Source: Ruegeria denitrificans (lineage in GTDB: Bacteria; Pseudomonadota; Alphaproteobacteria; Rhodobacterales; Rhodobacteraceae). From it: a DNA stretch of 64,000 nucleotides. Of this stretch, positions 1-64,000 are shown piece after piece. Numbering within the stretch: the stretch's first letter is position 1; the number at the start of each line of letters is the position of its first letter. Location of the stretch: positions 124,001-188,000 of the forward strand of contig NZ_CYUD01000005.1 of NCBI RefSeq assembly GCF_001458295.1, read 5' to 3'. A model generated the notes under the pieces. It saw only the letters and a program-made list of their open reading frames with translations. It was not told the origin of the DNA and did not search any database. Both the position numbers and the translations under genes were made by a program.

Positions 1-661
1 TTGCCCGCAGCCCGTGCTTTTCCGCCACCGATTTTGTCATGAACTTGAAGAAGGAATGCTTGTCGGCCGTGCGCAGTGCGTCGTCGAATTCCCAGTTCAT
101 TTCGAACTGGCCATTTGCATCCTCGTGGTCGTTTTGATACGGCCCCCAACCCAATTCCAGCATGTAGTCGCAGATTTCACGTACCACGTCATAGCGGCGC
201 ATCACCGCCTGTTGGTCGTAACAGGGCTTTTCCGCCGTATCGAACGGGTCCGAAATCTGCTCGCCATCGGGTGTGAGCAGGAAAAACTCGGCCTCGATAC
301 CCGTTTTAACGTGCAAACCCTCGTCAGCCGCTTCGCCAATCAGGCGGCGCAGAACGTTACGTGGGGCCTGCGCTACGTCTTCGCCTTCCATGACACAATT
401 GCCAGCGACCCACGCCACCTCTGGCTTCCATGGCAATTGAATGACCGAGGACGGATCCGGCACCGCCAGCATATCGGGATGTGCAGGCGTCATATCCAGC
501 CATGTGGCAAACCCGGCAAAACCTGCACCTTCTTCCTGCATGTCGGCGATGGCTTGCGCAGGCACCAGCTTGGCCCTCTGTCCACCGAACAGGTCGGTGA
601 ATGAGATCATAAAGTATTTGACGCCATTTTCTTTGGCGAAAGCTGCCAGATCTGTCGTCAT
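1..661 (-). CDS. glnT: Type III glutamine synthetase / gamma-glutamylmethylamide synthetase-like enzyme (C-terminal part outside window)
   Basis: The reverse strand reads from an ATG at 659-661, preceded by a GGGAAAGGAAAG ribosome site, to the window edge without a stop (220 codons). The start MTTDLAAFAKENG, the segment FTDLFGGQRAKLVP and the metal-ligand type motif GIEAEFFLL are those of the glutamine synthetase fold, in the shorter type III/GlnT-GmaS branch. The enzyme would ligate ammonia or methylamine to glutamate with ATP. It lies directly downstream of glxD, 81 bases away and behind a hairpin, so it is probably the last or an attenuated gene of the glx operon. GlnT (ammonia) and GmaS (methylamine, first step of the N-methylglutamate pathway) are close relatives, and the visible half does not decide between them. 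The symbol is therefore tentative. Confidence 0.85.
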   Translation of the reverse strand, partial: MTTDLAAFAKENGVKYFMISFTDLFGGQRAKLVPAQAIADMQEEGAGFAGFATWLDMTPAHPDMLAVPDPSSVIQLPWKPEVAWVAGNCVMEGEDVAQAPRNVLRRLIGEAADEGLHVKTGIEAEFFLLTPDGEQISDPFDTAEKPCYDQQAVMRRYDVVREICDYMLELGWGPYQNDHEDANGQFEMNWEFDDALRTADKHSFFKFMTKSVAEKHGLRA

Positions 662-701
662 GGTCGGCTTTCCTTTCCCTGTTGAAGTCATTTAATAGAA
701 G

Positions 702-732
702 AAAGGCGCAACCCCGTGGGGCCGCGCCTTTT
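702..732 (-). terminator. Intercistronic hairpin between glxD and glnT
   Basis: An inverted repeat of AAAGGCGC/GCGCCTTT (8 bp) with an inner CCCC/GGGG helix is followed, in the direction of transcription, by a modest pyrimidine stretch (TTCTTCT). It sits between the glxD stop and the glnT start. It could terminate part of the transcription or protect the upstream message, giving unequal expression of the two parts of the operon. Confidence 0.6.
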
Positions 733-742
733 GAATGTCAGA

Positions 743-2080
743 TTAGAAACCTGCTTTTCCCGGGTACCAGTCAGTCCCCGCCAGCGGCACTTTGGCCATG
801 GCCGCCGCCTCCATCGTCAGTGCACAGAGGTCTTCTGGCTCCAGATTGTGCAGGTGATTATGCCCACAGGCGCGCGCGATTGTCTGCGCCTCAAGGGTCA
901 TGACCTTGAGGTAGTTGCGTAGGCGCCGACCAGCATCAACCGGATCAACCCGCGCTGCGAGGTCGGGGTCCTGTGTCGTGATGCCCGCCGGGTCCTGACC
1001 CTCGTGCCAGTCATCATATGCCCCTGTCGTGGTGCCCAGTTTCTGATACTCGGATTCCCATTTGGGATCATTATCCCCCAACGCGATTAGTGCCGCGGTT
1101 CCAATGGCCACGGCGTCGGCGCCCAAAGCCAATGCCTTGGCCACGTCCGCACCGGTTCGAATGCCGCCTGAAATCACCAGTTGGACCTCACGGTGAACAC
1201 CCAGGTCCTGCAGTGCCTGTACCGCTGGTCGGATACAGGACAAGGTCGGCAAGCCAACATGTTCAATGAACACATCCTGCGTTGCAGCGGTGCCACCTTG
1301 CATCCCGTCCATCACCACCACGTCAGCACCCGCCTTCACCGCCAGAGCCGTGTCATAATAAGGACGTGTTGCGCCGACCTTGACGTAGATCGGAACCTGC
1401 CAATTGGTGATCTCACGCAGTTCGAGGATCTTGATCTCAAGATCGTCCGGCCCCGTCCAATCAGGGTGACGACACGCCGATCGCTGGTCGATGCCTTTGG
1501 GCAGCGTCCGCATATCAGCGACCCGGTCGCTGATTTTCTGACCCAGCAGCATACCGCCGCCGCCCGGCTTGGCCCCCTGCCCCACAACGATTTCAATGGC
1601 ATCCGCCTTGCGTAGATCATTGGGGTTCATGCCATAGCGGCTGGGAAGGTACTGATACACAAGCTTGGTCGAGTGGCCGCGCTCTTCCGGTGTCATGCCG
1701 CCATCGCCGGTGGTGGTCGATGTACCGGCGGCAGATGCGCCGCGACCCAAAGCTTCCTTGGCTGGGCCAGACAACGCACCAAAGCTCATCCCCGCAATGG
1801 TGATTGGGATATCCAGCTTAATCGGGTTCTTGGCAAAACGCGTGCCCAGCGTGACCGAGGTATCACAACGTTCGCGATACCCTTCCAAAGGGTAGCGGGA
1901 CACTGACGCGCCAAGAAACAGAAGATCGTCGAAATGCGGAACACGACGTTTTGCTCCGCCGCCACGGATGTCATATATGCCGGTTGCAGCAGCACGGCGA
2001 ATTTCCGCATTGATTTCGTTGGTGAAGGTCGCCGATTGAATTGGCATCGTGCGTGGAATTCTTGAATCCATATCTTTCAT
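743..2080 (-). CDS. glxD: FMN-binding glutamate synthase family protein (GlxD / MgsC-like subunit)
   Basis: This 445-residue protein is the FMN-binding (beta/alpha)8-barrel part of a glutamate synthase. Motifs seen in order are MSFGALSGPAKEALGRG, QGAKPGGGGMLLG, VVVMDGMQGGTAAT and SGGIRTGADVAKALALGADA, the last being a phosphate-binding barrel end. With the separate amidotransferase (GlxB) and GXGXG subunit (GlxC) upstream it would rebuild a three-subunit enzyme like N-methylglutamate synthase MgsABC. Where classical GltB has C-x5-C-x4-C for a 3Fe-4S cluster, this protein has HEGQDPAGITTQDP with no cysteines. The cluster is therefore probably absent, as appears usual for this branch. It is the third gene of the operon, 11 bases after glxC. 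The amine actually used cannot be read from the sequence. Confidence 0.85.
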   Translation of the reverse strand: MKDMDSRIPRTMPIQSATFTNEINAEIRRAAATGIYDIRGGGAKRRVPHFDDLLFLGASVSRYPLEGYRERCDTSVTLGTRFAKNPIKLDIPITIAGMSFGALSGPAKEALGRGASAAGTSTTTGDGGMTPEERGHSTKLVYQYLPSRYGMNPNDLRKADAIEIVVGQGAKPGGGGMLLGQKISDRVADMRTLPKGIDQRSACRHPDWTGPDDLEIKILELREITNWQVPIYVKVGATRPYYDTALAVKAGADVVVMDGMQGGTAATQDVFIEHVGLPTLSCIRPAVQALQDLGVHREVQLVISGGIRTGADVAKALALGADAVAIGTAALIALGDNDPKWESEYQKLGTTTGAYDDWHEGQDPAGITTQDPDLAARVDPVDAGRRLRNYLKVMTLEAQTIARACGHNHLHNLEPEDLCALTMEAAAMAKVPLAGTDWYPGKAGF

Positions 2081-2091
2081 GCCCCTGATCC

Positions 2092-2775
2092 TTAGTACGC
2101 GGCCGAATTGTCGACGTCGAAGTTATAGAGGTTACGGGCGGAGCCATAGCGCTTGAAGTCTTCTGGCTTTGCATCAATTTCTGCGCGATCCAGAAGGTCT
2201 TTAAGAATCTCGATGTGTTCAGGCCGCATTTCCTTTTCGACGCAGTCTGCACCAAGGCTTTTCACCGAACCGCGAACAAAAAGCCGTGCTTCGTAAAGCG
2301 AGTCTCCAAGCGCATCACCGGCGTCACCGCAGACAACCAGATTGCCGGCCTGTGCCATGAAAGCACACATGTGGCCGATATTTCCCTGAACGACGATATC
2401 AATGCCCTTCATCGAAATACCACAGCGCGAGCTAGCGTTACCCTTGATGACAAGCAACCCACCATGGCCGGTCGCGCCCGCATACTGGCTGGCATCCCCT
2501 TCCACGACAACGGTTCCGGACATCATATTTTCAGCGACACCCGGGCCAACCGACCCCTCGACGCGCACGGTTGCCTGCTGGTTCATCCCTGCGCAGTAAT
2601 ACCCGGTTGAACCTTTCACAGTCACCTCGATCGGAGCGTCTAGTCCGACGGCAATCGCATGGCTGCCCTTGGGGTTTTTAACCTCCCAGTTGGTTTGGTT
2701 GGTATCAACGCTTTGCGCTTGCAAGGTTTGGTTCAGTTCACGCAGACCGTTCTCTGCGACATCAAAGGTCTGCAT
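2092..2775 (-). CDS. glxC: GXGXG-motif glutamate synthase subunit (GlxC / MgsB-like)
   Basis: This 227-residue protein corresponds to the C-terminal right-handed beta-helix domain of glutamate synthase large subunits. Serial turns of the type VRVEGSVGPG, VVVEGDASQYAG, LLVIKGNASSRCG and IVVQGNIG are visible across about residues 65-180. This domain normally forms the ammonia tunnel and interdomain scaffold and carries no active site itself. I chose the ATG at 2773-2775 (MQTFDVAENG), one base past the glxB stop, with GGAG about 10 bases upstream inside glxB. A longer in-frame reading would run into glxB and has no ribosome site. The close spacing points to translational coupling with glxB. Confidence 0.85.
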   Translation of the reverse strand: MQTFDVAENGLRELNQTLQAQSVDTNQTNWEVKNPKGSHAIAVGLDAPIEVTVKGSTGYYCAGMNQQATVRVEGSVGPGVAENMMSGTVVVEGDASQYAGATGHGGLLVIKGNASSRCGISMKGIDIVVQGNIGHMCAFMAQAGNLVVCGDAGDALGDSLYEARLFVRGSVKSLGADCVEKEMRPEHIEILKDLLDRAEIDAKPEDFKRYGSARNLYNFDVDNSAAY

Positions 2776-2776
2776 A

Positions 2777-3673
2777 TCAGTGACTCCAGAAGTAGACGGT
2801 TGCTGGTTCTGGTTCCCAAACCTTGGCATCTTCGATCCCGGGCAAGTTCACCAGGGCACGGTATTCGCTGCCGAAAGCCACATATTGGTCGGTTTCGGCC
2901 ATGACTGCCGGCTTACAGGCAATCGGGTCGCGAACGACACCGAAACCGTCCTTGGTTCCGACAACAAAGTTGAAGAACCCGTCCAGATCTTCGATGCTGT
3001 TTTCCAGCGCTTCACCGAGTGTGGCGCCTTGCTGCATCTTCCAGGTCAAGTAGGCCGCTCCAACTTCGGTATCGTTCATCGATTCAACCCGCACACCTTC
3101 GCGCTTGAGCTTGCGGCGCAACGAGTTGTGGTTGGACAGCGATCCGTTATGTACCAGACACTGATCGGCCCCGGTCGAAAACGGGTGTGCGCCTTCGGTG
3201 GTGACGGCGGATTCCGTCGCCATGCGGGTGTGTCCGATGCCGTGAGTACCGCTCATCTTGGACAGATCGAAGCGTGCTGCAACATCCTCGGGCAGCCCAA
3301 CTTCTTTATAAATCTCAATAACCTCACCGTCTGACATGACGCGCAGTCCCGGGCGAAGGTCACGAACGGTTGCACGCGCTGCTTCTACCTGTGCAGCCTC
3401 AAGCTCAAGCACTGCATGTGTATCGTTTCGCTGCAGGGATACTGCAGAACCAATCTGCTCACTCAATTCATCGGCCAACGAGGCAAAATCCGCATCGGGG
3501 TCATCCGACTGGACCGTTAATTTCGACTTTCCATTGGCTTCGCTGCCATAAATCGCGATGCCCGCGCTATCCGGCCCGCGATCCGTCATCGTGATCAGCA
3601 TATCTGTGAGCATGGCCCCGAGCTGGGGTTCAAGTGTTCTGTCCTTCAGAAACAGACCGACTATTCCGCACAT
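2777..3673 (-). CDS. glxB: Class II glutamine amidotransferase (GlxB / MgsA-like subunit)
   Basis: This 298-residue protein begins MCGIVGLF, the class II (Ntn-hydrolase) amidotransferase start in which Cys2 is the nucleophile after Met removal. Further family motifs are TDRGPDSAGIAIYG, GIGHTRMATESAVT and AHPFSTGADQCLVHNGSLSN. It would release ammonia, or process the amine donor, from glutamine or gamma-glutamylmethylamide for the GlxD barrel. The start is fixed by Cys2 and by AGGAGA upstream; an upstream in-frame extension is not used. It is the first gene of the glxBCD(-glnT) operon. About 80 bases upstream lies a box shared with the glxA regulator promoter, so the operon is probably controlled by the XRE-cupin and/or GlxA proteins. 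Confidence 0.87.
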   Translation of the reverse strand: MCGIVGLFLKDRTLEPQLGAMLTDMLITMTDRGPDSAGIAIYGSEANGKSKLTVQSDDPDADFASLADELSEQIGSAVSLQRNDTHAVLELEAAQVEAARATVRDLRPGLRVMSDGEVIEIYKEVGLPEDVAARFDLSKMSGTHGIGHTRMATESAVTTEGAHPFSTGADQCLVHNGSLSNHNSLRRKLKREGVRVESMNDTEVGAAYLTWKMQQGATLGEALENSIEDLDGFFNFVVGTKDGFGVVRDPIACKPAVMAETDQYVAFGSEYRALVNLPGIEDAKVWEPEPATVYFWSH

Positions 3674-3740
3674 CAGTGAGTGTCTCCTGATTAAATTCGC
3701 ACCTGACGCTAACATCGTGGTTCCGGGAAATCAACAACAG

Positions 3741-3763
3741 GAATATAAATTTCCTATCAAGAA
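3741..3763. promoter_or_regulatory. Candidate operator of the glxB operon
   Basis: The 17 bases starting at 3741 (gaatataaatttcctat) match 16 of 17 bases starting at 4591 upstream of the glxA-type regulator. The following bases complete an imperfect palindrome, TTCCTA-T-CAAGAA at 3751-3763. It lies 78-90 bases upstream of the glxB start. The likely binder is the XRE-cupin regulator encoded next door, but this is inference. Confidence 0.5.
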
Positions 3764-3859
3764 AATTAATATGAGTTTCCCTTATGTAACAAACAAGCGA
3801 AGACAAGCGCACAAACCATTTCAAGTCGCACAGCCCAAGACCAATGATTCTCTGACAGG

Positions 3860-4510
3860 TCAGTTTGATTGAGGATAAGAAATGATCGACAAATAACGGG
3901 ATGGGAGCTTTTTCAGGACTTCCGGTCCGTGCGGGGCGTCAGCATCAAAGAAAAGTGCGTCTCCGGGTTTGAGTTGAAATATCCGGTCGCCGTGACGATA
4001 TTCAGCTTCGCCTTCGAGCATGAACAGCAATTCGATACCATCGTGCTGGAAGGTCGGAAACCTATCCGATTCTTCGGTCAGGGTAATAAGATAGGGTTCA
4101 ACAACGACGCCACTGGCATTTTGCCCAAGATGCCCAAGCAGATTGTACTGATGACCGGCCCGTGTTCCGGCGCGGTCAGTTTCGACCCCCTCGCCTGCCT
4201 TTGTGTGCACCGCATTGCGTGTCTCTTCGAACCGCCGAAAAAAGGATGTGATTGACGTACTCAACGCATCCGCCAAGGCCTGCAAAGTCGTCAGCGACGG
4301 CGATGTGTTCCCGTTTTCGATCTTGGACAACATGCCAATGGACAGGCCGGTGGACACCGACAATTCCGCGATCGTGATACCTTGCTGCAGACGTAAAGTG
4401 CGAATTTCGCGCCCGATCGCGACTTCGAGGTTCTTTTCGCCACTGTCAGTAATCTTGTGCGGATCCTGCCTGAGCACCGATGATTCCTTCGGATTCTTAG
4501 ATCGCACCAT
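3860..4510 (-). CDS. XRE-family transcriptional regulator with C-terminal cupin sensor domain
   Basis: This 216-residue protein has an XRE helix-turn-helix at about residues 30-85 (REIRTLRLQQGITIAELS, then SIGMLSKIENGNTSPSL). A cupin-2 fold follows at about 140-212, with HDGIELLFMLEGEAEY and LKPGDALFFDADAPHGPE. Proteins of this build are usually small-molecule-responsive regulators of amine, amino-acid or polyamine catabolic operons. It lies between the glxBCD operon and the divergent glxA-type gene. It is transcribed toward glxB but separated from it by 186 bases, which hold the candidate operator. It is a good candidate for the local repressor; the ligand is unknown, with an amine or gamma-glutamyl compound as a plausible guess from context. 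Confidence 0.85.
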   Translation of the reverse strand: MVRSKNPKESSVLRQDPHKITDSGEKNLEVAIGREIRTLRLQQGITIAELSVSTGLSIGMLSKIENGNTSPSLTTLQALADALSTSITSFFRRFEETRNAVHTKAGEGVETDRAGTRAGHQYNLLGHLGQNASGVVVEPYLITLTEESDRFPTFQHDGIELLFMLEGEAEYRHGDRIFQLKPGDALFFDADAPHGPEVLKKLPSRYLSIISYPQSN

Positions 4511-4590
4511 GTTTCTCTCAATACATTCCAGAGTTTACTCAAATCGCATACTTACACAGTGACACATCACAGCACAGCCGCCACCATTAA

Positions 4591-4613
4591 GAATAAAAAT
4601 TTCCTATTAGGAA
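4591..4613. promoter_or_regulatory. Candidate operator between the XRE-cupin and GlxA-type regulators
   Basis: A perfect 13-base palindrome TTCCTA-T-TAGGAA occupies 4601-4613, preceded by gaataaaaat. It lies 69 bases before the chosen glxA start and 91 bases upstream of the divergent XRE-cupin start, so it could control both. The same AT-rich lead plus half-site occurs upstream of glxB at 3741. Confidence 0.55.
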
Positions 4614-4681
4614 TACTTCTGGTATTTTATTCAAGACTGATACCGGATTTGGCCCGGCTGCACCCCACTAGAAAGTCGAAT

Positions 4682-5716
4682 ATGCGCTGCGAATTAAAAA
4701 ATGAAAACGACACGTCCTCGATGGCAGAGAAACCCAAAAGGTTGGGTTTTCTCATCTTTCCCGGCTTTCCAATGTCGTGTTTGAGTTCGGCGATCGAGCC
4801 GCTCAGAGCAGCAAACGAGATTTCAGGTCAGGAGGCTTTCAAATGGACGCTGATCTCTGAATCCGGTCAAGCGATCAATTGCAGCGCCGGCTTGCCATTT
4901 CAACCGGAAATAGCACTAAAGGATGTTAGTGATGTCGACATGCTCTTTCTGCTATCCGAACCAAATGGCAGGTTCGAAAACCCAAGCCCTTCAAACGCGA
5001 AACTGCGTTATCTGGTGCGTCACGGAACACATGCGGGGGCGGTAAGCGGTGGTGTTTTCCCCCTCGCACGTGCAGGGTTGCTGACGGGTCACGTATGCTC
5101 GGTTCACTGGTGCTATAGAACTGCCTTCGAAGCAGAATTCCCCGAGATCGAAACGACTGACGATGTCATCATTCTGGATCAGCGTTGCCGAACCGCAGCA
5201 GGCGCAGCAGGCGCTTTCGATTTGTCCCTGCACCTGGTGGAATCTGCACTCGGAGAAGCGGTGATGACAGAAGTTGCCTGCTGGTTCCAACATCCGCTGA
5301 TCCGAAATCAGGGTGTAAGACAAAATACACCGGCATTCCGGACACATAACACAGCAGACCGTTTGCCATCGAAAGTTTCACAGGCCGTAAAACTCTTCTC
5401 TGAGAATCTCGAATTTCCGCTGACCACCCGAGAGGTCGCCAATCAGGTTGGCATATCATCCCGGCAACTTGAACGGAGTTTCAAACAGGCAACAGGCCAA
5501 AGTCCGGGCGAGTATTATCGTCAGATCCGCATGCGAGCAGCCCGGCAGCTCGTAATTCATACCCAGAACTCTTTGGCGTCGATTGCACTTGCCGTGGGAT
5601 ATGCAAACCTTGCGTCCATGTCTCGCAACTATATTGAATTGTTTGGGTTTTCGCCCAATCAAGAACGCCGAGATATTGGGCAGTTCCGGATCAACCGGAA
5701 TATACCGGTGCCTTAG
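4682..5716 (+). CDS. glxA: GlxA-family transcriptional regulator (DJ-1/PfpI-like domain plus AraC HTH)
   Basis: The N-terminal part (from KRLGFLIFPGFPMSC) has the DJ-1/PfpI-like fold of the GlxA family, including the elbow-like GAVSGGVFPLARAGLL. The C-terminal 100 residues form an AraC DNA-binding domain (TTREVANQVGISSRQLERSF, then GQSPGEYYRQIRMRAARQL and SIALAVGYANLASMSRNY). GlxA-type regulators are known beside glxBCD and in glycine betaine/amine catabolism, so it likely activates the adjacent glx operon. The reading frame is open from 4559. I prefer the ATG at 4682 (AGAAAG upstream, 344 residues); the ATG at 4721 (331 residues) fits the domain start equally well. The gene is divergent from the XRE-cupin gene and shares its control region. 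Confidence 0.82.
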   Translation: MRCELKNENDTSSMAEKPKRLGFLIFPGFPMSCLSSAIEPLRAANEISGQEAFKWTLISESGQAINCSAGLPFQPEIALKDVSDVDMLFLLSEPNGRFENPSPSNAKLRYLVRHGTHAGAVSGGVFPLARAGLLTGHVCSVHWCYRTAFEAEFPEIETTDDVIILDQRCRTAAGAAGAFDLSLHLVESALGEAVMTEVACWFQHPLIRNQGVRQNTPAFRTHNTADRLPSKVSQAVKLFSENLEFPLTTREVANQVGISSRQLERSFKQATGQSPGEYYRQIRMRAARQLVIHTQNSLASIALAVGYANLASMSRNYIELFGFSPNQERRDIGQFRINRNIPVP

Positions 5717-5804
5717 GTTCTACTTGGCACCATTTGATTGTCAGAACTTTCGAATGGCTGAAAATACGCGTCGCGATCCTCGCATATCAACCGATGCGTT
5801 TTAA

Positions 5805-6911
5805 TCAATGATGCGCCTGCGGTTTGTTCATAAAATCTGCCGCCAGAGATTTGTTCATCGCGTCCGTATTGAAGACCAAATTCTTCAACATCCGTTCCGA
5901 CCACTTTAACGCGCCTGAGGTCAGAAGGAATGTTTCCGGCACCACCACCCATTCGCCAATCCAGACACCACCGGATCGTTCGTGTTCGTGCAAGGTTAGC
6001 TCACCTATTTGCTCGGCGCGCTGACGCCCAAGGCGGGCCACGGCTTCGCCAAACTCCGAAGCGCGCTGGTTTCGTTTATGGGCCATCGCCGAAGACGCAC
6101 CTTTGCCAGATTCGTATACCTCAAGAAACTCATTGATATCCGATGACGACAACTGATTAACATTATGGGCGATTTTGCAAAGGGTTCCACAAAGCGTGCC
6201 AAGTGCAGTGATGATATCGGCCATCCCATCGCGGGCATTCTGCCAATGGGGATCAACCACATTAAGTCCAAGAGACGCGGCGATACCCAATTTGATCTGT
6301 TGACCCTCTCCATTTTTATAGCCTCGCAAATCGCCGACAGGTCCGCCAATCTGGACATTCAAACCACGTGCTGCCGCTTCGTTTAGCGCCCGCGATCGAC
6401 GTTCCAGTTCCGAGCGCCAAACCGCAAGCTTCGTCGACAACTGGATTGGAACGGCATGCTGCCCGTTGGTGCGACCCATCATAATTGTGTCAGGATGAGA
6501 GGAAGCAAGATGATCAATAGCCGTGACAATGCGGTTCAGAGCGTTTTCTACAAGTTCAAGTCCCAGTTTCATCTGCAGGGCCGTCGCAGTATCCATAACG
6601 TCCTGCGTAGTTGCCTGGAAATGCACATGCACCGCGTGTTCAGGCACAAGCGCGCGCAGCTGTTTGACCAGACCGACAATCGGGCGCCCAACAAGCATCA
6701 TTTCGGTCTGCAATTCGGTCTTTTTCAGATCGCAAATGGAAAGGGCATTGATCGCTCTTGCGGCTTCGGCGGGGATCAGGCCAGCCATTGCCTGATGCTC
6801 GGCCAGCACCTGTTCCACCCTCAGCCAGGCCGAAATAACCGTATGTTCTGACCAGATGGACCGCATATCGGCGCTGGAAAAACAATCCCGGTAGATACAA
6901 TAGTCAAGCAT
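5805..6911 (-). CDS. Fumarase/aspartase-superfamily lyase (adenylosuccinate lyase / PcaB-like)
   Basis: This 368-residue protein has the all-helical fold of the lyase superfamily. RVEQVLAEHQAMAGLIP lies in the N-terminal domain, HFQATTQDVMDTA in the first active-site region and MMGRTNGQHAVPIQLS in the second. The signature loop reads GKGASSAMAHKRNQ, where the family consensus is GSSxMPxKxNP, so both prolines are replaced. It is shorter than PurB (430 or more) and closest in layout to the PcaB/adenylosuccinate lyase branch. Its ATG overlaps the end of tctA by 8 bases, which makes it the terminal gene of the tctCBA operon. It presumably acts on the (poly)carboxylate the transporter brings in. 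The substrate is not identifiable by eye; an aspartate/succinyl-type adduct is one option. Confidence 0.75.
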   Translation of the reverse strand: MLDYCIYRDCFSSADMRSIWSEHTVISAWLRVEQVLAEHQAMAGLIPAEAARAINALSICDLKKTELQTEMMLVGRPIVGLVKQLRALVPEHAVHVHFQATTQDVMDTATALQMKLGLELVENALNRIVTAIDHLASSHPDTIMMGRTNGQHAVPIQLSTKLAVWRSELERRSRALNEAAARGLNVQIGGPVGDLRGYKNGEGQQIKLGIAASLGLNVVDPHWQNARDGMADIITALGTLCGTLCKIAHNVNQLSSSDINEFLEVYESGKGASSAMAHKRNQRASEFGEAVARLGRQRAEQIGELTLHEHERSGGVWIGEWVVVPETFLLTSGALKWSERMLKNLVFNTDAMNKSLAADFMNKPQAHH

Positions 6912-8418
6912 CTCCTAGCTCTCCTTGCGCAATGCGGCGTTCCTTGATGATCCCGCGAATACGGAACCCCATCGCCGCAAGCCCTACAAGCAGGAAGGCC
7001 AGGGCAATTGGACGCTCTACAAAAACCAGCGCCCCACCCTCGGACATCAGCAGCGACTGGCGAAAGGTTTCTTCCGCCCCCTTCGCCAGAACAAAGGAAA
7101 TGACGAAGGCTGCGACGTTGAAGTCATATTTCCGCATTAGCCAACCAGCGAAACCTGCAACGGTCATGACGGTCACATCAAACATCGACCCACGTGCGGA
7201 ATAAGCGGCAACAAACGAGGTCAGAAAGATCAGCGGATAAAGAACGTTGGTCGGGATCTTCAGGATCAGCCGCGCAACCTGCGTAGCCCCGAAATAGCCG
7301 ATCAAACCGTAGGCAAGAATGCCAAGCATTCCACAGGCGAACAGTTTATAGACCAGTTCCTTATCCGTCAGGAACAGGGTCGGGCCAACCTGAATGCCGT
7401 GGATCAGGAATACACCCAGCAGGATCGCACCGATGGTCGAACCCGGAATGCCAAGCGTCAGCAGAGGGGCCATCGAGGGACCAGATACCGCGTTGTTGGC
7501 GGCCTCGGGTGCAGCCACCCCTTCCAGCGCGCCCTTGCCCCACATCTCGGGGTTTTTGGCGCGACGCTTGCCTTCACCGTATGAGATGAACGCAGCGATG
7601 GCTGAACCCAGACCCGGTAGAACACCGATACCCGCGCCGATGAAGCCGCCACGTAAGGCGTGCGGCAGGCAGGGTTTGTATTCCTCCCATGTCAGGGTGC
7701 TTCCGTCTGCGGTGCTGGCGTTTTCTTCGGTCTCACCCGTGATTTTCCGACGGGTTTCAAGCTGTGCAAAGACCTCACCCAGAACGAACACGCCGATCAT
7801 CAGCGGCACCAAGCCGATACCGTTGGACAGTTCGAATGACCCGAATGTATAGCGTTCTTCGCTAGAGATCGGGTCCAGCCCGACCATCGCAATCAAGATA
7901 CCCATCAGGGCCGATGCCAACCCTTTGATAATGGAATTTCCGATAACCGATCCAATAACCACAAAGGCTGCGAAATAGATGGCGAAGGTTTCCGGTGGCC
8001 CCAGTTTCAGGGCAATGGCTGCGATGAACCCCACACCGATGACCAACAGGATGTCCCCCATCAGATCACCAATGATGGATGAGATCGTGGCGACCCTCAT
8101 CGCTTTGCCCGCCTTGCCAGCGCGCGCCAGCGGATAGCCGTCGATCTGGGTCGCTGCACTGGCCGCTGTTCCGGGCGTATTGAACAGGATCGCCGCAATC
8201 GAGCCGCCATATCGTCCGGACTTTCCGATCACATAAAGAAATGCGAGCGCGAATAACGGCGACATGTAAAAGGTAATGGGCAACAGCATGGCAATCGCGG
8301 CCGAGGCTGTCAGGCCCGGTGTGGCCCCGACGATCATGCCGACAACTGCAGCAAGGACAATCGCAAACAGCAGTGTGGGGTCCGTGATAACCGAAAGAAG
8401 TGCGGGAAAGATTTCCAT
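6904..8418 (-). CDS. tctA: Tripartite tricarboxylate transporter, large permease subunit TctA
   Basis: This 504-residue, very hydrophobic protein has about 10-12 predicted membrane spans. The conserved TctA motif GATPGLTASAAIAMLLPITF sits near residue 32, and a pseudo-repeat GAGIGVLPGLGSAIAAFISY lies in the second half. TTT systems couple a periplasmic binding protein (TctC) to the TctA/TctB membrane pair and import carboxylates using an ion gradient. It follows tctB by 6 bases and overlaps the lyase gene, so the four genes form one operon. The substrate is not predictable; TTT permeases cover citrate, tartrate, terephthalate and many others. Confidence 0.93.
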   Translation of the reverse strand: MEIFPALLSVITDPTLLFAIVLAAVVGMIVGATPGLTASAAIAMLLPITFYMSPLFALAFLYVIGKSGRYGGSIAAILFNTPGTAASAATQIDGYPLARAGKAGKAMRVATISSIIGDLMGDILLVIGVGFIAAIALKLGPPETFAIYFAAFVVIGSVIGNSIIKGLASALMGILIAMVGLDPISSEERYTFGSFELSNGIGLVPLMIGVFVLGEVFAQLETRRKITGETEENASTADGSTLTWEEYKPCLPHALRGGFIGAGIGVLPGLGSAIAAFISYGEGKRRAKNPEMWGKGALEGVAAPEAANNAVSGPSMAPLLTLGIPGSTIGAILLGVFLIHGIQVGPTLFLTDKELVYKLFACGMLGILAYGLIGYFGATQVARLILKIPTNVLYPLIFLTSFVAAYSARGSMFDVTVMTVAGFAGWLMRKYDFNVAAFVISFVLAKGAEETFRQSLLMSEGGALVFVERPIALAFLLVGLAAMGFRIRGIIKERRIAQGELGDA

Positions 8419-8424
8419 GGTGGA

Positions 8425-8892
8425 TTACCCCTGTATCCAGCTGAGCAGATCGAAAACCTCGCCATAAGGCGGATAGACGCCAAGCAGGACAAAAAAGATG
8501 AGATGGAAGACCAGCGGGCAAAGGATGACAGACACGGCCAGCCCGATCCGGCTGCGTACCCCGAAAAAGTAAAGGACAAGCGGTGCGACAAGGGCCGTTG
8601 GCAACAAATATCCAAACCAGCGGAAGGATTGTTGATAGATCACGGCGATGATGAACAGGCCAATAATCTGCAAGGTCGCGCCATTATCTTGTGCGTGGCT
8701 CGCACCACTCGCCGTCTGACGTGCTGCGCCCGCCAGCATCAGGCCAGAGAGAAACAGCAACGCGACCGAAGCTGAGAACGGCACAATCCCGGCCCATGTA
8801 TCCCCCAGGGATGCTGCGGGCACTTGCCAGGCGCCCCAGATGGCAAAAATCGAAATGGCGGCAAGCACCAAACCTTCAGCATAGGCACGCAT
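8425..8892 (-). CDS. tctB: Tripartite tricarboxylate transporter, small permease subunit TctB
   Basis: This 155-residue membrane protein has four hydrophobic segments (AISIFAIWGAW, SASVALLFLSGLMLAG, IIGLFIIAVIYQQSF and SVILCPLVFHLIFFVLLGVY). It has the size and position of TctB, the poorly conserved small subunit that is always found beside TctA. The C-terminal LGVYPPYGEVFD is typical of the family. It lies between tctC and tctA in the same orientation. Confidence 0.88.
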   Translation of the reverse strand: MRAYAEGLVLAAISIFAIWGAWQVPAASLGDTWAGIVPFSASVALLFLSGLMLAGAARQTASGASHAQDNGATLQIIGLFIIAVIYQQSFRWFGYLLPTALVAPLVLYFFGVRSRIGLAVSVILCPLVFHLIFFVLLGVYPPYGEVFDLLSWIQG

Positions 8893-8958
8893 GACGATCC
8901 TCCCTGTTTACTGTCGATAGAATTGGGCCGGGGGACAATCCGCCCGGCCCCGCGGGCA

Positions 8959-9918
8959 TTAGTTGGTCAGACTTTGAACCAAGGGGGTGGCGTCTTCTTT
9001 CATCGCCGAAAGCGCCGCCTTGGCATCCGCACCGTTCTGATAGACCGGGCCAGTCCCGCGTGAGGCGAGAAGTTCGGCAAATTCAGGCTTAGCAGCGATC
9101 TGCTCAAGCGCAGCCTCCATCGCGGCGACAACGTCAGCAGGGGTCCCTTTCGGAGCGAACACGATTACCGGCGAGGATACTGCGGCAAACGGAACACCCA
9201 ATTCACCAAACGCAGGCACTTCGCTCATGATACCATCACGATCCTGACTGTTGACGGCCAGAGCGCGCAGTTGTTCCTCAAAACCTGCCAATTGCTGAAC
9301 GCCCAGGAAGCCGAAATCGGCTTGCTCACCGATCAGGGCTGCACGGGTCGGCCCGCCTCCTTTGAACGGCACATCCTGTGCTTCGATATCGTTATTGGCC
9401 AAGAAACCCATGCCGCCGACGTGATGGAAGCCCCCGCGACCCGAATGGGCCCACCGCAATTGGCCGGGATTGGCCTTGGCGGCATCAATCACGTCTTGAA
9501 CGGATTGGAACGGACTGTTGACCGGAACCATTAGCGAGGTCTGCAATTGGCCAACCTGCGCAACGAAGTCAAAGCTTTCCAACGCGTCGATGTCGGTGTC
9601 GCGTGTCATGGTCGACAGCAGAAAAGACCCGCCCGAGGTCATCATCATAGTGTATCCGTCAGGGCGCGCACCAACGACTGCATTGGCACCGTTCAAGCCA
9701 CCGGAACCGGGTTTGTTCACGACAACCACAGGCACGTCCAAAATACCTTCCGCAGCAGCCGAGATAGCACGCGCATAAGCATCGGTGCCGCCGCCCGCCT
9801 TGTATGGAACAACAAGGTTGATCGGACGTTTCGGCCAATCCGCGGCAATGCTTGCAGTGGCCATAGCGGTGACGGCAACTGCCGCGATTGCAACACTCAA
9901 TAGAGTTCTGCGTTTCAT
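8959..9918 (-). CDS. tctC: Tripartite tricarboxylate transporter substrate-binding protein TctC
   Basis: This 319-residue periplasmic binding protein of the Bug/TctC family starts at the ATG 9916-9918 (MKRRTLLSVAIAAVA) behind GGGAGG. It has a Sec signal peptide ending about ASIA-ADW. The mature protein begins with the family motif WPKRPINLVVPYKAGGGTDA and contains VVVNKPGSGGLNGANAVVGA. It binds a carboxylate ligand and delivers it to TctAB. It is the first gene of the tctCBA-lyase operon and is divergent from a LysR gene. In the 5' leader a 6-bp hairpin overlaps the ribosome site. Confidence 0.93.
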   Translation of the reverse strand: MKRRTLLSVAIAAVAVTAMATASIAADWPKRPINLVVPYKAGGGTDAYARAISAAAEGILDVPVVVVNKPGSGGLNGANAVVGARPDGYTMMMTSGGSFLLSTMTRDTDIDALESFDFVAQVGQLQTSLMVPVNSPFQSVQDVIDAAKANPGQLRWAHSGRGGFHHVGGMGFLANNDIEAQDVPFKGGGPTRAALIGEQADFGFLGVQQLAGFEEQLRALAVNSQDRDGIMSEVPAFGELGVPFAAVSSPVIVFAPKGTPADVVAAMEAALEQIAAKPEFAELLASRGTGPVYQNGADAKAALSAMKEDATPLVQSLTN

Positions 9919-9926
9919 GAGTAACC

Positions 9927-9944
9927 TCCCAATTTCACTTGGGA
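9927..9944 (-). promoter_or_regulatory. Leader hairpin overlapping the tctC ribosome site
   Basis: On the tctC message the bases TCCCAA and TTGGGA pair around a 6-base loop. The 3' arm runs into the GGGAGG Shine-Dalgarno element, so folding would partly hide it. This is seen directly; a regulatory effect is speculative. Confidence 0.35.
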
Positions 9945-9966
9945 TCAAATTACGCGATATCTTCAA

Positions 9967-10008
9967 TTGTAAAAAATGCAAATGTGTTATCTAGTCTTGC
10001 AAAAAATG
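9967..10008. promoter_or_regulatory. Direct repeats in the tctC/LysR control region
   Basis: The 12-base sequence TTGYAAAAAATG occurs at 9967-9978 and 9997-10008, with starts 30 bases apart (about three helical turns). It lies between the divergent tctC and LysR genes. LysR regulators commonly bind such spaced sites, so this is a candidate binding region. Confidence 0.3.
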
Positions 10009-10021
10009 AAAGCGTGGAAAG

Positions 10022-10939
10022 ATGAACATCAAGGCCCTGCGCGCGTTTCGCGCTACATTGTCCGAAGGGTCCCTTGTAGCTGCCTCAGAGATACTTCATC
10101 GCAGCCAACCGGCAGTCAGCCGATTGATCACGGGGCTTGAAGCCGAACTGAAGCTAACGCTTTTTGATCGAAGCGGCCGCAACCTGACGCCAACGCCTGA
10201 AGGGCTAGCTTTTTATAAAGAGGCTGGCAGGATTCTGGACAATCTCGATGAAGTTCCGCGCATAGCCGCCGAAATCAAGGCGGGGCGCACCGAAACGCTC
10301 CGCATTGTGACGATGCCCCGAATTGCACAATCCCTGTCAGCTCCTGCAGTGGCGCGGTTCATGACTGAAAACCCTGACACCAATGTAAGCCTGGATGTCC
10401 GGGCAAGACGCGAGGCGGGAAAATGGCTGGCCGGAAGGGAATACGACATCGGCATTGGCGCATTACCCGTGGATCATCCTGGCATCGTCACCAAACCCCT
10501 TCTCCGAGTGCGGGCGCAAGCGGTTCTACCCGCAAACCATCCGCTTTCATCCCGGGATCATCTGACCGCCGACGAACTTGCCACAGAGCCCGTCATACGC
10601 CTGATGCACGGGTTGTTGCTGCGGGATCAGTTGGACGACATCTTTCGCTCGGCCGGTGTGACGCCAACACAGACCTGCGAAGTCGCCGCCTCGCAGCTTG
10701 CATGCGCATTGGTTGCAGAGGGCGCGGGCGTAACGATCGCGGATGAATTGGTTGCAGCACAAACCACGACGGGGAATCTTGCTCTGGTTCCCATGATACC
10801 TGAACGGTGGATGACCTTTGGCCTGTTATACCCGATTTCCGAGACGAAATCGAAAGCTTTGCCATTGTTCGAAGAAGCGTTGTTTAGTGCTGTCAGTGAA
10901 CTGGCACTGCAAAGTAAAACGCTTGAAAATATTGCTTAG
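10022..10939 (+). CDS. LysR-family transcriptional regulator (of the tct-lyase operon)
   Basis: This 305-residue protein starts with a LysR winged helix: MNIKALRAFRATLSEGSL, then EILHRSQPAVSRLITGLEAE and TLFDRSGRNLTPTPEG (residues 1-65). A periplasmic-binding-like effector domain fills the rest. It diverges from the tctCBA-lyase operon with 103 bases between the starts. That is the classic arrangement for a LysR activator that senses the transported compound or a product of the lyase. Confidence 0.9.
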   Translation: MNIKALRAFRATLSEGSLVAASEILHRSQPAVSRLITGLEAELKLTLFDRSGRNLTPTPEGLAFYKEAGRILDNLDEVPRIAAEIKAGRTETLRIVTMPRIAQSLSAPAVARFMTENPDTNVSLDVRARREAGKWLAGREYDIGIGALPVDHPGIVTKPLLRVRAQAVLPANHPLSSRDHLTADELATEPVIRLMHGLLLRDQLDDIFRSAGVTPTQTCEVAASQLACALVAEGAGVTIADELVAAQTTTGNLALVPMIPERWMTFGLLYPISETKSKALPLFEEALFSAVSELALQSKTLENIA

Positions 10940-11428
10940 AACGAACCTCATCGACGGTAAGGGGGATCATGAACCGGCTAATCCACAAGCTTGCTTGCAC
11001 GTATGAAAGAAAAAGCCGAACCCCACACCGTGTTCCAACCAGCAGAAGAACCCGATTTTGCCTTGCATCGGATATTTGAGTTCATTTGGCTAGGCGCTTT
11101 ATCGCTGACCGCAACCAAACAAGTGATGGCCGGACGCATCCCACGTTTCCTGGCGCCGATAGCAGCGGAAATCCTTGTATTGCCTCAACCATCTGATTGA
11201 CCGCGCGGAATTCCCACTGGTACAGTCCTTTTGCAACACGGCTATCGGAACCGGCAATGCAAGGGTATGAGCGTATGAATACCCAATCAGCGGTCCTTCG
11301 CCGTGACTGCAAGTAGCTTTTCGCCGATCCGACAAATCATGCATTTTAACCGTTGCGCCATAGTTTAAGATACGGCCCACCGCAAATACTCTGATCCCGC
11401 AGAGAAACAGTTACCAAAGGCCCTTTAC
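10940..11428. other. About 490 bases without a recognisable gene
   Basis: Only short reading frames occur here (a 69-codon frame at 10991-11200 on the plus strand and 76- and 93-codon frames on the minus strand at 11082-11312 and 11099-11380). None has a convincing ribosome site or a motif I recognise. The stretch may hold the promoter of the following secretion genes, decayed coding sequence, or a small RNA. Confidence 0.4.
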
Positions 11429-13177
11429 GTGAATACTGAAAACCGCATGACGATGCCGCCCCGCCATGAACTGCGGAATGTGCGCAATCAAGGCATCACT
11501 TTTCTGGCCCTGGCGTTTCTGTTCAGCATTTTTGTCAACTTGCTGATGTTGACCGGGCCTTTGTTCATGCTGCAGGTCTATGACCGGGTACTGGGTTCGC
11601 GGGCAGTGGAAACCCTGACCGCGTTGTTTCTGCTGGTGGCGCTTCTGTATGCCCTTATGGCGATGCTGGATTATGCCCGTGGCCGTATCGTGGCGCGGTT
11701 CGGTGCCCGGTTTCAGTCACAACTTGATGAACGGGTATTCGATGCCACCCTCCGCAGATCTCTGAACCCGCAGGCGCGGTCTGCTCCGGCCATGGCGCTG
11801 CGCGATCTTGAGTCGATTCAGAACCTTTGCTCCTCGCCTGTTCTTCTGGCCGTAATGGATATTCCGTGGACCCCGGTTTTTCTGGCAGCGATCTTCCTGT
11901 TCCACCCGCTGTTGGGTTGGCTAGCAGTGGCGGGCGGTAGTCTACTGATCCTGATCGCCCTGCTGAACCAGGGGCTGACCCATCGCAAAGTGGCAGAGGC
12001 GCAAAGAGCCTCGGCGCAGGCAAACGCGTTTTCTGAACAAGCAAGACAAGCCGCCGAAGTGGTTCGCTCACAGGGGATGCAAGAGGACATTACCCGTCGC
12101 TGGCAGCGGCAGCGAACCAACGCCCTGCAACAGACCATCGCCGCCAGCGACTGGACGGGCAGCTTTACCTCGCTGACCAAATCGCTGCGATTGTTCCTGC
12201 AATCAGCGATGCTGGCGCTTGGTGCATGGCTGGTGCTTCGCAACGAACTTACGCCGGGGGCGATGATCGCCGGATCCATCTTGTTGGGGCGGGCACTGGC
12301 GCCAGTAGAACAGGCGGTTGGTCAATGGGGCATGGTCCAACGAGCCCGCACGGCTTGGAGTTCACTAAACCTGTTTCTGGACGCGACTCCACCGGAAGCT
12401 CCACGTACAAAACTGCCCGTGCCCAAGGCACAGCTGACCGCCAAAAGCCTGACGGTCATTCCCCCGGGGGCGAGCAAACCAACCCTGCGCAACGTTGCGA
12501 TGCGGCTTGAACCGGGAAAGGCGTTGGGTGTCATCGGCAAAAGCGGATCAGGGAAATCGACACTCGCCAAGGCGCTTTTGGGTTTGTGGCAGCCGGCAGC
12601 AGGCGAGATCCGTCTGGGCGGCGCAACGCTGGATCAATACGATCCCGACGATCTGGGCCGGCATATCGGTTATCTGCCTCAGGAAGTCACACTGTTCAAC
12701 GGATCGGTGGCAGAAAATATTGCCCGTATGTCGGAAACACCGGACCCTAACGCGGTCGTTGCCGCCGCGAAAATGGCCAACGCGCACGAGTTGATTCTGT
12801 CTCTGAGCAAAGGGTATGACACCTTTCTGGAAGGCAATGACAGTCAGTTGTCGGGCGGACAAAAACAGCGTATCGCACTGGCTCGGGCCCTGTACGGAGA
12901 TCCGGTTTTGTTAATTCTGGATGAACCTAACTCGGCACTGGATGCTGATGGGACCGAGGCGCTGAACGCTGCTGTGCGAGGTCTGAAAAAAGCAGGCAAA
13001 TCTACCATCATCATGACCCACCGCCCCCAGGCGATTTCGGAATGTGATGATCTGGCGGTTGTCGAAAACGGGCAGGTGGTTAAAACCGGCACCCGGGACG
13101 AGGTCCTGGCCGCAATGGTGCAGAACGCGGGAGCTATCAAACGGGGCCTCCGACAGGTGAATAAAGATGCAGGATAA
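11429..13177 (+). CDS. Type I secretion system permease/ATPase, PrtD-like
   Basis: This 582-residue inner-membrane ABC exporter consists of one fused half-transporter. The membrane domain covers about residues 20-310 (LMLTGPLFMLQVYDRVLGSR is a hallmark of the PrtD/AprD branch). The ATPase domain has Walker A GKSGSGKSTL, signature LSGGQKQRIALARAL and Walker B LLILDEPNSALD. No N-terminal C39-like domain is present. The start is a GTG at 11429 with AAAGG upstream; ATGs at 11447 and 11453 are alternatives. It overlaps the HlyD-type partner by 11 bases. The nearest likely substrates are the RTX/dockerin protein and the Ig-repeat protein downstream. Confidence 0.92.
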   Translation: MNTENRMTMPPRHELRNVRNQGITFLALAFLFSIFVNLLMLTGPLFMLQVYDRVLGSRAVETLTALFLLVALLYALMAMLDYARGRIVARFGARFQSQLDERVFDATLRRSLNPQARSAPAMALRDLESIQNLCSSPVLLAVMDIPWTPVFLAAIFLFHPLLGWLAVAGGSLLILIALLNQGLTHRKVAEAQRASAQANAFSEQARQAAEVVRSQGMQEDITRRWQRQRTNALQQTIAASDWTGSFTSLTKSLRLFLQSAMLALGAWLVLRNELTPGAMIAGSILLGRALAPVEQAVGQWGMVQRARTAWSSLNLFLDATPPEAPRTKLPVPKAQLTAKSLTVIPPGASKPTLRNVAMRLEPGKALGVIGKSGSGKSTLAKALLGLWQPAAGEIRLGGATLDQYDPDDLGRHIGYLPQEVTLFNGSVAENIARMSETPDPNAVVAAAKMANAHELILSLSKGYDTFLEGNDSQLSGGQKQRIALARALYGDPVLLILDEPNSALDADGTEALNAAVRGLKKAGKSTIIMTHRPQAISECDDLAVVENGQVVKTGTRDEVLAAMVQNAGAIKRGLRQVNKDAG

Positions 13178-14483
13178 GACAGCTCAGGACACACGTCCGG
13201 TATGGCACATCACGGTACCGGCTCTGGTCGGTTGTGCAGCCCTGCTGATTTTGGTTGGCGGACTTGGTATCTGGTCAGTGCAGACCCGGCTGGCTGGGGC
13301 CATCATCTCGCAAGGGGTTATCGAGGTTCAGAGCAACCGACAGGTGGTCGAGCATCCCGACGGCGGTGTAGTTGGTGAGATCTTTGTTCGCGATGGCGAT
13401 GCGGTTGCAGATGGTGACTTGCTGGTCCGACTGGACGACACGTTCCTGTCGTCGGAAAAGACAATTGTCGAAGCGCAACTGTTCGAATTGCTGGCGCGCA
13501 GGGCGCGGTTGGAAACAGAACGCGACGGTGCTGATAGTGAAACCCTCGCCGCTCGGCTTGCTGACATTCAGAATCTAGAGAATTTTGACCTTGAATTGAT
13601 CGAAGGCCAGCAGCGTCTGTTCGAAGCGCGTTTGGACACTATGGGCCAGCAAACCGAACAATTGGGTAAACAGCTGGTTCAAATCGAAAGCGAAATCAAC
13701 GGCACTGAAGCGCAGCTTGTATCTCTGCGGACGCAGGTTGACTTGATACAGAACGAGTTGAAAGATCAGCAGAGCCTGTTTGACCGTGGCCTCACCCCGG
13801 CAAGCCGTGTATCAGCCTTGCAACGCGAAGAAGCCAGTCTGACTGGTGAGATCGGTCGTCTGGAAGCTGCAATTGCACGGCTGGCCGGCCAAATTGCCGC
13901 GACGGAGATCGAGATTGTCGAACTAAGTGCCACTCGGCGCGAAGAGGCAATCACCGCATTACGCGACGTGCAAACTCAAATTTCGGAACTGGCTGAGCGG
14001 CGGTTATCTCTGGATGTACGCTTGTCACGGCTGGATATCCGTGCACCGGTGGGCGGCACGGTTTATGGCAGTCAGGTTTTTGCGCTGCAATCGGTCATCC
14101 AACCTGCGGAGCCGATGATGTATGTGGTTCCGCAAGACACTCCGCTGCTTGTGGCCGCCCGCGTAGATGCGATTCATGTAGATCAGCTGCATATCGGCCA
14201 GCCCGTTTCCTTGCGCTTTCCTGCCTTCAACCAACGTGACACGCCCGAGATTGACGGGCGTGTAATCACGGTGTCAGCAGATACGTTCACCGATGATGCC
14301 ACTGGCCAAACATTCTATCGCGCCGAAGTTGCACCTGAAGACAATCAGATCGAACGGCTCAATGGCCAGGATCTGCTTCCAGGTATGCCTGTGGAAACCA
14401 TGATAAAGACAGATGAAAGAACACCGTTGTCTTATCTGGTCAAACCCCTTGCGGACTATTTCAACCGGGCCTTCCGCGAATAA
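13167..14483 (+). CDS. Type I secretion membrane fusion protein, HlyD/PrtE family
   Basis: This 438-residue periplasmic adaptor has one N-terminal membrane segment (LVGCAALLILVGGLGIWSVQ). It is followed by a lipoyl half-motif with VVEHPDGGVVGEIFVRDGDAV. A long coiled coil spans about residues 100-280, rich in Glu, Gln and Leu heptads. The second lipoyl half and beta-barrel follow (RLDIRAPVGGTVYGSQV). It links the adjacent ABC exporter to an outer-membrane TolC-type channel, presumably the one encoded at 21461. It starts inside the end of the exporter gene, so the two are translationally coupled. Confidence 0.92.
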   Translation: MQDKTAQDTRPVWHITVPALVGCAALLILVGGLGIWSVQTRLAGAIISQGVIEVQSNRQVVEHPDGGVVGEIFVRDGDAVADGDLLVRLDDTFLSSEKTIVEAQLFELLARRARLETERDGADSETLAARLADIQNLENFDLELIEGQQRLFEARLDTMGQQTEQLGKQLVQIESEINGTEAQLVSLRTQVDLIQNELKDQQSLFDRGLTPASRVSALQREEASLTGEIGRLEAAIARLAGQIAATEIEIVELSATRREEAITALRDVQTQISELAERRLSLDVRLSRLDIRAPVGGTVYGSQVFALQSVIQPAEPMMYVVPQDTPLLVAARVDAIHVDQLHIGQPVSLRFPAFNQRDTPEIDGRVITVSADTFTDDATGQTFYRAEVAPEDNQIERLNGQDLLPGMPVETMIKTDERTPLSYLVKPLADYFNRAFRE

Positions 14484-14495
14484 CCCGTTGCGGTT

Positions 14496-16535
14496 TCAGA
14501 TCTGTTCGAGATTTCCCAAAAGGATCGACGTCATATCGGCGGAAAACGCATTGTCTATCACGGTGACATCCATGCCGGATTCATAGTTTACATTGTTTGA
14601 CGTTATCCCAGACAGGTCTGCATCGTCGTCTAGAAATACCCATTCCGCCTCATGCGCAGTGGGCAGTCCGACGGCCGTCTGTAAGATAACAAGGGCATCC
14701 AAAGCATTGACCGTGCCATCCTGCGTAATGTCGGCCGCGATCAGGTTCTCCGGCGTAGCCGGACCCCAGGTCGGATCCAGCCCGACCGAGATACGCAAAA
14801 CCTGCAGAGCATCGAACGCTGTGATCTCGTTGCTGGCCGTCGAATAAGTTTTGACGATGTCCAACTCACCCTCGAACGTCCCTGTCGGTAGGTCCAGGTC
14901 AAACCGACCCTCTTCATCCGCCCTTACGCTGATAGTCCCACCGCCGTCTGGCGTGAAGCGGATCTCGGCATCAGACAGGGCAGGGTTCGCCGTTTCCGAG
15001 TTGATGGTCCCATCACCCAGGACCCCGTCCGAACTGCCTGGGTCCAACCCGCCGAAATCCCCGAAATCGACCGGGATATGATCCGGACCACCAAAACCCG
15101 CTCCAAAAACCTCGGCGCTGGTCAGGGAGCCACCGGTCGAAGAATTGATCACGATGACCTCATCGATGTATTCGATCTGCGCGCCTTGCGCAGTAGATGT
15201 AAATGTCAGCTGTCCCGGCGTGCGTAGCAACGGATAGTCGAACAGATCCAGCCGATCCGTCCCGGCCTGAAAGCCGTTGATCGTTGTCGGGTCGCTGCCA
15301 TATTGCATGACAAAGATATCCGCCCCAGCTCCGCCATGCATGGTGGTGGCCCCAACGCCCGCAATCAGAATGTCATCGCCGGCACCGCCTAAAAGGGTTG
15401 TTTCAAGAATACTACCGCTGAGCATGTCATTCTGCGCCGTCCCGCTGATCGTGCCGAATCCGTCTCGAACAATGCCCAGATCCGCAATCGAAACGCTGAG
15501 TTGTGTCAAACCTGCATCCTGCTGCGAACCGACAAGAATCTGCAGTTCATCCCCGACATGGGCGACGCTCAGCGTTTCGACATTCTGCAACCCGCTGTGA
15601 ATGGTGTCGGCAAAGCTGTCCAGGTGCACCAATTGTCCGTCTGGCGTCATCGTGAACAAGCTCACGCCGTCATCACCTCCGCCCGCGACAACAAACACAT
15701 GCCCGTCGGCTTCGATCACTGCAAGATCCTGAACTGTTTCGAAACGCGTATGCAACGAGTCCAAAACATGGTCGGTGGCGACCAAACTCCCGTCACCCGC
15801 CAGTTCCATCACGCTGAGCGAGTTACTCTCGGCGCCTGCGACAACGACCCAAGATTGGCCATAAGCCTGCACCACTTCAACCGCAGTTGGTGTTGCAATC
15901 CCAAGCGTCTCCAGCGCTTCGCTGTTGTCGACAACAAACATTGCACCTGTGTTCTGATCAATATTGTAAGTATTGATCAAGCCGCTGTTCGCATCAGCGG
16001 CAATCACGAAATGATCCGCCCCGGCTTGCAGAACCTGCATCGAATCAGCCTGCCCCGCGATAGACGCAGCCAGGCTCAATGTGCCATCGCTGTTCACGAC
16101 ATAAGTAGCGATCTGCCCTGACGATTCGTGGGCAATGGTCACGACATCGCCGAATTGCACCAAGGTCGATATATTTCCACCACCGGTCAGCGTATCTGTT
16201 TCCTGCAAGGCACCGACGGTGCCGTTTGGATTCAAATCATACCCAACCAATCCGGTTGCCGAATGCACGTCCAGTATAAGCTGATCGCCCCCGGCCAGTT
16301 TTACGGGCACACCAATATCACCAACCTGAAACGTAATCGTTCCACCAAAAAATTCGGTGTCCTGTAACTGTGGCAGTGCGCCCTCGACCAGCTTCCAAAC
16401 GGCAATTCCGCCACCCGGACCGGTCACGCTGTACACATACGTGACGCCATTAAACGTTTTTAAAGCCGTATCACCGATACCTAAATCGAGCGCTGCGCTT
16501 CCCGTTGCAACCACTCCTTCAAACTGAAGCATCAT
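14496..16535 (-). CDS. Putative type I-secreted protein: beta-propeller-like region, RTX repeats and dockerin-like module
   Basis: This 679-residue acidic protein has no Sec signal. Residues 1-350 contain repeated beta-rich units (TYVVNSDGTLSLAASIAG, SVMELAGDGSLVATDHV, SLFTMTPDGQLVHLDSF) that suggest a lactonase-like beta-propeller. Residues 381-412 are two RTX calcium-binding nonapeptide rows (LLGGAGDDILIAG, MHGGAGADIFVM). Residues about 565-624 look like a type I dockerin: a degenerate first half with ITAFDALQVLRISVGL and a good second half, ADITQDGTVNALDALVIL. A short tail ends SILLGNLEQI. RTX repeats imply type I export with calcium-driven folding outside the cell. It is convergent with the PrtDE-like exporter and divergent from the cohesin-like adhesin, which may be its partner. 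Confidence 0.8.
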   Translation of the reverse strand: MMLQFEGVVATGSAALDLGIGDTALKTFNGVTYVYSVTGPGGGIAVWKLVEGALPQLQDTEFFGGTITFQVGDIGVPVKLAGGDQLILDVHSATGLVGYDLNPNGTVGALQETDTLTGGGNISTLVQFGDVVTIAHESSGQIATYVVNSDGTLSLAASIAGQADSMQVLQAGADHFVIAADANSGLINTYNIDQNTGAMFVVDNSEALETLGIATPTAVEVVQAYGQSWVVVAGAESNSLSVMELAGDGSLVATDHVLDSLHTRFETVQDLAVIEADGHVFVVAGGGDDGVSLFTMTPDGQLVHLDSFADTIHSGLQNVETLSVAHVGDELQILVGSQQDAGLTQLSVSIADLGIVRDGFGTISGTAQNDMLSGSILETTLLGGAGDDILIAGVGATTMHGGAGADIFVMQYGSDPTTINGFQAGTDRLDLFDYPLLRTPGQLTFTSTAQGAQIEYIDEVIVINSSTGGSLTSAEVFGAGFGGPDHIPVDFGDFGGLDPGSSDGVLGDGTINSETANPALSDAEIRFTPDGGGTISVRADEEGRFDLDLPTGTFEGELDIVKTYSTASNEITAFDALQVLRISVGLDPTWGPATPENLIAADITQDGTVNALDALVILQTAVGLPTAHEAEWVFLDDDADLSGITSNNVNYESGMDVTVIDNAFSADMTSILLGNLEQI

Positions 16536-16691
16536 ACCATATCACCCCACGCCACACCTGGCACTGACAACAGGATGATCCGATGCCCGGTTCGAAACCA
16601 AAGCTGGAATGTGGAGAAAACGAGGAGTTCAGCGTCAGTTTAACTCAATTTTTTCTGGTCCGACCGCATGAGTCACCGAAGGGAAAGACAG
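16536..16691. promoter_or_regulatory. Divergent control region between the two secreted-protein genes
   Basis: These 156 bases separate the start of the RTX/dockerin gene and the start of the Ig-repeat gene. No clear operator palindrome was seen. Both ribosome sites are visible (GGGGTG on the minus strand, GAAGGGAAAG on the plus strand). Co-regulation of the pair from here is plausible. Confidence 0.4.
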
Positions 16692-19600
16692 ATGAACAAA
16701 ACCTGGCCCCGTCGGGCAGATGCGGAAACCACATGTGAGGGCAAGATGACCAAAGAACCTGAATCCAAGATCAATCCGGCCGATACACAGCCTGATTTCG
16801 AACGTAAGCGAAACCTCCGTCAATGGATCGATGGCAAGATGCGTCGTTGGGCGGGGCGTGGCATTGTCGGCGGGCTCGGATCGACGATTTTGGCACTGCC
16901 CGCACTGGCACAGGCCACAATCGAAGAGCTTTATGCGTTCCAGTTCGCAGAAACAATTCCCGGGGTACGCTCGGTCAAGCTGCTGGACAATGGCGATGTT
17001 CTTCTGAAGATGGCCGATGGCCGCAAGATGATCGTCGCTGCCGAAAATGTTCAGGTACTGGATAGCGGCGCCGTCATGATAGCCGAAGGCGCGATTGCCG
17101 AGATCGCGCAGTTCAGTCTCGCCGAAGCAGGGGGCGCCGCTGCTGCCGGGGGCCTGAGCGGGGCGACCGCAGCTTTGGGCGGTCTTGGTCTGGCTGGAGC
17201 AGCAGCCGCCGCAGGGGGGGGCGGCGGAGGCGGGGACGACGATGCAACGCCTGCCCCTCCTCCACCTCCTCCTAGCCATCCGATTCTCAATCTTTCGGGC
17301 TCGCAAAGTAATATGCTGAGCAGCACCAGCACCGGCTTTACTGCCCCAGAGGGCACCGAAACTGTCGAAGTGACGATCGGTTCACTCACCAAAACTGTTA
17401 CGCCCGCAGACGATGGGACCTGGAGCGTCTCACTGACCTCTGCCGAGGCCGAAGCCTTACCTCAGGGCGTGCAAACCGTGACAATCCGAAATCTCGACGC
17501 CGAGGGTGCCGAACTCACCACCGAAACTGTCACATTTGCTGTGGACACTATTCCCCCGACTCTGACAATCACAGGGTTTTCGGACGGCGCAGTGATGAAT
17601 GCCCCTGAACAAGCCACCGATCTGCAAGTAACCGGCAGCACAAACGCCGAAGACGGGCAGACTGTAGTTGTTGCACTTAACGGGCAAACCTATTCGGGCA
17701 CAGTAACGGGCGGGCAATGGAGCGTGACCGTCCCTGCTGCGGACCTGTCAGCCTTGCCGGACGGCGCTACAATTGCAGTCACCGCTGATGTCATAGATCA
17801 GGCCGGAAATACTGCAACGCAGGCGGGCGCTAGCTTTGAAACAGACTTTACCGCTCCGACGATTACATTGGATCCGATCTCAGGTGGATCGATCGAGTTG
17901 ATTGATATCGGCAGCGATCTGACCCTGACGGGATCAACCACCGCAGTCGACGGACAATCGGTTACCGTCACATTTAATGGCCAAACCTATTCGGCTACGG
18001 CCACAGGCGGCACATGGAGCGCAACCGTGCCAAGTGCTGATCTGGCCAGTCTGACGAACGGTGTTCCAGCTGTAGTCAACGTCACAGTCAGCGATGCAGC
18101 AGGCAACATCTCGGTTCCCGCTTCAGCCTCTGTTCCGGTGGACCTGACGGGCCCGTCTGTCGCCATTTCTCCGCTATCCGTAGGAGGGGCATTGAATGCT
18201 GCAGAAATAGGGGCCGATCTGACAGTCTCGGGCACGACCGCCAATGTGGAAGACGGGCAGCAGGTCACCGTTACTCTGAATGGACAGACCTACACCGACA
18301 CGGTCTCGGGTGGCAGTTGGAGTGTAACTGTGCCAGCCGTCGATCTGGCGGCTCTGGCCGACGGAGGAAGCTTTACGGTAACAGCCGATGTTTCGGACAC
18401 CGATGGGTTGGCGGCACCGCAAGCCAGCGCGTCGCTTGCCAAAGATGTCACCGCCCCTGCCTTGTCGATTGACAGCTTTTCGGACGGGACTGTCCTGAAC
18501 GCAACCGAGCAGGGAACAGACCTAACGATCACTGGATCTACCACCGCTGAGGACGGACAGCTTGTTACCGTTTCGATGAACGGCCAGACCTATACTGGCA
18601 CTGCTTCGGGCGGCGCGTGGTCCGTCACCGTTCCTGCGGCGGATCTTGCCGCATTGTCCGACGGGGTTACCGTACCGGTTACCGCAGATGTATCTGACGC
18701 CGCAGGAAATCCGGCTGCCCAGGCCAGCAACAGCTTTGATACGGATTTTACCGCCCCATCTGTCACCATAGCGGGCCTGTCGGATGGTGCCGTCATGAAT
18801 GCCGCCGAACAAGGTACAGACCTGACAGTCAGCGGCACTTCAGATACGGCAGACGGTACGATTGTTACGGTCGAAATTGTCCAGCCGGATGGAACGGTAG
18901 ATGTGACCGGCACCGCTACAGTCAACGGTGGCACCTGGACCTACACTGCCGCAGCTTCGGATCTGGGCGCGTTGCAGGGCGGCATAACATATGATGTGGA
19001 GGCAACAGTTTCGGACACTGCGGGGAACAGCACGCAGGGCACGGGCAGCTTTGTCACTGATTTCACCGCGCCGACAGTGACGCTTGATCCCTTGCCGGTC
19101 GGAGCCGAACTGGACGTGACCGAGCAAACCAGCGACCTCACTATCACAGGGACAACCAGCGCCGAAGATGGCCAAACTGTTTCCGTAGCCCTGAATGGTC
19201 AGACATACACTGGCACCGCTTCTGGCGGCACCTGGTCCACAACTGTGCCTGCCGGTGATCTGGCCACCCTTTCGGACAGTACGGGCTTTCCAATCTCGGC
19301 CAGCGTGACCGATCAAGCCGGGAACCCTGCCACCCCGGCGACGACGACTCTGACCACCGATTTCCGACCGGTATTGACCGTGAACCCTGTTGGCTCAAAC
19401 AACGCTGTTTCCGTGGTCGATGCCCAGGCGTCCGGCGTTACCGTATCGGGCACATCCGTCGGGTTAAGTGCGGGTCAGGCCGTGGATATTACCCTCAATG
19501 GAGGCTCCGTTGGGTCCGCAACGGTTGGTGCAGATGGCAGTTGGTCTCTGGCCGTGCCGGCTTCGGCATTCTCTGGCATCAATGCGGGTGACGATCTTGA

Positions 19601-20576
19601 TTTCGCAGCCGATGCAACGGTTTCCGGCGGCCCGGATCCCTTGACGGCAACTGACGAAAACACGGCCCATGAATCCACCGCCTATGTTGTCACACAGGCC
19701 GGCGTCACCGGAAACACCGTGACCTTCGAGATCTACGCGGATCCGGATCGGGATATCTCAAGCGGTCTTGCCATGACGGCAGATCTGGGCTTCGACCCAT
19801 CCGTCGTAACCTTCGATACAGGGTCGGATCTGGGCAATGGAGCGTTTGATTTCTTCGTGTCCAACCCGATCGGAGGCGACGTAATCCGCTTTGCCGGCGC
19901 GGCGACCACTTTCACGGATCTAAGCCAACCCCTGGTCACATTCGAGATGACAGTTGTAGATCCAAGCCAGCCCATTGAGCTGACGATCACAACACCGGAT
20001 GGCGGTCCAAGTGTCTACCAAATTGGGACAAATGGTGATGACACGCTGATTGCGACTGACGTTGACAATGTCATTCACGGGCAGGATGGCGACGATGCGA
20101 TTGACGTCTCGGACGTCGGTCGTGATGTCATCGTCTTCGAAGCTGACCCGGCGGCAAATGGTGTGGATACGGTTACAGGCTTCACAATTGGTCCTGCCAC
20201 TGATGCAACCGATGCCGTGATGTTCAGTGGCCTGAACATCGGAACACTTCGAGGGGACGGAACGGATGTCGAAACTCTGGCCGTTGGCGATGCGATAGGT
20301 GCAGATACCGGGATCGTCGGCCTGACGACGACACTGGGTAATCTGTCTGAAAACACGATCGAAACCGCCGTCGAAAGCCTTACCGGCGTTCAAGCGGGTG
20401 ACGAGATCTACGTGATGGCGACCGATGGGACGGACAGTGTTCTCGTCAAGGTTGACTATTCCGCTCCGAACTCTGCAGCGGTGGAAACCGTGGCACACTT
20501 CACTGGATTGGATGATCTCAGCAGTCTCAGCGCAGACAACATCCTGCACACCGATCCTACCGGGGCAACAGCCTGA
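16692..20576 (+). CDS. Large Ig-repeat surface adhesin with C-terminal cohesin-like domain (BapA/LapA type, type I-secreted)
   Basis: This 1294-residue acidic protein has an N-terminal region of about 170 residues with a BapA-prefix-like core (VRSVKLLDNGDVLLKMADGR) and a hydrophobic stretch ending LALPALAQA. A Gly/Asp/Pro linker follows. About eight Ig-like repeats of roughly 95 residues then cover nt 17275-19680, with a recurring core of EDGQ.VTV.LNGQTY and WSVTVPAADLAAL. A cohesin-like domain spans about residues 1005-1103 (TVTFEIYADPDRDISSGLAM, then LGFDPSVVTFD and LVTFEMTVVD). The RTX-like GTNGDDTLIATDVDNVIHGQ and a C terminus typical of type I substrates complete it. The start at 16692 has GAAGGGAAAG upstream; 16746 is an alternative. 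The protein probably displays the cohesin-like module at the cell surface. A strong terminator follows. Confidence 0.8.
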   Translation: MNKTWPRRADAETTCEGKMTKEPESKINPADTQPDFERKRNLRQWIDGKMRRWAGRGIVGGLGSTILALPALAQATIEELYAFQFAETIPGVRSVKLLDNGDVLLKMADGRKMIVAAENVQVLDSGAVMIAEGAIAEIAQFSLAEAGGAAAAGGLSGATAALGGLGLAGAAAAAGGGGGGGDDDATPAPPPPPPSHPILNLSGSQSNMLSSTSTGFTAPEGTETVEVTIGSLTKTVTPADDGTWSVSLTSAEAEALPQGVQTVTIRNLDAEGAELTTETVTFAVDTIPPTLTITGFSDGAVMNAPEQATDLQVTGSTNAEDGQTVVVALNGQTYSGTVTGGQWSVTVPAADLSALPDGATIAVTADVIDQAGNTATQAGASFETDFTAPTITLDPISGGSIELIDIGSDLTLTGSTTAVDGQSVTVTFNGQTYSATATGGTWSATVPSADLASLTNGVPAVVNVTVSDAAGNISVPASASVPVDLTGPSVAISPLSVGGALNAAEIGADLTVSGTTANVEDGQQVTVTLNGQTYTDTVSGGSWSVTVPAVDLAALADGGSFTVTADVSDTDGLAAPQASASLAKDVTAPALSIDSFSDGTVLNATEQGTDLTITGSTTAEDGQLVTVSMNGQTYTGTASGGAWSVTVPAADLAALSDGVTVPVTADVSDAAGNPAAQASNSFDTDFTAPSVTIAGLSDGAVMNAAEQGTDLTVSGTSDTADGTIVTVEIVQPDGTVDVTGTATVNGGTWTYTAAASDLGALQGGITYDVEATVSDTAGNSTQGTGSFVTDFTAPTVTLDPLPVGAELDVTEQTSDLTITGTTSAEDGQTVSVALNGQTYTGTASGGTWSTTVPAGDLATLSDSTGFPISASVTDQAGNPATPATTTLTTDFRPVLTVNPVGSNNAVSVVDAQASGVTVSGTSVGLSAGQAVDITLNGGSVGSATVGADGSWSLAVPASAFSGINAGDDLDFAADATVSGGPDPLTATDENTAHESTAYVVTQAGVTGNTVTFEIYADPDRDISSGLAMTADLGFDPSVVTFDTGSDLGNGAFDFFVSNPIGGDVIRFAGAATTFTDLSQPLVTFEMTVVDPSQPIELTITTPDGGPSVYQIGTNGDDTLIATDVDNVIHGQDGDDAIDVSDVGRDVIVFEADPAANGVDTVTGFTIGPATDATDAVMFSGLNIGTLRGDGTDVETLAVGDAIGADTGIVGLTTTLGNLSENTIETAVESLTGVQAGDEIYVMATDGTDSVLVKVDYSAPNSAAVETVAHFTGLDDLSSLSADNILHTDPTGATA
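17214..17221. repeat. G8 homopolymer tract inside the adhesin gene
   Basis: Eight consecutive G residues lie in the glycine-rich linker coding region between the N-terminal domain and the Ig repeats. Slippage in such a run would shift the frame and switch the adhesin off. The run is seen directly; phase variation is inference. Confidence 0.4.
17275..19680 (+). repeat. Tandem Ig-like repeat region
   Basis: About eight diverged units of roughly 285-300 bases each encode Ig-like domains. The best-conserved units begin at about 17557, 17860, 18157, 18454, 18757 and 19072. The DNA copies are diverged at synonymous sites, so the array is old rather than recently amplified. Confidence 0.75.
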
Positions 20577-20587
20577 TCCGCATATTG

Positions 20588-20617
20588 GCTGCCGCTCTTT
20601 TCAAGCGGCAGCTTTTT
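20588..20617 (+). terminator. Rho-independent terminator after the adhesin gene
   Basis: A perfect 9-bp stem GCTGCCGCT/AGCGGCAGC with a 7-base loop is followed by TTTTT, 11 bases past the stop codon. It separates the adhesin from the SapC-TolC-exporter genes, which therefore need their own promoter or read-through. Confidence 0.85.
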
Positions 20618-20634
20618 CATTTCACGGGGCAAGT

Positions 20635-21453
20635 ATGGCACAGAATGGCCAGGTTCCAGTCACCTTCTCCCGACATGGGCACAAGTACTGGACACGTTTC
20701 ACATCTTACAAATTTGCGGCCAATCACACTGAATGCACAATAGTTCAGCCAGAAGTTCGGCAAGCCGCCGCTAGTTTTCCGATACTGTTCAAGCAATCAG
20801 CTTGGGGCTTTGAGCCCGTGGTTTTGTTTTCTGTTTTCCCTTATGCGCCCAACCCTTTCGTATCGCTGGATGGGCGATGGTTGGCGGGGTATGTGCCATC
20901 TGAACTGCGCTGTTTCCCTTTTCTGGCAGAACCCGTCAAACAGAACTCAGCAGATCAAACCCCCTTGTATCAATTGAAAGTGGACGAAACATCTGGGCGG
21001 TTGAGCAACGATCCAAACCACGAAGCATTTTTCGACGGCACAGACACCCTTTCACCCGCCTTGCGCGAGGTTCAAGCTTTCCTTCAAGCGCGTGCTTCGG
21101 CGCAGGAGAAAACAGTAGCACTGTGCAGCATAATCAATGGCCTTGGGTTATTTGAACCCATCGCAACGCATGATGGGGTTGATCTGCCATCCAATATGTT
21201 TGGAATATCAGCTCAACGTCTCAAATCTATTTCGGCAGTTGACAAGTTAAAGCTGGTCGAATTCGACGCATTCTTGTTGATCCACGCCCATCAGATTTCC
21301 CTTTCGCACTGCGAGTGGTTGGTACGAGCTCAACAACAGCTTGTGCAGCAAAAAACACCAGAAAAATACACGGAAAGTTCAGACATTTCCGGTTTTCTTC
21401 ACGCAGTGGTCAACGCTCAGAATGACGATTTCCTCGGAACCAGTGAGGTGTGA
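20635..21453 (+). CDS. SapC family protein
   Basis: This 272-residue protein has the SapC family layout: VTFSRHGHKYWTRFTSYKFA near the start, then ASFPILFKQSAWGFEPVVLF, then DGRWLAGYVPSELRCFPF. SapC is named from the Campylobacter S-layer locus and recurs next to RTX/type I secretion genes in marine alphaproteobacteria; its biochemical role is not established. No signal peptide is visible, so a cytoplasmic or secretion-accessory role is possible. The ATG at 20635 is chosen because the longer frame runs back through the terminator and the adhesin gene. It is followed after 7 bases by the TolC-like gene, which suggests a shared transcript. Confidence 0.8.
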   Translation: MAQNGQVPVTFSRHGHKYWTRFTSYKFAANHTECTIVQPEVRQAAASFPILFKQSAWGFEPVVLFSVFPYAPNPFVSLDGRWLAGYVPSELRCFPFLAEPVKQNSADQTPLYQLKVDETSGRLSNDPNHEAFFDGTDTLSPALREVQAFLQARASAQEKTVALCSIINGLGLFEPIATHDGVDLPSNMFGISAQRLKSISAVDKLKLVEFDAFLLIHAHQISLSHCEWLVRAQQQLVQQKTPEKYTESSDISGFLHAVVNAQNDDFLGTSEV

Positions 21454-21460
21454 AACACCT

Positions 21461-22804
21461 ATGCCAATACGTGAACGCAGAATTAAGTTTGCATCCTGTT
21501 TCTTGCTTGCTGCACTATCGTCAGCATGCACACAAGCACCCGATCTAGTGGGCGTCGAGACATCACTTTCCCGTGGCTCGGTAGGCGTCGGTGCCAATGT
21601 TTCTTCTCCCCAACTGGTACAAAGTGCATTTGGCCAGAAAATTCGCATCGCGATCGAAACCAACCCCGAGCTTGCACAAAGCGCGACACGGCTTGATCTT
21701 GCCGCTGCCAATAAGGACGCAGCCGAAGGGGCTTTTTTACCGCAATTGTCCGTCGGCATAAACGCACGGTCCGAACGCATCGACTCGGATATAGCCGACG
21801 TCACACCCTATCTGCGAATCTCGCAGCTTGTTTATGATGGTGGTGCCGCATCAAATGACTTGGCCGCCGCAAAAGCCCGCGTGCTTGAGGGCAGAGGTGA
21901 TCAGCTACAAACGGCCGCCGCCCTCGCGCTTTCGGCAATTGAAGCATATGTAGTCGTTCTCGACAGGCGGGAAATACTGGAAATTTCGGCCCGGAACGTC
22001 GGGGTTCACGAACACTTGGTTCGCCAAATCACAGATCGAACCGAACAAGGTGTGGGGTCGAACGCCGACGTTTTGACGGCCCGCTCGCGCATGGCTGATG
22101 CGCAAACGCGGTTGGCTGATGCTCGAGCCCGGTTGGATCGTGCGAATGCTCAATTCCGCGAATTCTTCGGCACAGCTCCGAGGGCCTTGCCCCCTCCTGT
22201 TGAGGCCCCCAAATTGCCCCGCACCGATACTCAGATTATTATGGACAGCCCTCAGGTTCGGCGGGCGGATGCCGCATTGCTCTCGGCAAAAGCCGAACAA
22301 GCCGCTGCTCAAGCACGGCGCCAGCCTGATGTTCACATCGCAGCCTTTGCGGATCGGGATGACAGCAATGATGCAAATTACGGCGTTGACCTGTCTTTCA
22401 ACTACGAGATCGACAGTACGGGGCAGCGCCGCGCGTCAATCGCCGCCGCTGAGGCGCAAGTCAAAGAAGCTGAATTCACGCGGGAATCTGTGATCCGCGA
22501 TATCCGTCGAGAGTTGGAGTTTGTCCGCTCGGATCAACAAGCTGGTGCTGTGCGTCTCCAAGCTGCTCGGATTGCGGTACAGGCCAACGCCGAAAGTGTT
22601 GCCGCAGCACGAGAGCAGTTCACCATAGGGCGACGCAGCTTGATCGAAATCCTGGACGCTCAAAGAGATTACGTGAACGCGCAGGAAAGGTTGATCCTGG
22701 CGGAGCAAAGTTTCTTCTTGACCAACTATGCCGCGCTGAGCCTCACGGGCGACATTCTGGATCTGCTGGGGGTGTCATTGGTCAACTGGAATGAGGGTCT
22801 ATGA
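21461..22804 (+). CDS. TolC-family outer membrane channel of the type I secretion system
   Basis: This 447-residue protein has an N-terminal export signal with a possible acylation site (LAALSSAC, Cys23; the -3 residue is Ser, so lipidation is uncertain). The TolC helical repeats follow, with motifs such as ATRLDLAAANKDAAEGAFLP, SAIEAYVVVLDRREILEIS, RRSLIEILDAQRDYVNAQ and EQSFFLTNYAAL. It forms the trimeric outer-membrane duct. It is the only TolC-like gene in the window, so it may serve both exporter pairs. The ATG at 21461 has GAGGTG upstream. The stop overlaps the next ATG (ATGA), indicating coupled translation with the LapB-like exporter. Confidence 0.9.
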   Translation: MPIRERRIKFASCFLLAALSSACTQAPDLVGVETSLSRGSVGVGANVSSPQLVQSAFGQKIRIAIETNPELAQSATRLDLAAANKDAAEGAFLPQLSVGINARSERIDSDIADVTPYLRISQLVYDGGAASNDLAAAKARVLEGRGDQLQTAAALALSAIEAYVVVLDRREILEISARNVGVHEHLVRQITDRTEQGVGSNADVLTARSRMADAQTRLADARARLDRANAQFREFFGTAPRALPPPVEAPKLPRTDTQIIMDSPQVRRADAALLSAKAEQAAAQARRQPDVHIAAFADRDDSNDANYGVDLSFNYEIDSTGQRRASIAAAEAQVKEAEFTRESVIRDIRRELEFVRSDQQAGAVRLQAARIAVQANAESVAAAREQFTIGRRSLIEILDAQRDYVNAQERLILAEQSFFLTNYAALSLTGDILDLLGVSLVNWNEGL

Positions 22805-24948
22805 CAAAACTATTGCCAATTCCCGGAGATCCAATGCTTACGCCGTTGGAAACATGCCTTTTACATGTCGCGGCCCAACTGGATCGGCCGATGACAGTTG
22901 CTACCCTGCATGCCGCTCAATCGGGTCCTTCCGGGGAACTTACGCTTCGCAACGCAATCGAGGTTGTGCAAAGAGCTGGACTGCAAGCCGGATATGGCAA
23001 ACGCAAATTACGAGACTTCGACGCCAATCTGACACCCGCCCTTTTGCTTTTGGAAAATGACAAAGCCGTTGTTTATCACGGTCGCTCGCCCGACGGACAG
23101 CTTTTGGTCTTCGATCCCGACCTCGGTAATGGAATCGGCGAAGTTTCCGAGGGCAAGTTGCGGCGCAATTACACCGGTTACGCCATTTTGTTCCGCCGCG
23201 ACCATCGCGAAGAGGTTTCAACCGGCGCCCCATCGTATTCCGGACATTGGTTCTGGTCTGCAATGGCTGCGAATCGGTGGTCCTATATTCAGGTGATCCT
23301 GGCGGCGGCGCTCGCCAATTTACTTGGTCTGTCGACCTCTATCTTTATTATGGTGGTCTATGATCGGGTTCTGCCGAACGAAGCAACAGAATCCCTGATT
23401 GCCCTGACCGTAGGTGTTGGACTCGCGCTGGGGTTCGATTTCATCTTAAAACTCTTGCGCGCCGGGTTCATCGATCACGCAGGTCAAAAGGCTGACATGT
23501 TGATGGGTCGGCGCGTGTTTGATCAAGTTCTGACCATCCGGATGAAATCTCGTACCGGCTCGACCGGGGCCATGGCCAGCACTATTCGCGAGTTCGAAAC
23601 CCTGCGCGAATTCTTTACCTCGGCCACATTGGTTGCGCTGGTAGATCTGCCTTTTATCGCCCTGTTCGTTTTTGTCATCCATCTGGTCGGTGGTCCGTTG
23701 GCGCTGATCCCAGCTCTTGCGGTTCCAATCGTTTTGTTGACCGGACTTGCGGTGCAACCGATATTGGCACGCCTTGCAGAAAAAAGCTTCTCGGACGGGC
23801 AATCCAAGCAGTCTGTTCTGGTGGAAACGGTTTCTGGCCTTGAGACCATCAAAACAACTGCAGCGGGCCGGCAAATGCGTACCCGCTGGGAAAATGCGAT
23901 TGAACGGCAATCATCTCATGGGGCACGAAGCCGCACGGTAACACAATTTGCTCTTAATCTGACAGGATTCACCCAACAGGCTGCACAGGTTTTGATCGTC
24001 TTTTATGGTGTTTTCCTGATCACGGACGGCCAGGCCAGCATGGGCGCGCTGGTTGCTTCGGTCATGCTGACAGGGCGTGCTTTGGCCCCGTTGGGACAAC
24101 TCGCCCAGACATTGACACGCGTCAATCAGGCGCGAAGCGCCTACCGAAGTCTAAATGCCCTGATGCAGGCCGAAAGCGAACGGCCACAAGGGCGTAGCTG
24201 GGTCAGCCGCAACGGATTCGAAGGCCGCATTCAGTTCAAAGATGTACATTTTTCCTATCCCGACCAAACCCAAGACACTTTGGCTGGCGTGTCATTTACA
24301 ATTGAACCGGGCGAGAAAGTTGCGATCTTGGGGCCAATTGGCTCTGGTAAAAGTACGGTGGCCCGCCTGTTGCTTGGGCTGTACGAGCCGCGCTCGGGGG
24401 CGGTTCTGTTAGATGGGGCTGATATCCGTCAGATTGATCCTGGCGATTTACGTAGAAATGTCGGGTCGGTGCTGCAAGATATTTGGCTGTTTTCGGGAAC
24501 CGTGCGTGAAAACATAAACAGCGGTGCTATCAGACCGCGGGATCAGGATTTAATCCATGCAGGTAAAGTAGCCGGAGTCGAAGATTTTATTGCACATTCC
24601 CCCAACGGATATGACCTGCAACTGGCCGAGCGGGGTGAAGGCCTGTCCGGTGGTCAGCGACAAGCCATTGCATTGGCAAGAGCGCTGATTGGTCGACCTC
24701 CGGTTTTGTTGCTGGATGAACCCACCAGCGCGATGGATGTCAAAACCGAGGCCGAAGTAATCCGTCGTCTCAAGCAGGGGACGCAGGACACAACAATGGT
24801 GATAGTCACGCATCGCACAAGCCTGTTGGAATTGGTCGATCGGGTCATCGTGATCGAGGACGGGCGCATCGGCACGGACGGGCCGAAAAGCCTGCTTACC
24901 GAACATGCCCGCAAAGCACGGAGGCATCTGAATGTCGCGGCATCCTGA
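22801..24948 (+). CDS. Type I secretion ABC exporter, LapB/LssB-like, with C39-like domain
   Basis: This 715-residue protein has three parts. Residues 1-130 are a C39-peptidase-like domain (LETCLLHVAAQLDRP at the start). It lacks the QxDCGxxC active-site pattern and an obvious HFVV histidine motif, so it is probably a non-cleaving substrate-docking domain. A six-span membrane domain follows (STSIFIMVVYDRVLPNEATE is characteristic of the LapB branch). The ATPase has GPIGSGKSTVARLLLG, LSGGQRQAIALARAL and VLLLDEPTSAMD. LapB-type exporters handle very large adhesins, so the Ig-repeat protein upstream is the obvious cargo. Its end overlaps the HlyD gene by 17 bases. Confidence 0.92.
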   Translation: MTKLLPIPGDPMLTPLETCLLHVAAQLDRPMTVATLHAAQSGPSGELTLRNAIEVVQRAGLQAGYGKRKLRDFDANLTPALLLLENDKAVVYHGRSPDGQLLVFDPDLGNGIGEVSEGKLRRNYTGYAILFRRDHREEVSTGAPSYSGHWFWSAMAANRWSYIQVILAAALANLLGLSTSIFIMVVYDRVLPNEATESLIALTVGVGLALGFDFILKLLRAGFIDHAGQKADMLMGRRVFDQVLTIRMKSRTGSTGAMASTIREFETLREFFTSATLVALVDLPFIALFVFVIHLVGGPLALIPALAVPIVLLTGLAVQPILARLAEKSFSDGQSKQSVLVETVSGLETIKTTAAGRQMRTRWENAIERQSSHGARSRTVTQFALNLTGFTQQAAQVLIVFYGVFLITDGQASMGALVASVMLTGRALAPLGQLAQTLTRVNQARSAYRSLNALMQAESERPQGRSWVSRNGFEGRIQFKDVHFSYPDQTQDTLAGVSFTIEPGEKVAILGPIGSGKSTVARLLLGLYEPRSGAVLLDGADIRQIDPGDLRRNVGSVLQDIWLFSGTVRENINSGAIRPRDQDLIHAGKVAGVEDFIAHSPNGYDLQLAERGEGLSGGQRQAIALARALIGRPPVLLLDEPTSAMDVKTEAEVIRRLKQGTQDTTMVIVTHRTSLLELVDRVIVIEDGRIGTDGPKSLLTEHARKARRHLNVAAS

Positions 24949-26242
24949 ACTTGCCACATTGGCGCGTGAAATGCGCGGGCGTTCGCCAATACGCGGATCT
25001 CTGTTGTTACTGGTGATCGCGTCCTGCCTGATTGCACTGGGTCTGTGGGCGCATTTGGCGGAATTGGATGATGTGACGCGCGTTGATGGCCGGATTGTAC
25101 CTTCGGCCGACATTCAGGTGATTGAGGCCACCGAGCCTGGTGTTTTGCAATCATTGAAAATACGCGAAGGACAAGTGGTGGAAAAAGGCGCGCTGCTGAT
25201 GGAGTTCGAAACCACCCAAATCGACAGTCAGCTAGGTCAGGAACAACAGCGCGCATTCGGCCTAATGGCGCGCACCCAGCGATTGCAGGCGGAAATAGAC
25301 GGGACTGAGCTGCAGTTTTCGCCGAATCTGATCAAAGGCGCCCCCGAGGTCGTACGTTCGGAAACTGCGTTGTATCAAGGGCGCCAATCCGAGTTGTTGG
25401 CTGAAATCGCAATTCTCGAACGGCAGCGACAGCAACGGCAGCAGGAATATGAGGAAGGCCTAGTTGACCGTGTCACCGCCGATCAGACGCTCAGATTGCT
25501 GGCAGAAGAGCGCGCAATGATGCAGCCGTTGGTCGAAAAGCAAATGGAACCTGCAACAACGCTTTTGACGCTCCGCCGAGGTGAGGCAGAATGGGAGGGT
25601 CGTCGGACGCGGGCCGTGGCCGCGACCAACCGGTTGAAAACAGGGTTGGATGAAATAGACGACCGAATTCGTGCAACCCACAGCCGGTTTCGCAGCGCTG
25701 CCCTGACCGATCTGGCATTGGCAACCACGGAACTGGCGGCATTGAAGCCTGTCTTGCCTGCGCTGCGCAATCGGGCTGACCGGGCGCAGGTTAGGTCTCC
25801 AGTTCGGGGAATTGTGAACCGGGTGCATCGCAGCACCATCGGGGGATTGGCGCGCAGCGGCGAAGAACTGCTAGAGATCGTTCCTTTGAACGACACCTTG
25901 CTTGTCGAAGCGTATGTCCGACCGGAAGACATTGCTTTTCTACATTCCGGTCAAACCGTCAAGGTCAAGATCACAGCTTATGACTTCGCCCGCTACGGGG
26001 CCTTGAGTGGCCAGATTACACGCATCGGCGCAGACACAATCACGCGGTCCGAACGCAATGACGAAGAGGTTTTCGTCGTTGAGATTGAAACCAGCAACTC
26101 AATGCTGGACGCCGATGGTTTGGCCGTAGAAATCATCCCCGGTATGATCGCCGAGGTCGACATTCTGTCTGGACGAAAAACAGTTTTGGAATACCTGCTG
26201 CAACCTGTTGTCAAAGTCAAAGACAGGGCGCTAAGGGAATAA
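24932..26242 (+). CDS. Type I secretion membrane fusion protein, LapC/HlyD-like
   Basis: This 436-residue adaptor has one N-terminal membrane span (GSLLLLVIASCLIALGLWAH). The first lipoyl half contains VIEATEPGVLQSLKIREGQV. A coiled coil spans about residues 90-260, and the C-terminal barrel includes RSPVRGIVNRVHRSTIGG and EIIPGMIAEVDILSGRKTVL. The latter resembles the D-box region of HlyD-type adaptors that ends near YLLQPVVK. It completes the TolC-LapB-LapC set encoded by consecutive overlapping genes. No LapD or LapG homologue (cyclic-di-GMP controlled adhesin release) is in the window. Confidence 0.92.
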   Translation: MSRHPELATLAREMRGRSPIRGSLLLLVIASCLIALGLWAHLAELDDVTRVDGRIVPSADIQVIEATEPGVLQSLKIREGQVVEKGALLMEFETTQIDSQLGQEQQRAFGLMARTQRLQAEIDGTELQFSPNLIKGAPEVVRSETALYQGRQSELLAEIAILERQRQQRQQEYEEGLVDRVTADQTLRLLAEERAMMQPLVEKQMEPATTLLTLRRGEAEWEGRRTRAVAATNRLKTGLDEIDDRIRATHSRFRSAALTDLALATTELAALKPVLPALRNRADRAQVRSPVRGIVNRVHRSTIGGLARSGEELLEIVPLNDTLLVEAYVRPEDIAFLHSGQTVKVKITAYDFARYGALSGQITRIGADTITRSERNDEEVFVVEIETSNSMLDADGLAVEIIPGMIAEVDILSGRKTVLEYLLQPVVKVKDRALRE

Positions 26243-26279
26243 AAGCTGGTTAGGCGACACCCGATCAACAGACTCAGTT

Positions 26280-28076
26280 TTAGACCGGATCTTGTGAAAC
26301 GGACCGCCCTTCCGACACGGGTTGTTTAAACTGCTGATCAAACAATTGCCGAAACATACCGTCCTTTTCGATCAGCGTATCCAGGTTGCCTTCTTCAATA
26401 ACCTGGCCTTCCTGAATGACGATGATCTTATCCGCTTCGAGCACGGTCGACAGCCTATGGGCAATAACAATTGTCGTGACATTCTCGGTAAGCTTGTCCA
26501 ATGCCGTTTTCACAAGAGTCTCAGATTCTGAATCAAGCGCACTGGTGGCTTCATCCAGCAACAGGATTTCAGATTTGCGCAAAATCGCGCGGGCGATGGC
26601 CAATCTTTGCTTTTGTCCGCCAGACAAAAATGCACCATTCTCACCTACCGGCGTGTCGTACCCACGCGTCGTTTTACTGATAAATTCATGTGCATGGGCA
26701 GCACGCGCAGCCTCTTTCACATCTTCATCAGTGGCATCGGGACGCGCAAACCTGAGGTTATCCATGATTGAAGCTGAAAACAGAAACGTTTCCTGACCAA
26801 CATAAGATATCTTTTGGCGCAGCGAGGCAAAACTGGCACTTTGCAAGTCCTGCCCATCAATTTCGACTGTTCCACTATCCGGATCATAAAACCGCATGAT
26901 CAAACCGAAGATCGTAGACTTACCGCCACCGGATTGGCCGACCAATGCTGTTGTTTTTCCCGCCTCAAACGTCACATTCATATCTGATATGACATTTGCA
27001 TTTCCCTTATAGCCAAAACTCAGATCCTTAAGGCGGATTTCACCTGGACCAGCAACCAACGGTTTCGCATCAGGGCTTTCCCGCATCGGTTCTTCTTCGT
27101 CGAGCAATTCAAACATCATGCCGATCGGCACCAATGCCGTTTCGATGACCACACGCATCTTCGACAAACGTTTTGCAGGCTCATAAGCCATCAACAACGC
27201 AGTAATAAAGGACATCAACTGGCCTGCGGTAGTCGGAGCGCTTCCTGCGATCCCTATGGTGCTGATCACCAAAACGCCGGCGATAGCCAGCCCCGCCAGA
27301 AATTCCATCAGGGGGCTGGCGACGGCTTGCAGTTTCGAAATCGAATTCGCCCGTTTTTCAACTGATTTGATCGCCCCGTTCATACGGCCAGCCATGTGAT
27401 CTTCAAGGGCAAAGACCTTGATGATCGTAATCCCGCCGGACGTTTCCTGCAGTACTTTGATGATTTCGGACAGCGCCGCCATCTCGGATCGCATGATCGA
27501 GCGAACACGTTTGAGCAGGAAACGCACGCTCACCAATGCAACCGGACCAACGACAAAGAACAGCACCGAAAGCAAGGGTTGCTGGTAGACCATTACGAAA
27601 ACCAGGCCGATCAACGTCAGCAAGTCGCGCACAAAGCTGGTTACAACAACATTGACCAACCGCTTTGCTGCCTGAGCCCCTTGCGTGACGCGCAGCAACA
27701 GGCTCGAGGATTCGTTTCTTGAAAAAAATCCGACACCACGCTTGATCAGCTTGGCATAAAGGCGCTCTTGCTGAATAGCGATGATACGGTTCCCGGCCCG
27801 TGCCAGGAACACCGCCTGTACATATGACGCGGCCGCCTTGCCGAAAAACAGAGCAATCACAGCGCCAGCAACCAAATATACCTGGGATCGCATCTCAGGT
27901 TCGGTCATCGTGTTGACAATGTTCTCCATCATCCAGGCAGTACCGGCTGTGGTCGCGGCGACCACAACCATGGCAATCATCGAAATTCCATACAGCCAAC
28001 CTTGACTGCGCAGGCTTTCGCCCAGCAAACGGCCTATGTGACCAGATTGCCATTTCGCCCAGGTTTTTTTGATCAT
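26280..28076 (-). CDS. MsbA/BmrA-type ABC exporter (permease fused to ATPase)
   Basis: This 598-residue half-transporter has a six-span membrane domain over about residues 25-320 and a C-terminal ATPase. The ATPase carries Walker A GQSGGGKSTIFGLIMRFYDP, signature LSGGQKQRLAIARAI and Walker B ILLLDEATSALDSES. It would form a homodimer exporting lipids, polysaccharide precursors or drugs. The ATG at 28076 lies just after a GGAG; a TTG four codons upstream is less likely. It is convergent with the LapC gene and stands alone, with 269 bases upstream that must hold its promoter. The substrate is unknown; an MsbA-like lipid flippase role is one possibility. Confidence 0.88.
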   Translation of the reverse strand: MIKKTWAKWQSGHIGRLLGESLRSQGWLYGISMIAMVVVAATTAGTAWMMENIVNTMTEPEMRSQVYLVAGAVIALFFGKAAASYVQAVFLARAGNRIIAIQQERLYAKLIKRGVGFFSRNESSSLLLRVTQGAQAAKRLVNVVVTSFVRDLLTLIGLVFVMVYQQPLLSVLFFVVGPVALVSVRFLLKRVRSIMRSEMAALSEIIKVLQETSGGITIIKVFALEDHMAGRMNGAIKSVEKRANSISKLQAVASPLMEFLAGLAIAGVLVISTIGIAGSAPTTAGQLMSFITALLMAYEPAKRLSKMRVVIETALVPIGMMFELLDEEEPMRESPDAKPLVAGPGEIRLKDLSFGYKGNANVISDMNVTFEAGKTTALVGQSGGGKSTIFGLIMRFYDPDSGTVEIDGQDLQSASFASLRQKISYVGQETFLFSASIMDNLRFARPDATDEDVKEAARAAHAHEFISKTTRGYDTPVGENGAFLSGGQKQRLAIARAILRKSEILLLDEATSALDSESETLVKTALDKLTENVTTIVIAHRLSTVLEADKIIVIQEGQVIEEGNLDTLIEKDGMFRQLFDQQFKQPVSEGRSVSQDPV

Positions 28077-28345
28077 TCTACTCTCCAAAACCTTTGGCTG
28101 TTCCGATACCCGGCAGCCTCATGGTCTCATCCCGCATTGAACTGGCAACCGCAGAACGGGATGATGTTAGTTATTCGCGACCACATCAAGAATCCATAGC
28201 CCACGTGCAGATATAAAAGCGATGTTTCTCGACCGACATCAGGCCCAGAATTTTCCCTTAACCTTTGTCTAGCGATATGGTTTTGCTAAATTATTCACAA
28301 CCATGAACATTAAATTTTCCTATCTTTAGGCTATTGATAGGCGTT

Positions 28346-29047
28346 TTATCGCCACTCAACATCCCCCAAAAAAATATAACCTGCCCCATAGATGGTCTTG
28401 ATCAGCCGCGGGTTCTTGGGATCTTCGCCCAGTTTTGTTCGCAGACGCGAGATGCGAACATCCATCGCTCGGTCAAAACTGTCGCCTGCGGCACCGCCCA
28501 GTGCCTCTTGCATCTGGGACCGGCTGATCAGCCGTTTTGGACTGTCCAAAAACAACCGCAAAACCTCACCCTCTGCGTGGCTGAAAGGGGTTTCGGCACC
28601 GCTGCCGTCGACCAGCACGTAACGGTCGAAATGCGCGGTCCATCCGTTGAAACCGGCCACGTCCGACTGCGAGGTCTGTTGTCGTGGGGACCGCAACCTG
28701 GCCCGGATACGGGCCACAACCTCGGCCGGGTCAAAAGGCTTGGTGATATAGTCATCCGCACCAAGCTCAAGCCCTGTCACTCGGTCCTGCACTTGCGCAC
28801 GGCCCGAGATGATGATCACCGCCGCCCCCTGTTCCAGTGCCAGTCGGTGCACAAGCGCCAATCCGTCTGTATCTGGCAGAGACAGGTCAACCAAACACAC
28901 GTCCGGCGTCACGCGCTTCAGTGCTGCCTCGAACTCCCGCGCGCGGGCAAAACTTTGGGTGCGGAACCCAGCCTCTTCCAGCGCGTCGGTCAGAACACGC
29001 CGGATTTCGGGCTCATCGTCAACAATGGTGACCAGCGGTTGCGTCAT
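28346..29047 (-). CDS. OmpR-family response regulator
   Basis: This 233-residue protein has a receiver domain with the acidic pair VDDEP (Asp10/Asp11), phospho-acceptor Asp54 (VCLVDLSLPDTDG) and the KPFDPAEV lysine. A C-terminal winged helix follows (RSQMQEALGGAAGDSFDRAM, then ISRLRTKLGEDPKNPRLI and YGAGYIF). It starts at the ATG sharing a base with the kinase stop (TGATG), so kinase and regulator are coupled. The frame is open further upstream inside the kinase gene, but that extension has no receiver-domain counterpart. The target genes are not evident. Confidence 0.92.
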   Translation of the reverse strand: MTQPLVTIVDDEPEIRRVLTDALEEAGFRTQSFARAREFEAALKRVTPDVCLVDLSLPDTDGLALVHRLALEQGAAVIIISGRAQVQDRVTGLELGADDYITKPFDPAEVVARIRARLRSPRQQTSQSDVAGFNGWTAHFDRYVLVDGSGAETPFSHAEGEVLRLFLDSPKRLISRSQMQEALGGAAGDSFDRAMDVRISRLRTKLGEDPKNPRLIKTIYGAGYIFLGDVEWR

Positions 29048-30948
29048 CAGGCGGCCTCGGTTCGGATCAGGGCGGACAGTTGCGCCCGCGTAAACGGTTT
29101 TCTCAGGACCGGCGCCAGAGTCAGCGCCTGGCGGTGCAGCGGATCGGAATAAGGTAATGAAGTCATCAGAATACACGTCAGTCCTGGTTTCAACTGCGCC
29201 AGAAGATCAAGCCCCGTCCCCTGCCCTTCCAGGCGAATGTCTGACAGCACCATTGCGATGTCGTCAATATCCGCCGTCAAGGCCAACGCTTCGGCGACCG
29301 ATGTCGCCTCGATCACCGAACAGCCAAGATCTACCAGCATATCCCGGAACTGTCCGCGCAGATCATCATTGTCTTCGACAAGCAGAACAAGACCATCCTG
29401 TACCGGCGGAGCAGGACGACAAGGCAGACGCATAGCCACCGCAGCGCCTGACGGTGTATTGCGCAGGTTCAGGTCCCCTCCTGCTAGCTTCACCGTATCA
29501 TAAACCATCGGCAGGCCCAGCCCCGACCCTTTGCTGCCCTTGGTCGTAAAGAAAGGATTCAGAGCCTTTTCCAAACCTTCCTCGGAAAAACCCGGCCCGG
29601 TGTCCGTGACCGCAATCTCAATCCAAATCTCACCTATCTTATGCGCACTGATCGTCACCTGACCAAACCCGCCACAGGCATCCCGCGCGTTCAGAACAAG
29701 GTTCAACAGCGCGTCCTGCACCATCCCCGGGTCCAGCATCAACGCCTCGTCCGGCAAAGTGTTGACCACCGACAATCCCACGCCACGCGGCAAGGATGGA
29801 GAGGCGAGGACCCGCAAGTCTTCTATCAGACCGCGCATATCCGTTGCCTTGGGTTGGAACGTTCGGTTACCGGTCATATCCGCGATCCGGTTCAACAATT
29901 GCCCGCCCCGACGTGCAGTTTGCTGCGTGGCAGCCACCAACTCGCGCGCATCTGCGGGCAAATCCATCTTATCTAGCCGAGACTGCATGCCTAGAATAAT
30001 CGTCAGCAGGTTCGAAAAATCATGCGCCAGCCCGCTGGTCATCTGTGCAGCCATGGCCCGGCGCCGTGTCTGTTGTAGGGCCACACGTGCCTGAGTTTCC
30101 TCGGTGATATCGACAGACATCACATAGACACCACCCTCGCCATCTGGCGAGAATGACACTCGGATACGGCGGGAATCCTGATCTTCGGTAAACTCGAACA
30201 CCGAAGTGTTACCGCCATAGGCTTTAAGCAAGAAAGGTTCCACACGAGTAAAGGCCGTAGCACCCAACGCGTCTGAGATATGCATATCCAGAATTTCAGA
30301 CGGACGGCCCGGCATGACCGAGCTGAGCCTCCGGTTGGAGTAGTCATACCTCCCGTCCGGGCCAAGATGGGCGATATGAGCTGGCATCATCTCAGTCGTC
30401 ATGCGCGTGCGGGCTTCGATTTCGGTCAGCTGGCGCTTGGCTTCTTCCAGTGCGGCGTTGGTCGCGGCGAGTTTACGGTTGGTGGCCGAAAGCTCTTCGG
30501 CCCGGTCCAGCAATTGACCCGACAGCTCTTCGGAGCGGGCGCGCAGTAATGCCTCGGCCTGTTTGGTGTCGGTGATATCGGTATAGACAGACACCCAACC
30601 GCCTTTGGGCAAGGGCGCGCCTTCGACCGAAATCACACGCCCGTTGGCGCGGACGCGCTCCATATAATGGGGCTCAAACGTCAGGGCCTGCTGCACCCGC
30701 TGATCAACCGCGTCATCAACATCATCGACAGCGCCATATTCACCCTGTGTAACCAGAAAGCGGATCGTATCGGCGAACAGGGCACCGGGCTGCACCAGTT
30801 CATCCGGCAGATCGAACATGTCCTGAAAACGCCGGTTACTGACCACCAGCCGCAACTGGCTGTCATAGATCGACAGGGCCTGACCGATCAGGTTCAGACC
30901 CGCGCTGGTCATCGACTTTATCTGTTGCTCGTTTATGTCCAAATTCAT
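29047..30948 (-). CDS. Hybrid sensor histidine kinase (PAS-coiled coil-PAS-HisKA-ATPase-receiver)
   Basis: This 633-residue protein has no membrane segment, so it senses a cytoplasmic signal. A PAS domain covers about residues 15-125 and a coiled coil 128-180. A second PAS domain covers about 185-290. The phospho-acceptor His309 is in GLAHDFSNLLTIILG. The ATPase has N-box DALLNLVLNARDA and G-boxes VTDTGPGFSEEGL and GSGLGLPMVYDT. The C-terminal receiver begins GLVLLVEDNDDLRG with phospho-site VLSDIRLEGQGTG. It likely phosphorylates the OmpR-type regulator encoded immediately downstream, with its own receiver as a relay or phosphate sink. A sulfatase gene lies upstream on the same strand, but a functional link is not shown. 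Confidence 0.92.
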   Translation of the reverse strand: MNLDINEQQIKSMTSAGLNLIGQALSIYDSQLRLVVSNRRFQDMFDLPDELVQPGALFADTIRFLVTQGEYGAVDDVDDAVDQRVQQALTFEPHYMERVRANGRVISVEGAPLPKGGWVSVYTDITDTKQAEALLRARSEELSGQLLDRAEELSATNRKLAATNAALEEAKRQLTEIEARTRMTTEMMPAHIAHLGPDGRYDYSNRRLSSVMPGRPSEILDMHISDALGATAFTRVEPFLLKAYGGNTSVFEFTEDQDSRRIRVSFSPDGEGGVYVMSVDITEETQARVALQQTRRRAMAAQMTSGLAHDFSNLLTIILGMQSRLDKMDLPADARELVAATQQTARRGGQLLNRIADMTGNRTFQPKATDMRGLIEDLRVLASPSLPRGVGLSVVNTLPDEALMLDPGMVQDALLNLVLNARDACGGFGQVTISAHKIGEIWIEIAVTDTGPGFSEEGLEKALNPFFTTKGSKGSGLGLPMVYDTVKLAGGDLNLRNTPSGAAVAMRLPCRPAPPVQDGLVLLVEDNDDLRGQFRDMLVDLGCSVIEATSVAEALALTADIDDIAMVLSDIRLEGQGTGLDLLAQLKPGLTCILMTSLPYSDPLHRQALTLAPVLRKPFTRAQLSALIRTEAA

Positions 30949-31006
30949 CCTCTCCGCGAACCATGCGTAGCATCGGTTTCGTCACAGGTGTAGAGGACAG
31001 ATTGGA

Positions 31007-32539
31007 TCAGTACCGAGGTTTGGATTTTGCCCCATCCGAGGTGATGGAATGCAACGACAGCGTGTGGTCCATGTTTCGCATCCGATGCCGCAGCATCTGC
31101 CGCCCCAGGCGCGCAAGATCCGCCGCGTAATCGGGATTGCTAGCAACGTCCTCTAACTCGCCCTTACCGTCGTGATCAAACAACAGTGGTGGCAGGTCTG
31201 CCGCGAATTCGACCAGAGTAAACCTGTCGTCACGTAGAACACCCAGGCACGAGTCGCTGTTGCCCGTCCCCAGTTGTCGCTGCCACAGCGTAGGGCTTTC
31301 CGGTTCCGAGAAATCCAGTTCACTGCAGGAGTACTTACGCCAGTCCTCGGGCACACCACCACGCAGCAGCGGCAACAGGGACCGACCATCCATCGCATTC
31401 GGAACCGGCTGACCAACCCATTCAAGGATCGTTGGGGTGATATCGATGGACTCGGTCGGCGCGGACACCACCTTGCCAGCCTGCGCTTCATTCCCCGGCA
31501 GCCGGATCATCAGCGGCGTATGATAGGCCGCGTCATAGACCGTCATCTTGCCCCAGCTGTGACGATCACCCAGCATTTCGCCGTGATCGGCGGTGATTAT
31601 CAGCAGCGTATCGTCGTATTGACCGCTGTCTTTCAGGAACTGAACAACACGGCCAATATGGTGATCCACTTCTGTTGCCAGCCCCAGATAGACCGAGCGC
31701 AGCGTCTGAATATTCTCGACCGTGGGGTCAACATGATCGAACCCCAGTACGAAATCCGCCGCCGTCTGCTTATCCATCGTCGGGCCAAAGAAAGGATGCA
31801 TCGCCCGTTCTTCGGAGGCATCTTCAAGACCCTCAGGCGGGGGCAATGACGCTGGATCGTACATCCTGTTATACGGCTCCGGCGCTACCAGCGGTGGGTG
31901 TGGCCGGATGTAAGTCAGGTGGGCAAACCAGTTCTGATCCTGGAGTGGGGCGAGACTGTTCAGGAATGTGTCAGTCAGAAACGCGGTATCGCTGTCCTCG
32001 GCCCGGTACAGGGCCGGGTCATTCAGACGCGGCGCGCCTCCGGTCGGTGATACCGGCTTGTGGACGTCCCAATAGTCGTCAAAGCAGTACCCCTTCTGCA
32101 TCAGGTGGGATCGCCACGGGTAGGATTCCTCTAACCGCATCTCGACGATTTCATCAAACCCGGCCATCGGATTTTCATAAGATTTGAGAACCGGGTCACC
32201 AGCATCATGCACGCGCGGATCGGCTGAGGTGTCGGTGTAGCCAAACAACATAGGCAGATAGCCGGCCTTACGCATCTCGGTCGCGATATTTGGCGTATCA
32301 TGCCTTAGCGGAGTACCGTTGCGGACCGAACGATGATTCATCGCATACTGCCCGGTCAGGATCGAGGCCCTTGAGGGCCCACAGGGATTGGTCACCGAGA
32401 AGTGGCGGTCGAACGTCACGGCCTCATCCATGAACGCCCGCAAATTCGGTAGATCGACGTGGCCCGCAAGGGCACCGTTCAGGCAATCCGCCCGCAACTG
32501 ATCAATGATGATGAACAGGACATTTCCCGCGTGCTTCAT
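31007..32539 (-). CDS. Sulfatase / phosphonate monoester hydrolase family protein
   Basis: This 510-residue alkaline-phosphatase-superfamily hydrolase starts at MKHAGNVLFIIIDQLRADCL (ATG at 32539). Asp13 is a metal ligand. Cys53 lies in NPCGPSRASILTG, the C-x-P-S-R pattern whose Cys is matured to formylglycine. The second metal site is ITADHGEMLGDRHSWGK. The protein has no clear signal peptide, which favours a cytoplasmic hydrolase of the PMH or choline-sulfatase-like kind over an exported polysaccharide sulfatase. The substrate could be a sulfate ester or a phosphonate/phosphate mono- or diester. It is divergent from the Mla-type operon. Confidence 0.85.
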   Translation of the reverse strand: MKHAGNVLFIIIDQLRADCLNGALAGHVDLPNLRAFMDEAVTFDRHFSVTNPCGPSRASILTGQYAMNHRSVRNGTPLRHDTPNIATEMRKAGYLPMLFGYTDTSADPRVHDAGDPVLKSYENPMAGFDEIVEMRLEESYPWRSHLMQKGYCFDDYWDVHKPVSPTGGAPRLNDPALYRAEDSDTAFLTDTFLNSLAPLQDQNWFAHLTYIRPHPPLVAPEPYNRMYDPASLPPPEGLEDASEERAMHPFFGPTMDKQTAADFVLGFDHVDPTVENIQTLRSVYLGLATEVDHHIGRVVQFLKDSGQYDDTLLIITADHGEMLGDRHSWGKMTVYDAAYHTPLMIRLPGNEAQAGKVVSAPTESIDITPTILEWVGQPVPNAMDGRSLLPLLRGGVPEDWRKYSCSELDFSEPESPTLWQRQLGTGNSDSCLGVLRDDRFTLVEFAADLPPLLFDHDGKGELEDVASNPDYAADLARLGRQMLRHRMRNMDHTLSLHSITSDGAKSKPRY

Positions 32540-32770
32540 GACACTTACCTTGATTCCAACGAGGCGTTTCCGCTGCGGACTTTGACTTGGTTCTGTGGTC
32601 TCGGCAAGCCGATGATCATACCGATATTGTACAGGCTTGTTGACGGCTGACACGCTTGGCTGTCATCTGTCGGACCTAAATTGTCACACCCCTGCTATGG
32701 TGCGGCGGCAAATCTACCTACCGCACAAAAATCCGTTGCAGAACAACATGGTTTCACATCACATACGCCC

Positions 32771-33895
32771 ATGACGCAGCCCATGATACATTCGGACAAG
32801 GACGCCAACGGCGTCTGTCTGCGTATTTCAGGTGAATTGCTGACCAAATCTTTGGCCTCTGTTGAACAGGCTTTTGCTGCCGTGCAACCACAGGGCGGTG
32901 ACATCACATTTGACCTGTCTCAGGTCGAAGCGCTGGACACCGGCGGTGCATGGCTGATTGCCGACCTGGCCCGGCGAAACCGGGCCGTGGGCGCCCAGGT
33001 CCGGTTCGAAGGACTAAGCCCGGCCCAGTCCGCCCTGCTCGATACTGTCGCCAAAAATATACCTGACGATCCGGGCATCGAAGCCGTGCACCGCAGTTTT
33101 ATCGACTGGGTCGCCAGCGTTGGTCAGCGTACCGCAGGGGCCTGGAAAGATACCCTTTCGGTTCTAGGATTTCTGGGCCTGACTCTGCATCGGCTGGCCC
33201 GCACCATCGTCAAGCCGTGGCGGCTGCGCCAAGCAGCACTAGTGTCCCAGATGGAGGAAACGGGTTTCAGGGCCATTCCGATTGTTGCCCTGATGGGTTT
33301 TTTGATCGGCGTTGTGCTGGCCTTTCAGGGTGCCACCCAGCTGAAACAATTCGGGGCCGAGATCTTCGTGGTCGAACTGATCTCGATCTCGGTGCTCCGC
33401 GAGTTGGGAATCCTGCTGACGGCCATCATTGTTGCGGGCCGATCAGGATCGGCATTCACCGCGTCTATCGGCTCGATGAAAGTACAGGAAGAGATCGACG
33501 CCATGCGCACTCTGGGTCTGGACCCGATCGAGGTGCTGGTGATCCCGCGCGTCGTGGCGTTGCTGATCATGTTGCCGATCCTGGGTTTCATTGCGGATAT
33601 GGCCGCCTTGATCGGTGGTGGGCTGATGAGCTGGATTGATCTTGGCATCAGCCCCGGCATGTTCGTAACCCGGTTGAAGGAAAGCACGGGTATTTGGCAC
33701 TTTGCCATCGGCATGATCAAAGCCCCGTTCTTTGCGGTGGTCATCGGCGTCATCGCCTGCTGGCAAGCAATGCAGGTCAAAGGATCAGCCCAAAGCGTCG
33801 GCCAAAGAACAACGGCCTCGGTGGTGCAGTCGATCTTTATGGTGATTGCACTGGATGCGCTGTTCTCGATCTTCTTCTCGGTGCTGGAGGTCTGA
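32771..33895 (+). CDS. mlaE: MlaE-family lipid ABC transporter permease with N-terminal STAS domain
   Basis: This 374-residue protein is a natural MlaB-MlaE fusion. Residues 1-95 form a STAS fold (GDITFDLSQVEALDTGGAWL), and the remainder is the MlaE permease (AIPIVALMGFLIGVVLAFQG, then ELGILLTAIIVAGRSGSAFT and EEIDAMRTLGLDPIEVLVIP). It forms the inner-membrane channel of an MCE lipid transporter that moves phospholipids between the membranes. The ATG at 32771 is chosen; an upstream in-frame start at 32681 lacks family sequence. It is first in a four-gene operon with the ATPase, MCE protein and a lipoprotein. Confidence 0.92.
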   Translation: MTQPMIHSDKDANGVCLRISGELLTKSLASVEQAFAAVQPQGGDITFDLSQVEALDTGGAWLIADLARRNRAVGAQVRFEGLSPAQSALLDTVAKNIPDDPGIEAVHRSFIDWVASVGQRTAGAWKDTLSVLGFLGLTLHRLARTIVKPWRLRQAALVSQMEETGFRAIPIVALMGFLIGVVLAFQGATQLKQFGAEIFVVELISISVLRELGILLTAIIVAGRSGSAFTASIGSMKVQEEIDAMRTLGLDPIEVLVIPRVVALLIMLPILGFIADMAALIGGGLMSWIDLGISPGMFVTRLKESTGIWHFAIGMIKAPFFAVVIGVIACWQAMQVKGSAQSVGQRTTASVVQSIFMVIALDALFSIFFSVLEV

Positions 33896-33896
33896 C

Positions 33897-34703
33897 ATGG
33901 ACGGTTCCGTGCTTGAGAAGACCTCAGAAACCGGCGCTCAGCGCGAGGCGGTGATCCGCGTGCGCAACCTGACCAACCAGTTCGGGTCGCAGGTGGTGCA
34001 TCAGAACCTCAATCTGGATGTCTGGCGCGGCGAGGTGTTGGGCATCGTTGGCGGGTCGGGTACCGGCAAGTCAGTCTTGCTGCGCACGATTGTGGGGCTG
34101 AACACGCCGGCCGCGGGCAGTATCGAGGTTCTGGGCGTCGATGTCTTGAACGGCCCCGAGCAGGAACGCCGACGCATTGAACGGCATTGGGGCGTGGCCT
34201 TTCAGGATGGCGCTTTGTTTTCATCGCTGACCGTTTTGCAGAACGTGATGGCCCCGCTACGCGAGCATACCGGCCTAAGCGAAAAGCTGATGTGCGCCCT
34301 TGGAAACCTGAAAATCAGTCTGGTCGGGCTTCCGGCGCTAAGCTGCGGCAAGTTTCCATCTGAATTGTCCGGTGGGATGCGCAAGCGCGCAGCCTTGGCC
34401 CGCGCATTGTCACTGGACCCCGAAATCGTGTTCCTGGACGAACCCACCGCCGGATTGGACCCGATCGGGGCCGCCGCCTATGACGAATTGATCGGCGAAT
34501 TGCAACACGCACTGGGGTTAACCGTCTTCATGGTCACGCATGATCTCGATAGCCTGTACGCCATTTGCGATCGTGTCGCAGTTCTGGCCGAAAAACGCGT
34601 TCTGGTTGAAGGACCGATTGAAGAAATGACCAAAGTCGACCATCCTTGGGTGCAGGAATACTTCACCGGCCCCCGGGCGCGCGCGGCGCAAGAGAAGGGG
34701 TAG
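33897..34703 (+). CDS. mlaF: MlaF-family ABC transporter ATPase
   Basis: This 268-residue ATPase has Walker A GGSGTGKSVLLRTIVGL, Q-loop region VAFQDGALFSSLTVLQNVM, signature SELSGGMRKRAALARALSLD and Walker B IVFLDEPTAGLDPIGA. The MRKR after the signature is typical of the MlaF/Ttg2A branch. It energises the MlaE permease. The ATG is one base past the mlaE stop; a longer in-frame start would lie inside mlaE. Confidence 0.93.
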   Translation: MDGSVLEKTSETGAQREAVIRVRNLTNQFGSQVVHQNLNLDVWRGEVLGIVGGSGTGKSVLLRTIVGLNTPAAGSIEVLGVDVLNGPEQERRRIERHWGVAFQDGALFSSLTVLQNVMAPLREHTGLSEKLMCALGNLKISLVGLPALSCGKFPSELSGGMRKRAALARALSLDPEIVFLDEPTAGLDPIGAAAYDELIGELQHALGLTVFMVTHDLDSLYAICDRVAVLAEKRVLVEGPIEEMTKVDHPWVQEYFTGPRARAAQEKG

Positions 34704-34717
34704 GACAGGTAGAGACC

Positions 34718-36034
34718 ATGGAAACCCGAGCGAACTATATCCTGATTGGCGCCTTCACCCTTGCGGGTATCCTTGGCGCATTCGGCTTTTTCCTTTGGCT
34801 GGCGAAATTCGAGGTGTCACGGCAATACGCCTATTACGATGTGCTGTTCGATAATGTGTCGGGGTTGTCCGCCGCCGGCGGCGTCAGTTACAACGGTCTA
34901 CCTGTCGGTCAGGTCATTTCACTAAATTTGGACGAGAACGATCCGTCCAAGGTACGAGTCCGGTTAGAGGTCGACGCAGACATTCCCGTCACCGAGGATA
35001 CAATTGCCCAGTTGCAATCTCTTGGTGTTACAGGTGTCAGTTACGTGGAACTGACCGGAGGATCCGCCAGCGGCAAACGGTTGCCACAGGACAGCGTAAT
35101 CAAAAGCAAACGCAGCGCCATCCAATCGCTGTTTGAAGGTGCCCCAAAGGTGCTGGATGAGGCCGTCACCCTGCTGGAAAACCTCAATGCCGTAGTCGAT
35201 GACAAGAACCGCAAATACGTCAGCGACATTCTCGACAATCTTGCATCCGCTTCGGGCAAGTTAGAAAAAACGCTTTCGGATTTCGAAAATCTGTCGACGG
35301 ATCTTGGCGGTGCCGCCAAAAAGCTGGGCGACTTTACGGATCGACTGGATCAGTTGGCCGATACGGCCCAAACGACCCTGACGACCGGAACAGATACGCT
35401 GAAAAGCGTGAAAACCGCATCTGAATCCGCGACGGCGACTTTGGACGGCGCCAAGGTCACAATCGAAACAGCGGATCGCTTAATTCAGGAAGATATCAGG
35501 CCCTTCATCGAACGCGCTACGAACCTGGCCGAGAATCTGAACGGTCTGACAAGCGAGGCCGAAGTCTCGTTGGCGACCATCACCGAGACATTTTTGAACG
35601 CAAATAAAACGCTGGGGTCAATCACGGGAGCCATGGACACGGCAAAAGGCACGCTGACCTCGGCAGAACGTGCCTTTGACTCGGCCAACAAAGTCATTAC
35701 AGAAGACGTCGGCACGGTTATGAACGACATCCGCACAGCCGCAAATGAGGTGTCCGCGACAGTGAAGAACGTCACCCAACGTCTGGACGACATATCGGCC
35801 GATATCCTCAGCGCATCGCAATCCGCCTCGGAACTGCTGGGAACCATCGACGGTATTGTCCAGGACAACCGCCGTCAGCTGTCCGATTTCCTGCGGGTCG
35901 GTCTGCCGCAATTCACCCGCTTTATCGAGGAATCGCAACGACTGGTCATCAGCCTGGATCGTCTGGTGGACAAGGTCGAACGGGATCCCGCGCGTTTCCT
36001 TCTTGGAACCCAAGCATCGGAGTTTCGCCAATGA
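34718..36034 (+). CDS. mlaD: MCE domain substrate-binding protein (MlaD/PqiB-like)
   Basis: This 438-residue protein has one N-terminal membrane anchor (YILIGAFTLAGILGAFGFFL). A single MCE domain lies at about residues 38-120 (VLFDNVSGLSAAGGVSYNGL, then VGQVISLNLDENDPSKVRV and LGVTGVSYVELTGG). A long helical, Thr/Ser/Ala-rich coiled-coil region follows to about 420. It is longer than E. coli MlaD (about 180), more like plant TGD2 or mycobacterial MCE proteins whose helices extend across the periplasm. It ends overlapping the next gene (ATGA). Confidence 0.9.
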   Translation: METRANYILIGAFTLAGILGAFGFFLWLAKFEVSRQYAYYDVLFDNVSGLSAAGGVSYNGLPVGQVISLNLDENDPSKVRVRLEVDADIPVTEDTIAQLQSLGVTGVSYVELTGGSASGKRLPQDSVIKSKRSAIQSLFEGAPKVLDEAVTLLENLNAVVDDKNRKYVSDILDNLASASGKLEKTLSDFENLSTDLGGAAKKLGDFTDRLDQLADTAQTTLTTGTDTLKSVKTASESATATLDGAKVTIETADRLIQEDIRPFIERATNLAENLNGLTSEAEVSLATITETFLNANKTLGSITGAMDTAKGTLTSAERAFDSANKVITEDVGTVMNDIRTAANEVSATVKNVTQRLDDISADILSASQSASELLGTIDGIVQDNRRQLSDFLRVGLPQFTRFIEESQRLVISLDRLVDKVERDPARFLLGTQASEFRQ

Positions 36035-36681
36035 TCAGGCATTTTCTTGTGGTTCTCGCCCTGATGTCGCTTGGGGGATGCGCGGGGCTGGGAACGCTCA
36101 GGCAGGCGTCCAAGCCTAATGATTTGTACTTGTTGACCCCGAAAAGCACGTTTTCGTCCTCGTTACCGCGCATTCAAAAACAGGTCGTGGTGCAGGAACC
36201 GACCGCCACCGCAGCCGTCAACACTGATCAGATTGCGATTCAACCTACACCGCTGCAGGTTCAGTATCTGCCACGGGCGCGCTGGGTGGACCGCGCCCCG
36301 CTGATCGTTCAGGCGTTGTTGGTGGAAAGTTATGAAAACAGCGGCAAGGTGGCTGCCGTTGGTCGATCGACTGTGGGGCTGCGCGCGGACTATGTCATCG
36401 TTCCGGACTTGCGGGAATTTCAAGGCCTTGTGATCGCCGAGGATGACGGATCGTCAACCGTACGGGTCGAAGTCCGCATGAACATCAAGATCATCGACGA
36501 ATTCGAAGACAAGATCATCGCGTCAGATTCCTTCCGGGAATATGTGGTCGCCGCCAGCGATAAAACCCCTGATCTGGTCCGAGCGTTTGATGATGCGCTA
36601 GGCAAGACCATGCGGGATGCGGTGGAATGGAGTGTGCGCAGGATCAACACCCACGCCGCGAACAATTCTGATCGGTTTTAG
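36031..36681 (+). CDS. ABC-type transport auxiliary lipoprotein (PqiC-like)
   Basis: This 216-residue lipoprotein has a good lipobox (MSLGGCAGLG, Cys17 acylated). The body matches the PqiC/auxiliary component family that accompanies MCE transporters (NDLYLLTPKSTF, LPRARWVDRAPLIVQALLVE, SYENSGKVAAVGRS). It is expected in the outer membrane, docking the MCE helices. It starts in a four-base overlap with the MCE gene, so the four genes are one operon. No MlaC-type periplasmic shuttle or MlaA gene is present. Confidence 0.85.
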   Translation: MIRHFLVVLALMSLGGCAGLGTLRQASKPNDLYLLTPKSTFSSSLPRIQKQVVVQEPTATAAVNTDQIAIQPTPLQVQYLPRARWVDRAPLIVQALLVESYENSGKVAAVGRSTVGLRADYVIVPDLREFQGLVIAEDDGSSTVRVEVRMNIKIIDEFEDKIIASDSFREYVVAASDKTPDLVRAFDDALGKTMRDAVEWSVRRINTHAANNSDRF

Positions 36682-36691
36682 GGTAGGAAAA

Positions 36692-36717
36692 CGGGCGCCT
36701 TCAATATTCAGCGCCCG
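36692..36717 (-). terminator. Terminator-like hairpin between convergent lipoprotein and vWA genes
   Basis: A 7-bp stem CGGGCGC/GCGCCCG with a 12-base loop lies in the 46-base gap between two converging genes. For the minus-strand vWA gene it is followed by GTTTTCC, a weak U tract. Confidence 0.5.
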
Positions 36718-36727
36718 CATACAAGTG

Positions 36728-38716
36728 TCATTGGGAAAGTGTCTGGGCCAAACGCATCAAAGTGATGGCTTCGGCGCGGTATCCGAACGGATCTTCGCCC
36801 TTTGCCCCATTGGCAAGTGCAATTGCATCCGCATAGGACCACGAGCTCAGGTATTCTCCGCCTCGCAGCAATTGCCCAAGTCCCGCGATGGCGTATGAGA
36901 ATTGTACATCTTCGGTCACGCGCCCCTGTCCCTGCAGGATCGGCTGCTCGATCAGCTGGCTTTCTACAGCGCCCGGAGTTTTGTACCGCAGTTTGAAATA
37001 CCCGATCTCGTCTGAATCATCTGACACGGTCTGTTCCGCATAGCGCAAAGGGCCATTACGAATGGCATCCGATCCCACAGGCGTCACTTCGTAAATCGCT
37101 GTCACAGTGTGACCCGCACCGATATCGCCCGCGTCTACCTTATCGTTGGAGAAATCCTCGCGCCGCAAAGCGCGGGTTTCATACCCGATCAGGCGGTATT
37201 CCGCGATCTGCACAGGGTTGAATTCGACCTGTATCTTGACGTCATTTGCAATCGGAAACAGCGCGCCGGTCAGCTGATCGACCAGAACTTTGCGCGCCTC
37301 GCTCAGAGTGTCGATATAAGCTGCCTGTCCGTTTCCATTCTGCGCCAGCGCCTGCATCGTCGCGTCATCCAGATTGCCCCTGCCAAATCCCAGAACACTT
37401 AGGAACGTGCCACTGTCCCGTTTTCGGGCGATGAAATCCTTCAGGGCGTTGGGATCAGACAGCCCAACGTTGAAGTCACCATCGGTGGCCAGGATGACCC
37501 GAGTAACCTCTCCGTCCGCTGCCATCCCTTCGGCCACTTGATAAGCCTGTTGCAACCCGGCCTGCCCGGCGGTCGAGCCACCGGCCTCCAACTGGTCCAG
37601 AGCATTCAGAATCTTGGTCCGTTCGGACGCCGTCGTCGGCTCCAACACCTGACCGGCGCTGCCCGCATAAGTGACGATCGACACCTGATCCTCGGGCCGC
37701 AGCTCCGACAGCATCAGGCGAAAGGACTGTTTCAGCAAGGGCAACTTATCGGCATTCTGCATCGAACCTGACGTGTCGATCAGAAAGACAAGGTTCAGCG
37801 GCGGGCGATCCTCGATCTGGGGCAACGCACCCTGAATGCCAATATGAACCAGCTGCGTACCCTCGTTCCAAGGTGTCGGGGTCACCGCAATCGTTGGGCG
37901 GAACGGCAAATCGCCTTCGGGCGCGGGATAGCTGTAAGGGAAGTAATTCACCATCTCTTCCACACGAACCGCGTCTTTTGGCGGCAACTGACCGCGCATC
38001 AGTGAGGACCGGACAATCGAATACGATGCTGTGTCGACATCAATTGAAAATGTCGACACGGGGTCTTCGGCCGTAACCTTCAGCGGGTTGGTATCGGAAT
38101 TAGCATAAGCTTCGGTATTCTGCTCAGGGGCAAAACCCACCTGGCCCTGAATATCAACGGGGGCTACGGATTCGGCGGCACCATAGAGCGCGCCGCTGGT
38201 GGTCGCAGTGCGCTTACTGTTCTGGGCATCCAAGCCACCGGACCTTACAGTCGGTTGAAGCACCGGGGCGGGTGCGATTTCTTCTTCGACCACAACCGGG
38301 GCTTCGACAACTGGCTCTTCAAGGGTTCCATCAAACAAACCTGCCGACAAATTGGCACCGTCATCGGCTTCCGTCGTGTCGATCTGTGGTAAGTTCGCCC
38401 GGCTTTCTGTCCACGAGGTCGGGTTCACCACATACTCCCGTGTCTGCGGTACGATCATGACCAGTGCCACAGCGGCAATTGCGGTTGTCGCGGTCAGGGC
38501 ACCACGGGTTGAGAGGGCATTCAACATGGATTTCGCTCCTTCTGTCAGGCGGGCTGCTGAGCCGCGCTTAACAGTCGGACGCATGGCGGGGCGCGATCCT
38601 TGGACGTGAGCAAAATTTTTCTGCGCCTGTTCCAGATTTTCCGTCCGACGCTGCGCATCCGGCGCGGGCGTGGCGGCGTTCATCAAGGTTTTGAAATCAT
38701 CAAGATCGTCTGTCAT
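36728..38716 (-). CDS. Membrane-anchored von Willebrand factor A protein (YfbK-like), paired with ECF sigma factor
   Basis: This 662-residue protein has an N-terminal cytoplasmic segment of about 70 residues and a single membrane span at about 73-90 (ALTATTAIAAVALVMIVP). A Pro/Val/Glu linker follows. A YfbK-type N-terminal domain contains DPVSTFSIDVDTASYSIVR and VRVEEMVNYFPYSYP. The vWA domain has the MIDAS motif LVFLIDTSGSMQ and VILATDGDFNVGLSD. A DUF3520-type C-terminal region completes it. The start overlaps the ECF stop by one base, so it sits exactly where an anti-sigma factor is expected. Its short cytoplasmic segment could hold the sigma factor; this is inference. Confidence 0.85.
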   Translation of the reverse strand: MTDDLDDFKTLMNAATPAPDAQRRTENLEQAQKNFAHVQGSRPAMRPTVKRGSAARLTEGAKSMLNALSTRGALTATTAIAAVALVMIVPQTREYVVNPTSWTESRANLPQIDTTEADDGANLSAGLFDGTLEEPVVEAPVVVEEEIAPAPVLQPTVRSGGLDAQNSKRTATTSGALYGAAESVAPVDIQGQVGFAPEQNTEAYANSDTNPLKVTAEDPVSTFSIDVDTASYSIVRSSLMRGQLPPKDAVRVEEMVNYFPYSYPAPEGDLPFRPTIAVTPTPWNEGTQLVHIGIQGALPQIEDRPPLNLVFLIDTSGSMQNADKLPLLKQSFRLMLSELRPEDQVSIVTYAGSAGQVLEPTTASERTKILNALDQLEAGGSTAGQAGLQQAYQVAEGMAADGEVTRVILATDGDFNVGLSDPNALKDFIARKRDSGTFLSVLGFGRGNLDDATMQALAQNGNGQAAYIDTLSEARKVLVDQLTGALFPIANDVKIQVEFNPVQIAEYRLIGYETRALRREDFSNDKVDAGDIGAGHTVTAIYEVTPVGSDAIRNGPLRYAEQTVSDDSDEIGYFKLRYKTPGAVESQLIEQPILQGQGRVTEDVQFSYAIAGLGQLLRGGEYLSSWSYADAIALANGAKGEDPFGYRAEAITLMRLAQTLSQ

Positions 38717-39258
38717 TAAGCCAGCTCCTCTTGCCGCAAGGCACGCAGGCGTTTGCGGATGTCCGACATGCGCCAGGACACTGTGCCTTCGGACACACCG
38801 AGAACTTCAGCCGCCTGGGCATGGGTCATCTCGTCCTCAAGCGTCAGGGCCAAGGTGTCCTGCAATTCTTGCGGCAACGCGCACATGGCCCGCTGTAGCC
38901 AATCAACGGCTTCGGCTGTCTCCGCAGCTTCGGCCCGGCGCATTTGCTCGACATCGCCCCACCCCACCGCAGCACGGCTATGGCTGGCCTGACGTCGGCG
39001 CGCATCTTCGGCAGCGTTGACGACAACCCGGTAAAGCCAGGTGGTGAATTTGGCCTGCGCTCTAAATCCAGAAATCTTGGCCGGCATGGCGGCACAGATA
39101 TCCTGCGTCAGATCCTCGGCCTGATCACCGCGCCCGCACAACCGAAAGGCCAAACGGAAAATCCGATCGTAATGCCGCGCCAAAAGGGCCGCGAACGCAT
39201 CCGCGTCCCCTTTTGCGGCAGCTTTGGCCAGATCCTCGTCCGATGTTGTCATACGCAT
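38716..39258 (-). CDS. ECF RNA polymerase sigma factor
   Basis: This 180-residue sigma-70-family ECF factor has region 2 (ALLARHYDRIFRLAFRLCGR, then QAEDLTQDICAAM and FTTWLYRVVVNAAEDARRR) and region 4 (CALPQELQDTLALTLEDEMT, then HAQAAEVLGVSEGTVSWRMS). I take the ATG at 39258; a GTG directly before it and an ATG at 39252 are equivalent alternatives with no decisive ribosome site. It is co-transcribed with the vWA membrane protein, probably its signal-sensing regulator. Target promoters are unknown. Confidence 0.9.
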   Translation of the reverse strand: MRMTTSDEDLAKAAAKGDADAFAALLARHYDRIFRLAFRLCGRGDQAEDLTQDICAAMPAKISGFRAQAKFTTWLYRVVVNAAEDARRRQASHSRAAVGWGDVEQMRRAEAAETAEAVDWLQRAMCALPQELQDTLALTLEDEMTHAQAAEVLGVSEGTVSWRMSDIRKRLRALRQEELA

Positions 39259-39312
39259 CACGATGAGTAAGACGGACCGGAAAGGTCAATCCTTGGCGAC
39301 GGATCGAAAAAA

Positions 39313-40893
39313 TTAAAAATGATTAGCCGAGGCCATTTTCCAATCCGCTGCAAAAACTTCGGGGGGCGTATCGGCCAGCAAGGCACCTTCATCAATCAGA
39401 GTGTACATTTCGGCATAAGATCTTTCATGTTCATCTGCGTTGCGGCAGCGGATATCGCTTGGGTGCAGCTCAGATACTTTTTCCTTGCCCATAGCACCCA
39501 AAAGCTCGCGAAAGCTTTCCAGCGTCGCGTCATGAAAGCGGTGCACGCGAACCCGCTTTTGCGGTACGTTCACCGCGCGACCCCGGATCGGATCCTGTGT
39601 GGCCACACCTGACGGGCAACGGTTCGTATTGCAATGCAACGCCTGGATGCAGCCCACTGCAAACATCATCGCCCGCGCGGCGTTGCACATATCGGCACCC
39701 AGTGCAAATTTCTCGACCATATCATAGCCCGTGGCTACCTTGCCCGAGCAGATGATCCGTATCTTGTCACGCAGACCTGCACCACGCAGGCAATTATTGA
39801 CGAAGATCAACGCCTCGTTCAGTGGCATGCCAAGACGGTTGGTGAATTCGACCGGGGCGGCGCCTGTGCCGCCTTCGGCACCATCAATGGTGATAAAGTC
39901 GGGCAGTATGCCTGTTTCCAACATTGCTTTGCAGAGCGCCATAAACTCGGAGGGGCGGCCAATGCAAAGCTTGAACCCGACAGGTTTACCACCAGACATT
40001 TCACGCAGGTGTTGCACGAAATGCATCAGACCTGTTGGGCCGTCAAAGGCCGAGTGGGTAGGCGGGGATATGACGTCCTGATGCTCGGGTACATGGCGGA
40101 TTTCGGCAATTTCCTTATCCACCTTGGCCGCAGGCAGCACCCCACCATGGGACGGTTTTGCGCCCTGTGACAGTTTGATTTCAATCGCTTTAACCACATC
40201 CTTTTGGGCTTTTTCAGCAAATTTATCCTTGTCGAAGGTACCTTCCATCGTGCGGCATCCAAAGTAACCGGTGCCGATCTGCCAGATGATATCGCCCCCT
40301 TCGGCCAGATGGTGCGGAGAAAGACCACCCTCGCCCGTATTATGTGCAAAGCCACCATCCTTAGCACCGCCGTTCAATGCCCGGATCGCATTGGCGCTAA
40401 GCGCGCCGAAACTCATGGCGGATACGTTCAGGCGTGACGCATTATACGGCTTGGTGCATTGCGGTCCGCCCAGCATCACACGTCCTTCACTTTCGTCCAC
40501 CTCTTTGGGCGCAAGCGAATGATTGGCACGATGATAGCCAACCTTCATGACGTCATACTGCGTCCCAAAGGCCTGCGTATCCAGCTGCCCCTTGGCGCGA
40601 GCATAGACCAGGCTGCGAATGATGCGGTTATAGGGACGCCCGCTTTCGTTGGTCTCGACGAAATACTGACGGATTTCCGGGCTGACGAATTCCAGCATGT
40701 AGCGGAAATGCCCCAGAACTGGATAATTGTTCAGCACATTATGCTTTGTAGTCAGCATGTCATACAGGCCAACCAAAGCGTATGGGATCAGGATGATCAG
40801 CAACCAATGCGCCGGTGCCCAAAAAAACCCTAACAGCAAAGACAGCGGCAAACACACATAGCTGAGGAAGTAATAGAGTCTGCGTACAATCAT
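39313..40893 (-). CDS. FMN-binding glutamate synthase-related protein, membrane-anchored, with 3Fe-4S cysteines
   Basis: This 526-residue protein has two hydrophobic N-terminal segments (LYYFLSYVCLPLSLLLGFFW and WLLIILIPYALVGLY). The glutamate-synthase FMN barrel follows: SAMSFGALSANAIRALNGGA, GEGGLSPHH, LSQGAKPSHGGVLPAAK, ITIDGAEGGTGAAP and ICSGKVATGYDMV. The cluster pattern GC-x5-C-x4-CP is complete (Cys415, Cys421, Cys426). It stands alone, without an amidotransferase or reductase subunit nearby. The catalysed reaction of this group (often annotated glutamate synthase large-subunit-like or YerD-like) is not established. The ATG at 40893 follows GGGAGAG; a TTG five codons upstream is less likely. 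Confidence 0.85.
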   Translation of the reverse strand: MIVRRLYYFLSYVCLPLSLLLGFFWAPAHWLLIILIPYALVGLYDMLTTKHNVLNNYPVLGHFRYMLEFVSPEIRQYFVETNESGRPYNRIIRSLVYARAKGQLDTQAFGTQYDVMKVGYHRANHSLAPKEVDESEGRVMLGGPQCTKPYNASRLNVSAMSFGALSANAIRALNGGAKDGGFAHNTGEGGLSPHHLAEGGDIIWQIGTGYFGCRTMEGTFDKDKFAEKAQKDVVKAIEIKLSQGAKPSHGGVLPAAKVDKEIAEIRHVPEHQDVISPPTHSAFDGPTGLMHFVQHLREMSGGKPVGFKLCIGRPSEFMALCKAMLETGILPDFITIDGAEGGTGAAPVEFTNRLGMPLNEALIFVNNCLRGAGLRDKIRIICSGKVATGYDMVEKFALGADMCNAARAMMFAVGCIQALHCNTNRCPSGVATQDPIRGRAVNVPQKRVRVHRFHDATLESFRELLGAMGKEKVSELHPSDIRCRNADEHERSYAEMYTLIDEGALLADTPPEVFAADWKMASANHF

Positions 40894-41091
40894 TTCGTGC
40901 TCTCCCAAGGTGTTGCCAAACCGACTGGTGGCAACCGTGGATCAAATCGACGTTTGATTGCAAGTATTTGTACCCAAACTCACGAGATCGAGCAGGTTTG
41001 TGACGAGCGCTGTGTCCTTGGTTACAGTTGATCCCCTCAGCGCCAGTAGGTATGCCAAAAACAAAGATCCAACTGGGCAGGAAAACAGGCT

Positions 41092-41499
41092 GTGACACAA
41101 ACCCGACCCACCGTCCGGACCACGGCCATTATGTTCGTTGCCGTATTCGTAGGGGGTGCCGCGGGCTCGTTACTGCGCGAGGTGTTCTCGGCCCAGATCC
41201 CCGGTATTCCGATTGTGACTGCCACGTTCGGAATCAATGTTGTGGCCTGTTTTATACTCGGCTGGCTCTATTCGGTACGACATCGTGTACATGCCCATGT
41301 GTTGCATCTGGGTGCGGTTGGATTCTGCGGAGGGCTGTCCACGTTTTCCTCATTTGTAGCTGAACTGGAGCGCATGGCTGCAGCTCATTTTTGGGGCGCG
41401 ATCTCGGCCGCGGCTTTGGAGATCGCCGTCGGTCTTGCAGCCGCCATTCTGGGCGAAGCCATCGGACGGCAGCTTCACAAACAAAAGTCGATGAAATGA
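41092..41499 (+). CDS. crcB: Fluoride channel FluC/CrcB (first of a tandem pair)
   Basis: This 135-residue, four-span membrane protein of the CrcB/Fluc family has the motifs GGAAGSLLREVF, TFGINVVACFILGWL and the Phe-box region GFCGGLSTFSSF. It exports fluoride passively as an antiparallel dimer. The GTG at 41092 follows AGGAAAACAGG; an ATG at 41131 would cut into the first membrane span. Its stop overlaps the start of a second crcB gene (ATGA). I looked for a fluoride riboswitch upstream and did not find one. Confidence 0.87.
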   Translation: MTQTRPTVRTTAIMFVAVFVGGAAGSLLREVFSAQIPGIPIVTATFGINVVACFILGWLYSVRHRVHAHVLHLGAVGFCGGLSTFSSFVAELERMAAAHFWGAISAAALEIAVGLAAAILGEAIGRQLHKQKSMK

Positions 41500-41858
41500 C
41501 CGAGCTGTACCTGCATGCCATGTTTGGACTGGGTGGTGGCCTGGGTGCTGTATTGCGTCATTGGATCGCCTTGCAGGTCCGTCACGACTTACCGCTGGCA
41601 ACACTGATTGTGAATGTGGTAGGCAGCCTGCTTCTGGGCCTGTGGATTGGTTATTTGGGCGGCCCAATCGATTTGGGCGAGGAAGAAAGACGGCTGGTTT
41701 TTGGATTCTGCGGCGGGTTCACCACCTTCTCAAGTTTTGCCTATCAGTCACTGGAACTGCGGCGACAACGCACAATTGCGCTGGCCGCCGGGAACATCCT
41801 GCTTAGCCTGATACTATGCTGGCTGGCTCTGTTGTTGGGGCTTTTTCTAACACGCTAA
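41496..41858 (+). CDS. crcB: Fluoride channel FluC/CrcB (second of a tandem pair)
   Basis: This 120-residue, four-span protein has MFGLGGGLGAVLRHWIALQ, TLIVNVVGSLLLGLWIGYL and GFCGGFTTFSSFAYQSLEL, the second set of Fluc motifs. It is encoded immediately after and overlapping the first crcB. Paired crcB genes in other bacteria often encode the two halves of an antiparallel heterodimer, which is the simplest reading here. The family is short, about 120-130 residues, and this length is complete. Confidence 0.9.
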   Translation: MTELYLHAMFGLGGGLGAVLRHWIALQVRHDLPLATLIVNVVGSLLLGLWIGYLGGPIDLGEEERRLVFGFCGGFTTFSSFAYQSLELRRQRTIALAAGNILLSLILCWLALLLGLFLTR

Positions 41859-41948
41859 GGCGCAGGATACGCGGCTCAGGTAACGTTTTCCCAGAATTGG
41901 CAAACCAGAATGGCCAGGAACAAGATCAGCTCAACCCGATGTAAGTTC

Positions 41949-42275
41949 CTACATTGGATAAGTATGCATTCGTACCGCCAGATTGCCCATGATCCAGACC
42001 GTTCCAAGGATGATGATCAGCAGGACTAGCGTGGAAAACAGGATCAGATCCAGGTCTTCACGGCTGCTGCGGCGGCGGTCGATATGCAGAAAATAGACCA
42101 GTTGCACAATCAGTTGTGCCAGCCCGAGCAGCGCAATTGAAAGATAAACCCCTTTGGTTTCGATGCCGTATTTATAGGCTATCGTGAAAACTGCCCCGGT
42201 CAGCAAAAGCGAACCGCCATAACCGATGACGTAACGCCGACGCTCGCGCCTGTGCATCTCGCTGCGCTTATCCAT
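41949..42275 (-). CDS. cyoD: Cytochrome o ubiquinol oxidase subunit IV
   Basis: This 108-residue protein has three membrane spans (YGGSLLLTGAVFTIAYKYG, LLGLAQLIVQLVYFLHIDRR, LVLLIIILGTVWIMGNLAVR), matching CyoD in size and motifs (VQLVYFLH; WIMGNL near the end). It is the last gene of cyoABCD and overlaps cyoC by 8 bases. It assists assembly of the CuB site in subunit I. Confidence 0.93.
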   Translation of the reverse strand: MDKRSEMHRRERRRYVIGYGGSLLLTGAVFTIAYKYGIETKGVYLSIALLGLAQLIVQLVYFLHIDRRRSSREDLDLILFSTLVLLIIILGTVWIMGNLAVRMHTYPM

Positions 42276-42900
42276 AGGTCAGCCCTCCGAAATAAACGAT
42301 GGTGATGATTCCGATCCAGATCAGATCGAGGAAATGCCAGAATAATGCCAACCGCACCACGCGCGACATCAGCAGATCGGTTAGGCCAAACATCCGAAGT
42401 TGAATGCCCAGTACGATCAACCAAACGCAGCCGGCCGCAACGTGTAACCCGTGCAACGGCACCAACCCATAAAAAGCTGAAAGGAATCCGCTGCGTTGGG
42501 GAATCCCGCCCTGTTCAGCCATGGCCATGAAATCACGGATTTCCAGAACCAGAAAACAGAGCCCTAGTACCAGCGTCACGCAGAACCAGAACACAATCCT
42601 CCAACGGGGCAAGTTGTACTTCAAGGCCAACATCGCCAGCCCTACGGTCAGGCTGCTGGTCAGTAGGATCAAAGTCTGTGCGAAGATGCTGTACAGGTCG
42701 AACAACTCATGCGGGCCGGGTCCTCCGGCCTGCGCGTCGATCATGGTGATGTAGATGGCGAACATCAGGCCGAAATAGACCAGATCGCTCATCAAAAAGA
42801 CCCAGAATCCGAATGTGACAACTTCGGCAGCCTGGTCCGCACTGGCATGTCGTCGCCCGAGGTTTAGCCCCGGATAGCTATGTGTCGGCGCACGCTTCAT
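42268..42900 (-). CDS. cyoC: Cytochrome o ubiquinol oxidase subunit III
   Basis: This 210-residue, five-span subunit III has the motifs GFWVFLMSDLVYFGLMFAIY, LTSSLTVGLAMLALKYN, LVPLHGLHVAAGCVWLIVLG and FWHFLDLIWIGIITIVYFGG. It overlaps cyoB by four bases and cyoD by eight. It stabilises the oxidase and has no redox centre. Confidence 0.94.
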   Translation of the reverse strand: MKRAPTHSYPGLNLGRRHASADQAAEVVTFGFWVFLMSDLVYFGLMFAIYITMIDAQAGGPGPHELFDLYSIFAQTLILLTSSLTVGLAMLALKYNLPRWRIVFWFCVTLVLGLCFLVLEIRDFMAMAEQGGIPQRSGFLSAFYGLVPLHGLHVAAGCVWLIVLGIQLRMFGLTDLLMSRVVRLALFWHFLDLIWIGIITIVYFGGLTYG

Positions 42901-44981
42901 GTCACCGCCTCTAGATCTGGGCGGGCAAGTCCGCGGTTTTCCGGAGCAATTTCATGATCACGATCCACCGGCGTTGCGCTGCGTACCAGATCCAACCAGG
43001 CTTCGTGCTGTTTGCGAACCTCTTCGGCGGGGATGACCTGTTCTGTATCCAGCCGGAAGGTCCACAGGATAAAGGACAGCAACATCAACGCAGTTACCAA
43101 TACGGCCAGCCACCAGATCCACCAGACCAGTGCGAACATCCAGACCCCGCTGAGCACGCATAGAGTGAACCCGATCCCGGTGTTGCGCGGCATCGAAATA
43201 TCCTCGTATTCCTCCGGCGTCGGATAGGCCTCACCCCGTTCTTTGGCGGCAGCAAAGTTATCCCGATCCGTCACCCGTGGGATGACAGCAAAATTGTAGG
43301 GAGGCGGTGGCGACGGGATCGACCATTCCAGCGTGCGCGCATCCCATGGATCGCCGACCGGGACGCGGGTTTTTTCGCGGTCGCGGATACTGACCCACAA
43401 TTGGACGATCACTGACAAAAGCGCCGACAGGATCACCAACGCACCGATAACAGCGACGATCATATAAGGGTGAAAACTGGGGTCCTCCCAACTGAACGAC
43501 CGGCGCGGCATCCCCATCAGCCCAACAAAATAAAGCGGCAGGAAGGTCAGCATGAACCCGACCGTCCACAGCGCCACCGTGATACGGCCCCAATATTCGT
43601 TCAGCCGGAACCCAAATGCTTTAGGGAACCAGTAATTATATCCGGCCAGCAGACCGAACAGCACACCCGGCAGCAGAACATTGTGGAAATGGGCCACGAG
43701 GAACAGGGTGTTATGCACCTGATAGTCGACCGTCGGATTCGCTAGGATCACACCCGACAACCCGCCAATCACGAACAGCATCAAGAAGGACAGGCCGTAC
43801 AGCATCGGCACCGAAAACCGGATACGGCCCCGGTACAAGGTTGCCATCCAGTCATAGGCCTTAACCCCGGTTGGAATGGCAATCAGCATAGTAGCGATAC
43901 CGAACACCGCATTGATCAACGCGCTTTGGCCCATGGTAAAGAAATGGTGTAGCCAGACGGTGAAGGACAACACCGCGATGCACATCGTGGCAATCACCAA
44001 TGAGTTGTAGCCATAAAGCCGCTTGGCCGAGAAGGTAGCAAAAACCTCGGAATAGATGCCATAGGCGGGCAGCACCAGCAGATAGACCTCGGGGTGGCCG
44101 AACAGCCAGAACAGGTTGGCATAGTTCATCATGTTGCCGCCAAGGTCGTTGGTGAAAAAGTGGAAATCCAGATACCGATCCGCCGCCAGCATCAGCGCGG
44201 CCACACCTAGCGGCGGCATGGCGAAGATGATCAGGATCGAGCTGCTGATGATCGTCCAGCAATACATCGGCAGCCGCATGAATTTCATCCCTGGCGCGCG
44301 CAGCTTATAGATCGTGACGGCAAAGTTGATCCCCGTTAGCGTGGTTCCGATACCCGATACAACAATGGCCCAGATCCAGTAATCCGGCCCCACGCCGGGG
44401 TTAAATGCGGCACCGGTATAGGGTGGATAGGCGGTCCACCCCCCAGTCGAGAAATTGCCCACCACCAGCGACACCATCAGCATCATTCCCGCCGAGACGG
44501 TCAGGCCCAAGCTAATCTGGTTCATCACCGGAAAGGCCACATCCCGCGCACCGATCATCAGCGGGATCAGGTAATTCGCGATCCCGAAGACAAAGGGCAC
44601 GGCGACAAAGAACACCATGATCGTGCCGTGGGTACTGAACAGTTCGGCGAAATGTTCGGCTGCAAGAAACCCGTCACCCGGCCCGACAGCCTGTTGAGCG
44701 CGCATGACCACGCCCTCAAGCACGCCTCGCGCCAACATGACGATGGCAAAGACGATATACATGATGCCGATTTTCTTGTGATCGGCACTGGTTAGCCAGT
44801 CGCGCCACAATGGGCCCCACAGACGAAACCATGTCAGCGATCCGACCACAACGATGACGCCAATGATCACTATGGCTGCCGCTGAGTTGGCCACGATCTC
44901 ATTCGCGTTAGGATTTTGGATCAAACCCGTGATCGGGAAAGCATCCCAATTGAGGCGGCCAAAGAATCCAGTGTCGGTCAT
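42897..44981 (-). CDS. cyoB: Cytochrome o ubiquinol oxidase subunit I
   Basis: This 694-residue haem-copper oxidase subunit I has the CuB and cross-link region FWLFGHPEVYLLVLP, the paired CuB histidines in WLHHFFTMG and the haem ligands in VAHFHNVLLPG. MVFFVAVPFVFGIANYLIPL is the conserved early helix region. It contains the low-spin haem and the haem-CuB centre that reduces oxygen to water and pumps protons. Together with a CyoA lacking CuA ligands it is a quinol oxidase rather than a cytochrome c oxidase. It overlaps cyoA and cyoC by four bases each. Confidence 0.95.
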   Translation of the reverse strand: MTDTGFFGRLNWDAFPITGLIQNPNANEIVANSAAAIVIIGVIVVVGSLTWFRLWGPLWRDWLTSADHKKIGIMYIVFAIVMLARGVLEGVVMRAQQAVGPGDGFLAAEHFAELFSTHGTIMVFFVAVPFVFGIANYLIPLMIGARDVAFPVMNQISLGLTVSAGMMLMVSLVVGNFSTGGWTAYPPYTGAAFNPGVGPDYWIWAIVVSGIGTTLTGINFAVTIYKLRAPGMKFMRLPMYCWTIISSSILIIFAMPPLGVAALMLAADRYLDFHFFTNDLGGNMMNYANLFWLFGHPEVYLLVLPAYGIYSEVFATFSAKRLYGYNSLVIATMCIAVLSFTVWLHHFFTMGQSALINAVFGIATMLIAIPTGVKAYDWMATLYRGRIRFSVPMLYGLSFLMLFVIGGLSGVILANPTVDYQVHNTLFLVAHFHNVLLPGVLFGLLAGYNYWFPKAFGFRLNEYWGRITVALWTVGFMLTFLPLYFVGLMGMPRRSFSWEDPSFHPYMIVAVIGALVILSALLSVIVQLWVSIRDREKTRVPVGDPWDARTLEWSIPSPPPPYNFAVIPRVTDRDNFAAAKERGEAYPTPEEYEDISMPRNTGIGFTLCVLSGVWMFALVWWIWWLAVLVTALMLLSFILWTFRLDTEQVIPAEEVRKQHEAWLDLVRSATPVDRDHEIAPENRGLARPDLEAVT

Positions 44982-45925
44982 TGCACGCCCTCTTGCCCGA
45001 ATTCAGCGGTTCCCGGTTGTTGATCAGGTGGCAGCGGTTGCCCGCCATGATAACGATGCAGAATAGACTGGAACAGATCGCCCTCCCCCAGCGTGAAATA
45101 CAACGCATTGAGCGGCATCAGCGGCGTGCCCAATGTCGCCTGCACCTCATCACGATCCGTGCGCATGGCCAATGTTCGGTAGGTGTCATCAGTCAGTGGG
45201 ATGCCGTTGGTGCGGACGCTTTCAACCCAAGCCTCAAAATCTTTGGATTGCATCGCCTGGGTCAGAAATTTTTGCTTAGTAAATCCCCGCCCATTATACT
45301 GCGTGTTTTCGCCCTGCATCGTTTCGGGCGTGTCAGCCACCAGATGCAGCTGGGTCGTCATACCGGGCATAGCATAAATCTGCCCCGCTAATGCCGGGAT
45401 CATAAAGGACTGCATCACCGTATCCGTCGTCAGCGTCATCGCCACTTGCTGTTTGACCGGAATACCCAGCTCTCCAACAGTTGCGATACCAAGGTCTGGG
45501 TAGATGAACAGCCATTTCCAGTCGAGGCCAACGACCTGCACGTTCAGCGCAGGCGTCTCGCCGAACGGGGCCGCATAAGGGTCAAGCCAGTGAGTGGCTT
45601 TCCACAGGTAAAAGGACAGCAGCGCCACGATCACGACCGGCACGCCCCACATGGCAAATTCCAGCTTGGCCGAGAAATCCCATTTTGGCCGATACTCAGC
45701 GGCGCTGCCCTTGCGCCGCCGGTACCGCAAGGCAATCAGCGGCACCAATACCAAAACAGGCAACACGGCTATCATGATCAGAACGGTTGCCCGCAACAAA
45801 TGGGTTTTCTGAACTGCAGCAATAGGGCCTTGTGGGTCCATGAAACTGTTGCTTGCCCATGTCATCTGTGCCGAGGCCGCCACAACCGCGATCACCAGTG
45901 CCATTGCTGAAGGTTTGAGTAAGGC
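44978..45925 (-). CDS. cyoA: Cytochrome o ubiquinol oxidase subunit II
   Basis: This 315-residue protein starts at a GTG at 45925 that has AGAGGA nine bases upstream; the ATG at 45904 is an alternative. It has a signal segment and two membrane spans (TVLIMIAVLPVLVLVPLIAL, AMWGVPVVIVALLSFYLW). The cupredoxin domain carries VVGLDWKWLFIYPDLGIATV. The CuA-binding cysteines of cytochrome c oxidases are absent, which marks a quinol-oxidising enzyme. E. coli CyoA is a lipoprotein, but no lipobox Cys is visible here. It heads the operon, divergent from a murein transglycosylase gene. Confidence 0.93.
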   Translation of the reverse strand, partial: ALLKPSAMALVIAVVAASAQMTWASNSFMDPQGPIAAVQKTHLLRATVLIMIAVLPVLVLVPLIALRYRRRKGSAAEYRPKWDFSAKLEFAMWGVPVVIVALLSFYLWKATHWLDPYAAPFGETPALNVQVVGLDWKWLFIYPDLGIATVGELGIPVKQQVAMTLTTDTVMQSFMIPALAGQIYAMPGMTTQLHLVADTPETMQGENTQYNGRGFTKQKFLTQAMQSKDFEAWVESVRTNGIPLTDDTYRTLAMRTDRDEVQATLGTPLMPLNALYFTLGEGDLFQSILHRYHGGQPLPPDQQPGTAEFGQEGVQ

Positions 45926-46114
45926 CACGCCAGATCGTCCTCTTGAGCCTTCGTTTCGGCCAACTATCGGCAGAGTCACAGATTTTCTCAAGGTTTTTTC
46001 CAAAACCGCCGTTTGCTTCACACCCTGCGTGAACAACCACAGCATTAGGATTGCACAAATCAAGCCTGAGGATGCGGTTGACTTAACATCGCGGGCGGGT
46101 GAGACATTTTGGTG

Positions 46115-47350
46115 ATGCGTTGGATTATTCTCGCCCTTAGCCTTTGGTGTCTTTCAACAAGCGCAAACGCGCAGGACCGCGCGGCGGTTGAACGCCAGTT
46201 TCAGGCGTGGCTGCAGAATACGGTCTGGCCTCGGGCCAAAGCCAAAGGTGTTTCTCGCACGACCATGCGACAGGCATTTGACGGAGTCACACTCAACTGG
46301 AAGTTACCTGATCTGGTACCCCCGGGTGAGTCTGCACAGACACTCAAACAGCAAAAACAGGCTGAATTCGGATCGCCCGGTCGATATTTCAATGCAAGAT
46401 CCGTTCAGGGCGCAGCCGCCACAGGGCGCCAAATGGCTAAGCGCCACGCAGAGACTTTGGCAAGAGTCGAGGCGGAAACCGGGGTTCCCGGACGAATCAT
46501 TCTGGCCATTTGGGGCCGTGAGAGCGGATATGGTCAGGTACCAATCCGCCACGATGCCTTTCAGGTATTGGGGACCAAGGGGTTCATGAGCACACGGTCC
46601 GCCTATTTCACCGATGAACTGATCGCCGCGCTGAAAATTGCCGAAGCCAGACATCCACCGCTGGGCACGTTGAAAAGCAGTTGGGCAGGTGCTTTGGGTC
46701 AACCGCAATTCATGCCCTCGAACTTTCTGACCTACGCAGCGGATGGCAATGGCGACGGGCGGGCAGATATCTGGGGCTCGGCCGAAGATACAATCGCATC
46801 TATCGGGCATTTCCTGTCACAACATGGCTGGGTCACCGGGCGGGATTGGGGGTTCGAGGTCACGGTTCCCACCCAGATAAGCTGTGCGTTGGAGGGGCCG
46901 GATCAGGGTCGGCCCATTCAGGACTGGGCCGAGATGGGGATCTCACGGGTGTCAGGCAGACCTTTTCCAGCGCACGAACTGCCCGGCGAGGGGTTTTTGA
47001 TGATGCCCGCAGGACGCAATGGGCCAGCCTTTATCGTCACGCCGAATTTCTATGTGCTCAAGGATTACAACAAAAGTGATCTCTACGCCCTGTTTGTGGG
47101 CCATGTCGGGGATCGCATTCAATATGGTGTCGGAGATTTCAAAGCCCGTTGGGGCAAGGTTGACGCCCTGTACCGGTCAGACATCGCCGCCATGCAGCGA
47201 ACGCTGGAAAGTCAGGGTCATGACGTCGGAGGCGCGGATGGATTGCCGGGGTTCAAGACCCGACGCTCGATCGGGCGCTGGCAAAAGGCTACAGGGCGCA
47301 GCCCGACCTGCTTTCCCAATGCCGCTATGAAATCCACTTTGGCACAGTAA
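46115..47350 (+). CDS. Lytic murein transglycosylase, MltB family
   Basis: This 411-residue protein has a Sec signal peptide (MRWIILALSLWCLSTSANA). The SLT_2 catalytic domain covers about residues 25-320, with the catalytic Glu in IILAIWGRESGYG. Family motifs QPQFMPSNFLTYAADGNGDG and SIGHFLSQHGW are present. A C-terminal peptidoglycan-binding domain of about 55 residues contains DIAAMQRTLESQGHDVGGAD. It cleaves the glycan strand with 1,6-anhydro ring formation in the periplasm. The ATG at 46115 is chosen over an upstream TTG. No lipobox is present, so it is soluble, unlike E. coli MltB. Confidence 0.91.
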   Translation: MRWIILALSLWCLSTSANAQDRAAVERQFQAWLQNTVWPRAKAKGVSRTTMRQAFDGVTLNWKLPDLVPPGESAQTLKQQKQAEFGSPGRYFNARSVQGAAATGRQMAKRHAETLARVEAETGVPGRIILAIWGRESGYGQVPIRHDAFQVLGTKGFMSTRSAYFTDELIAALKIAEARHPPLGTLKSSWAGALGQPQFMPSNFLTYAADGNGDGRADIWGSAEDTIASIGHFLSQHGWVTGRDWGFEVTVPTQISCALEGPDQGRPIQDWAEMGISRVSGRPFPAHELPGEGFLMMPAGRNGPAFIVTPNFYVLKDYNKSDLYALFVGHVGDRIQYGVGDFKARWGKVDALYRSDIAAMQRTLESQGHDVGGADGLPGFKTRRSIGRWQKATGRSPTCFPNAAMKSTLAQ

Positions 47351-47752
47351 CGATTCGTTCGTTGCCCGTGCAAAATTTGCTGCTTCCGGCCCTTCCTTGG
47401 CGTCAAGTTTGCGAGACAGGCTTCACAAAAATGTCAAGAATGGGTGAAGTTTCATTATTAAATTTCCGAACCTACGCCCATTTCGCTTACGATCCACCTG
47501 TAGTTGCTTAAATTGTGTGCAGCATCTTTATCCCGATTTGAAATAATGCCACCTTCGGCGGCAGTGAAAGGCGACTTTCGCAATCAAGTTCCCGACTGCA
47601 AACCGAAAGACTGCGACGCGGTGTTCCTTGCGATCAGAAGAGCAAAAACCCGAATACGTCCCGGTCTTGTTCTGGGTCGGACAAACAAGGTGGCCAGCAG
47701 CCATCCTGAATGGATGCGCATGCGGGATCACCAAAAACGGGAGTAGAAAAAC
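47351..47752. other. About 400 bases without a recognisable gene, upstream of the opp operon
   Basis: The stretch separates the transglycosylase stop from oppA. An 80-codon frame at 47504-47746 has no homologue-like motif and no good ribosome site. The region is relatively AT-rich around 47440-47530 and probably holds the opp promoter and leader. Confidence 0.45.
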
Positions 47753-49381
47753 ATGAACAAGTATATTCGTACATCTCTGGCGGGGTTGTTGACCACGACC
47801 ATGATCACCGGGGCCGCCTTTGCTGCTGGCACCCATCCTGACACCGGCGAAGCGCTGGCGGATGATCAGACCTTTATCTATCGTCTTGGTGATGAACACA
47901 GCTCGGTCGACCCGCAGGTTGTCGAAGATACCTATGGTGCCGAAATCACCCGCGACCTGTTCGAAGGTCTGATGAACCAAGACGAAGACGGCAATCTGGT
48001 TCCGGGTGTTGCCACCGAGTACACCACCAACGACACCAAAGATGTTTACACCTTCACCCTGCGTGATAACGCCAAATGGTCCAACGGCGACCCGGTGACA
48101 GCAGGTGATTTTGTCTATGCCTGGAAACGCGCTGTCGATCCTGAACTGTCCTCGCCCTATGCCTGGTTCATGGAACTGATGTCGATCGAGAATGCCGCTG
48201 AAATTATCGCCGGGAACAAGCCAATTGATGAGTTGGGTGTCAAAGCCATCGACGACCACACCCTGGAAGTTACCCTGAGCGCGCCCCTGCCCTATTTCCC
48301 GCAGATGACCACGCACTCCACCACCTTCCCGGCCCCGCAGAAAGTGATCGAGGAACACGGCGACGCCTGGACCCGGCCTGAAAACATCGTCTCGAACGGT
48401 GCCTATATCTGGACCGAACATTTGCCGCAGGAACGCTCGGTTCGTGAGCGTAACGAGATGTACTGGGACAATGAAAACACGATCCTGGACAAAGTAGTGA
48501 CGCTGGTCATTAACGACGAAAACGTCGCTTTGACCCGCTATCTGGCTGGCGAACTGGACCGCACCGAAGTACCCGCAGGGCAATTTCCCCGCATGAGCCA
48601 GGAACACCCAGATCAGGCCATCAGCTTTCCGCGCCTGTGTAACTACTATTATACATTCAACCTGACAGAAGACGGCCCCGAAGCGTTCAAGGACCCCAAT
48701 GTCCGTCAGGCGCTGTCACTGGCCGTTGATCGCGAGATCATCACCGAAAAAGTAATGGCTGGTGGCCAGCCACAGGCTTACACTTTTGCACCCGAAGCGA
48801 CTGCTGGATTCACGGTCCCAGAGGTCGAGATGGCCTCGATGACTCAGCCCGAGCGGGATGAACTGGCCAAGGAATTGCTGGCCGGTGCCGGTTACGGCCC
48901 AGACAATCCGCTGAGCTTCGAGATGGTCTACAACACCAACGAAGACCATAAAAAGGTCGCCGTTGCGCTGAGCCAGATGTGGAAGCAGAAGCTGGGTGTG
49001 AGTGTTGAGCTGGCCAACATGGAATGGAAAGTCTTCCTGGAAGAGCGTGGCAACCAGAACTTCGATCTAGCCCGTGGCGCATGGTGCGGCGACTATAACG
49101 AAGCTTCCACTTTCCTGGATCTGCTGCAATCGCAATCGGGCTACAACGACGGCAAGTACAACAATGCCCGCGTTGACGAGTTGCTGGCCGAAGCTAAAAC
49201 CTCGGACAACCCGGCACCGCTGTATACAGAGGTTGAGCGGATCATTGCGCAGGAAACTCCTGTGATCCCGATCTACCACTATGCTGGCGTCTACATGATG
49301 GACACCGACGTCGGGAACTGGCCGATCAACAATGTTGAGCAGAACTGGTACTCGAAGAACCTCTATAAACGCGCCGAGTAA
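47753..49381 (+). CDS. oppA: Oligopeptide ABC transporter substrate-binding protein
   Basis: This 542-residue protein has a Sec signal peptide (LAGLLTTTMITGAAFAAG). The SBP_bac_5 domain has LGDEHSSVDPQVVEDTYGAE, RDLFEGLMNQDEDGNLVPG, FTLRDNAKWSNGDPVTAGDF and KDPNVRQALSLAVDREII. It binds peptides in the periplasm for the OppBC-DF transporter downstream. Members with this start are close to E. coli OppA/MppA in length. It is the first gene of the operon and is followed by a strong intercistronic hairpin, which commonly leaves the binding protein message in excess. Confidence 0.94.
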   Translation: MNKYIRTSLAGLLTTTMITGAAFAAGTHPDTGEALADDQTFIYRLGDEHSSVDPQVVEDTYGAEITRDLFEGLMNQDEDGNLVPGVATEYTTNDTKDVYTFTLRDNAKWSNGDPVTAGDFVYAWKRAVDPELSSPYAWFMELMSIENAAEIIAGNKPIDELGVKAIDDHTLEVTLSAPLPYFPQMTTHSTTFPAPQKVIEEHGDAWTRPENIVSNGAYIWTEHLPQERSVRERNEMYWDNENTILDKVVTLVINDENVALTRYLAGELDRTEVPAGQFPRMSQEHPDQAISFPRLCNYYYTFNLTEDGPEAFKDPNVRQALSLAVDREIITEKVMAGGQPQAYTFAPEATAGFTVPEVEMASMTQPERDELAKELLAGAGYGPDNPLSFEMVYNTNEDHKKVAVALSQMWKQKLGVSVELANMEWKVFLEERGNQNFDLARGAWCGDYNEASTFLDLLQSQSGYNDGKYNNARVDELLAEAKTSDNPAPLYTEVERIIAQETPVIPIYHYAGVYMMDTDVGNWPINNVEQNWYSKNLYKRAE

Positions 49382-49396
49382 TCGTCTTTGAACCAC

Positions 49397-49426
49397 GCCC
49401 TGTCCCGGATGCAACCGGGGCAGGGC
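49397..49426 (+). terminator. Intercistronic hairpin between oppA and oppB
   Basis: A 12-bp stem (GCCCTGTCCCGG/CCGGGGCAGGGC, one G-U pair) encloses a 6-base loop in the 66-base gap. There is no T tract after it, so it is more likely an mRNA-stabilising or attenuating structure than a full terminator. Confidence 0.65.
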
Positions 49427-49447
49427 CAATAATCATGGGGGCATGAA

Positions 49448-50371
49448 ATGCTTGCCTATAGTCTACGGCGACTACTGGTCGCCATACCGACGATCCTGTT
49501 GCTAATCGTCGCCTGTTTCTTTCTGATGCACTTCGCACCCGGTGGGCCCTTTACCTCGGAGCGGCCTCTGCCACCGGCAGTTCTGGCTAATATCGAGGCC
49601 CGCTATGGGCTGGATCAACCGCTGTGGAAGCAGTTGTGGGATTACCTCTACAACATCGTCGTGCATTTCGATTTCGGCCCGTCCTTCAAGTTCAAGGACC
49701 GCGATGTGAACGACATCATCGCGCAGGGTTTTCCGATCTCGCTGACCTATGGGTCGCTTTCGTTTCTGGCCGCCACAACTGTTGGTGTGAGTCTGGGGAT
49801 CGCCGCCGCAATCAAGCACAACAGCTGGATCGACTATTTCGCCGTGGGTCTGGGCATTGCCGCACAGGCGCTGCCGAACTTCATCATGGGCCCGATCCTG
49901 ATCCTGACTTTCACTCTGTGGCTTGGGTTGCTACCCGGTGGCGGCTGGAATGGTGGTCAGTGGCAATATCTGATCATGCCAGTCATTGCGCTGGCGACCT
50001 CATACATGGGGTCGATTGCGCGGATCACGCGGTCGTCCATGCTTGAGGTTCTGAACTCGAACTTCATCCGCACCGCGCGCGCCAAGGGCCTGCCGACCAG
50101 AACCGTGATCTGGCGCCATGCGTTGAAGCCAACTTTGCTGCCCGTGGTGTCTTATCTGGGGCCGGTTTTTGTCTATGTGCTGACCGGTTCGGTCTTTGTC
50201 GACATCTATTTCTCGACCGGGGGTTTGGGTCAGGCCTATGTCGGCTCGGCCCTGTCGCGGGACTATGCGGTGCTGTTGGGGGTCACGATCCTCTACGGGG
50301 CGCTGACCGTTGTTGTGAACCTGCTGACCGACCTGGCCTATGCCTGGTTCGATCCGAAAATCCGGTACTGA
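49448..50371 (+). CDS. oppB: Oligopeptide ABC transporter permease
   Basis: This 307-residue permease starts MLAYSLRRLLVAIPTILLL, the typical OppB/DppB N-terminal span. It has the EAA-loop region RTARAKGLPTRTVIWRHALK and GSVFVDIYFSTGGLGQ. Six membrane spans are expected. With OppC it forms the peptide channel. The ATG follows GGGGGCATGAA about 8 bases upstream. Confidence 0.94.
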   Translation: MLAYSLRRLLVAIPTILLLIVACFFLMHFAPGGPFTSERPLPPAVLANIEARYGLDQPLWKQLWDYLYNIVVHFDFGPSFKFKDRDVNDIIAQGFPISLTYGSLSFLAATTVGVSLGIAAAIKHNSWIDYFAVGLGIAAQALPNFIMGPILILTFTLWLGLLPGGGWNGGQWQYLIMPVIALATSYMGSIARITRSSMLEVLNSNFIRTARAKGLPTRTVIWRHALKPTLLPVVSYLGPVFVYVLTGSVFVDIYFSTGGLGQAYVGSALSRDYAVLLGVTILYGALTVVVNLLTDLAYAWFDPKIRY

Positions 50372-50381
50372 GGGGCTGGCA

Positions 50382-51311
50382 ATGCTTGGAAAATCACAAA
50401 AAGCCGCCCAGCTGGCCGGAGACGTTACCGACCACACGGTTATTCAGGGGCGTTCACTATGGCAGGACGCACGAATGCGGTTCGTCCGCAACAAGGCCGC
50501 GATGGCCAGCGTATTCATATTGGGACTGATCGTCCTGTTCACGATCATCGGCCCGTATTTCGCCGTGTGGAGCAACGAGGAAATTGACTGGAACGTCATG
50601 GGCGACGTAGCCGGCATGGGAATGCCTTCAATCGAAACCGGGCACTATTTCGGCGTCGACGACCTAGGACGCGATCTTTACAGCCGCGTCATTCAGGCCA
50701 CCACAACATCGCTGCTGGTAGGATTGATCGGGGCGGCGACTGCACTGATCGTCGGCACCTGCTATGGTATTGCCGCCGGATATATCGGCGGGCGCACCGA
50801 TGGCGTCATGATGCGTTTCGTCGACATCCTGCTGGCAATCCCGGCTACTTTGATCGTCATTTTGCTTCTGGTCGTGGCGGGGCGATCGTTCTTTATGCTG
50901 TTCATCGCGCTTGGCGCGGTAGGCTGGCTGACCATGGCGCGGATCGTGCGAGGCCAAACCCTGACCCTAAAGAACCGCGAGTTCATTGAGGCCGCCCGCG
51001 CCGCCGGTGTCAGTGAGTTAACCATCATGTATCGCCATATCCTGCCCAACCTGTTGGGTGTGGTGATTGTCTATGCCTCGCTGTTGGTGCCGGAAATGAT
51101 CCTGATGGAAAGCTTCATCTCGTTCCTTGGGCTTGGTATCTCGGAGCCCTACACGTCTCTGGGTCGTCTGATCGCCGAAGGCGCAGGAACGATGGCTTAC
51201 GGGACGCTGTGGCAGTTGATGTACCCGCTGACAATCTATGTCGCCATCATCATCTCGATGTTCTTCATCGGCGATGGTTTGCGTGACGCTCTGGACCCGA
51301 AGGATCGCTGA
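50382..51311 (+). CDS. oppC: Oligopeptide ABC transporter permease
   Basis: This 309-residue permease has a cytoplasmic N terminus (QDARMRFVRNKAAMASVFIL) and DDLGRDLYSRVIQATTTSLL. The EAA loop is EFIEAARAAGVSELTIMYRH, and the end is SFISFLGLGISEPYTSLG plus GDGLRDALDPK. These are standard OppC/DppC motifs. The ATG at 50382 lies 10 bases after oppB, with GAGGGGC upstream; a longer in-frame start would be inside oppB. Confidence 0.94.
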   Translation: MLGKSQKAAQLAGDVTDHTVIQGRSLWQDARMRFVRNKAAMASVFILGLIVLFTIIGPYFAVWSNEEIDWNVMGDVAGMGMPSIETGHYFGVDDLGRDLYSRVIQATTTSLLVGLIGAATALIVGTCYGIAAGYIGGRTDGVMMRFVDILLAIPATLIVILLLVVAGRSFFMLFIALGAVGWLTMARIVRGQTLTLKNREFIEAARAAGVSELTIMYRHILPNLLGVVIVYASLLVPEMILMESFISFLGLGISEPYTSLGRLIAEGAGTMAYGTLWQLMYPLTIYVAIIISMFFIGDGLRDALDPKDR

Positions 51312-51312
51312 T

Positions 51313-53118
<1,806 letters not shown>

Positions 53119-53125
53119 CCCCAAC

Positions 53126-53151
53126 CCCGAGGCCGGTCATCCGGCTTCGGG
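53126..53151 (+). terminator. Hairpin after the opp operon
   Basis: An 11-bp stem CCCGAGGCCGG/CCGGCTTCGGG (one G-U pair) with a TCAT loop starts 8 bases after the oppDF stop. It lacks a T tract, so termination may depend on other factors. Confidence 0.6.
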
Positions 53152-53422
53152 ATATGCCGAAGGTGGCAAAACCGCCGCAACCATCCTCACAGGCAGATCA
53201 ATTTCAAACCAAATGTCTGTTGCCGCTGTGGATCGGGGCAGAAATCCGCAATGTGGCGACTGAAACAACGCGATCGTTTTGACTCTTACCTCACCGGGTG
53301 GCACCATCTTTGGGAAAGACGTGCTGGTTGTTTGTGAGCGTTGATTGTTCGGTCCGCAGCGCCTAAGTGGTCCACGTAGTACAAAGATTGGCAGACATAG
53401 TTTAAGTTAGTTGAGAGGTCAT
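53152..53422. promoter_or_regulatory. Non-coding region upstream of galU
   Basis: About 270 bases without a convincing reading frame. The last part (AGTACAAAGATTGGCAGACATAGTTTAAGTTAG) is AT-rich and probably contains the galU promoter; a GAGAGG ribosome site precedes the ATG. No other structure was recognised. Confidence 0.4.
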
Positions 53423-54316
53423 ATGGCACGTAAGGTCACAAAGGCGATCTTCCCCGTTGCAGGGCTTGGCACCCGATTCCTGCCTGCGACAAAGTCGGTC
53501 CCAAAAGAGATCATGACGTTGGTTGACCGCCCGCTGGTACAATATGCCATTGATGAGGCACGTGCCGCCGGCATCACCGAATTCATTTTTGTCACGTCAC
53601 GCGGCAAGTCCGCACTTGAAGATTATTTCGACCACAATCTGGTTCTTGAGCAGGAGCTGAAGTCCAAAGGCAAAGATGAGTTGCTGGAAACCTTGAGCGC
53701 CACCAATATGGAAAGTGGTGCGATTGCCTATATTCGTCAGCACAAAGCGCTGGGGCTTGGCCATGCAGTCTGGTGCGCCCGTCGATTGATTGGTGATGAG
53801 CCGTTTGCGGTGATGTTGCCCGACGACGTGATTGCTGCCGACAAGCCATGCCTGCAGCAGATGATCGAGGCTTATGAAGAAACCGGCGGTAACATGGTCG
53901 CGGCCATGGAGGTTCCCGCCAACAAGACCAGTTCATACGGCGTGCTGGATGTGGGCGAAAACATTGGCTCGGTCGTACGAGCACGCGGTATGGTTGAGAA
54001 ACCTAAACCTGAAGAGGCACCATCGAATCTGGCGGTAATTGGTCGCTATGTTCTGGGACCCTCGGTACTGTACAATCTGAACCAGAAGAAAAAAGGCAGT
54101 GGGGGTGAGATTCAGCTGACCGATGCCATCGCCGAAGACATTTGCAATGGCGTGCCCGTCTTTGGGTATAAGTTCGATGGGCAGCGGTTCGACTGTGGCT
54201 CAAAATCCGGGTTCCTGCAGGCCACGGTTGCCTTTGCACTGGCCCGCCAGGATTTGCGCGACGATCTGAGCCAGTATTTGCGCGACATCGTGGCAACCGA
54301 TCAGGCCGCGCAGTAG
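53423..54316 (+). CDS. galU: UTP-glucose-1-phosphate uridylyltransferase
   Basis: This 297-residue nucleotidyltransferase starts MARKVTKAIFPVAGLGTRFL with the signature PATKSVPKEIMTLVDRPLVQ. It also has LGLGHAVWCARRLIGDEPFA and VMLPDDVIA, and ends with GQRFDCGSKSGFLQATVAFA. It makes UDP-glucose from UTP and glucose-1-phosphate for polysaccharide and lipid sugar synthesis. The ATG at 53423 is preceded by GAGAGG. The neighbouring GDP-fucose genes point to surface polysaccharide, but galU has its own terminator. Confidence 0.96.
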   Translation: MARKVTKAIFPVAGLGTRFLPATKSVPKEIMTLVDRPLVQYAIDEARAAGITEFIFVTSRGKSALEDYFDHNLVLEQELKSKGKDELLETLSATNMESGAIAYIRQHKALGLGHAVWCARRLIGDEPFAVMLPDDVIAADKPCLQQMIEAYEETGGNMVAAMEVPANKTSSYGVLDVGENIGSVVRARGMVEKPKPEEAPSNLAVIGRYVLGPSVLYNLNQKKKGSGGEIQLTDAIAEDICNGVPVFGYKFDGQRFDCGSKSGFLQATVAFALARQDLRDDLSQYLRDIVATDQAAQ

Positions 54317-54370
54317 CTGCTTCCGAAAACTTTCTATCAGGGTTTCCCTTGATACGGCATCTCGAGACAG

Positions 54371-54398
54371 CCGGGGCGTTCTGCGTCCCGGTTTTTTT
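54371..54398 (+). terminator. Rho-independent terminator after galU
   Basis: An 8-bp stem CCGGGGCG/CGTCCCGG (one G-U pair) with a 5-base loop is followed by seven T residues. Confidence 0.88.
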
Positions 54399-54522
54399 GA
54401 TGCTTCTGAAAGGTTAGCAATTGGTTTTGCGGGCGTCCGGCATGGTCAGGCTGCATTCAGTCGCGCAAAGGCAATGTGGCGCGCAATGCAATTGTCGGAT
54501 CGACAGCCACAGGAGGACGCCC

Positions 54523-55599
54523 GTGTCACAGAATTCACCTCGATTGAACCTGCCATTTTTGCAACCCTCGCAGGCCCAGAAACATGTTACCCATAACGAG
54601 GCGCTGCGACGGTTGGATATCGTTGCCCAGCTGAGCGTGGCCTCGACAAACGCGTCGACACCTCCTGCCGTTCCAAATGAGGGTGAAGTACATGCATTGG
54701 GTGTCGCGCCGACGGGAGACTGGACAGGTCAAGCTGGGATGTTGGCTGCCTGGCTGGACAATACCTGGCATTTCGTGGCGCCTGGCACGGGCTGGCGTGC
54801 GTGGGATGAAACCTCTGGGCAACTGCAAATCTGGGACGGAGAAGCCTGGGTCGAACCTCCGGTCGCCACACAGAACTTGGACGGCGCTGGGATCGGCACC
54901 AGTTATGACAACACGAACCGCTTGTCAGTTCAGTCTCCGGCTACTTTGTTAAGCCACGAAGGCGCCGGACATCAGTTAAAAATCAACAAAGCCAATGCGG
55001 GCGAAACCGCGTCCTTGTTGTTCCAGTCCAACTGGACCGGCCATGCCGAGATGGGTCTGACGGGGGATACTGTCTTTGCGATCAAGGTCTCGCCTGATGG
55101 CAGCACCTGGACCGACGCGCTGAGCCTTGATTCCACTACAGGCACCGCCAGTGGTTCCGCTGTCCAGGCTAGCGCTGATGATGTCACGCCTGGACGCCTG
55201 ATGCGGGCGGACTACGGCTTTGGGCCCGGCAATCTGTTGGGATCCGTTGCTGAAAATGGTGGCACACCAACCGGAGCGGTAATCGAGCGTGGTTCGACAG
55301 AAAATGGCGACTACGTGCGTTTTGCCGATGGTACACAGATTTGCACAGCTTTTCTAACACCCTCTCCCTGCACTGTCACCAAAGGTGCCTTGTTTACAAG
55401 TACGCCGATTCCTTGGAACTTCCCGGCTCCTTTCGCAGCTGGATCCATACCTGCGATTTCGGGAAATGGCGGCGCAGCCAACCGGTTTTTGGGGTCGAAT
55501 ACGCCGTCAGAGACGACGGTCACCGTAAAAGTGCTGTCAATGCTGTTCGATGAAACGCCCGTTGCGCCGTCGATCACGGCAATTGGTCGCTGGTTCTAA
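54523..55599 (+). CDS. DUF2793 family protein, tail-fibre-like (possible gene transfer agent tail fibre)
   Basis: This 358-residue protein starts at a GTG with a perfect AGGAGG six bases upstream. The N-terminal DUF2793 signature is NLPFLQPSQAQKHVTHNEAL. The middle is beta-rich, with TGTASGSAVQASADDV resembling phage fibre linkers. The C-terminal stretch WNFPAPFAAGSIPAI with the ending AIGRWF is like phage tail-fibre C-terminal domains. No other phage genes are near. In Rhodobacterales, DUF2793 proteins occur as tail fibres encoded away from the main gene transfer agent cluster, which would explain a lone copy. That link is from memory of the family and not proven here. Confidence 0.7.
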   Translation: MSQNSPRLNLPFLQPSQAQKHVTHNEALRRLDIVAQLSVASTNASTPPAVPNEGEVHALGVAPTGDWTGQAGMLAAWLDNTWHFVAPGTGWRAWDETSGQLQIWDGEAWVEPPVATQNLDGAGIGTSYDNTNRLSVQSPATLLSHEGAGHQLKINKANAGETASLLFQSNWTGHAEMGLTGDTVFAIKVSPDGSTWTDALSLDSTTGTASGSAVQASADDVTPGRLMRADYGFGPGNLLGSVAENGGTPTGAVIERGSTENGDYVRFADGTQICTAFLTPSPCTVTKGALFTSTPIPWNFPAPFAAGSIPAISGNGGAANRFLGSNTPSETTVTVKVLSMLFDETPVAPSITAIGRWF

Positions 55600-55610
55600 G
55601 CTGGCAAACT

Positions 55611-55630
55611 GCCCGGGCTTCGGCCCGGGC
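55611..55630. terminator. Hairpin between convergent DUF2793 and fcl genes
   Basis: A perfect 8-bp stem GCCCGGGC/GCCCGGGC with a TTCG tetraloop lies between the two converging stop codons. There is no T tract on either side; it may act in both directions. Confidence 0.65.
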
Positions 55631-55632
55631 AA

Positions 55633-56610
55633 TCACTTCGCCCGCAAGTCCGCTTCTGCCTGATCCAGAAACCACGAATAAGTTTCCCGAATACCGTCTT
55701 CCAACCCAATGCGCGCACGCCAGCCCATATCGGCCAGACGAGACACATTCATCAGCTTGCGCATGGTGCCATCCGGTTTACTGGTGTCCTGCGTAACCCG
55801 CCCGGTGAAACCGGTTGTTTCAGCCACCAACCCAGCCAGTTCAGCAATCGAAACATCATCGCCGCGGCCAACATTGATGTGGCTCAGCATGGGCTCGGTA
55901 TTTGCCTCATATATATCACGTGGCAGGTCCAGCACGAACAGCGACGCCTCAGCCATGTCGTCCACATGCAGAAATTCGCGGCGAGGTTTGCCCGAGCCCC
56001 AAATCACCACTTCGTCCAGACCATCGCGCTTCGCCTCATGAAAGCGTCGGATCAGGGCGGGAAGAACATGGCTGTTTTCGGGATGGAAGTTATCGCCAGG
56101 ACCATACAGGTTCGTTGGCATGACCGAGCGATAGTCGACCCCGTGCTGCCGGTTATAGCTTTCACACAGCTTGATCCCGGCGATCTTGGCCACGGCGTAA
56201 GGTTCATTTGTGGGTTCCAGCACACCGGTCAGCAGCGCATCTTCGCGCATCGGCTGCGGTGCGGCGCGCGGGTAGATGCAGGAACTTCCCAATTGCAGCA
56301 GGTGTTTTACTCCGGCGGCAAAGGCCTGATGGATCACGTTACATTCGATCATCAGGTTGTCGTAGATGAAATCAGCCGGATAGGTGTTATTGGCGTGAAT
56401 CCCCCCTACCTTGGCAGCAGCCAAAATCACCACATCCGGGCGTTCGGATCGCATGAAATCGCGCACTTCGGCCTGATCGGTTAGGTCGAGTTCAGAATGG
56501 GTGCGGGTGATCAACTCAAGCGCTTCACCAGCTGTCTGCCGATCCTGCAAGCGGCGTAAAATTGCGCCACCCACCATGCCGCGGTGACCTGCTATGTAGA
56601 TCTTGCGCAT
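55633..56610 (-). CDS. fcl: GDP-L-fucose synthase
   Basis: This 325-residue extended SDR has the nucleotide motif [16 protein letters not shown], then [35 protein letters not shown] and the catalytic [18 protein letters not shown] (Tyr/Lys). It converts GDP-4-keto-6-deoxy-mannose to GDP-L-fucose by epimerisation and NADPH reduction. It follows gmd by 10 bases and completes the two-step pathway. No glycosyltransferase is in the window, so the polysaccharide that uses the fucose is not defined. Confidence 0.94.
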
Positions 56611-56620
56611 GTCTTGCTCC

Positions 56621-57748
56621 TCAGCCGTTTTCCAGACTTACCGGCAATTCATAGCCATGCTCTTTCAACAAAGCATGTCGCTTTGCAGTTTTCAGGTCCT
56701 CGACAACCATTTCGGCGCACATTTCCTGCACGGTCAGCTCAGGCACCCAACCCAGCTTGGTTTTCGCATTCGACGGATCGCCCAACAGGGTTTCCACCTC
56801 GGCCGGGCGGAAATATTGCGGGTCGATACGCATGATCACATCGCCGGGTTTCAGCGCTGGTGCTTTGTCACCTTCGATCGACGATACCGTCGCGATTTCA
56901 TCCACACCTTGGCCCGAGAATTCCAGCGCAATGCCCAGTTCGGCCGCGGACCATTCGATGAACTGGCGGACCGAATATTGGACACCGGTCGCAATCACAA
57001 AATCTTCAGGATTGTCCTGTTGGAGCATTAGCCACTGCATCCGGACATAATCCTTTGCGTGACCCCAATCACGCAAACTGTCAATATTGCCCATGTAAAG
57101 GCACTCTTCTAGACCTTGCGCGATATTGGCCAGACCGCGTGTGATTTTGCGGGTCACAAAGGTTTCCCCGCGACGCGGGCTTTCGTGGTTAAACAGGATG
57201 CCGTTACAGGCATACATGCCATAAGCTTCGCGGTAATTGACCGTGATCCAGTAGGAATACAGCTTGGCAACCGCGTAAGGCGAACGCGGATGGAATGGTG
57301 TCGTTTCGCGCTGCGGTGTTTCCTGGACCAGACCATACAGTTCAGACGTGGACGCCTGATAAAACCGTGTTTTCTTTTCCAGTCCCAGAAAGCGGATCGC
57401 TTCCAACAGACGCAGGGTCCCAATGGCATCAACATCGGCCGTGTACTCGGGTGATTCAAAGCTGACCGCAACGTGCGACTGCGCCCCAAGGTTGTACACC
57501 TCGTCCGGCTGCACCTCTTGAATGATTCTGGTCAAGTTCGACGTGTCGCTCAGATCACCGTAATGCAGGTGCAGTTTTGGATTGGGTTCGTGCGGATCCT
57601 GATAAATATGGTCGATCCGCTGCGTGTTGAAAGAGGACGCCCGGCGCTTAATTCCGTGAACTTCATACCCTTTTTCCAGCAGAAATTCTGCCAGGTAGGA
57701 CCCGTCTTGGCCCGTAATACCTGTAATCAACGCCTTTTTAGTCATCAT
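56621..57748 (-). CDS. gmd: GDP-mannose 4,6-dehydratase
   Basis: This 375-residue extended SDR has [39 protein letters not shown] and [20 protein letters not shown]. The catalytic pair lies in [20 protein letters not shown] and [28 protein letters not shown] is a hallmark of Gmd. It makes GDP-4-keto-6-deoxy-D-mannose, the substrate for the adjacent fcl product. Two adjacent ATGs (57748 and 57745) are possible starts. Confidence 0.96.
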
Positions 57749-57954
57749 ATTTTCCCGCGAAATTCTGAATGCATCTTTTCCAACTCAAAAACAGCAAGAA
57801 TTCACGAAATGCAACCCAACGCAAAAAATGAATGATTGTACCGACGGCTGATTCCTGCCGGTCCATCAGTCGGGGAAACTGAACGATAACAGTGGTTTTG
57901 TGAGAAGTGCCGCGAACAGGCCGGTCTGGCCTGCCCTCGGATCTGGATTGAAGG

Positions 57955-58827
57955 TCAGGCCAAACCGTAAAGCGGCACGTCACTTTTGGCCCCATCCGCC
58001 AGTGCTTTGCTCTGATCCCGACGCACTTGTTCATATAAGGCAAGCGAGTTCTCCGAGAAGGGGGCGCTTGGAGCCTCGACATGCACAAAATTTGATTGTT
58101 CATCCTGACCACGGGCCAACATGGCATAGTCGCGATCCGCGACCAACTGCCGGGCATTGGGGTTGAGATAGCGGATAGCCAAACCAATCCTGCGATCCTC
58201 GGATCGGTTCGGACCCGAGCCATGAATAGTCAGCCCGTGGTGCAGCGACATTTGCCCCGGTGCGAGTTCGATATTGGTTTTGTCTTCGTCTGCTACGTCG
58301 ACGGCAACTTCCTGTCCGCGCGACAAAAGGTTGGTATCGGAATAGGTGTCATTGTGCGGCAGGATCGGGTTCTTATGACTGCCTTGCACGAAATCCATGC
58401 AGCCGCTTTCAACCGTAGCCGGGGACAGCGCAATCCAGGCGGTGACCTGATCCGGCGTCTCGCCCATACCCCAATAAGTCAGGTCCTGATGCATGCCCAC
58501 CGTTTGATTGGTATTGGGTTCTTTGACAAAAAATTCTGCGGACCAGACCATGATGTCCGGACCCAAAACGCCTTCGACCACATCCAGAACCCGCGGATCG
58601 CGCGCAACCTTTGCGGCCAATGGAATGACCAGATGTGCGTTCACACGCTTATATGTGTTCAATGGCAGCGGTAGATCGGCGGAAAGCCAGTCCTGTTCAA
58701 GCTGTTCAAATTCAGCACGAATTTCGGCGACCTCGTCTTGCGAGAAGATCGTCAGTGGAAAAAGAAATCCGTCCTCCCAGTATTTTGCGGTCTGGTCTGA
58801 TGTCAGGGCGTGGGATGGTTGCGGCAT
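57955..58827 (-). CDS. Phytanoyl-CoA dioxygenase (PhyH) family protein
   Basis: This 290-residue Fe(II)/2-oxoglutarate oxygenase-like protein has the facial-triad region VGMHQDLTYWGMG (His, Asp) and LHHGLTIHGSGPNRSEDRR (distal His and the Arg that binds 2-oxoglutarate). ESGCMDFVQGSHKNPILPHN is a typical PhyH segment. It would hydroxylate or demethylate a small substrate. Bacterial members act on osmolytes, antibiotics, phosphonates and chlorinated compounds, so the substrate is open. The ATG at 58827 follows AGAGGTG. It is divergent from a LysR gene that probably controls it. Confidence 0.87.
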   Translation of the reverse strand: MPQPSHALTSDQTAKYWEDGFLFPLTIFSQDEVAEIRAEFEQLEQDWLSADLPLPLNTYKRVNAHLVIPLAAKVARDPRVLDVVEGVLGPDIMVWSAEFFVKEPNTNQTVGMHQDLTYWGMGETPDQVTAWIALSPATVESGCMDFVQGSHKNPILPHNDTYSDTNLLSRGQEVAVDVADEDKTNIELAPGQMSLHHGLTIHGSGPNRSEDRRIGLAIRYLNPNARQLVADRDYAMLARGQDEQSNFVHVEAPSAPFSENSLALYEQVRRDQSKALADGAKSDVPLYGLA

Positions 58828-58907
58828 GAAGCACCTCTGGAAAGCTGGTGCACACAGATTAGACCGGAACACCACAGGGTCAGCGCGCGACCTCTTGCCT
58901 GTAAGGA

Positions 58908-58920
58908 TAAGTTCAGCTTA
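58908..58920. promoter_or_regulatory. Candidate LysR-binding site
   Basis: The 13-base palindrome TAAG-TTCAG-CTTA fits the LysR T-N11-A rule. It sits 81 bases upstream of the PhyH gene and 11 bases before the LysR start, as expected for an autoregulated divergent pair. Confidence 0.5.
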
Positions 58921-58930
58921 GCCTGCCTTC

Positions 58931-59821
58931 ATGTCGTCCCGTATCCCCTCACTCAACTGGTTACGCGTATTCGAAGCAGCGGCCCGCACGGAAAGCTTTG
59001 CGCGTGCGGCTGAACAGCTGAACATGTCGGCAGCAGCCGTCAGCCAACAGGTGAAGGCGCTGGAGACAAGGTTGGGCACACCGTTGTTTCACCGCCATGC
59101 CCATGCCGTGACTCTGACCGAGGCTGGGCGGGCTTATCTGCCATCGGTTCAGCAATCTCTGCTGATGTTGGAAACTGCCACCACGGGGTTGTTCGGCGAA
59201 ACCCCCGAACAGCGGCTGTTTGTGCAGTCCATTCTGCTTTATGCGCATGGAGTTCTGGCCACAGGGCTACCAGAATTTCAGGTCGCCCATCCGCAGATCA
59301 GCCTGTCTTTGACCACCGGCAATCTGGTGTCGGATTTTGCCAATCAGTTCACTGATGTGCAGATCATTTTCGGCAATCCGACCCTATATGGCACTGAAAG
59401 CGATCCGTTGTTGCAGGAACGCCTATACCCCGTGGCCCCGCCGGATATCGCCGAACAGATTCAGTGCCCTCAGGATCTGTTCCGATTCCCCTTGATCGAA
59501 GTCTCGACCCACCGCGCCAGCTGGCTACACCTGTTCGATACCCTGCGTCTGCCAACAGGTCAGGCGCGGTATTTCTTTGCCGACAATTCGCTGATGGCGG
59601 CCGAGATATCGGCCAGCGGCGGCGGCATTGCACTGGCCCGCGCGCCCGCATCTGATCGGATCATGGAAATATCAGGTCTTGTCCCTTGTCTGCCTGACAT
59701 TCAGGTGGCAGGTCAGGAAGCCTACCACTTGGTCTATCCGGCCCGCCCGGCATTGCGCCCGCCAGCGCGTGCATTTCGCGAATGGCTGCTGGATCACAAC
59801 GCCGCAGTCCAGACCCGGTAG
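58931..59821 (+). CDS. LysR-family transcriptional regulator (GcvA-like)
   Basis: This 296-residue regulator starts SRIPSLNWLRVFEAAARTES, then AEQLNMSAAAVSQQVKALET and TPLFHRHAHAVTLTEAGRAY. This is the winged helix of the GcvA subgroup (about residues 6-66), followed by a LysR effector-binding domain. It probably regulates the divergent PhyH-type oxygenase. Its 3' end overlaps the converging HTH gene by 28 bases. Confidence 0.9.
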   Translation: MSSRIPSLNWLRVFEAAARTESFARAAEQLNMSAAAVSQQVKALETRLGTPLFHRHAHAVTLTEAGRAYLPSVQQSLLMLETATTGLFGETPEQRLFVQSILLYAHGVLATGLPEFQVAHPQISLSLTTGNLVSDFANQFTDVQIIFGNPTLYGTESDPLLQERLYPVAPPDIAEQIQCPQDLFRFPLIEVSTHRASWLHLFDTLRLPTGQARYFFADNSLMAAEISASGGGIALARAPASDRIMEISGLVPCLPDIQVAGQEAYHLVYPARPALRPPARAFREWLLDHNAAVQTR

Positions 59822-60882
59822 CGCCCCTGCCCTGTCACCTCACGGATCAGACCGCGCCGGGTGAACCGGTCGATGTTGCGCTGTACGGCTGCGCGTGACG
59901 CCTTCGTCAGTTCTTCGGCCAACGGGGCCGAGACCATCGGCCAGGCGGTCAGAACGTCGATCAGCAAAGGTGGTGTCCGCCCGCTCAGCCCGCTGGTGGC
60001 TTCGCGCGCGCGCTGTTCCCAGGCACTGACTCGATCAAGATGCATCAGCGCCGCCAATGTCGCCTGCCCTGCCCCCCTGATCCAGGCCGAAAGCTTTTCG
60101 TCCACCTCCCCTACCCCGCGCAACGCGCCTGGACCGGACAAAGCCAAAGGCATGAACATCGCCCCACCTCGCCCCATCGTCGCCGCGTGACGGGCCGCAA
60201 TAATCGCGGCTTCGGTATCCTGCCCAATTCCTTGCGACAGGGCGCGCCACGCATGAAACCCCATTGCCGCCTGCGTCACCGGATGCAGGCCTTCGGCATT
60301 GCGCATCACCTCGGCCAGATCGGCCACCGTTTCGGGGATGTCTTCGATCCCTTGCGCCATACGATCCAAAAAGGCGGTCAACCCAATCTCCCACCCGTCC
60401 TCGGACGGGCCCGATCCGGCGGTCAAACGGCGCACGGCCCAACCCGCCCGAAACAGGGCCTGCACATCATCGCCGGTCGCGCCGATCCGCAGACCGGTCC
60501 ATAGAGCCAGCCGGTCAACACTGATCCGATCCCCGGTCCACCAGCCCAAATCGGACACATCCATCAGCGCCAGCCGATGCGTCCACCCATCCGGCCCAGC
60601 CCGCAGACGTTCATCCAAAGCACCAAAGATCGTGGCCAGATCGGCCAGTTCAAATGCAAGCTCGTTCTGTGCCGCGCGCCAATCCCGCGGGTCGAACAGC
60701 AGACGGCGATCCACTTTCGGACCCGGGGGCAGAAAATCCTCGACCGCTTCTTCATCCTCGGGCGGCAGGAACCACAAATCATCGTCTTCGGGAGGATCAA
60801 CGTCATAGATACTGGCAGGACCAACCACATCGGCGTCCTCATCCGGATCAGGAATGACGGGCTTCTTTTTCATACCCGCCAT
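59794..60882 (-). CDS. DUF1612-like protein with C-terminal helix-turn-helix
   Basis: This protein of about 362 residues has an acidic N terminus (DPDEDADVVGPASIYDVDPP). A helical region begins AFELADLATIFGALDERLR. A C-terminal HTH of about 55 residues (PLAEELTKASRAAVQRNIDR, then FTRRGLIREVTGQGRYRVW) is of the kind found in rhizobial DUF1612/HTH_13 proteins and Fic-like regulators. Function is unknown; DNA binding is likely from the C-terminal domain. Possible starts are 60900 (GTG), 60882 and 60873 (ATG); none has a strong ribosome site. Its end overlaps the converging LysR gene. Confidence 0.6.
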   Translation of the reverse strand: MAGMKKKPVIPDPDEDADVVGPASIYDVDPPEDDDLWFLPPEDEEAVEDFLPPGPKVDRRLLFDPRDWRAAQNELAFELADLATIFGALDERLRAGPDGWTHRLALMDVSDLGWWTGDRISVDRLALWTGLRIGATGDDVQALFRAGWAVRRLTAGSGPSEDGWEIGLTAFLDRMAQGIEDIPETVADLAEVMRNAEGLHPVTQAAMGFHAWRALSQGIGQDTEAAIIAARHAATMGRGGAMFMPLALSGPGALRGVGEVDEKLSAWIRGAGQATLAALMHLDRVSAWEQRAREATSGLSGRTPPLLIDVLTAWPMVSAPLAEELTKASRAAVQRNIDRFTRRGLIREVTGQGRYRVWTAAL

Positions 60883-60931
60883 ATTTCGAGGATTCACCAC
60901 GCTTCACAAGGCGTTTTTGCGCATTACGCGT

Positions 60932-61672
60932 TTAACTAGCGAAACTTGTGGCCAGAAAATCCAGCTGCCCACTCAGATCAGTTTGCTCGTCGCTACCGAT
61001 CAACATGTAACCATACCCATCCTGCGCCCAGGTTGCTGTGGCCAGACCGCTGAGCACCGCCTGTGTCACATCCTTGTTCGGCGCACCCTCACCCTGTCGG
61101 ATGACACAAAAGGCAAAGGGTTGGCCCTGCGCATCGGCAAAAACCACCTGAATCAGCGGCTTACCCTTGAACGACAGAACCTGTGCACGTTTCAGCTCCA
61201 TTCCCGGCAAGGCTTCGAGTTCTTCGCGGTTCAATGACCGGCCCAGCTGAGCCTCGGCCTGCGCGAATTGCGCGTCCAATGTCTGAGCGGAATTATCCAG
61301 CGACGCAATTGTATCCGGCACATAAAGCGATTGATAAATCGCCGCCTGTTGGGCCCAGCCCAACGGCTCGGGCCGCGTGGCCCAAAAGGTCGCTGACACC
61401 GCCACAACAGCGACCGCAGCCGCGACGGCCAGCAAACGCAGACCACCACCGGCAGGCGTAGCTGGGGCCATCGGCTGCGGCAGATCAACCTGCGGTGCTT
61501 CCGCAGGTACGTGTTCAAAAACCGCCTGCACCACAGGTGCGAACGGGTCCAGCGCCATCAGACGCTGTTCCAATGCAGGGTCCGCCTCTACCGCGCTTTC
61601 GATCGCACGGATTTCGGCCTCATCCAGCTTGCCTTCCAGATACGCCATCAGCGTCTCATCGGAAAACTTCAT
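60932..61672 (-). CDS. Anti-sigma factor-like membrane protein
   Basis: This 246-residue protein begins MKFSDETLMAYLEGKLDEAE, the zinc-free anti-sigma-type N-terminal motif. A Pro-rich segment, one membrane span (GLRLLAVAAAVAVVAVSATF) and a periplasmic domain follow. It starts in an ATGA overlap with the ECF sigma gene, the standard place for a cognate anti-sigma factor. The periplasmic part (QAAIYQSLYVPDTIASL) is not a domain I recognise. Confidence 0.75.
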   Translation of the reverse strand: MKFSDETLMAYLEGKLDEAEIRAIESAVEADPALEQRLMALDPFAPVVQAVFEHVPAEAPQVDLPQPMAPATPAGGGLRLLAVAAAVAVVAVSATFWATRPEPLGWAQQAAIYQSLYVPDTIASLDNSAQTLDAQFAQAEAQLGRSLNREELEALPGMELKRAQVLSFKGKPLIQVVFADAQGQPFAFCVIRQGEGAPNKDVTQAVLSGLATATWAQDGYGYMLIGSDEQTDLSGQLDFLATSFAS

Positions 61673-62205
61673 TTGCCACTCCGTCGAACGGCGTCTGCCG
61701 CCTCATGCTGCATCACGGTTTTCAATTTCTGCCGGGCATTGGACAGCCGGCTCATGATAGTTCCTATCGGCACCTCCAGCAACGCGGCAGCTTCGCGGTA
61801 GCTATAGCCCTCAACAAACACAAGCATAACCGTTTCCCGCTGCGCCTCTGGCAGCTGCATCACTTGTGTAAACACTTCAGTAGCAAAAATATTCGTTTCT
61901 GAATCGTTTCCGGGTGCAATTAAGTCTGCTTCGGGTGTCACGGACAGCGCTTGCGCCTTGCGAACCGAACGCGCTCGCACCTCATTCAGCCAGATCGAAC
62001 GGCAGATCGTCATCAGCCAGCTGTCCAGCCGGTCATGCGACGTGACCTGGTGGTGCCGTTCCAACGCGCGCAGACATGTGGATTGCAACAGGTCGTCGGC
62101 TACGTCCGATGCGCCGGACAGTGCCAGCCCAAAACGCCAGACGCGTTTTGAATGCATCTGGATCGCGCCGCGCACGGCCTGTTCCGAACTAATCTCACCA
62201 CCCAT
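61669..62205 (-). CDS. ECF RNA polymerase sigma factor
   Basis: This 178-residue ECF factor has region 2 (SKRVWRFGLALSGASDVADD, then LLQSTCLRALERHHQ and SWLMTICRSIWLNEVRAR) and region 4 (LPEAQRETVMLVFVEGYSYR, then EAAALLEVPIGTIMSRLSNA). The ATG at 62205 gives a normal ECF N terminus. An ATG at 62271 would extend it by 22 residues and place the start almost on the divergent gene; neither has a strong ribosome site. It is paired with the anti-sigma gene and faces the YceI-cytochrome c gene, which may be its target. Confidence 0.87.
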   Translation of the reverse strand: MGGEISSEQAVRGAIQMHSKRVWRFGLALSGASDVADDLLQSTCLRALERHHQVTSHDRLDSWLMTICRSIWLNEVRARSVRKAQALSVTPEADLIAPGNDSETNIFATEVFTQVMQLPEAQRETVMLVFVEGYSYREAAALLEVPIGTIMSRLSNARQKLKTVMQHEAADAVRRSGK

Positions 62206-62289
62206 CGAATAAATCGCGACCTGTGTGTGTTTGCTTTCCACGGACCGGGCCCGCGTGGTCAGGACTGACATAACCCGAGGAGGAAAGAA
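62206..62289. promoter_or_regulatory. Divergent control region of the ECF sigma and YceI-cytochrome genes
   Basis: An 84-base region holds both promoters if the downstream ECF start is right. A strong GAGGAGGAAAG ribosome site precedes the YceI-cytochrome gene. No repeated ECF-type -35/-10 pair could be assigned by eye. Confidence 0.35.
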
Positions 62290-63228
62290 ATGAAACTTCT
62301 GTTGAAGGCAGTCACGATTGCGTCGGCAATTGTTGCAACCCCGGCGCTGGCGGACGGCTGGACCCTCGTCCCCGAAGGATCGCATCTGGCCTATGGGACA
62401 ATCAAGAAAGACACCGTGGGCGAGGTCAATTCCTTCACCAACCTCAGCGGACACGTCAGCCCGGACGGCAAAGCCGAGATTCAGATCGACCTGTCCTCGG
62501 TCGAGACTAATATCGACATCCGCAACGAACGCATGATCGAATACGTGTTCCGCAAAGCAGGCACTGCTGAGCTGACGGCCACGTTTGACATGGCCGAAGT
62601 CTCGGGCCTTGGGGTCGGTGAAACCACCACTGTTGATACCGAGGCCGCGTTGTCGCTAGCCGGAACGGATGTGGCGTTTGAAGCCGAGATGTTTGTTGTG
62701 CGCCTCTCTGAATCTTCAGTGATGGTGTCGACCAACGACATGGTGTTCATCAGTACCGAAGACGCAGGTGTAAATGCGGGTGTCGACAAGCTATTGGAAC
62801 TGGCCAGCTTACCGGGCATCACCCGCACGGTTCCGGTGACGGCCCGGCTGATATTCAACATGGATGGCGAACAGGCCGCCGTGTCTTCTACCGCCCCGGT
62901 TGCCGTTGCCGCAGTAGAAGGAGACATCAAGGCGGGCAAGAAAGTGTTCCGCAAGTGCAGCGCATGCCACAAGCTGGAACAAGACCGCCACACCGTCGGG
63001 CCATCGCTGCACGGGATCATTGGCGCCACGGCCGGGCAAGCAGACGGGTTCCGGTATTCGGCCCAATTGCAAGAGTCGGGCATTGTCTGGACCGCTGACA
63101 CCCTGACCGCGTTCCTGTCCGACCCGCGTGGCACGATCCCTGGTAATAAGATGCAGTTTCCAGGTTTGAAAAAGGACGAAGATATCACCAACCTGATCGC
63201 CTATCTGCAGGCTGAAACACAGGGTTGA
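62290..63228 (+). CDS. YceI-domain / cytochrome c fusion protein
   Basis: This 312-residue periplasmic protein has a Sec signal peptide (AVTIASAIVATPALA-DGW). A YceI-like lipocalin-fold domain covers about residues 22-195 (WTLVPEGSHLAYGTIKKDTV, then GHVSPDGKAEIQIDLSSVET). A short Ala/Val/Thr linker leads to a class I cytochrome c from about residue 210. The haem site is Cys223-x-x-Cys226-His227 (CSACHKLEQDRHTVGPSLHG), with axial Met288 in PGNKMQFPG. YceI domains bind isoprenoid quinones or similar lipids in known cases, so a redox link between such a ligand and c-type haem is plausible. It starts with a strong ribosome site and is divergent from the ECF/anti-sigma pair. Confidence 0.85.
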   Translation: MKLLLKAVTIASAIVATPALADGWTLVPEGSHLAYGTIKKDTVGEVNSFTNLSGHVSPDGKAEIQIDLSSVETNIDIRNERMIEYVFRKAGTAELTATFDMAEVSGLGVGETTTVDTEAALSLAGTDVAFEAEMFVVRLSESSVMVSTNDMVFISTEDAGVNAGVDKLLELASLPGITRTVPVTARLIFNMDGEQAAVSSTAPVAVAAVEGDIKAGKKVFRKCSACHKLEQDRHTVGPSLHGIIGATAGQADGFRYSAQLQESGIVWTADTLTAFLSDPRGTIPGNKMQFPGLKKDEDITNLIAYLQAETQG

Positions 63229-63313
63229 TACCGAACCCAGCTAAAACCGGGTTTCCTTTGCCCGCTCTGCCACGCTATCCCTTGTCTCAACCACGATGAG
63301 GGAGACGCAGGGC

Positions 63314-64000
63314 ATGAGCGAAACGGTCAAACTGTCATTGGACGAAATCCGAGACCTCAGCCTTTCTATTTTGACCAAATCTGGTTTCGGGCCAGATCAT
63401 GCCGTGGCGATCGCCGATACGCTAACCACCTGTCAAATCGACGATTGCCAGTCACATGGATTGTTCCGCCTGTTCATGTGCGCCGACACGATAAAAGCGG
63501 GGCAGATCGACGGGCATGTAGAGCCAGTCCTTGAACCGTCGGATAACGCAGTCGTTCGGGTTAATGCGCAGGGCGGGATGTCCCTGCTGGCGTTCGAAAA
63601 AGCACTGCCGGTTTTGATCGAGAAAACCCGCACCCACGGCATCGCCGCCATGGCGATCAACCGGTGTTTCCATTTCTCGGCGCTTTGGCCTGAGGTCGAG
63701 CGGCTATCCTCAGCTGGTTTGGCGGCGATGGCGATGGTGCCCAGCCATTCCTGGGTTGCCCCTGCCGGCGGCACGCGTGGCAGCCTTGGCACCAACCCGC
63801 TGGCTTTCAGCTGGCCGCGTCGGGGCAAAGACCCGTTCACTTTTGATTTCGCCACCAGCGCTTTTGCCCGGGGAGAAATCGAACTGTACCGCCGAGCAGG
63901 CAAACCCTTGCCCGAGGGTGTGGCCATCGATAAGTACGGCAACCCAACCACTGATCCGCAGGCCGCGATGGACGGAGCCATGCTGACCTTCGGCAGCTAC
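63314..64000 (+). CDS. Ldh_2 family NAD(P)H-dependent oxidoreductase (C-terminal part outside window)
   Basis: 229 codons are visible from the ATG at 63314 (GGGAGACGCAGGGC upstream). The N-terminal DDCQSHGLFRLFMCADTIKA and later RGSLGTNPLAFSWPRRGKDP, FDFATSAFARGEIELYRRAG and GKPLPEGVAIDKYGNPT belong to the malate/L-lactate dehydrogenase 2 family. This group includes ureidoglycolate, sulfolactate and delta1-piperideine-2-carboxylate reductases. The last is the closest by memory (cyclic imine reduction). The reaction cannot be fixed from the visible part. Confidence 0.85.
   Translation, partial: MSETVKLSLDEIRDLSLSILTKSGFGPDHAVAIADTLTTCQIDDCQSHGLFRLFMCADTIKAGQIDGHVEPVLEPSDNAVVRVNAQGGMSLLAFEKALPVLIEKTRTHGIAAMAINRCFHFSALWPEVERLSSAGLAAMAMVPSHSWVAPAGGTRGSLGTNPLAFSWPRRGKDPFTFDFATSAFARGEIELYRRAGKPLPEGVAIDKYGNPTTDPQAAMDGAMLTFGSY

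Follow-up and report, generated by a model that had tools for sequence, protein, structure and literature searches.

A secreted YceI-cytochrome c fusion of Ruegeria denitrificans and its predicted control by a divergent ECF26-like sigma/anti-sigma pair

The closest described counterparts of the protein considered here are Cbp2D and Cbp2E of Cellvibrio japonicus, for which CBM2, X158, FN3 and X183/X132 modules are reported (PMC8981238, PMC10154616). Cbp2D is described there as joining a YceI-like, quinone-binding X158 domain to C-terminal c-type haem domains in one secreted protein, and a redox role has been proposed for it. A YceI lipocalin is also paired with a haem protein, the cytochrome b561 LcoA, in the BcnA/LcoA system, where ubiquinone-8 is proposed as the working ligand (PMC9113575). 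On the regulatory side, the ECF26 sigma factors RpoE1, RpoE3, RpoE4 and RpoE6 of Sinorhizobium meliloti are reported to use promoters with -35 GGAATA and -10 GT boxes, and an RpoE6-dependent promoter for the anti-sigma gene ecfR6 has been suggested within the rpoE6 ORF (PMC6180224); we located the published site inside that ORF. In Escherichia coli, rseA P3 is a sigma-dependent promoter inside rpoE, 228 nt 5' of the anti-sigma start (PMC8595263), so internal anti-sigma promoters as such are already known. Our literature search, which was light on subscription journals, found nothing that ties YceI to an ECF/anti-sigma pair of this kind.

The window, a stretch of 64,000 nt of R. denitrificans (contig NZ_CYUD01000005.1, positions 124,001 to 188,000), contains a gene for a YceI-cytochrome c fusion and, divergent from it, the genes of an ECF sigma factor and a membrane anti-sigma factor, which share a 4-base overlap (Table 1). 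The fusion ORF starts with an ATG preceded by AGGAGGAAAG. An alternative start of the sigma ORF lies upstream, near 62271, and a similar start is annotated in Ruegeria sp. THAF33.

Table 1. Features of the locus, in coordinates of the window
Feature	Position	Strand	Remark
YceI(X158-type)-cytochrome c fusion CDS, secreted, 312 aa	62290..63228	+	
Signal peptide of fusion, aa 1-21	62290..62352	+	read by eye
YceI/X158 lipocalin-like domain, about aa 22-192	62353..62865	+	phmmer to 2x34; VIA-align Z 20.7-21.9
Class I cytochrome c domain, aa 211-310	62920..63219	+	Pfam, phmmer/fold comparison, haem ligands
CXXCH of fusion, aa 223-227	62956-62970	+	
Met ligand of fusion, M288	63151-63153	+	
ECF sigma factor CDS, 178 aa	61669..62205	-	
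Membrane anti-sigma CDS, 246 aa	60932..61672	-	
Predicted ECF promoter of fusion, CGAATAA ... GTGTT	62206..62231	+	end is 58 nt 5' of start codon
Predicted internal promoter in sigma gene, codons 104-112, CGAATATTT ... GTGTT	61871..61895	-	~200 nt 5' of anti-sigma start

An earlier note on this DNA had described a secreted YceI-cytochrome c fusion with a clear CXXCH and Met axial ligand, facing a divergent ECF pair, and our analysis bears out each of these points. Pfam identifies the cytochrome at aa 213-307 (Cytochrom_C, E 1.3e-8); the CXXCH, the distal Met and the cytochrome c fold place it in class I, and the M.F.G pattern follows the CXXCH in all 39 distinct fused relatives, with the window protein counted. 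The YceI profile (PF04264) matches aa 24-161 with E 2e-4 and 22.2 bits against a cut-off of 23.7, and reaches 23.8 bits in a genome scan that took the fusion with its neighbours. Despite the sub-cut-off score of the protein, the YceI identity of the N-terminal part is clear, because phmmer relates it to 2x34/2x32 with E 2-3e-26 and the predicted model, with a mean pLDDT of only 65.2, adopts the YceI lipocalin-like fold (Z 20.7 with 2x32/2x34 and, across 170 residues, 21.9 with 3q34). X158 is the nearest solved relative of this part by sequence, and ubiquinone-8 is reported in one of its two structures; by analogy, the most likely ligand of the barrel is an isoprenoid quinone, with ubiquinone the probable one.

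The fusion thus has the Cbp2D combination of a YceI-like domain and c-type haem in one secreted protein, although, set against Cbp2D as it is described, it has no CBM or FN3 and carries a single cytochrome c of class I, in which CXXCH and Met are present. The earlier note had also held that YceI and cytochrome c are usually separate and had put forward a quinone relay; the fusion is real, but both the combination and the quinone-redox idea are already in print for Cbp2D. A role as LPMO donor, as for Cbp2D, was rejected because the R. denitrificans genome contains no match to LPMO_10 (PF03067). With BcnA/LcoA the fusion shares the pairing of a YceI lipocalin with a haem protein, which is a membrane b561 there and a soluble class I cytochrome c here. 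No cytochrome b561 gene is linked or fused at the locus, and both PF01292 matches in the genome (E<=0.001) lie on other contigs.

The full-length fusion is neither an assembly artefact nor a chance event. A survey of other genomes, one of the checks that the earlier note had proposed, recovered it in 31 of 54 Ruegeria genomes, with YceI alone in 8 of the 54, and in 8 of 394 sampled genomes of the family (E<=1e-30); the R. denitrificans genome is counted in each set. Many genomes encode YceI without cytochrome c, and in 8 Ruegeria this is so at the locus studied here. Among 55 distinct loci where a sigma gene adjoins yceI, 20 have an unfused YceI, 8 Ruegeria species among them, and at one of these 20 (L024) a separate cytochrome c gene adjoins yceI. 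Within the regulated unit the cytochrome is a variable addition. A quick tree nests an 8-row YceI-only Ruegeria group among the fused ones (SH-aLRT 99), and a single clade of fused cytochromes is compatible with the data (AU p 0.40, with 7 of 29 Ruegeria-like fused rows included).

Upstream of yceI lies a motif, GAATA-N15-GYGTT, that resembles mapped ECF26 promoters. Its strict form is present at 55/55 distinct loci where a sigma gene adjoins yceI; in the absence of such a neighbour, it occurs at 2/4 fused and 0/21 YceI-only loci. At a score of >=18, a weight matrix finds it at 35/35 and 20/20 loci with an adjacent sigma, at 2/4 fused and 1/21 YceI-only loci without, and in 2/3685 background windows. 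These counts are inflated by related sequences, and the 55/55 is partly circular because motif and matrix were derived from sigma-linked loci; the 0/21 contrast, a hold-out set and direction tests supply non-circular evidence. At four co-directional loci the motif precedes yceI, with scores of 25.5 (L024), 18.3 (L256) and 26.7 (L260) and a weak 14.0 (L259). Where yceI alone has the motif and the sigma gene is distant (L009, L053, L059), none stands in front of the sigma gene, and a motif directed toward sigma was found at 0/30 further loci (best score 6.7). We rejected a reading as a sigma promoter on the opposite strand, since the motif stays with yceI and not with sigma when the two are apart. 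The fused locus L013 (G054; sigma at 49%) has no motif 5' of yceI, and in L034 a strong motif is oriented towards an ahcY-like gene and away from yceI. The conserved, oriented motif supports the prediction, made in the earlier note, that the divergent ECF/anti-sigma pair controls the fusion.

The ECF26-like sigma factor of this pair is 41% identical to S. meliloti RpoE6 over 138 aa, and the membrane anti-sigma encoded downstream has the architecture of an ECF26-type partner: an N-terminal anti-sigma domain, one hydrophobic helix at about aa 83-101 (by eye; low model confidence) and a periplasmic domain at about aa 106-246. This last domain bears a modest resemblance in its predicted model to the C-terminal domain of RseB/MucB (Z 8.3 over 95 residues; best Foldseek E 4e-3, none at 0.001), which we treat only as a lead. 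The GAATA and GT boxes would fit the consensus GGAATA/GT save for the first base, mostly C here (0.80) rather than G, and C is also reported in the SMc01022 promoter. The predicted divergent target recalls rpoE6-SMa0142 and the seemingly small regulon those of RpoE1 and RpoE3, whereas the targets described for S. meliloti are a protease, a sulfite oxidase and a YceJ-like protein. RpoE1 and RpoE4 are reported to autoregulate; the Ruegeria sigma has no matching motif in front.

Judging by the strict motif, we rejected a large regulon. In the R. denitrificans genome CGAATAN{14,15}GTGTT matches five times, twice at the locus (backward control, 1), and GAATA-N15-GYGTT 12 times against 9 in the control; among these 12, only the fusion promoter clearly precedes a gene by ORF reading. 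Twelve other genomes yielded 30 matches against a control sum of 9, and 15 of the 30 fall at sites of the YceI/sigma system (8 internal, 6 5' of yceI and the L034 site facing ahcY).

The most informative feature of the locus is a second copy of the motif, inside the sigma gene and aimed at the anti-sigma gene, which the earlier note had overlooked. It occurs in 52/59 sigma genes of a set cut at 44.5% identity (6.4 expected under synonymous shuffling), in 14/21 representatives below 70% identity (1.5 expected) and in 18/26 genes of a hold-out set (0.91 expected), and in 0/7 sigma genes more distant than the cut. The exact motif is missing from 14 of 46 distant non-operon sigma genes, 8 of which have near-variants and 6 of which (L164, L166, L262-L265) are without it. 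The internal copy scores lower than that 5' of the fusion (21.2 vs 29.4), with a spacing of 14, not 15. As in rseA P3, the predicted promoter lies within the sigma gene at a similar remove from the anti-sigma start, but E. coli rpoE belongs to ECF02 and is reported to activate its own promoter, and the published S. meliloti site sits at the end of rpoE6 whereas that of Ruegeria is mid-gene.

Could either motif have another origin? The internal copy might arise only from constraints on the encoded protein or on RNA structure, and the N-I-F-A-x-E/Q-V-F stretch that it encodes is indeed conserved as protein too. We judge this highly improbable: ACG AAT ATT ... GTG TTT is fixed at synonymous positions in 38/38 Ruegeria of one alignment, residue substitutions at the site still retain TGTT, and the excess over synonymous shuffles recurs in the hold-out set. 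The motif is moreover absent from 4/4 loci whose anti-sigma gene already sits downstream of the yceI promoter (Fisher p 0.013, although the four may be one lineage). The strongest synonymous constraint in the Ruegeria sigma gene is at its 3' end, where the anti-sigma start overlaps, and the motif ranks second. The sequence pattern indicates that the internal motif is maintained beyond coding need, under selection. It is also very unlikely that GAATA-N-GTGTT is the site of a different regulator; the -35-like part is near-palindromic at several loci (CGAATAATTCG) and the motif is known from sequence only, but boxes and spacing resemble mapped S. meliloti ECF26 promoters, and the motif is directional and co-occurs with the sigma gene.

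On balance, we think it fairly probable that the locus is a small, self-limiting envelope-stress unit in which sigma drives both the fusion and the anti-sigma, and the YceI quinone and haem c form a relay. The membrane anti-sigma would sequester the ECF26-like sigma until an envelope signal frees it. The freed sigma would then start transcription from both matching promoters: that of the divergent gene, which encodes the periplasmic YceI-cytochrome c protein, and that within its own gene, from which extra anti-sigma would be made as negative feedback. Because no matching promoter drives sigma, it is predicted not to activate itself. The YceI barrel would carry its isoprenoid quinone, and the tethered haem c would shuttle electrons between this quinone and the pool of periplasmic cytochrome c; this transfer may hold the bound quinone in a redox state suited to an antioxidant or carrier function.

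Two other accounts of the output must be weighed. One, which we find rather doubtful, is lipid-peroxide defence by a BcnA-like protein that brings along an electron donor of its own. Lipid peroxyl radicals would be quenched by bound ubiquinol, and the tethered haem c would re-reduce the quinone with electrons from the respiratory chain, as proposed for LcoA with BcnA. The BcnA/LcoA system and reported alphaproteobacterial LcoA-BcnA fusions (PMC9113575) favor it. So do the match of BcnA/BcnB to the YceI fold (Z 14.5-15.1), a b561-YceI ORF in the same genome (C2:258202-259377) and the described activation of a YceJ/cytochrome b-like gene by an overexpressed S. meliloti ECF26 sigma. However, the potential of class I cytochromes c is usually well above that of ubiquinone, so quinone reduction by haem c would be uphill and quinol oxidation easier. 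The other account, which we consider unlikely, treats the cytochrome as dispensable and sees the functional output in YceI alone, which would carry isoprenoid lipid or quinone. The unfused sigma-linked genes and the nested YceI-only Ruegeria group speak for it, but CXXCH and the Met ligand are retained in every fused relative, and at the co-directional loci L024 (signal peptide by eye) and L259 a cytochrome c gene of its own stands between yceI and sigma, which suggests that the two functions travel together.

Extended further, the relay reading would describe an ECF circuit with close to a single target: sigma would drive a quinone-lipocalin/haem conduit and, from a promoter embedded in its gene, its inhibitor but not itself, and the periplasmic domain of the anti-sigma would sense the state of the lipid or quinone that the lipocalin-cytochrome sets right. 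We give little credence to this speculative loop of redox homeostasis on the outer side of the inner membrane. These findings present a YceI lipocalin fused to its probable redox partner and seemingly controlled by a sigma factor dedicated almost exclusively to it; some species of the genus have the haem domain and others lack it. The double use of the sigma coding sequence, which holds a predicted promoter under synonymous constraint, suggests selection for direct sigma-driven anti-sigma feedback across the ECF subfamily.

The earlier note had placed a YceI-cytochrome c fusion opposite an ECF sigma/anti-sigma pair, and its coordinates are correct. One ORF encodes a secreted protein with both domains, its CXXCH (residues 223-227) and the Met proposed as axial ligand (M288) are present, and the sigma gene is indeed divergent from it. 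The YceI part falls slightly below the Pfam cut-off (22.2 bits; cut-off 23.7) and matches the X158 structures of Saccharophagus degradans in sequence (E about 2e-26) and fold (Z 20.7). In all 39 distinct fused proteins, CXXCH is followed by M.F.G. The AlphaFold model of the fusion is of no more than moderate quality, with a mean pLDDT of 65.2. A sigma start of the upstream kind is the annotated one in a Ruegeria sp. genome. Ruegeria sp. THAF33 carries the locus on a plasmid of 811 kb (NZ_CP045385.1, L273), where the annotation of the fusion names it just a cytochrome c family protein.

Features of the locus, in positions of the window
Feature	Position	Orientation	Remarks
Fusion ORF	62290-63228		312 aa; N-terminal YceI/X158 domain, C-terminal class I cytochrome c
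ECF sigma gene	61669-62205	opposite strand to fusion	upstream start near 62271 possible
Anti-sigma gene	60935-61672
Predicted fusion promoter, GAATA-N15-GYGTT	62206-62231	pointing at yceI	from upstream-region alignment
Predicted internal promoter, CGAATATTT...GTGTT, N14 spacing	61871-61895	minus	codons 104-112 of sigma

A YceI/X158 domain and c-type haem in one protein are not new. Cbp2D of Cellvibrio japonicus, which is implicated in cellulose breakdown, joins a YceI-like X158 domain to c-type haem domains; its isolated X183 domain reduces LPMOs, and one of two S. degradans X158 structures held ubiquinone-8 (PMC8981238, PMC10154616). In contrast to Cbp2D, the window fusion has no CBM and a single class I cytochrome c, and its genome contains no LPMO_10 gene. 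A related pairing of a YceI lipocalin with a haem protein is BcnA with cytochrome b561 LcoA, which protects from lipid peroxyl radicals (PMC9113575). The same Ruegeria genome also carries an LcoA-BcnA-like cytochrome b561-YceI ORF (L135, G000:C2:258202-259377), and next to this ORF, on the other strand, lies another YceI gene (259474-259962).

We aligned the yceI upstream regions of sigma-linked loci to obtain the promoter motif, and the counts before yceI are partly circular because the motif was found in those loci. The strict pattern precedes yceI in 55/55 loci with an adjacent sigma gene (three with N14 instead of N15 spacing), in 2/4 fused loci without one, and in 0/21 YceI-only loci without one. 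At a weight matrix score of at least 18, the corresponding counts are 35/35 fused and 20/20 unfused with sigma, and 2/4 fused and 1/21 YceI-only without; the reverse orientation reaches this score in 0/55 and 1/25, and background windows in 2/3685. The ECF26 promoters of S. meliloti (-35 GGAATA, -10 GT; PMC6180224) support the reading direction toward yceI.

The comparisons below are not circular. Five genomes have a non-adjacent sigma at least 46% identical. In three of these (L009, L053, L059; 46-47% identity) yceI keeps the motif, which is absent in front of the distant sigma gene; in G054 (L013) it is absent before yceI, and in L034 (G310:C34) a strong motif points away from yceI, toward an ahcY-like (adenosylhomocysteinase-like) gene named by eye. 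The motif is missing before yceI in the five genomes where no sigma match reaches E<=1e-15 (G197, G183, G076, G237, G123). The four co-directional loci, with the gene order yceI-(cytC)-sigma-anti-sigma, carry it before yceI, with scores of 25.5, 18.3, 26.7 and a weak 14.0. No motif directed at sigma occurs in 30 additional sigma loci (top score 6.7), of which 14 carry one scoring at least 15 that points away from it; in L261 the putative target is ambiguous. Four Ruegeria loci (L267-L270; G774, G786, G801, G043) retain sigma and anti-sigma and lack a YceI match. Their divergent site is weakened (12.6, 0.6, 16.1 and 19.7, the last still above 18) relative to yceI-bearing Ruegeria (at least 27.9; window 29.4), and the internal copy is exact in 4/4.

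This internal copy is directed toward the anti-sigma gene, which begins about 200 nt beyond it. Its codons ACG AAT ATT and GTG TTT are fixed in 38/38 aligned Ruegeria sigma genes, in which the 3' end, overlapping the anti-sigma start, is more constrained still. Among the distant sigma genes, the window under strongest constraint is the motif itself, and the boxes stay despite residue changes: V-F becomes V-L, I-V or V-V with TGTT retained. With synonymous codons redrawn, the exact motif is seen in 52/59 sigma genes against 6.4 expected, and in 14/21 (1.5 expected) and 10/13 (1.2 expected) representatives below 70% and 60% identity. We note that the 59 are those above 44.5% identity, a cut chosen after the alignment was inspected; beyond it the motif occurs in 0/7. 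All 26 remaining distant matches, fetched later and used for testing only, gave 18/26 against 0.9 expected, with P values overstated because some are near-copies from one genus. Among distant sigma genes of at least 40.5% identity, the exact motif is found in 32/46 non-operon and 0/4 co-directional loci (Fisher p 0.013, ignoring phylogeny). Eight of the 14 non-operon misses are near-variants (L015, L016, L026, L029, L031, L058, L159, L251) and six lack it outright (L164, L166, L262-L265). In co-directional loci, where the yceI promoter already precedes the anti-sigma gene, an internal promoter would be redundant; its absence there is suggestive, though not proof.

Promoters of this kind have precedents. 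In E. coli, the P3 promoter of rseA is located within rpoE, 228 nt ahead of rseA (PMC8595263), and we placed the published sequence of a suggested S. meliloti promoter at pSymA 79454-79478, inside an ORF ending at 79507 whose product is 41% identical to the window sigma. What would set the present case apart is the mid-gene position, the strong subfamily-wide synonymous constraint, and the lack of a motif before sigma.

Full fusions occur in other genomes, as the earlier note had proposed to check. The closest relative bearing a name is R. atlantica HKCCD9150, at 95% identity. At E<=1e-30, 31 of 54 Ruegeria genomes encode one, eight have YceI only at the same site, two a cytochrome match only and 13 nothing; among 394 sampled genomes of the family, the full fusion is present in eight (the window's genome being one), a YceI match without the fusion in 20 and a cytochrome match only in 12. 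The 80 distinct X158-type YceI genes comprise 35 fused with and four without an adjacent sigma gene, and 20 unfused with and 21 without, where adjacent means within the flanking sequence covered, which was 1.5 kb in most genomes lacking a species name. The regulated unit thus also occurs with YceI alone. L024 (G073) has separate, neighbouring yceI and secreted cytochrome c genes followed by sigma and anti-sigma, and L259 (G946) a cytochrome c gene between yceI and sigma, so that YceI and cytochrome c keep company either in one protein or as adjacent genes. A second fusion of the X158-type domain is YceI-OmpA: L123-L125 (same class, other family; Pfam-tested for L123) have a C-terminal OmpA domain and no cytochrome, and plasmid matches such as H66-H74 are of this type too.

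Other lineages have a secreted DUF4399 protein opposite this type of sigma, and the motif precedes its gene (Pfam-tested in L170 and L253; by eye in L242, L251, L262, L264 and L265). DUF4399 proteins facing an ECF/anti-sigma pair in other Rhodobacterales carry a GHHH motif. The window's genome has only five strict matches, two at the fusion locus (control, one), which points to a predicted regulon of about one target plus the anti-sigma brake. Sigma is predicted not to activate its own gene, in contrast to what a review describes as usual for ECF factors (PMC8103513).

In its periplasmic domain the anti-sigma is similar to the RseB/MucB C-terminal domain (Z 8.0-8.3 for the top rows), a weak lead toward lipid or envelope sensing, and its periplasmic C189, invariant in 18/18 aligned sequences, is a possible redox-sensitive residue. 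Since one of the two X158 structures held ubiquinone-8, the barrel of the fusion probably holds ubiquinone. A signal would cause release by the anti-sigma, and sigma would then drive the fusion and more anti-sigma; the haem of the fusion would exchange electrons with the bound ubiquinone and the periplasmic cytochrome c pool.
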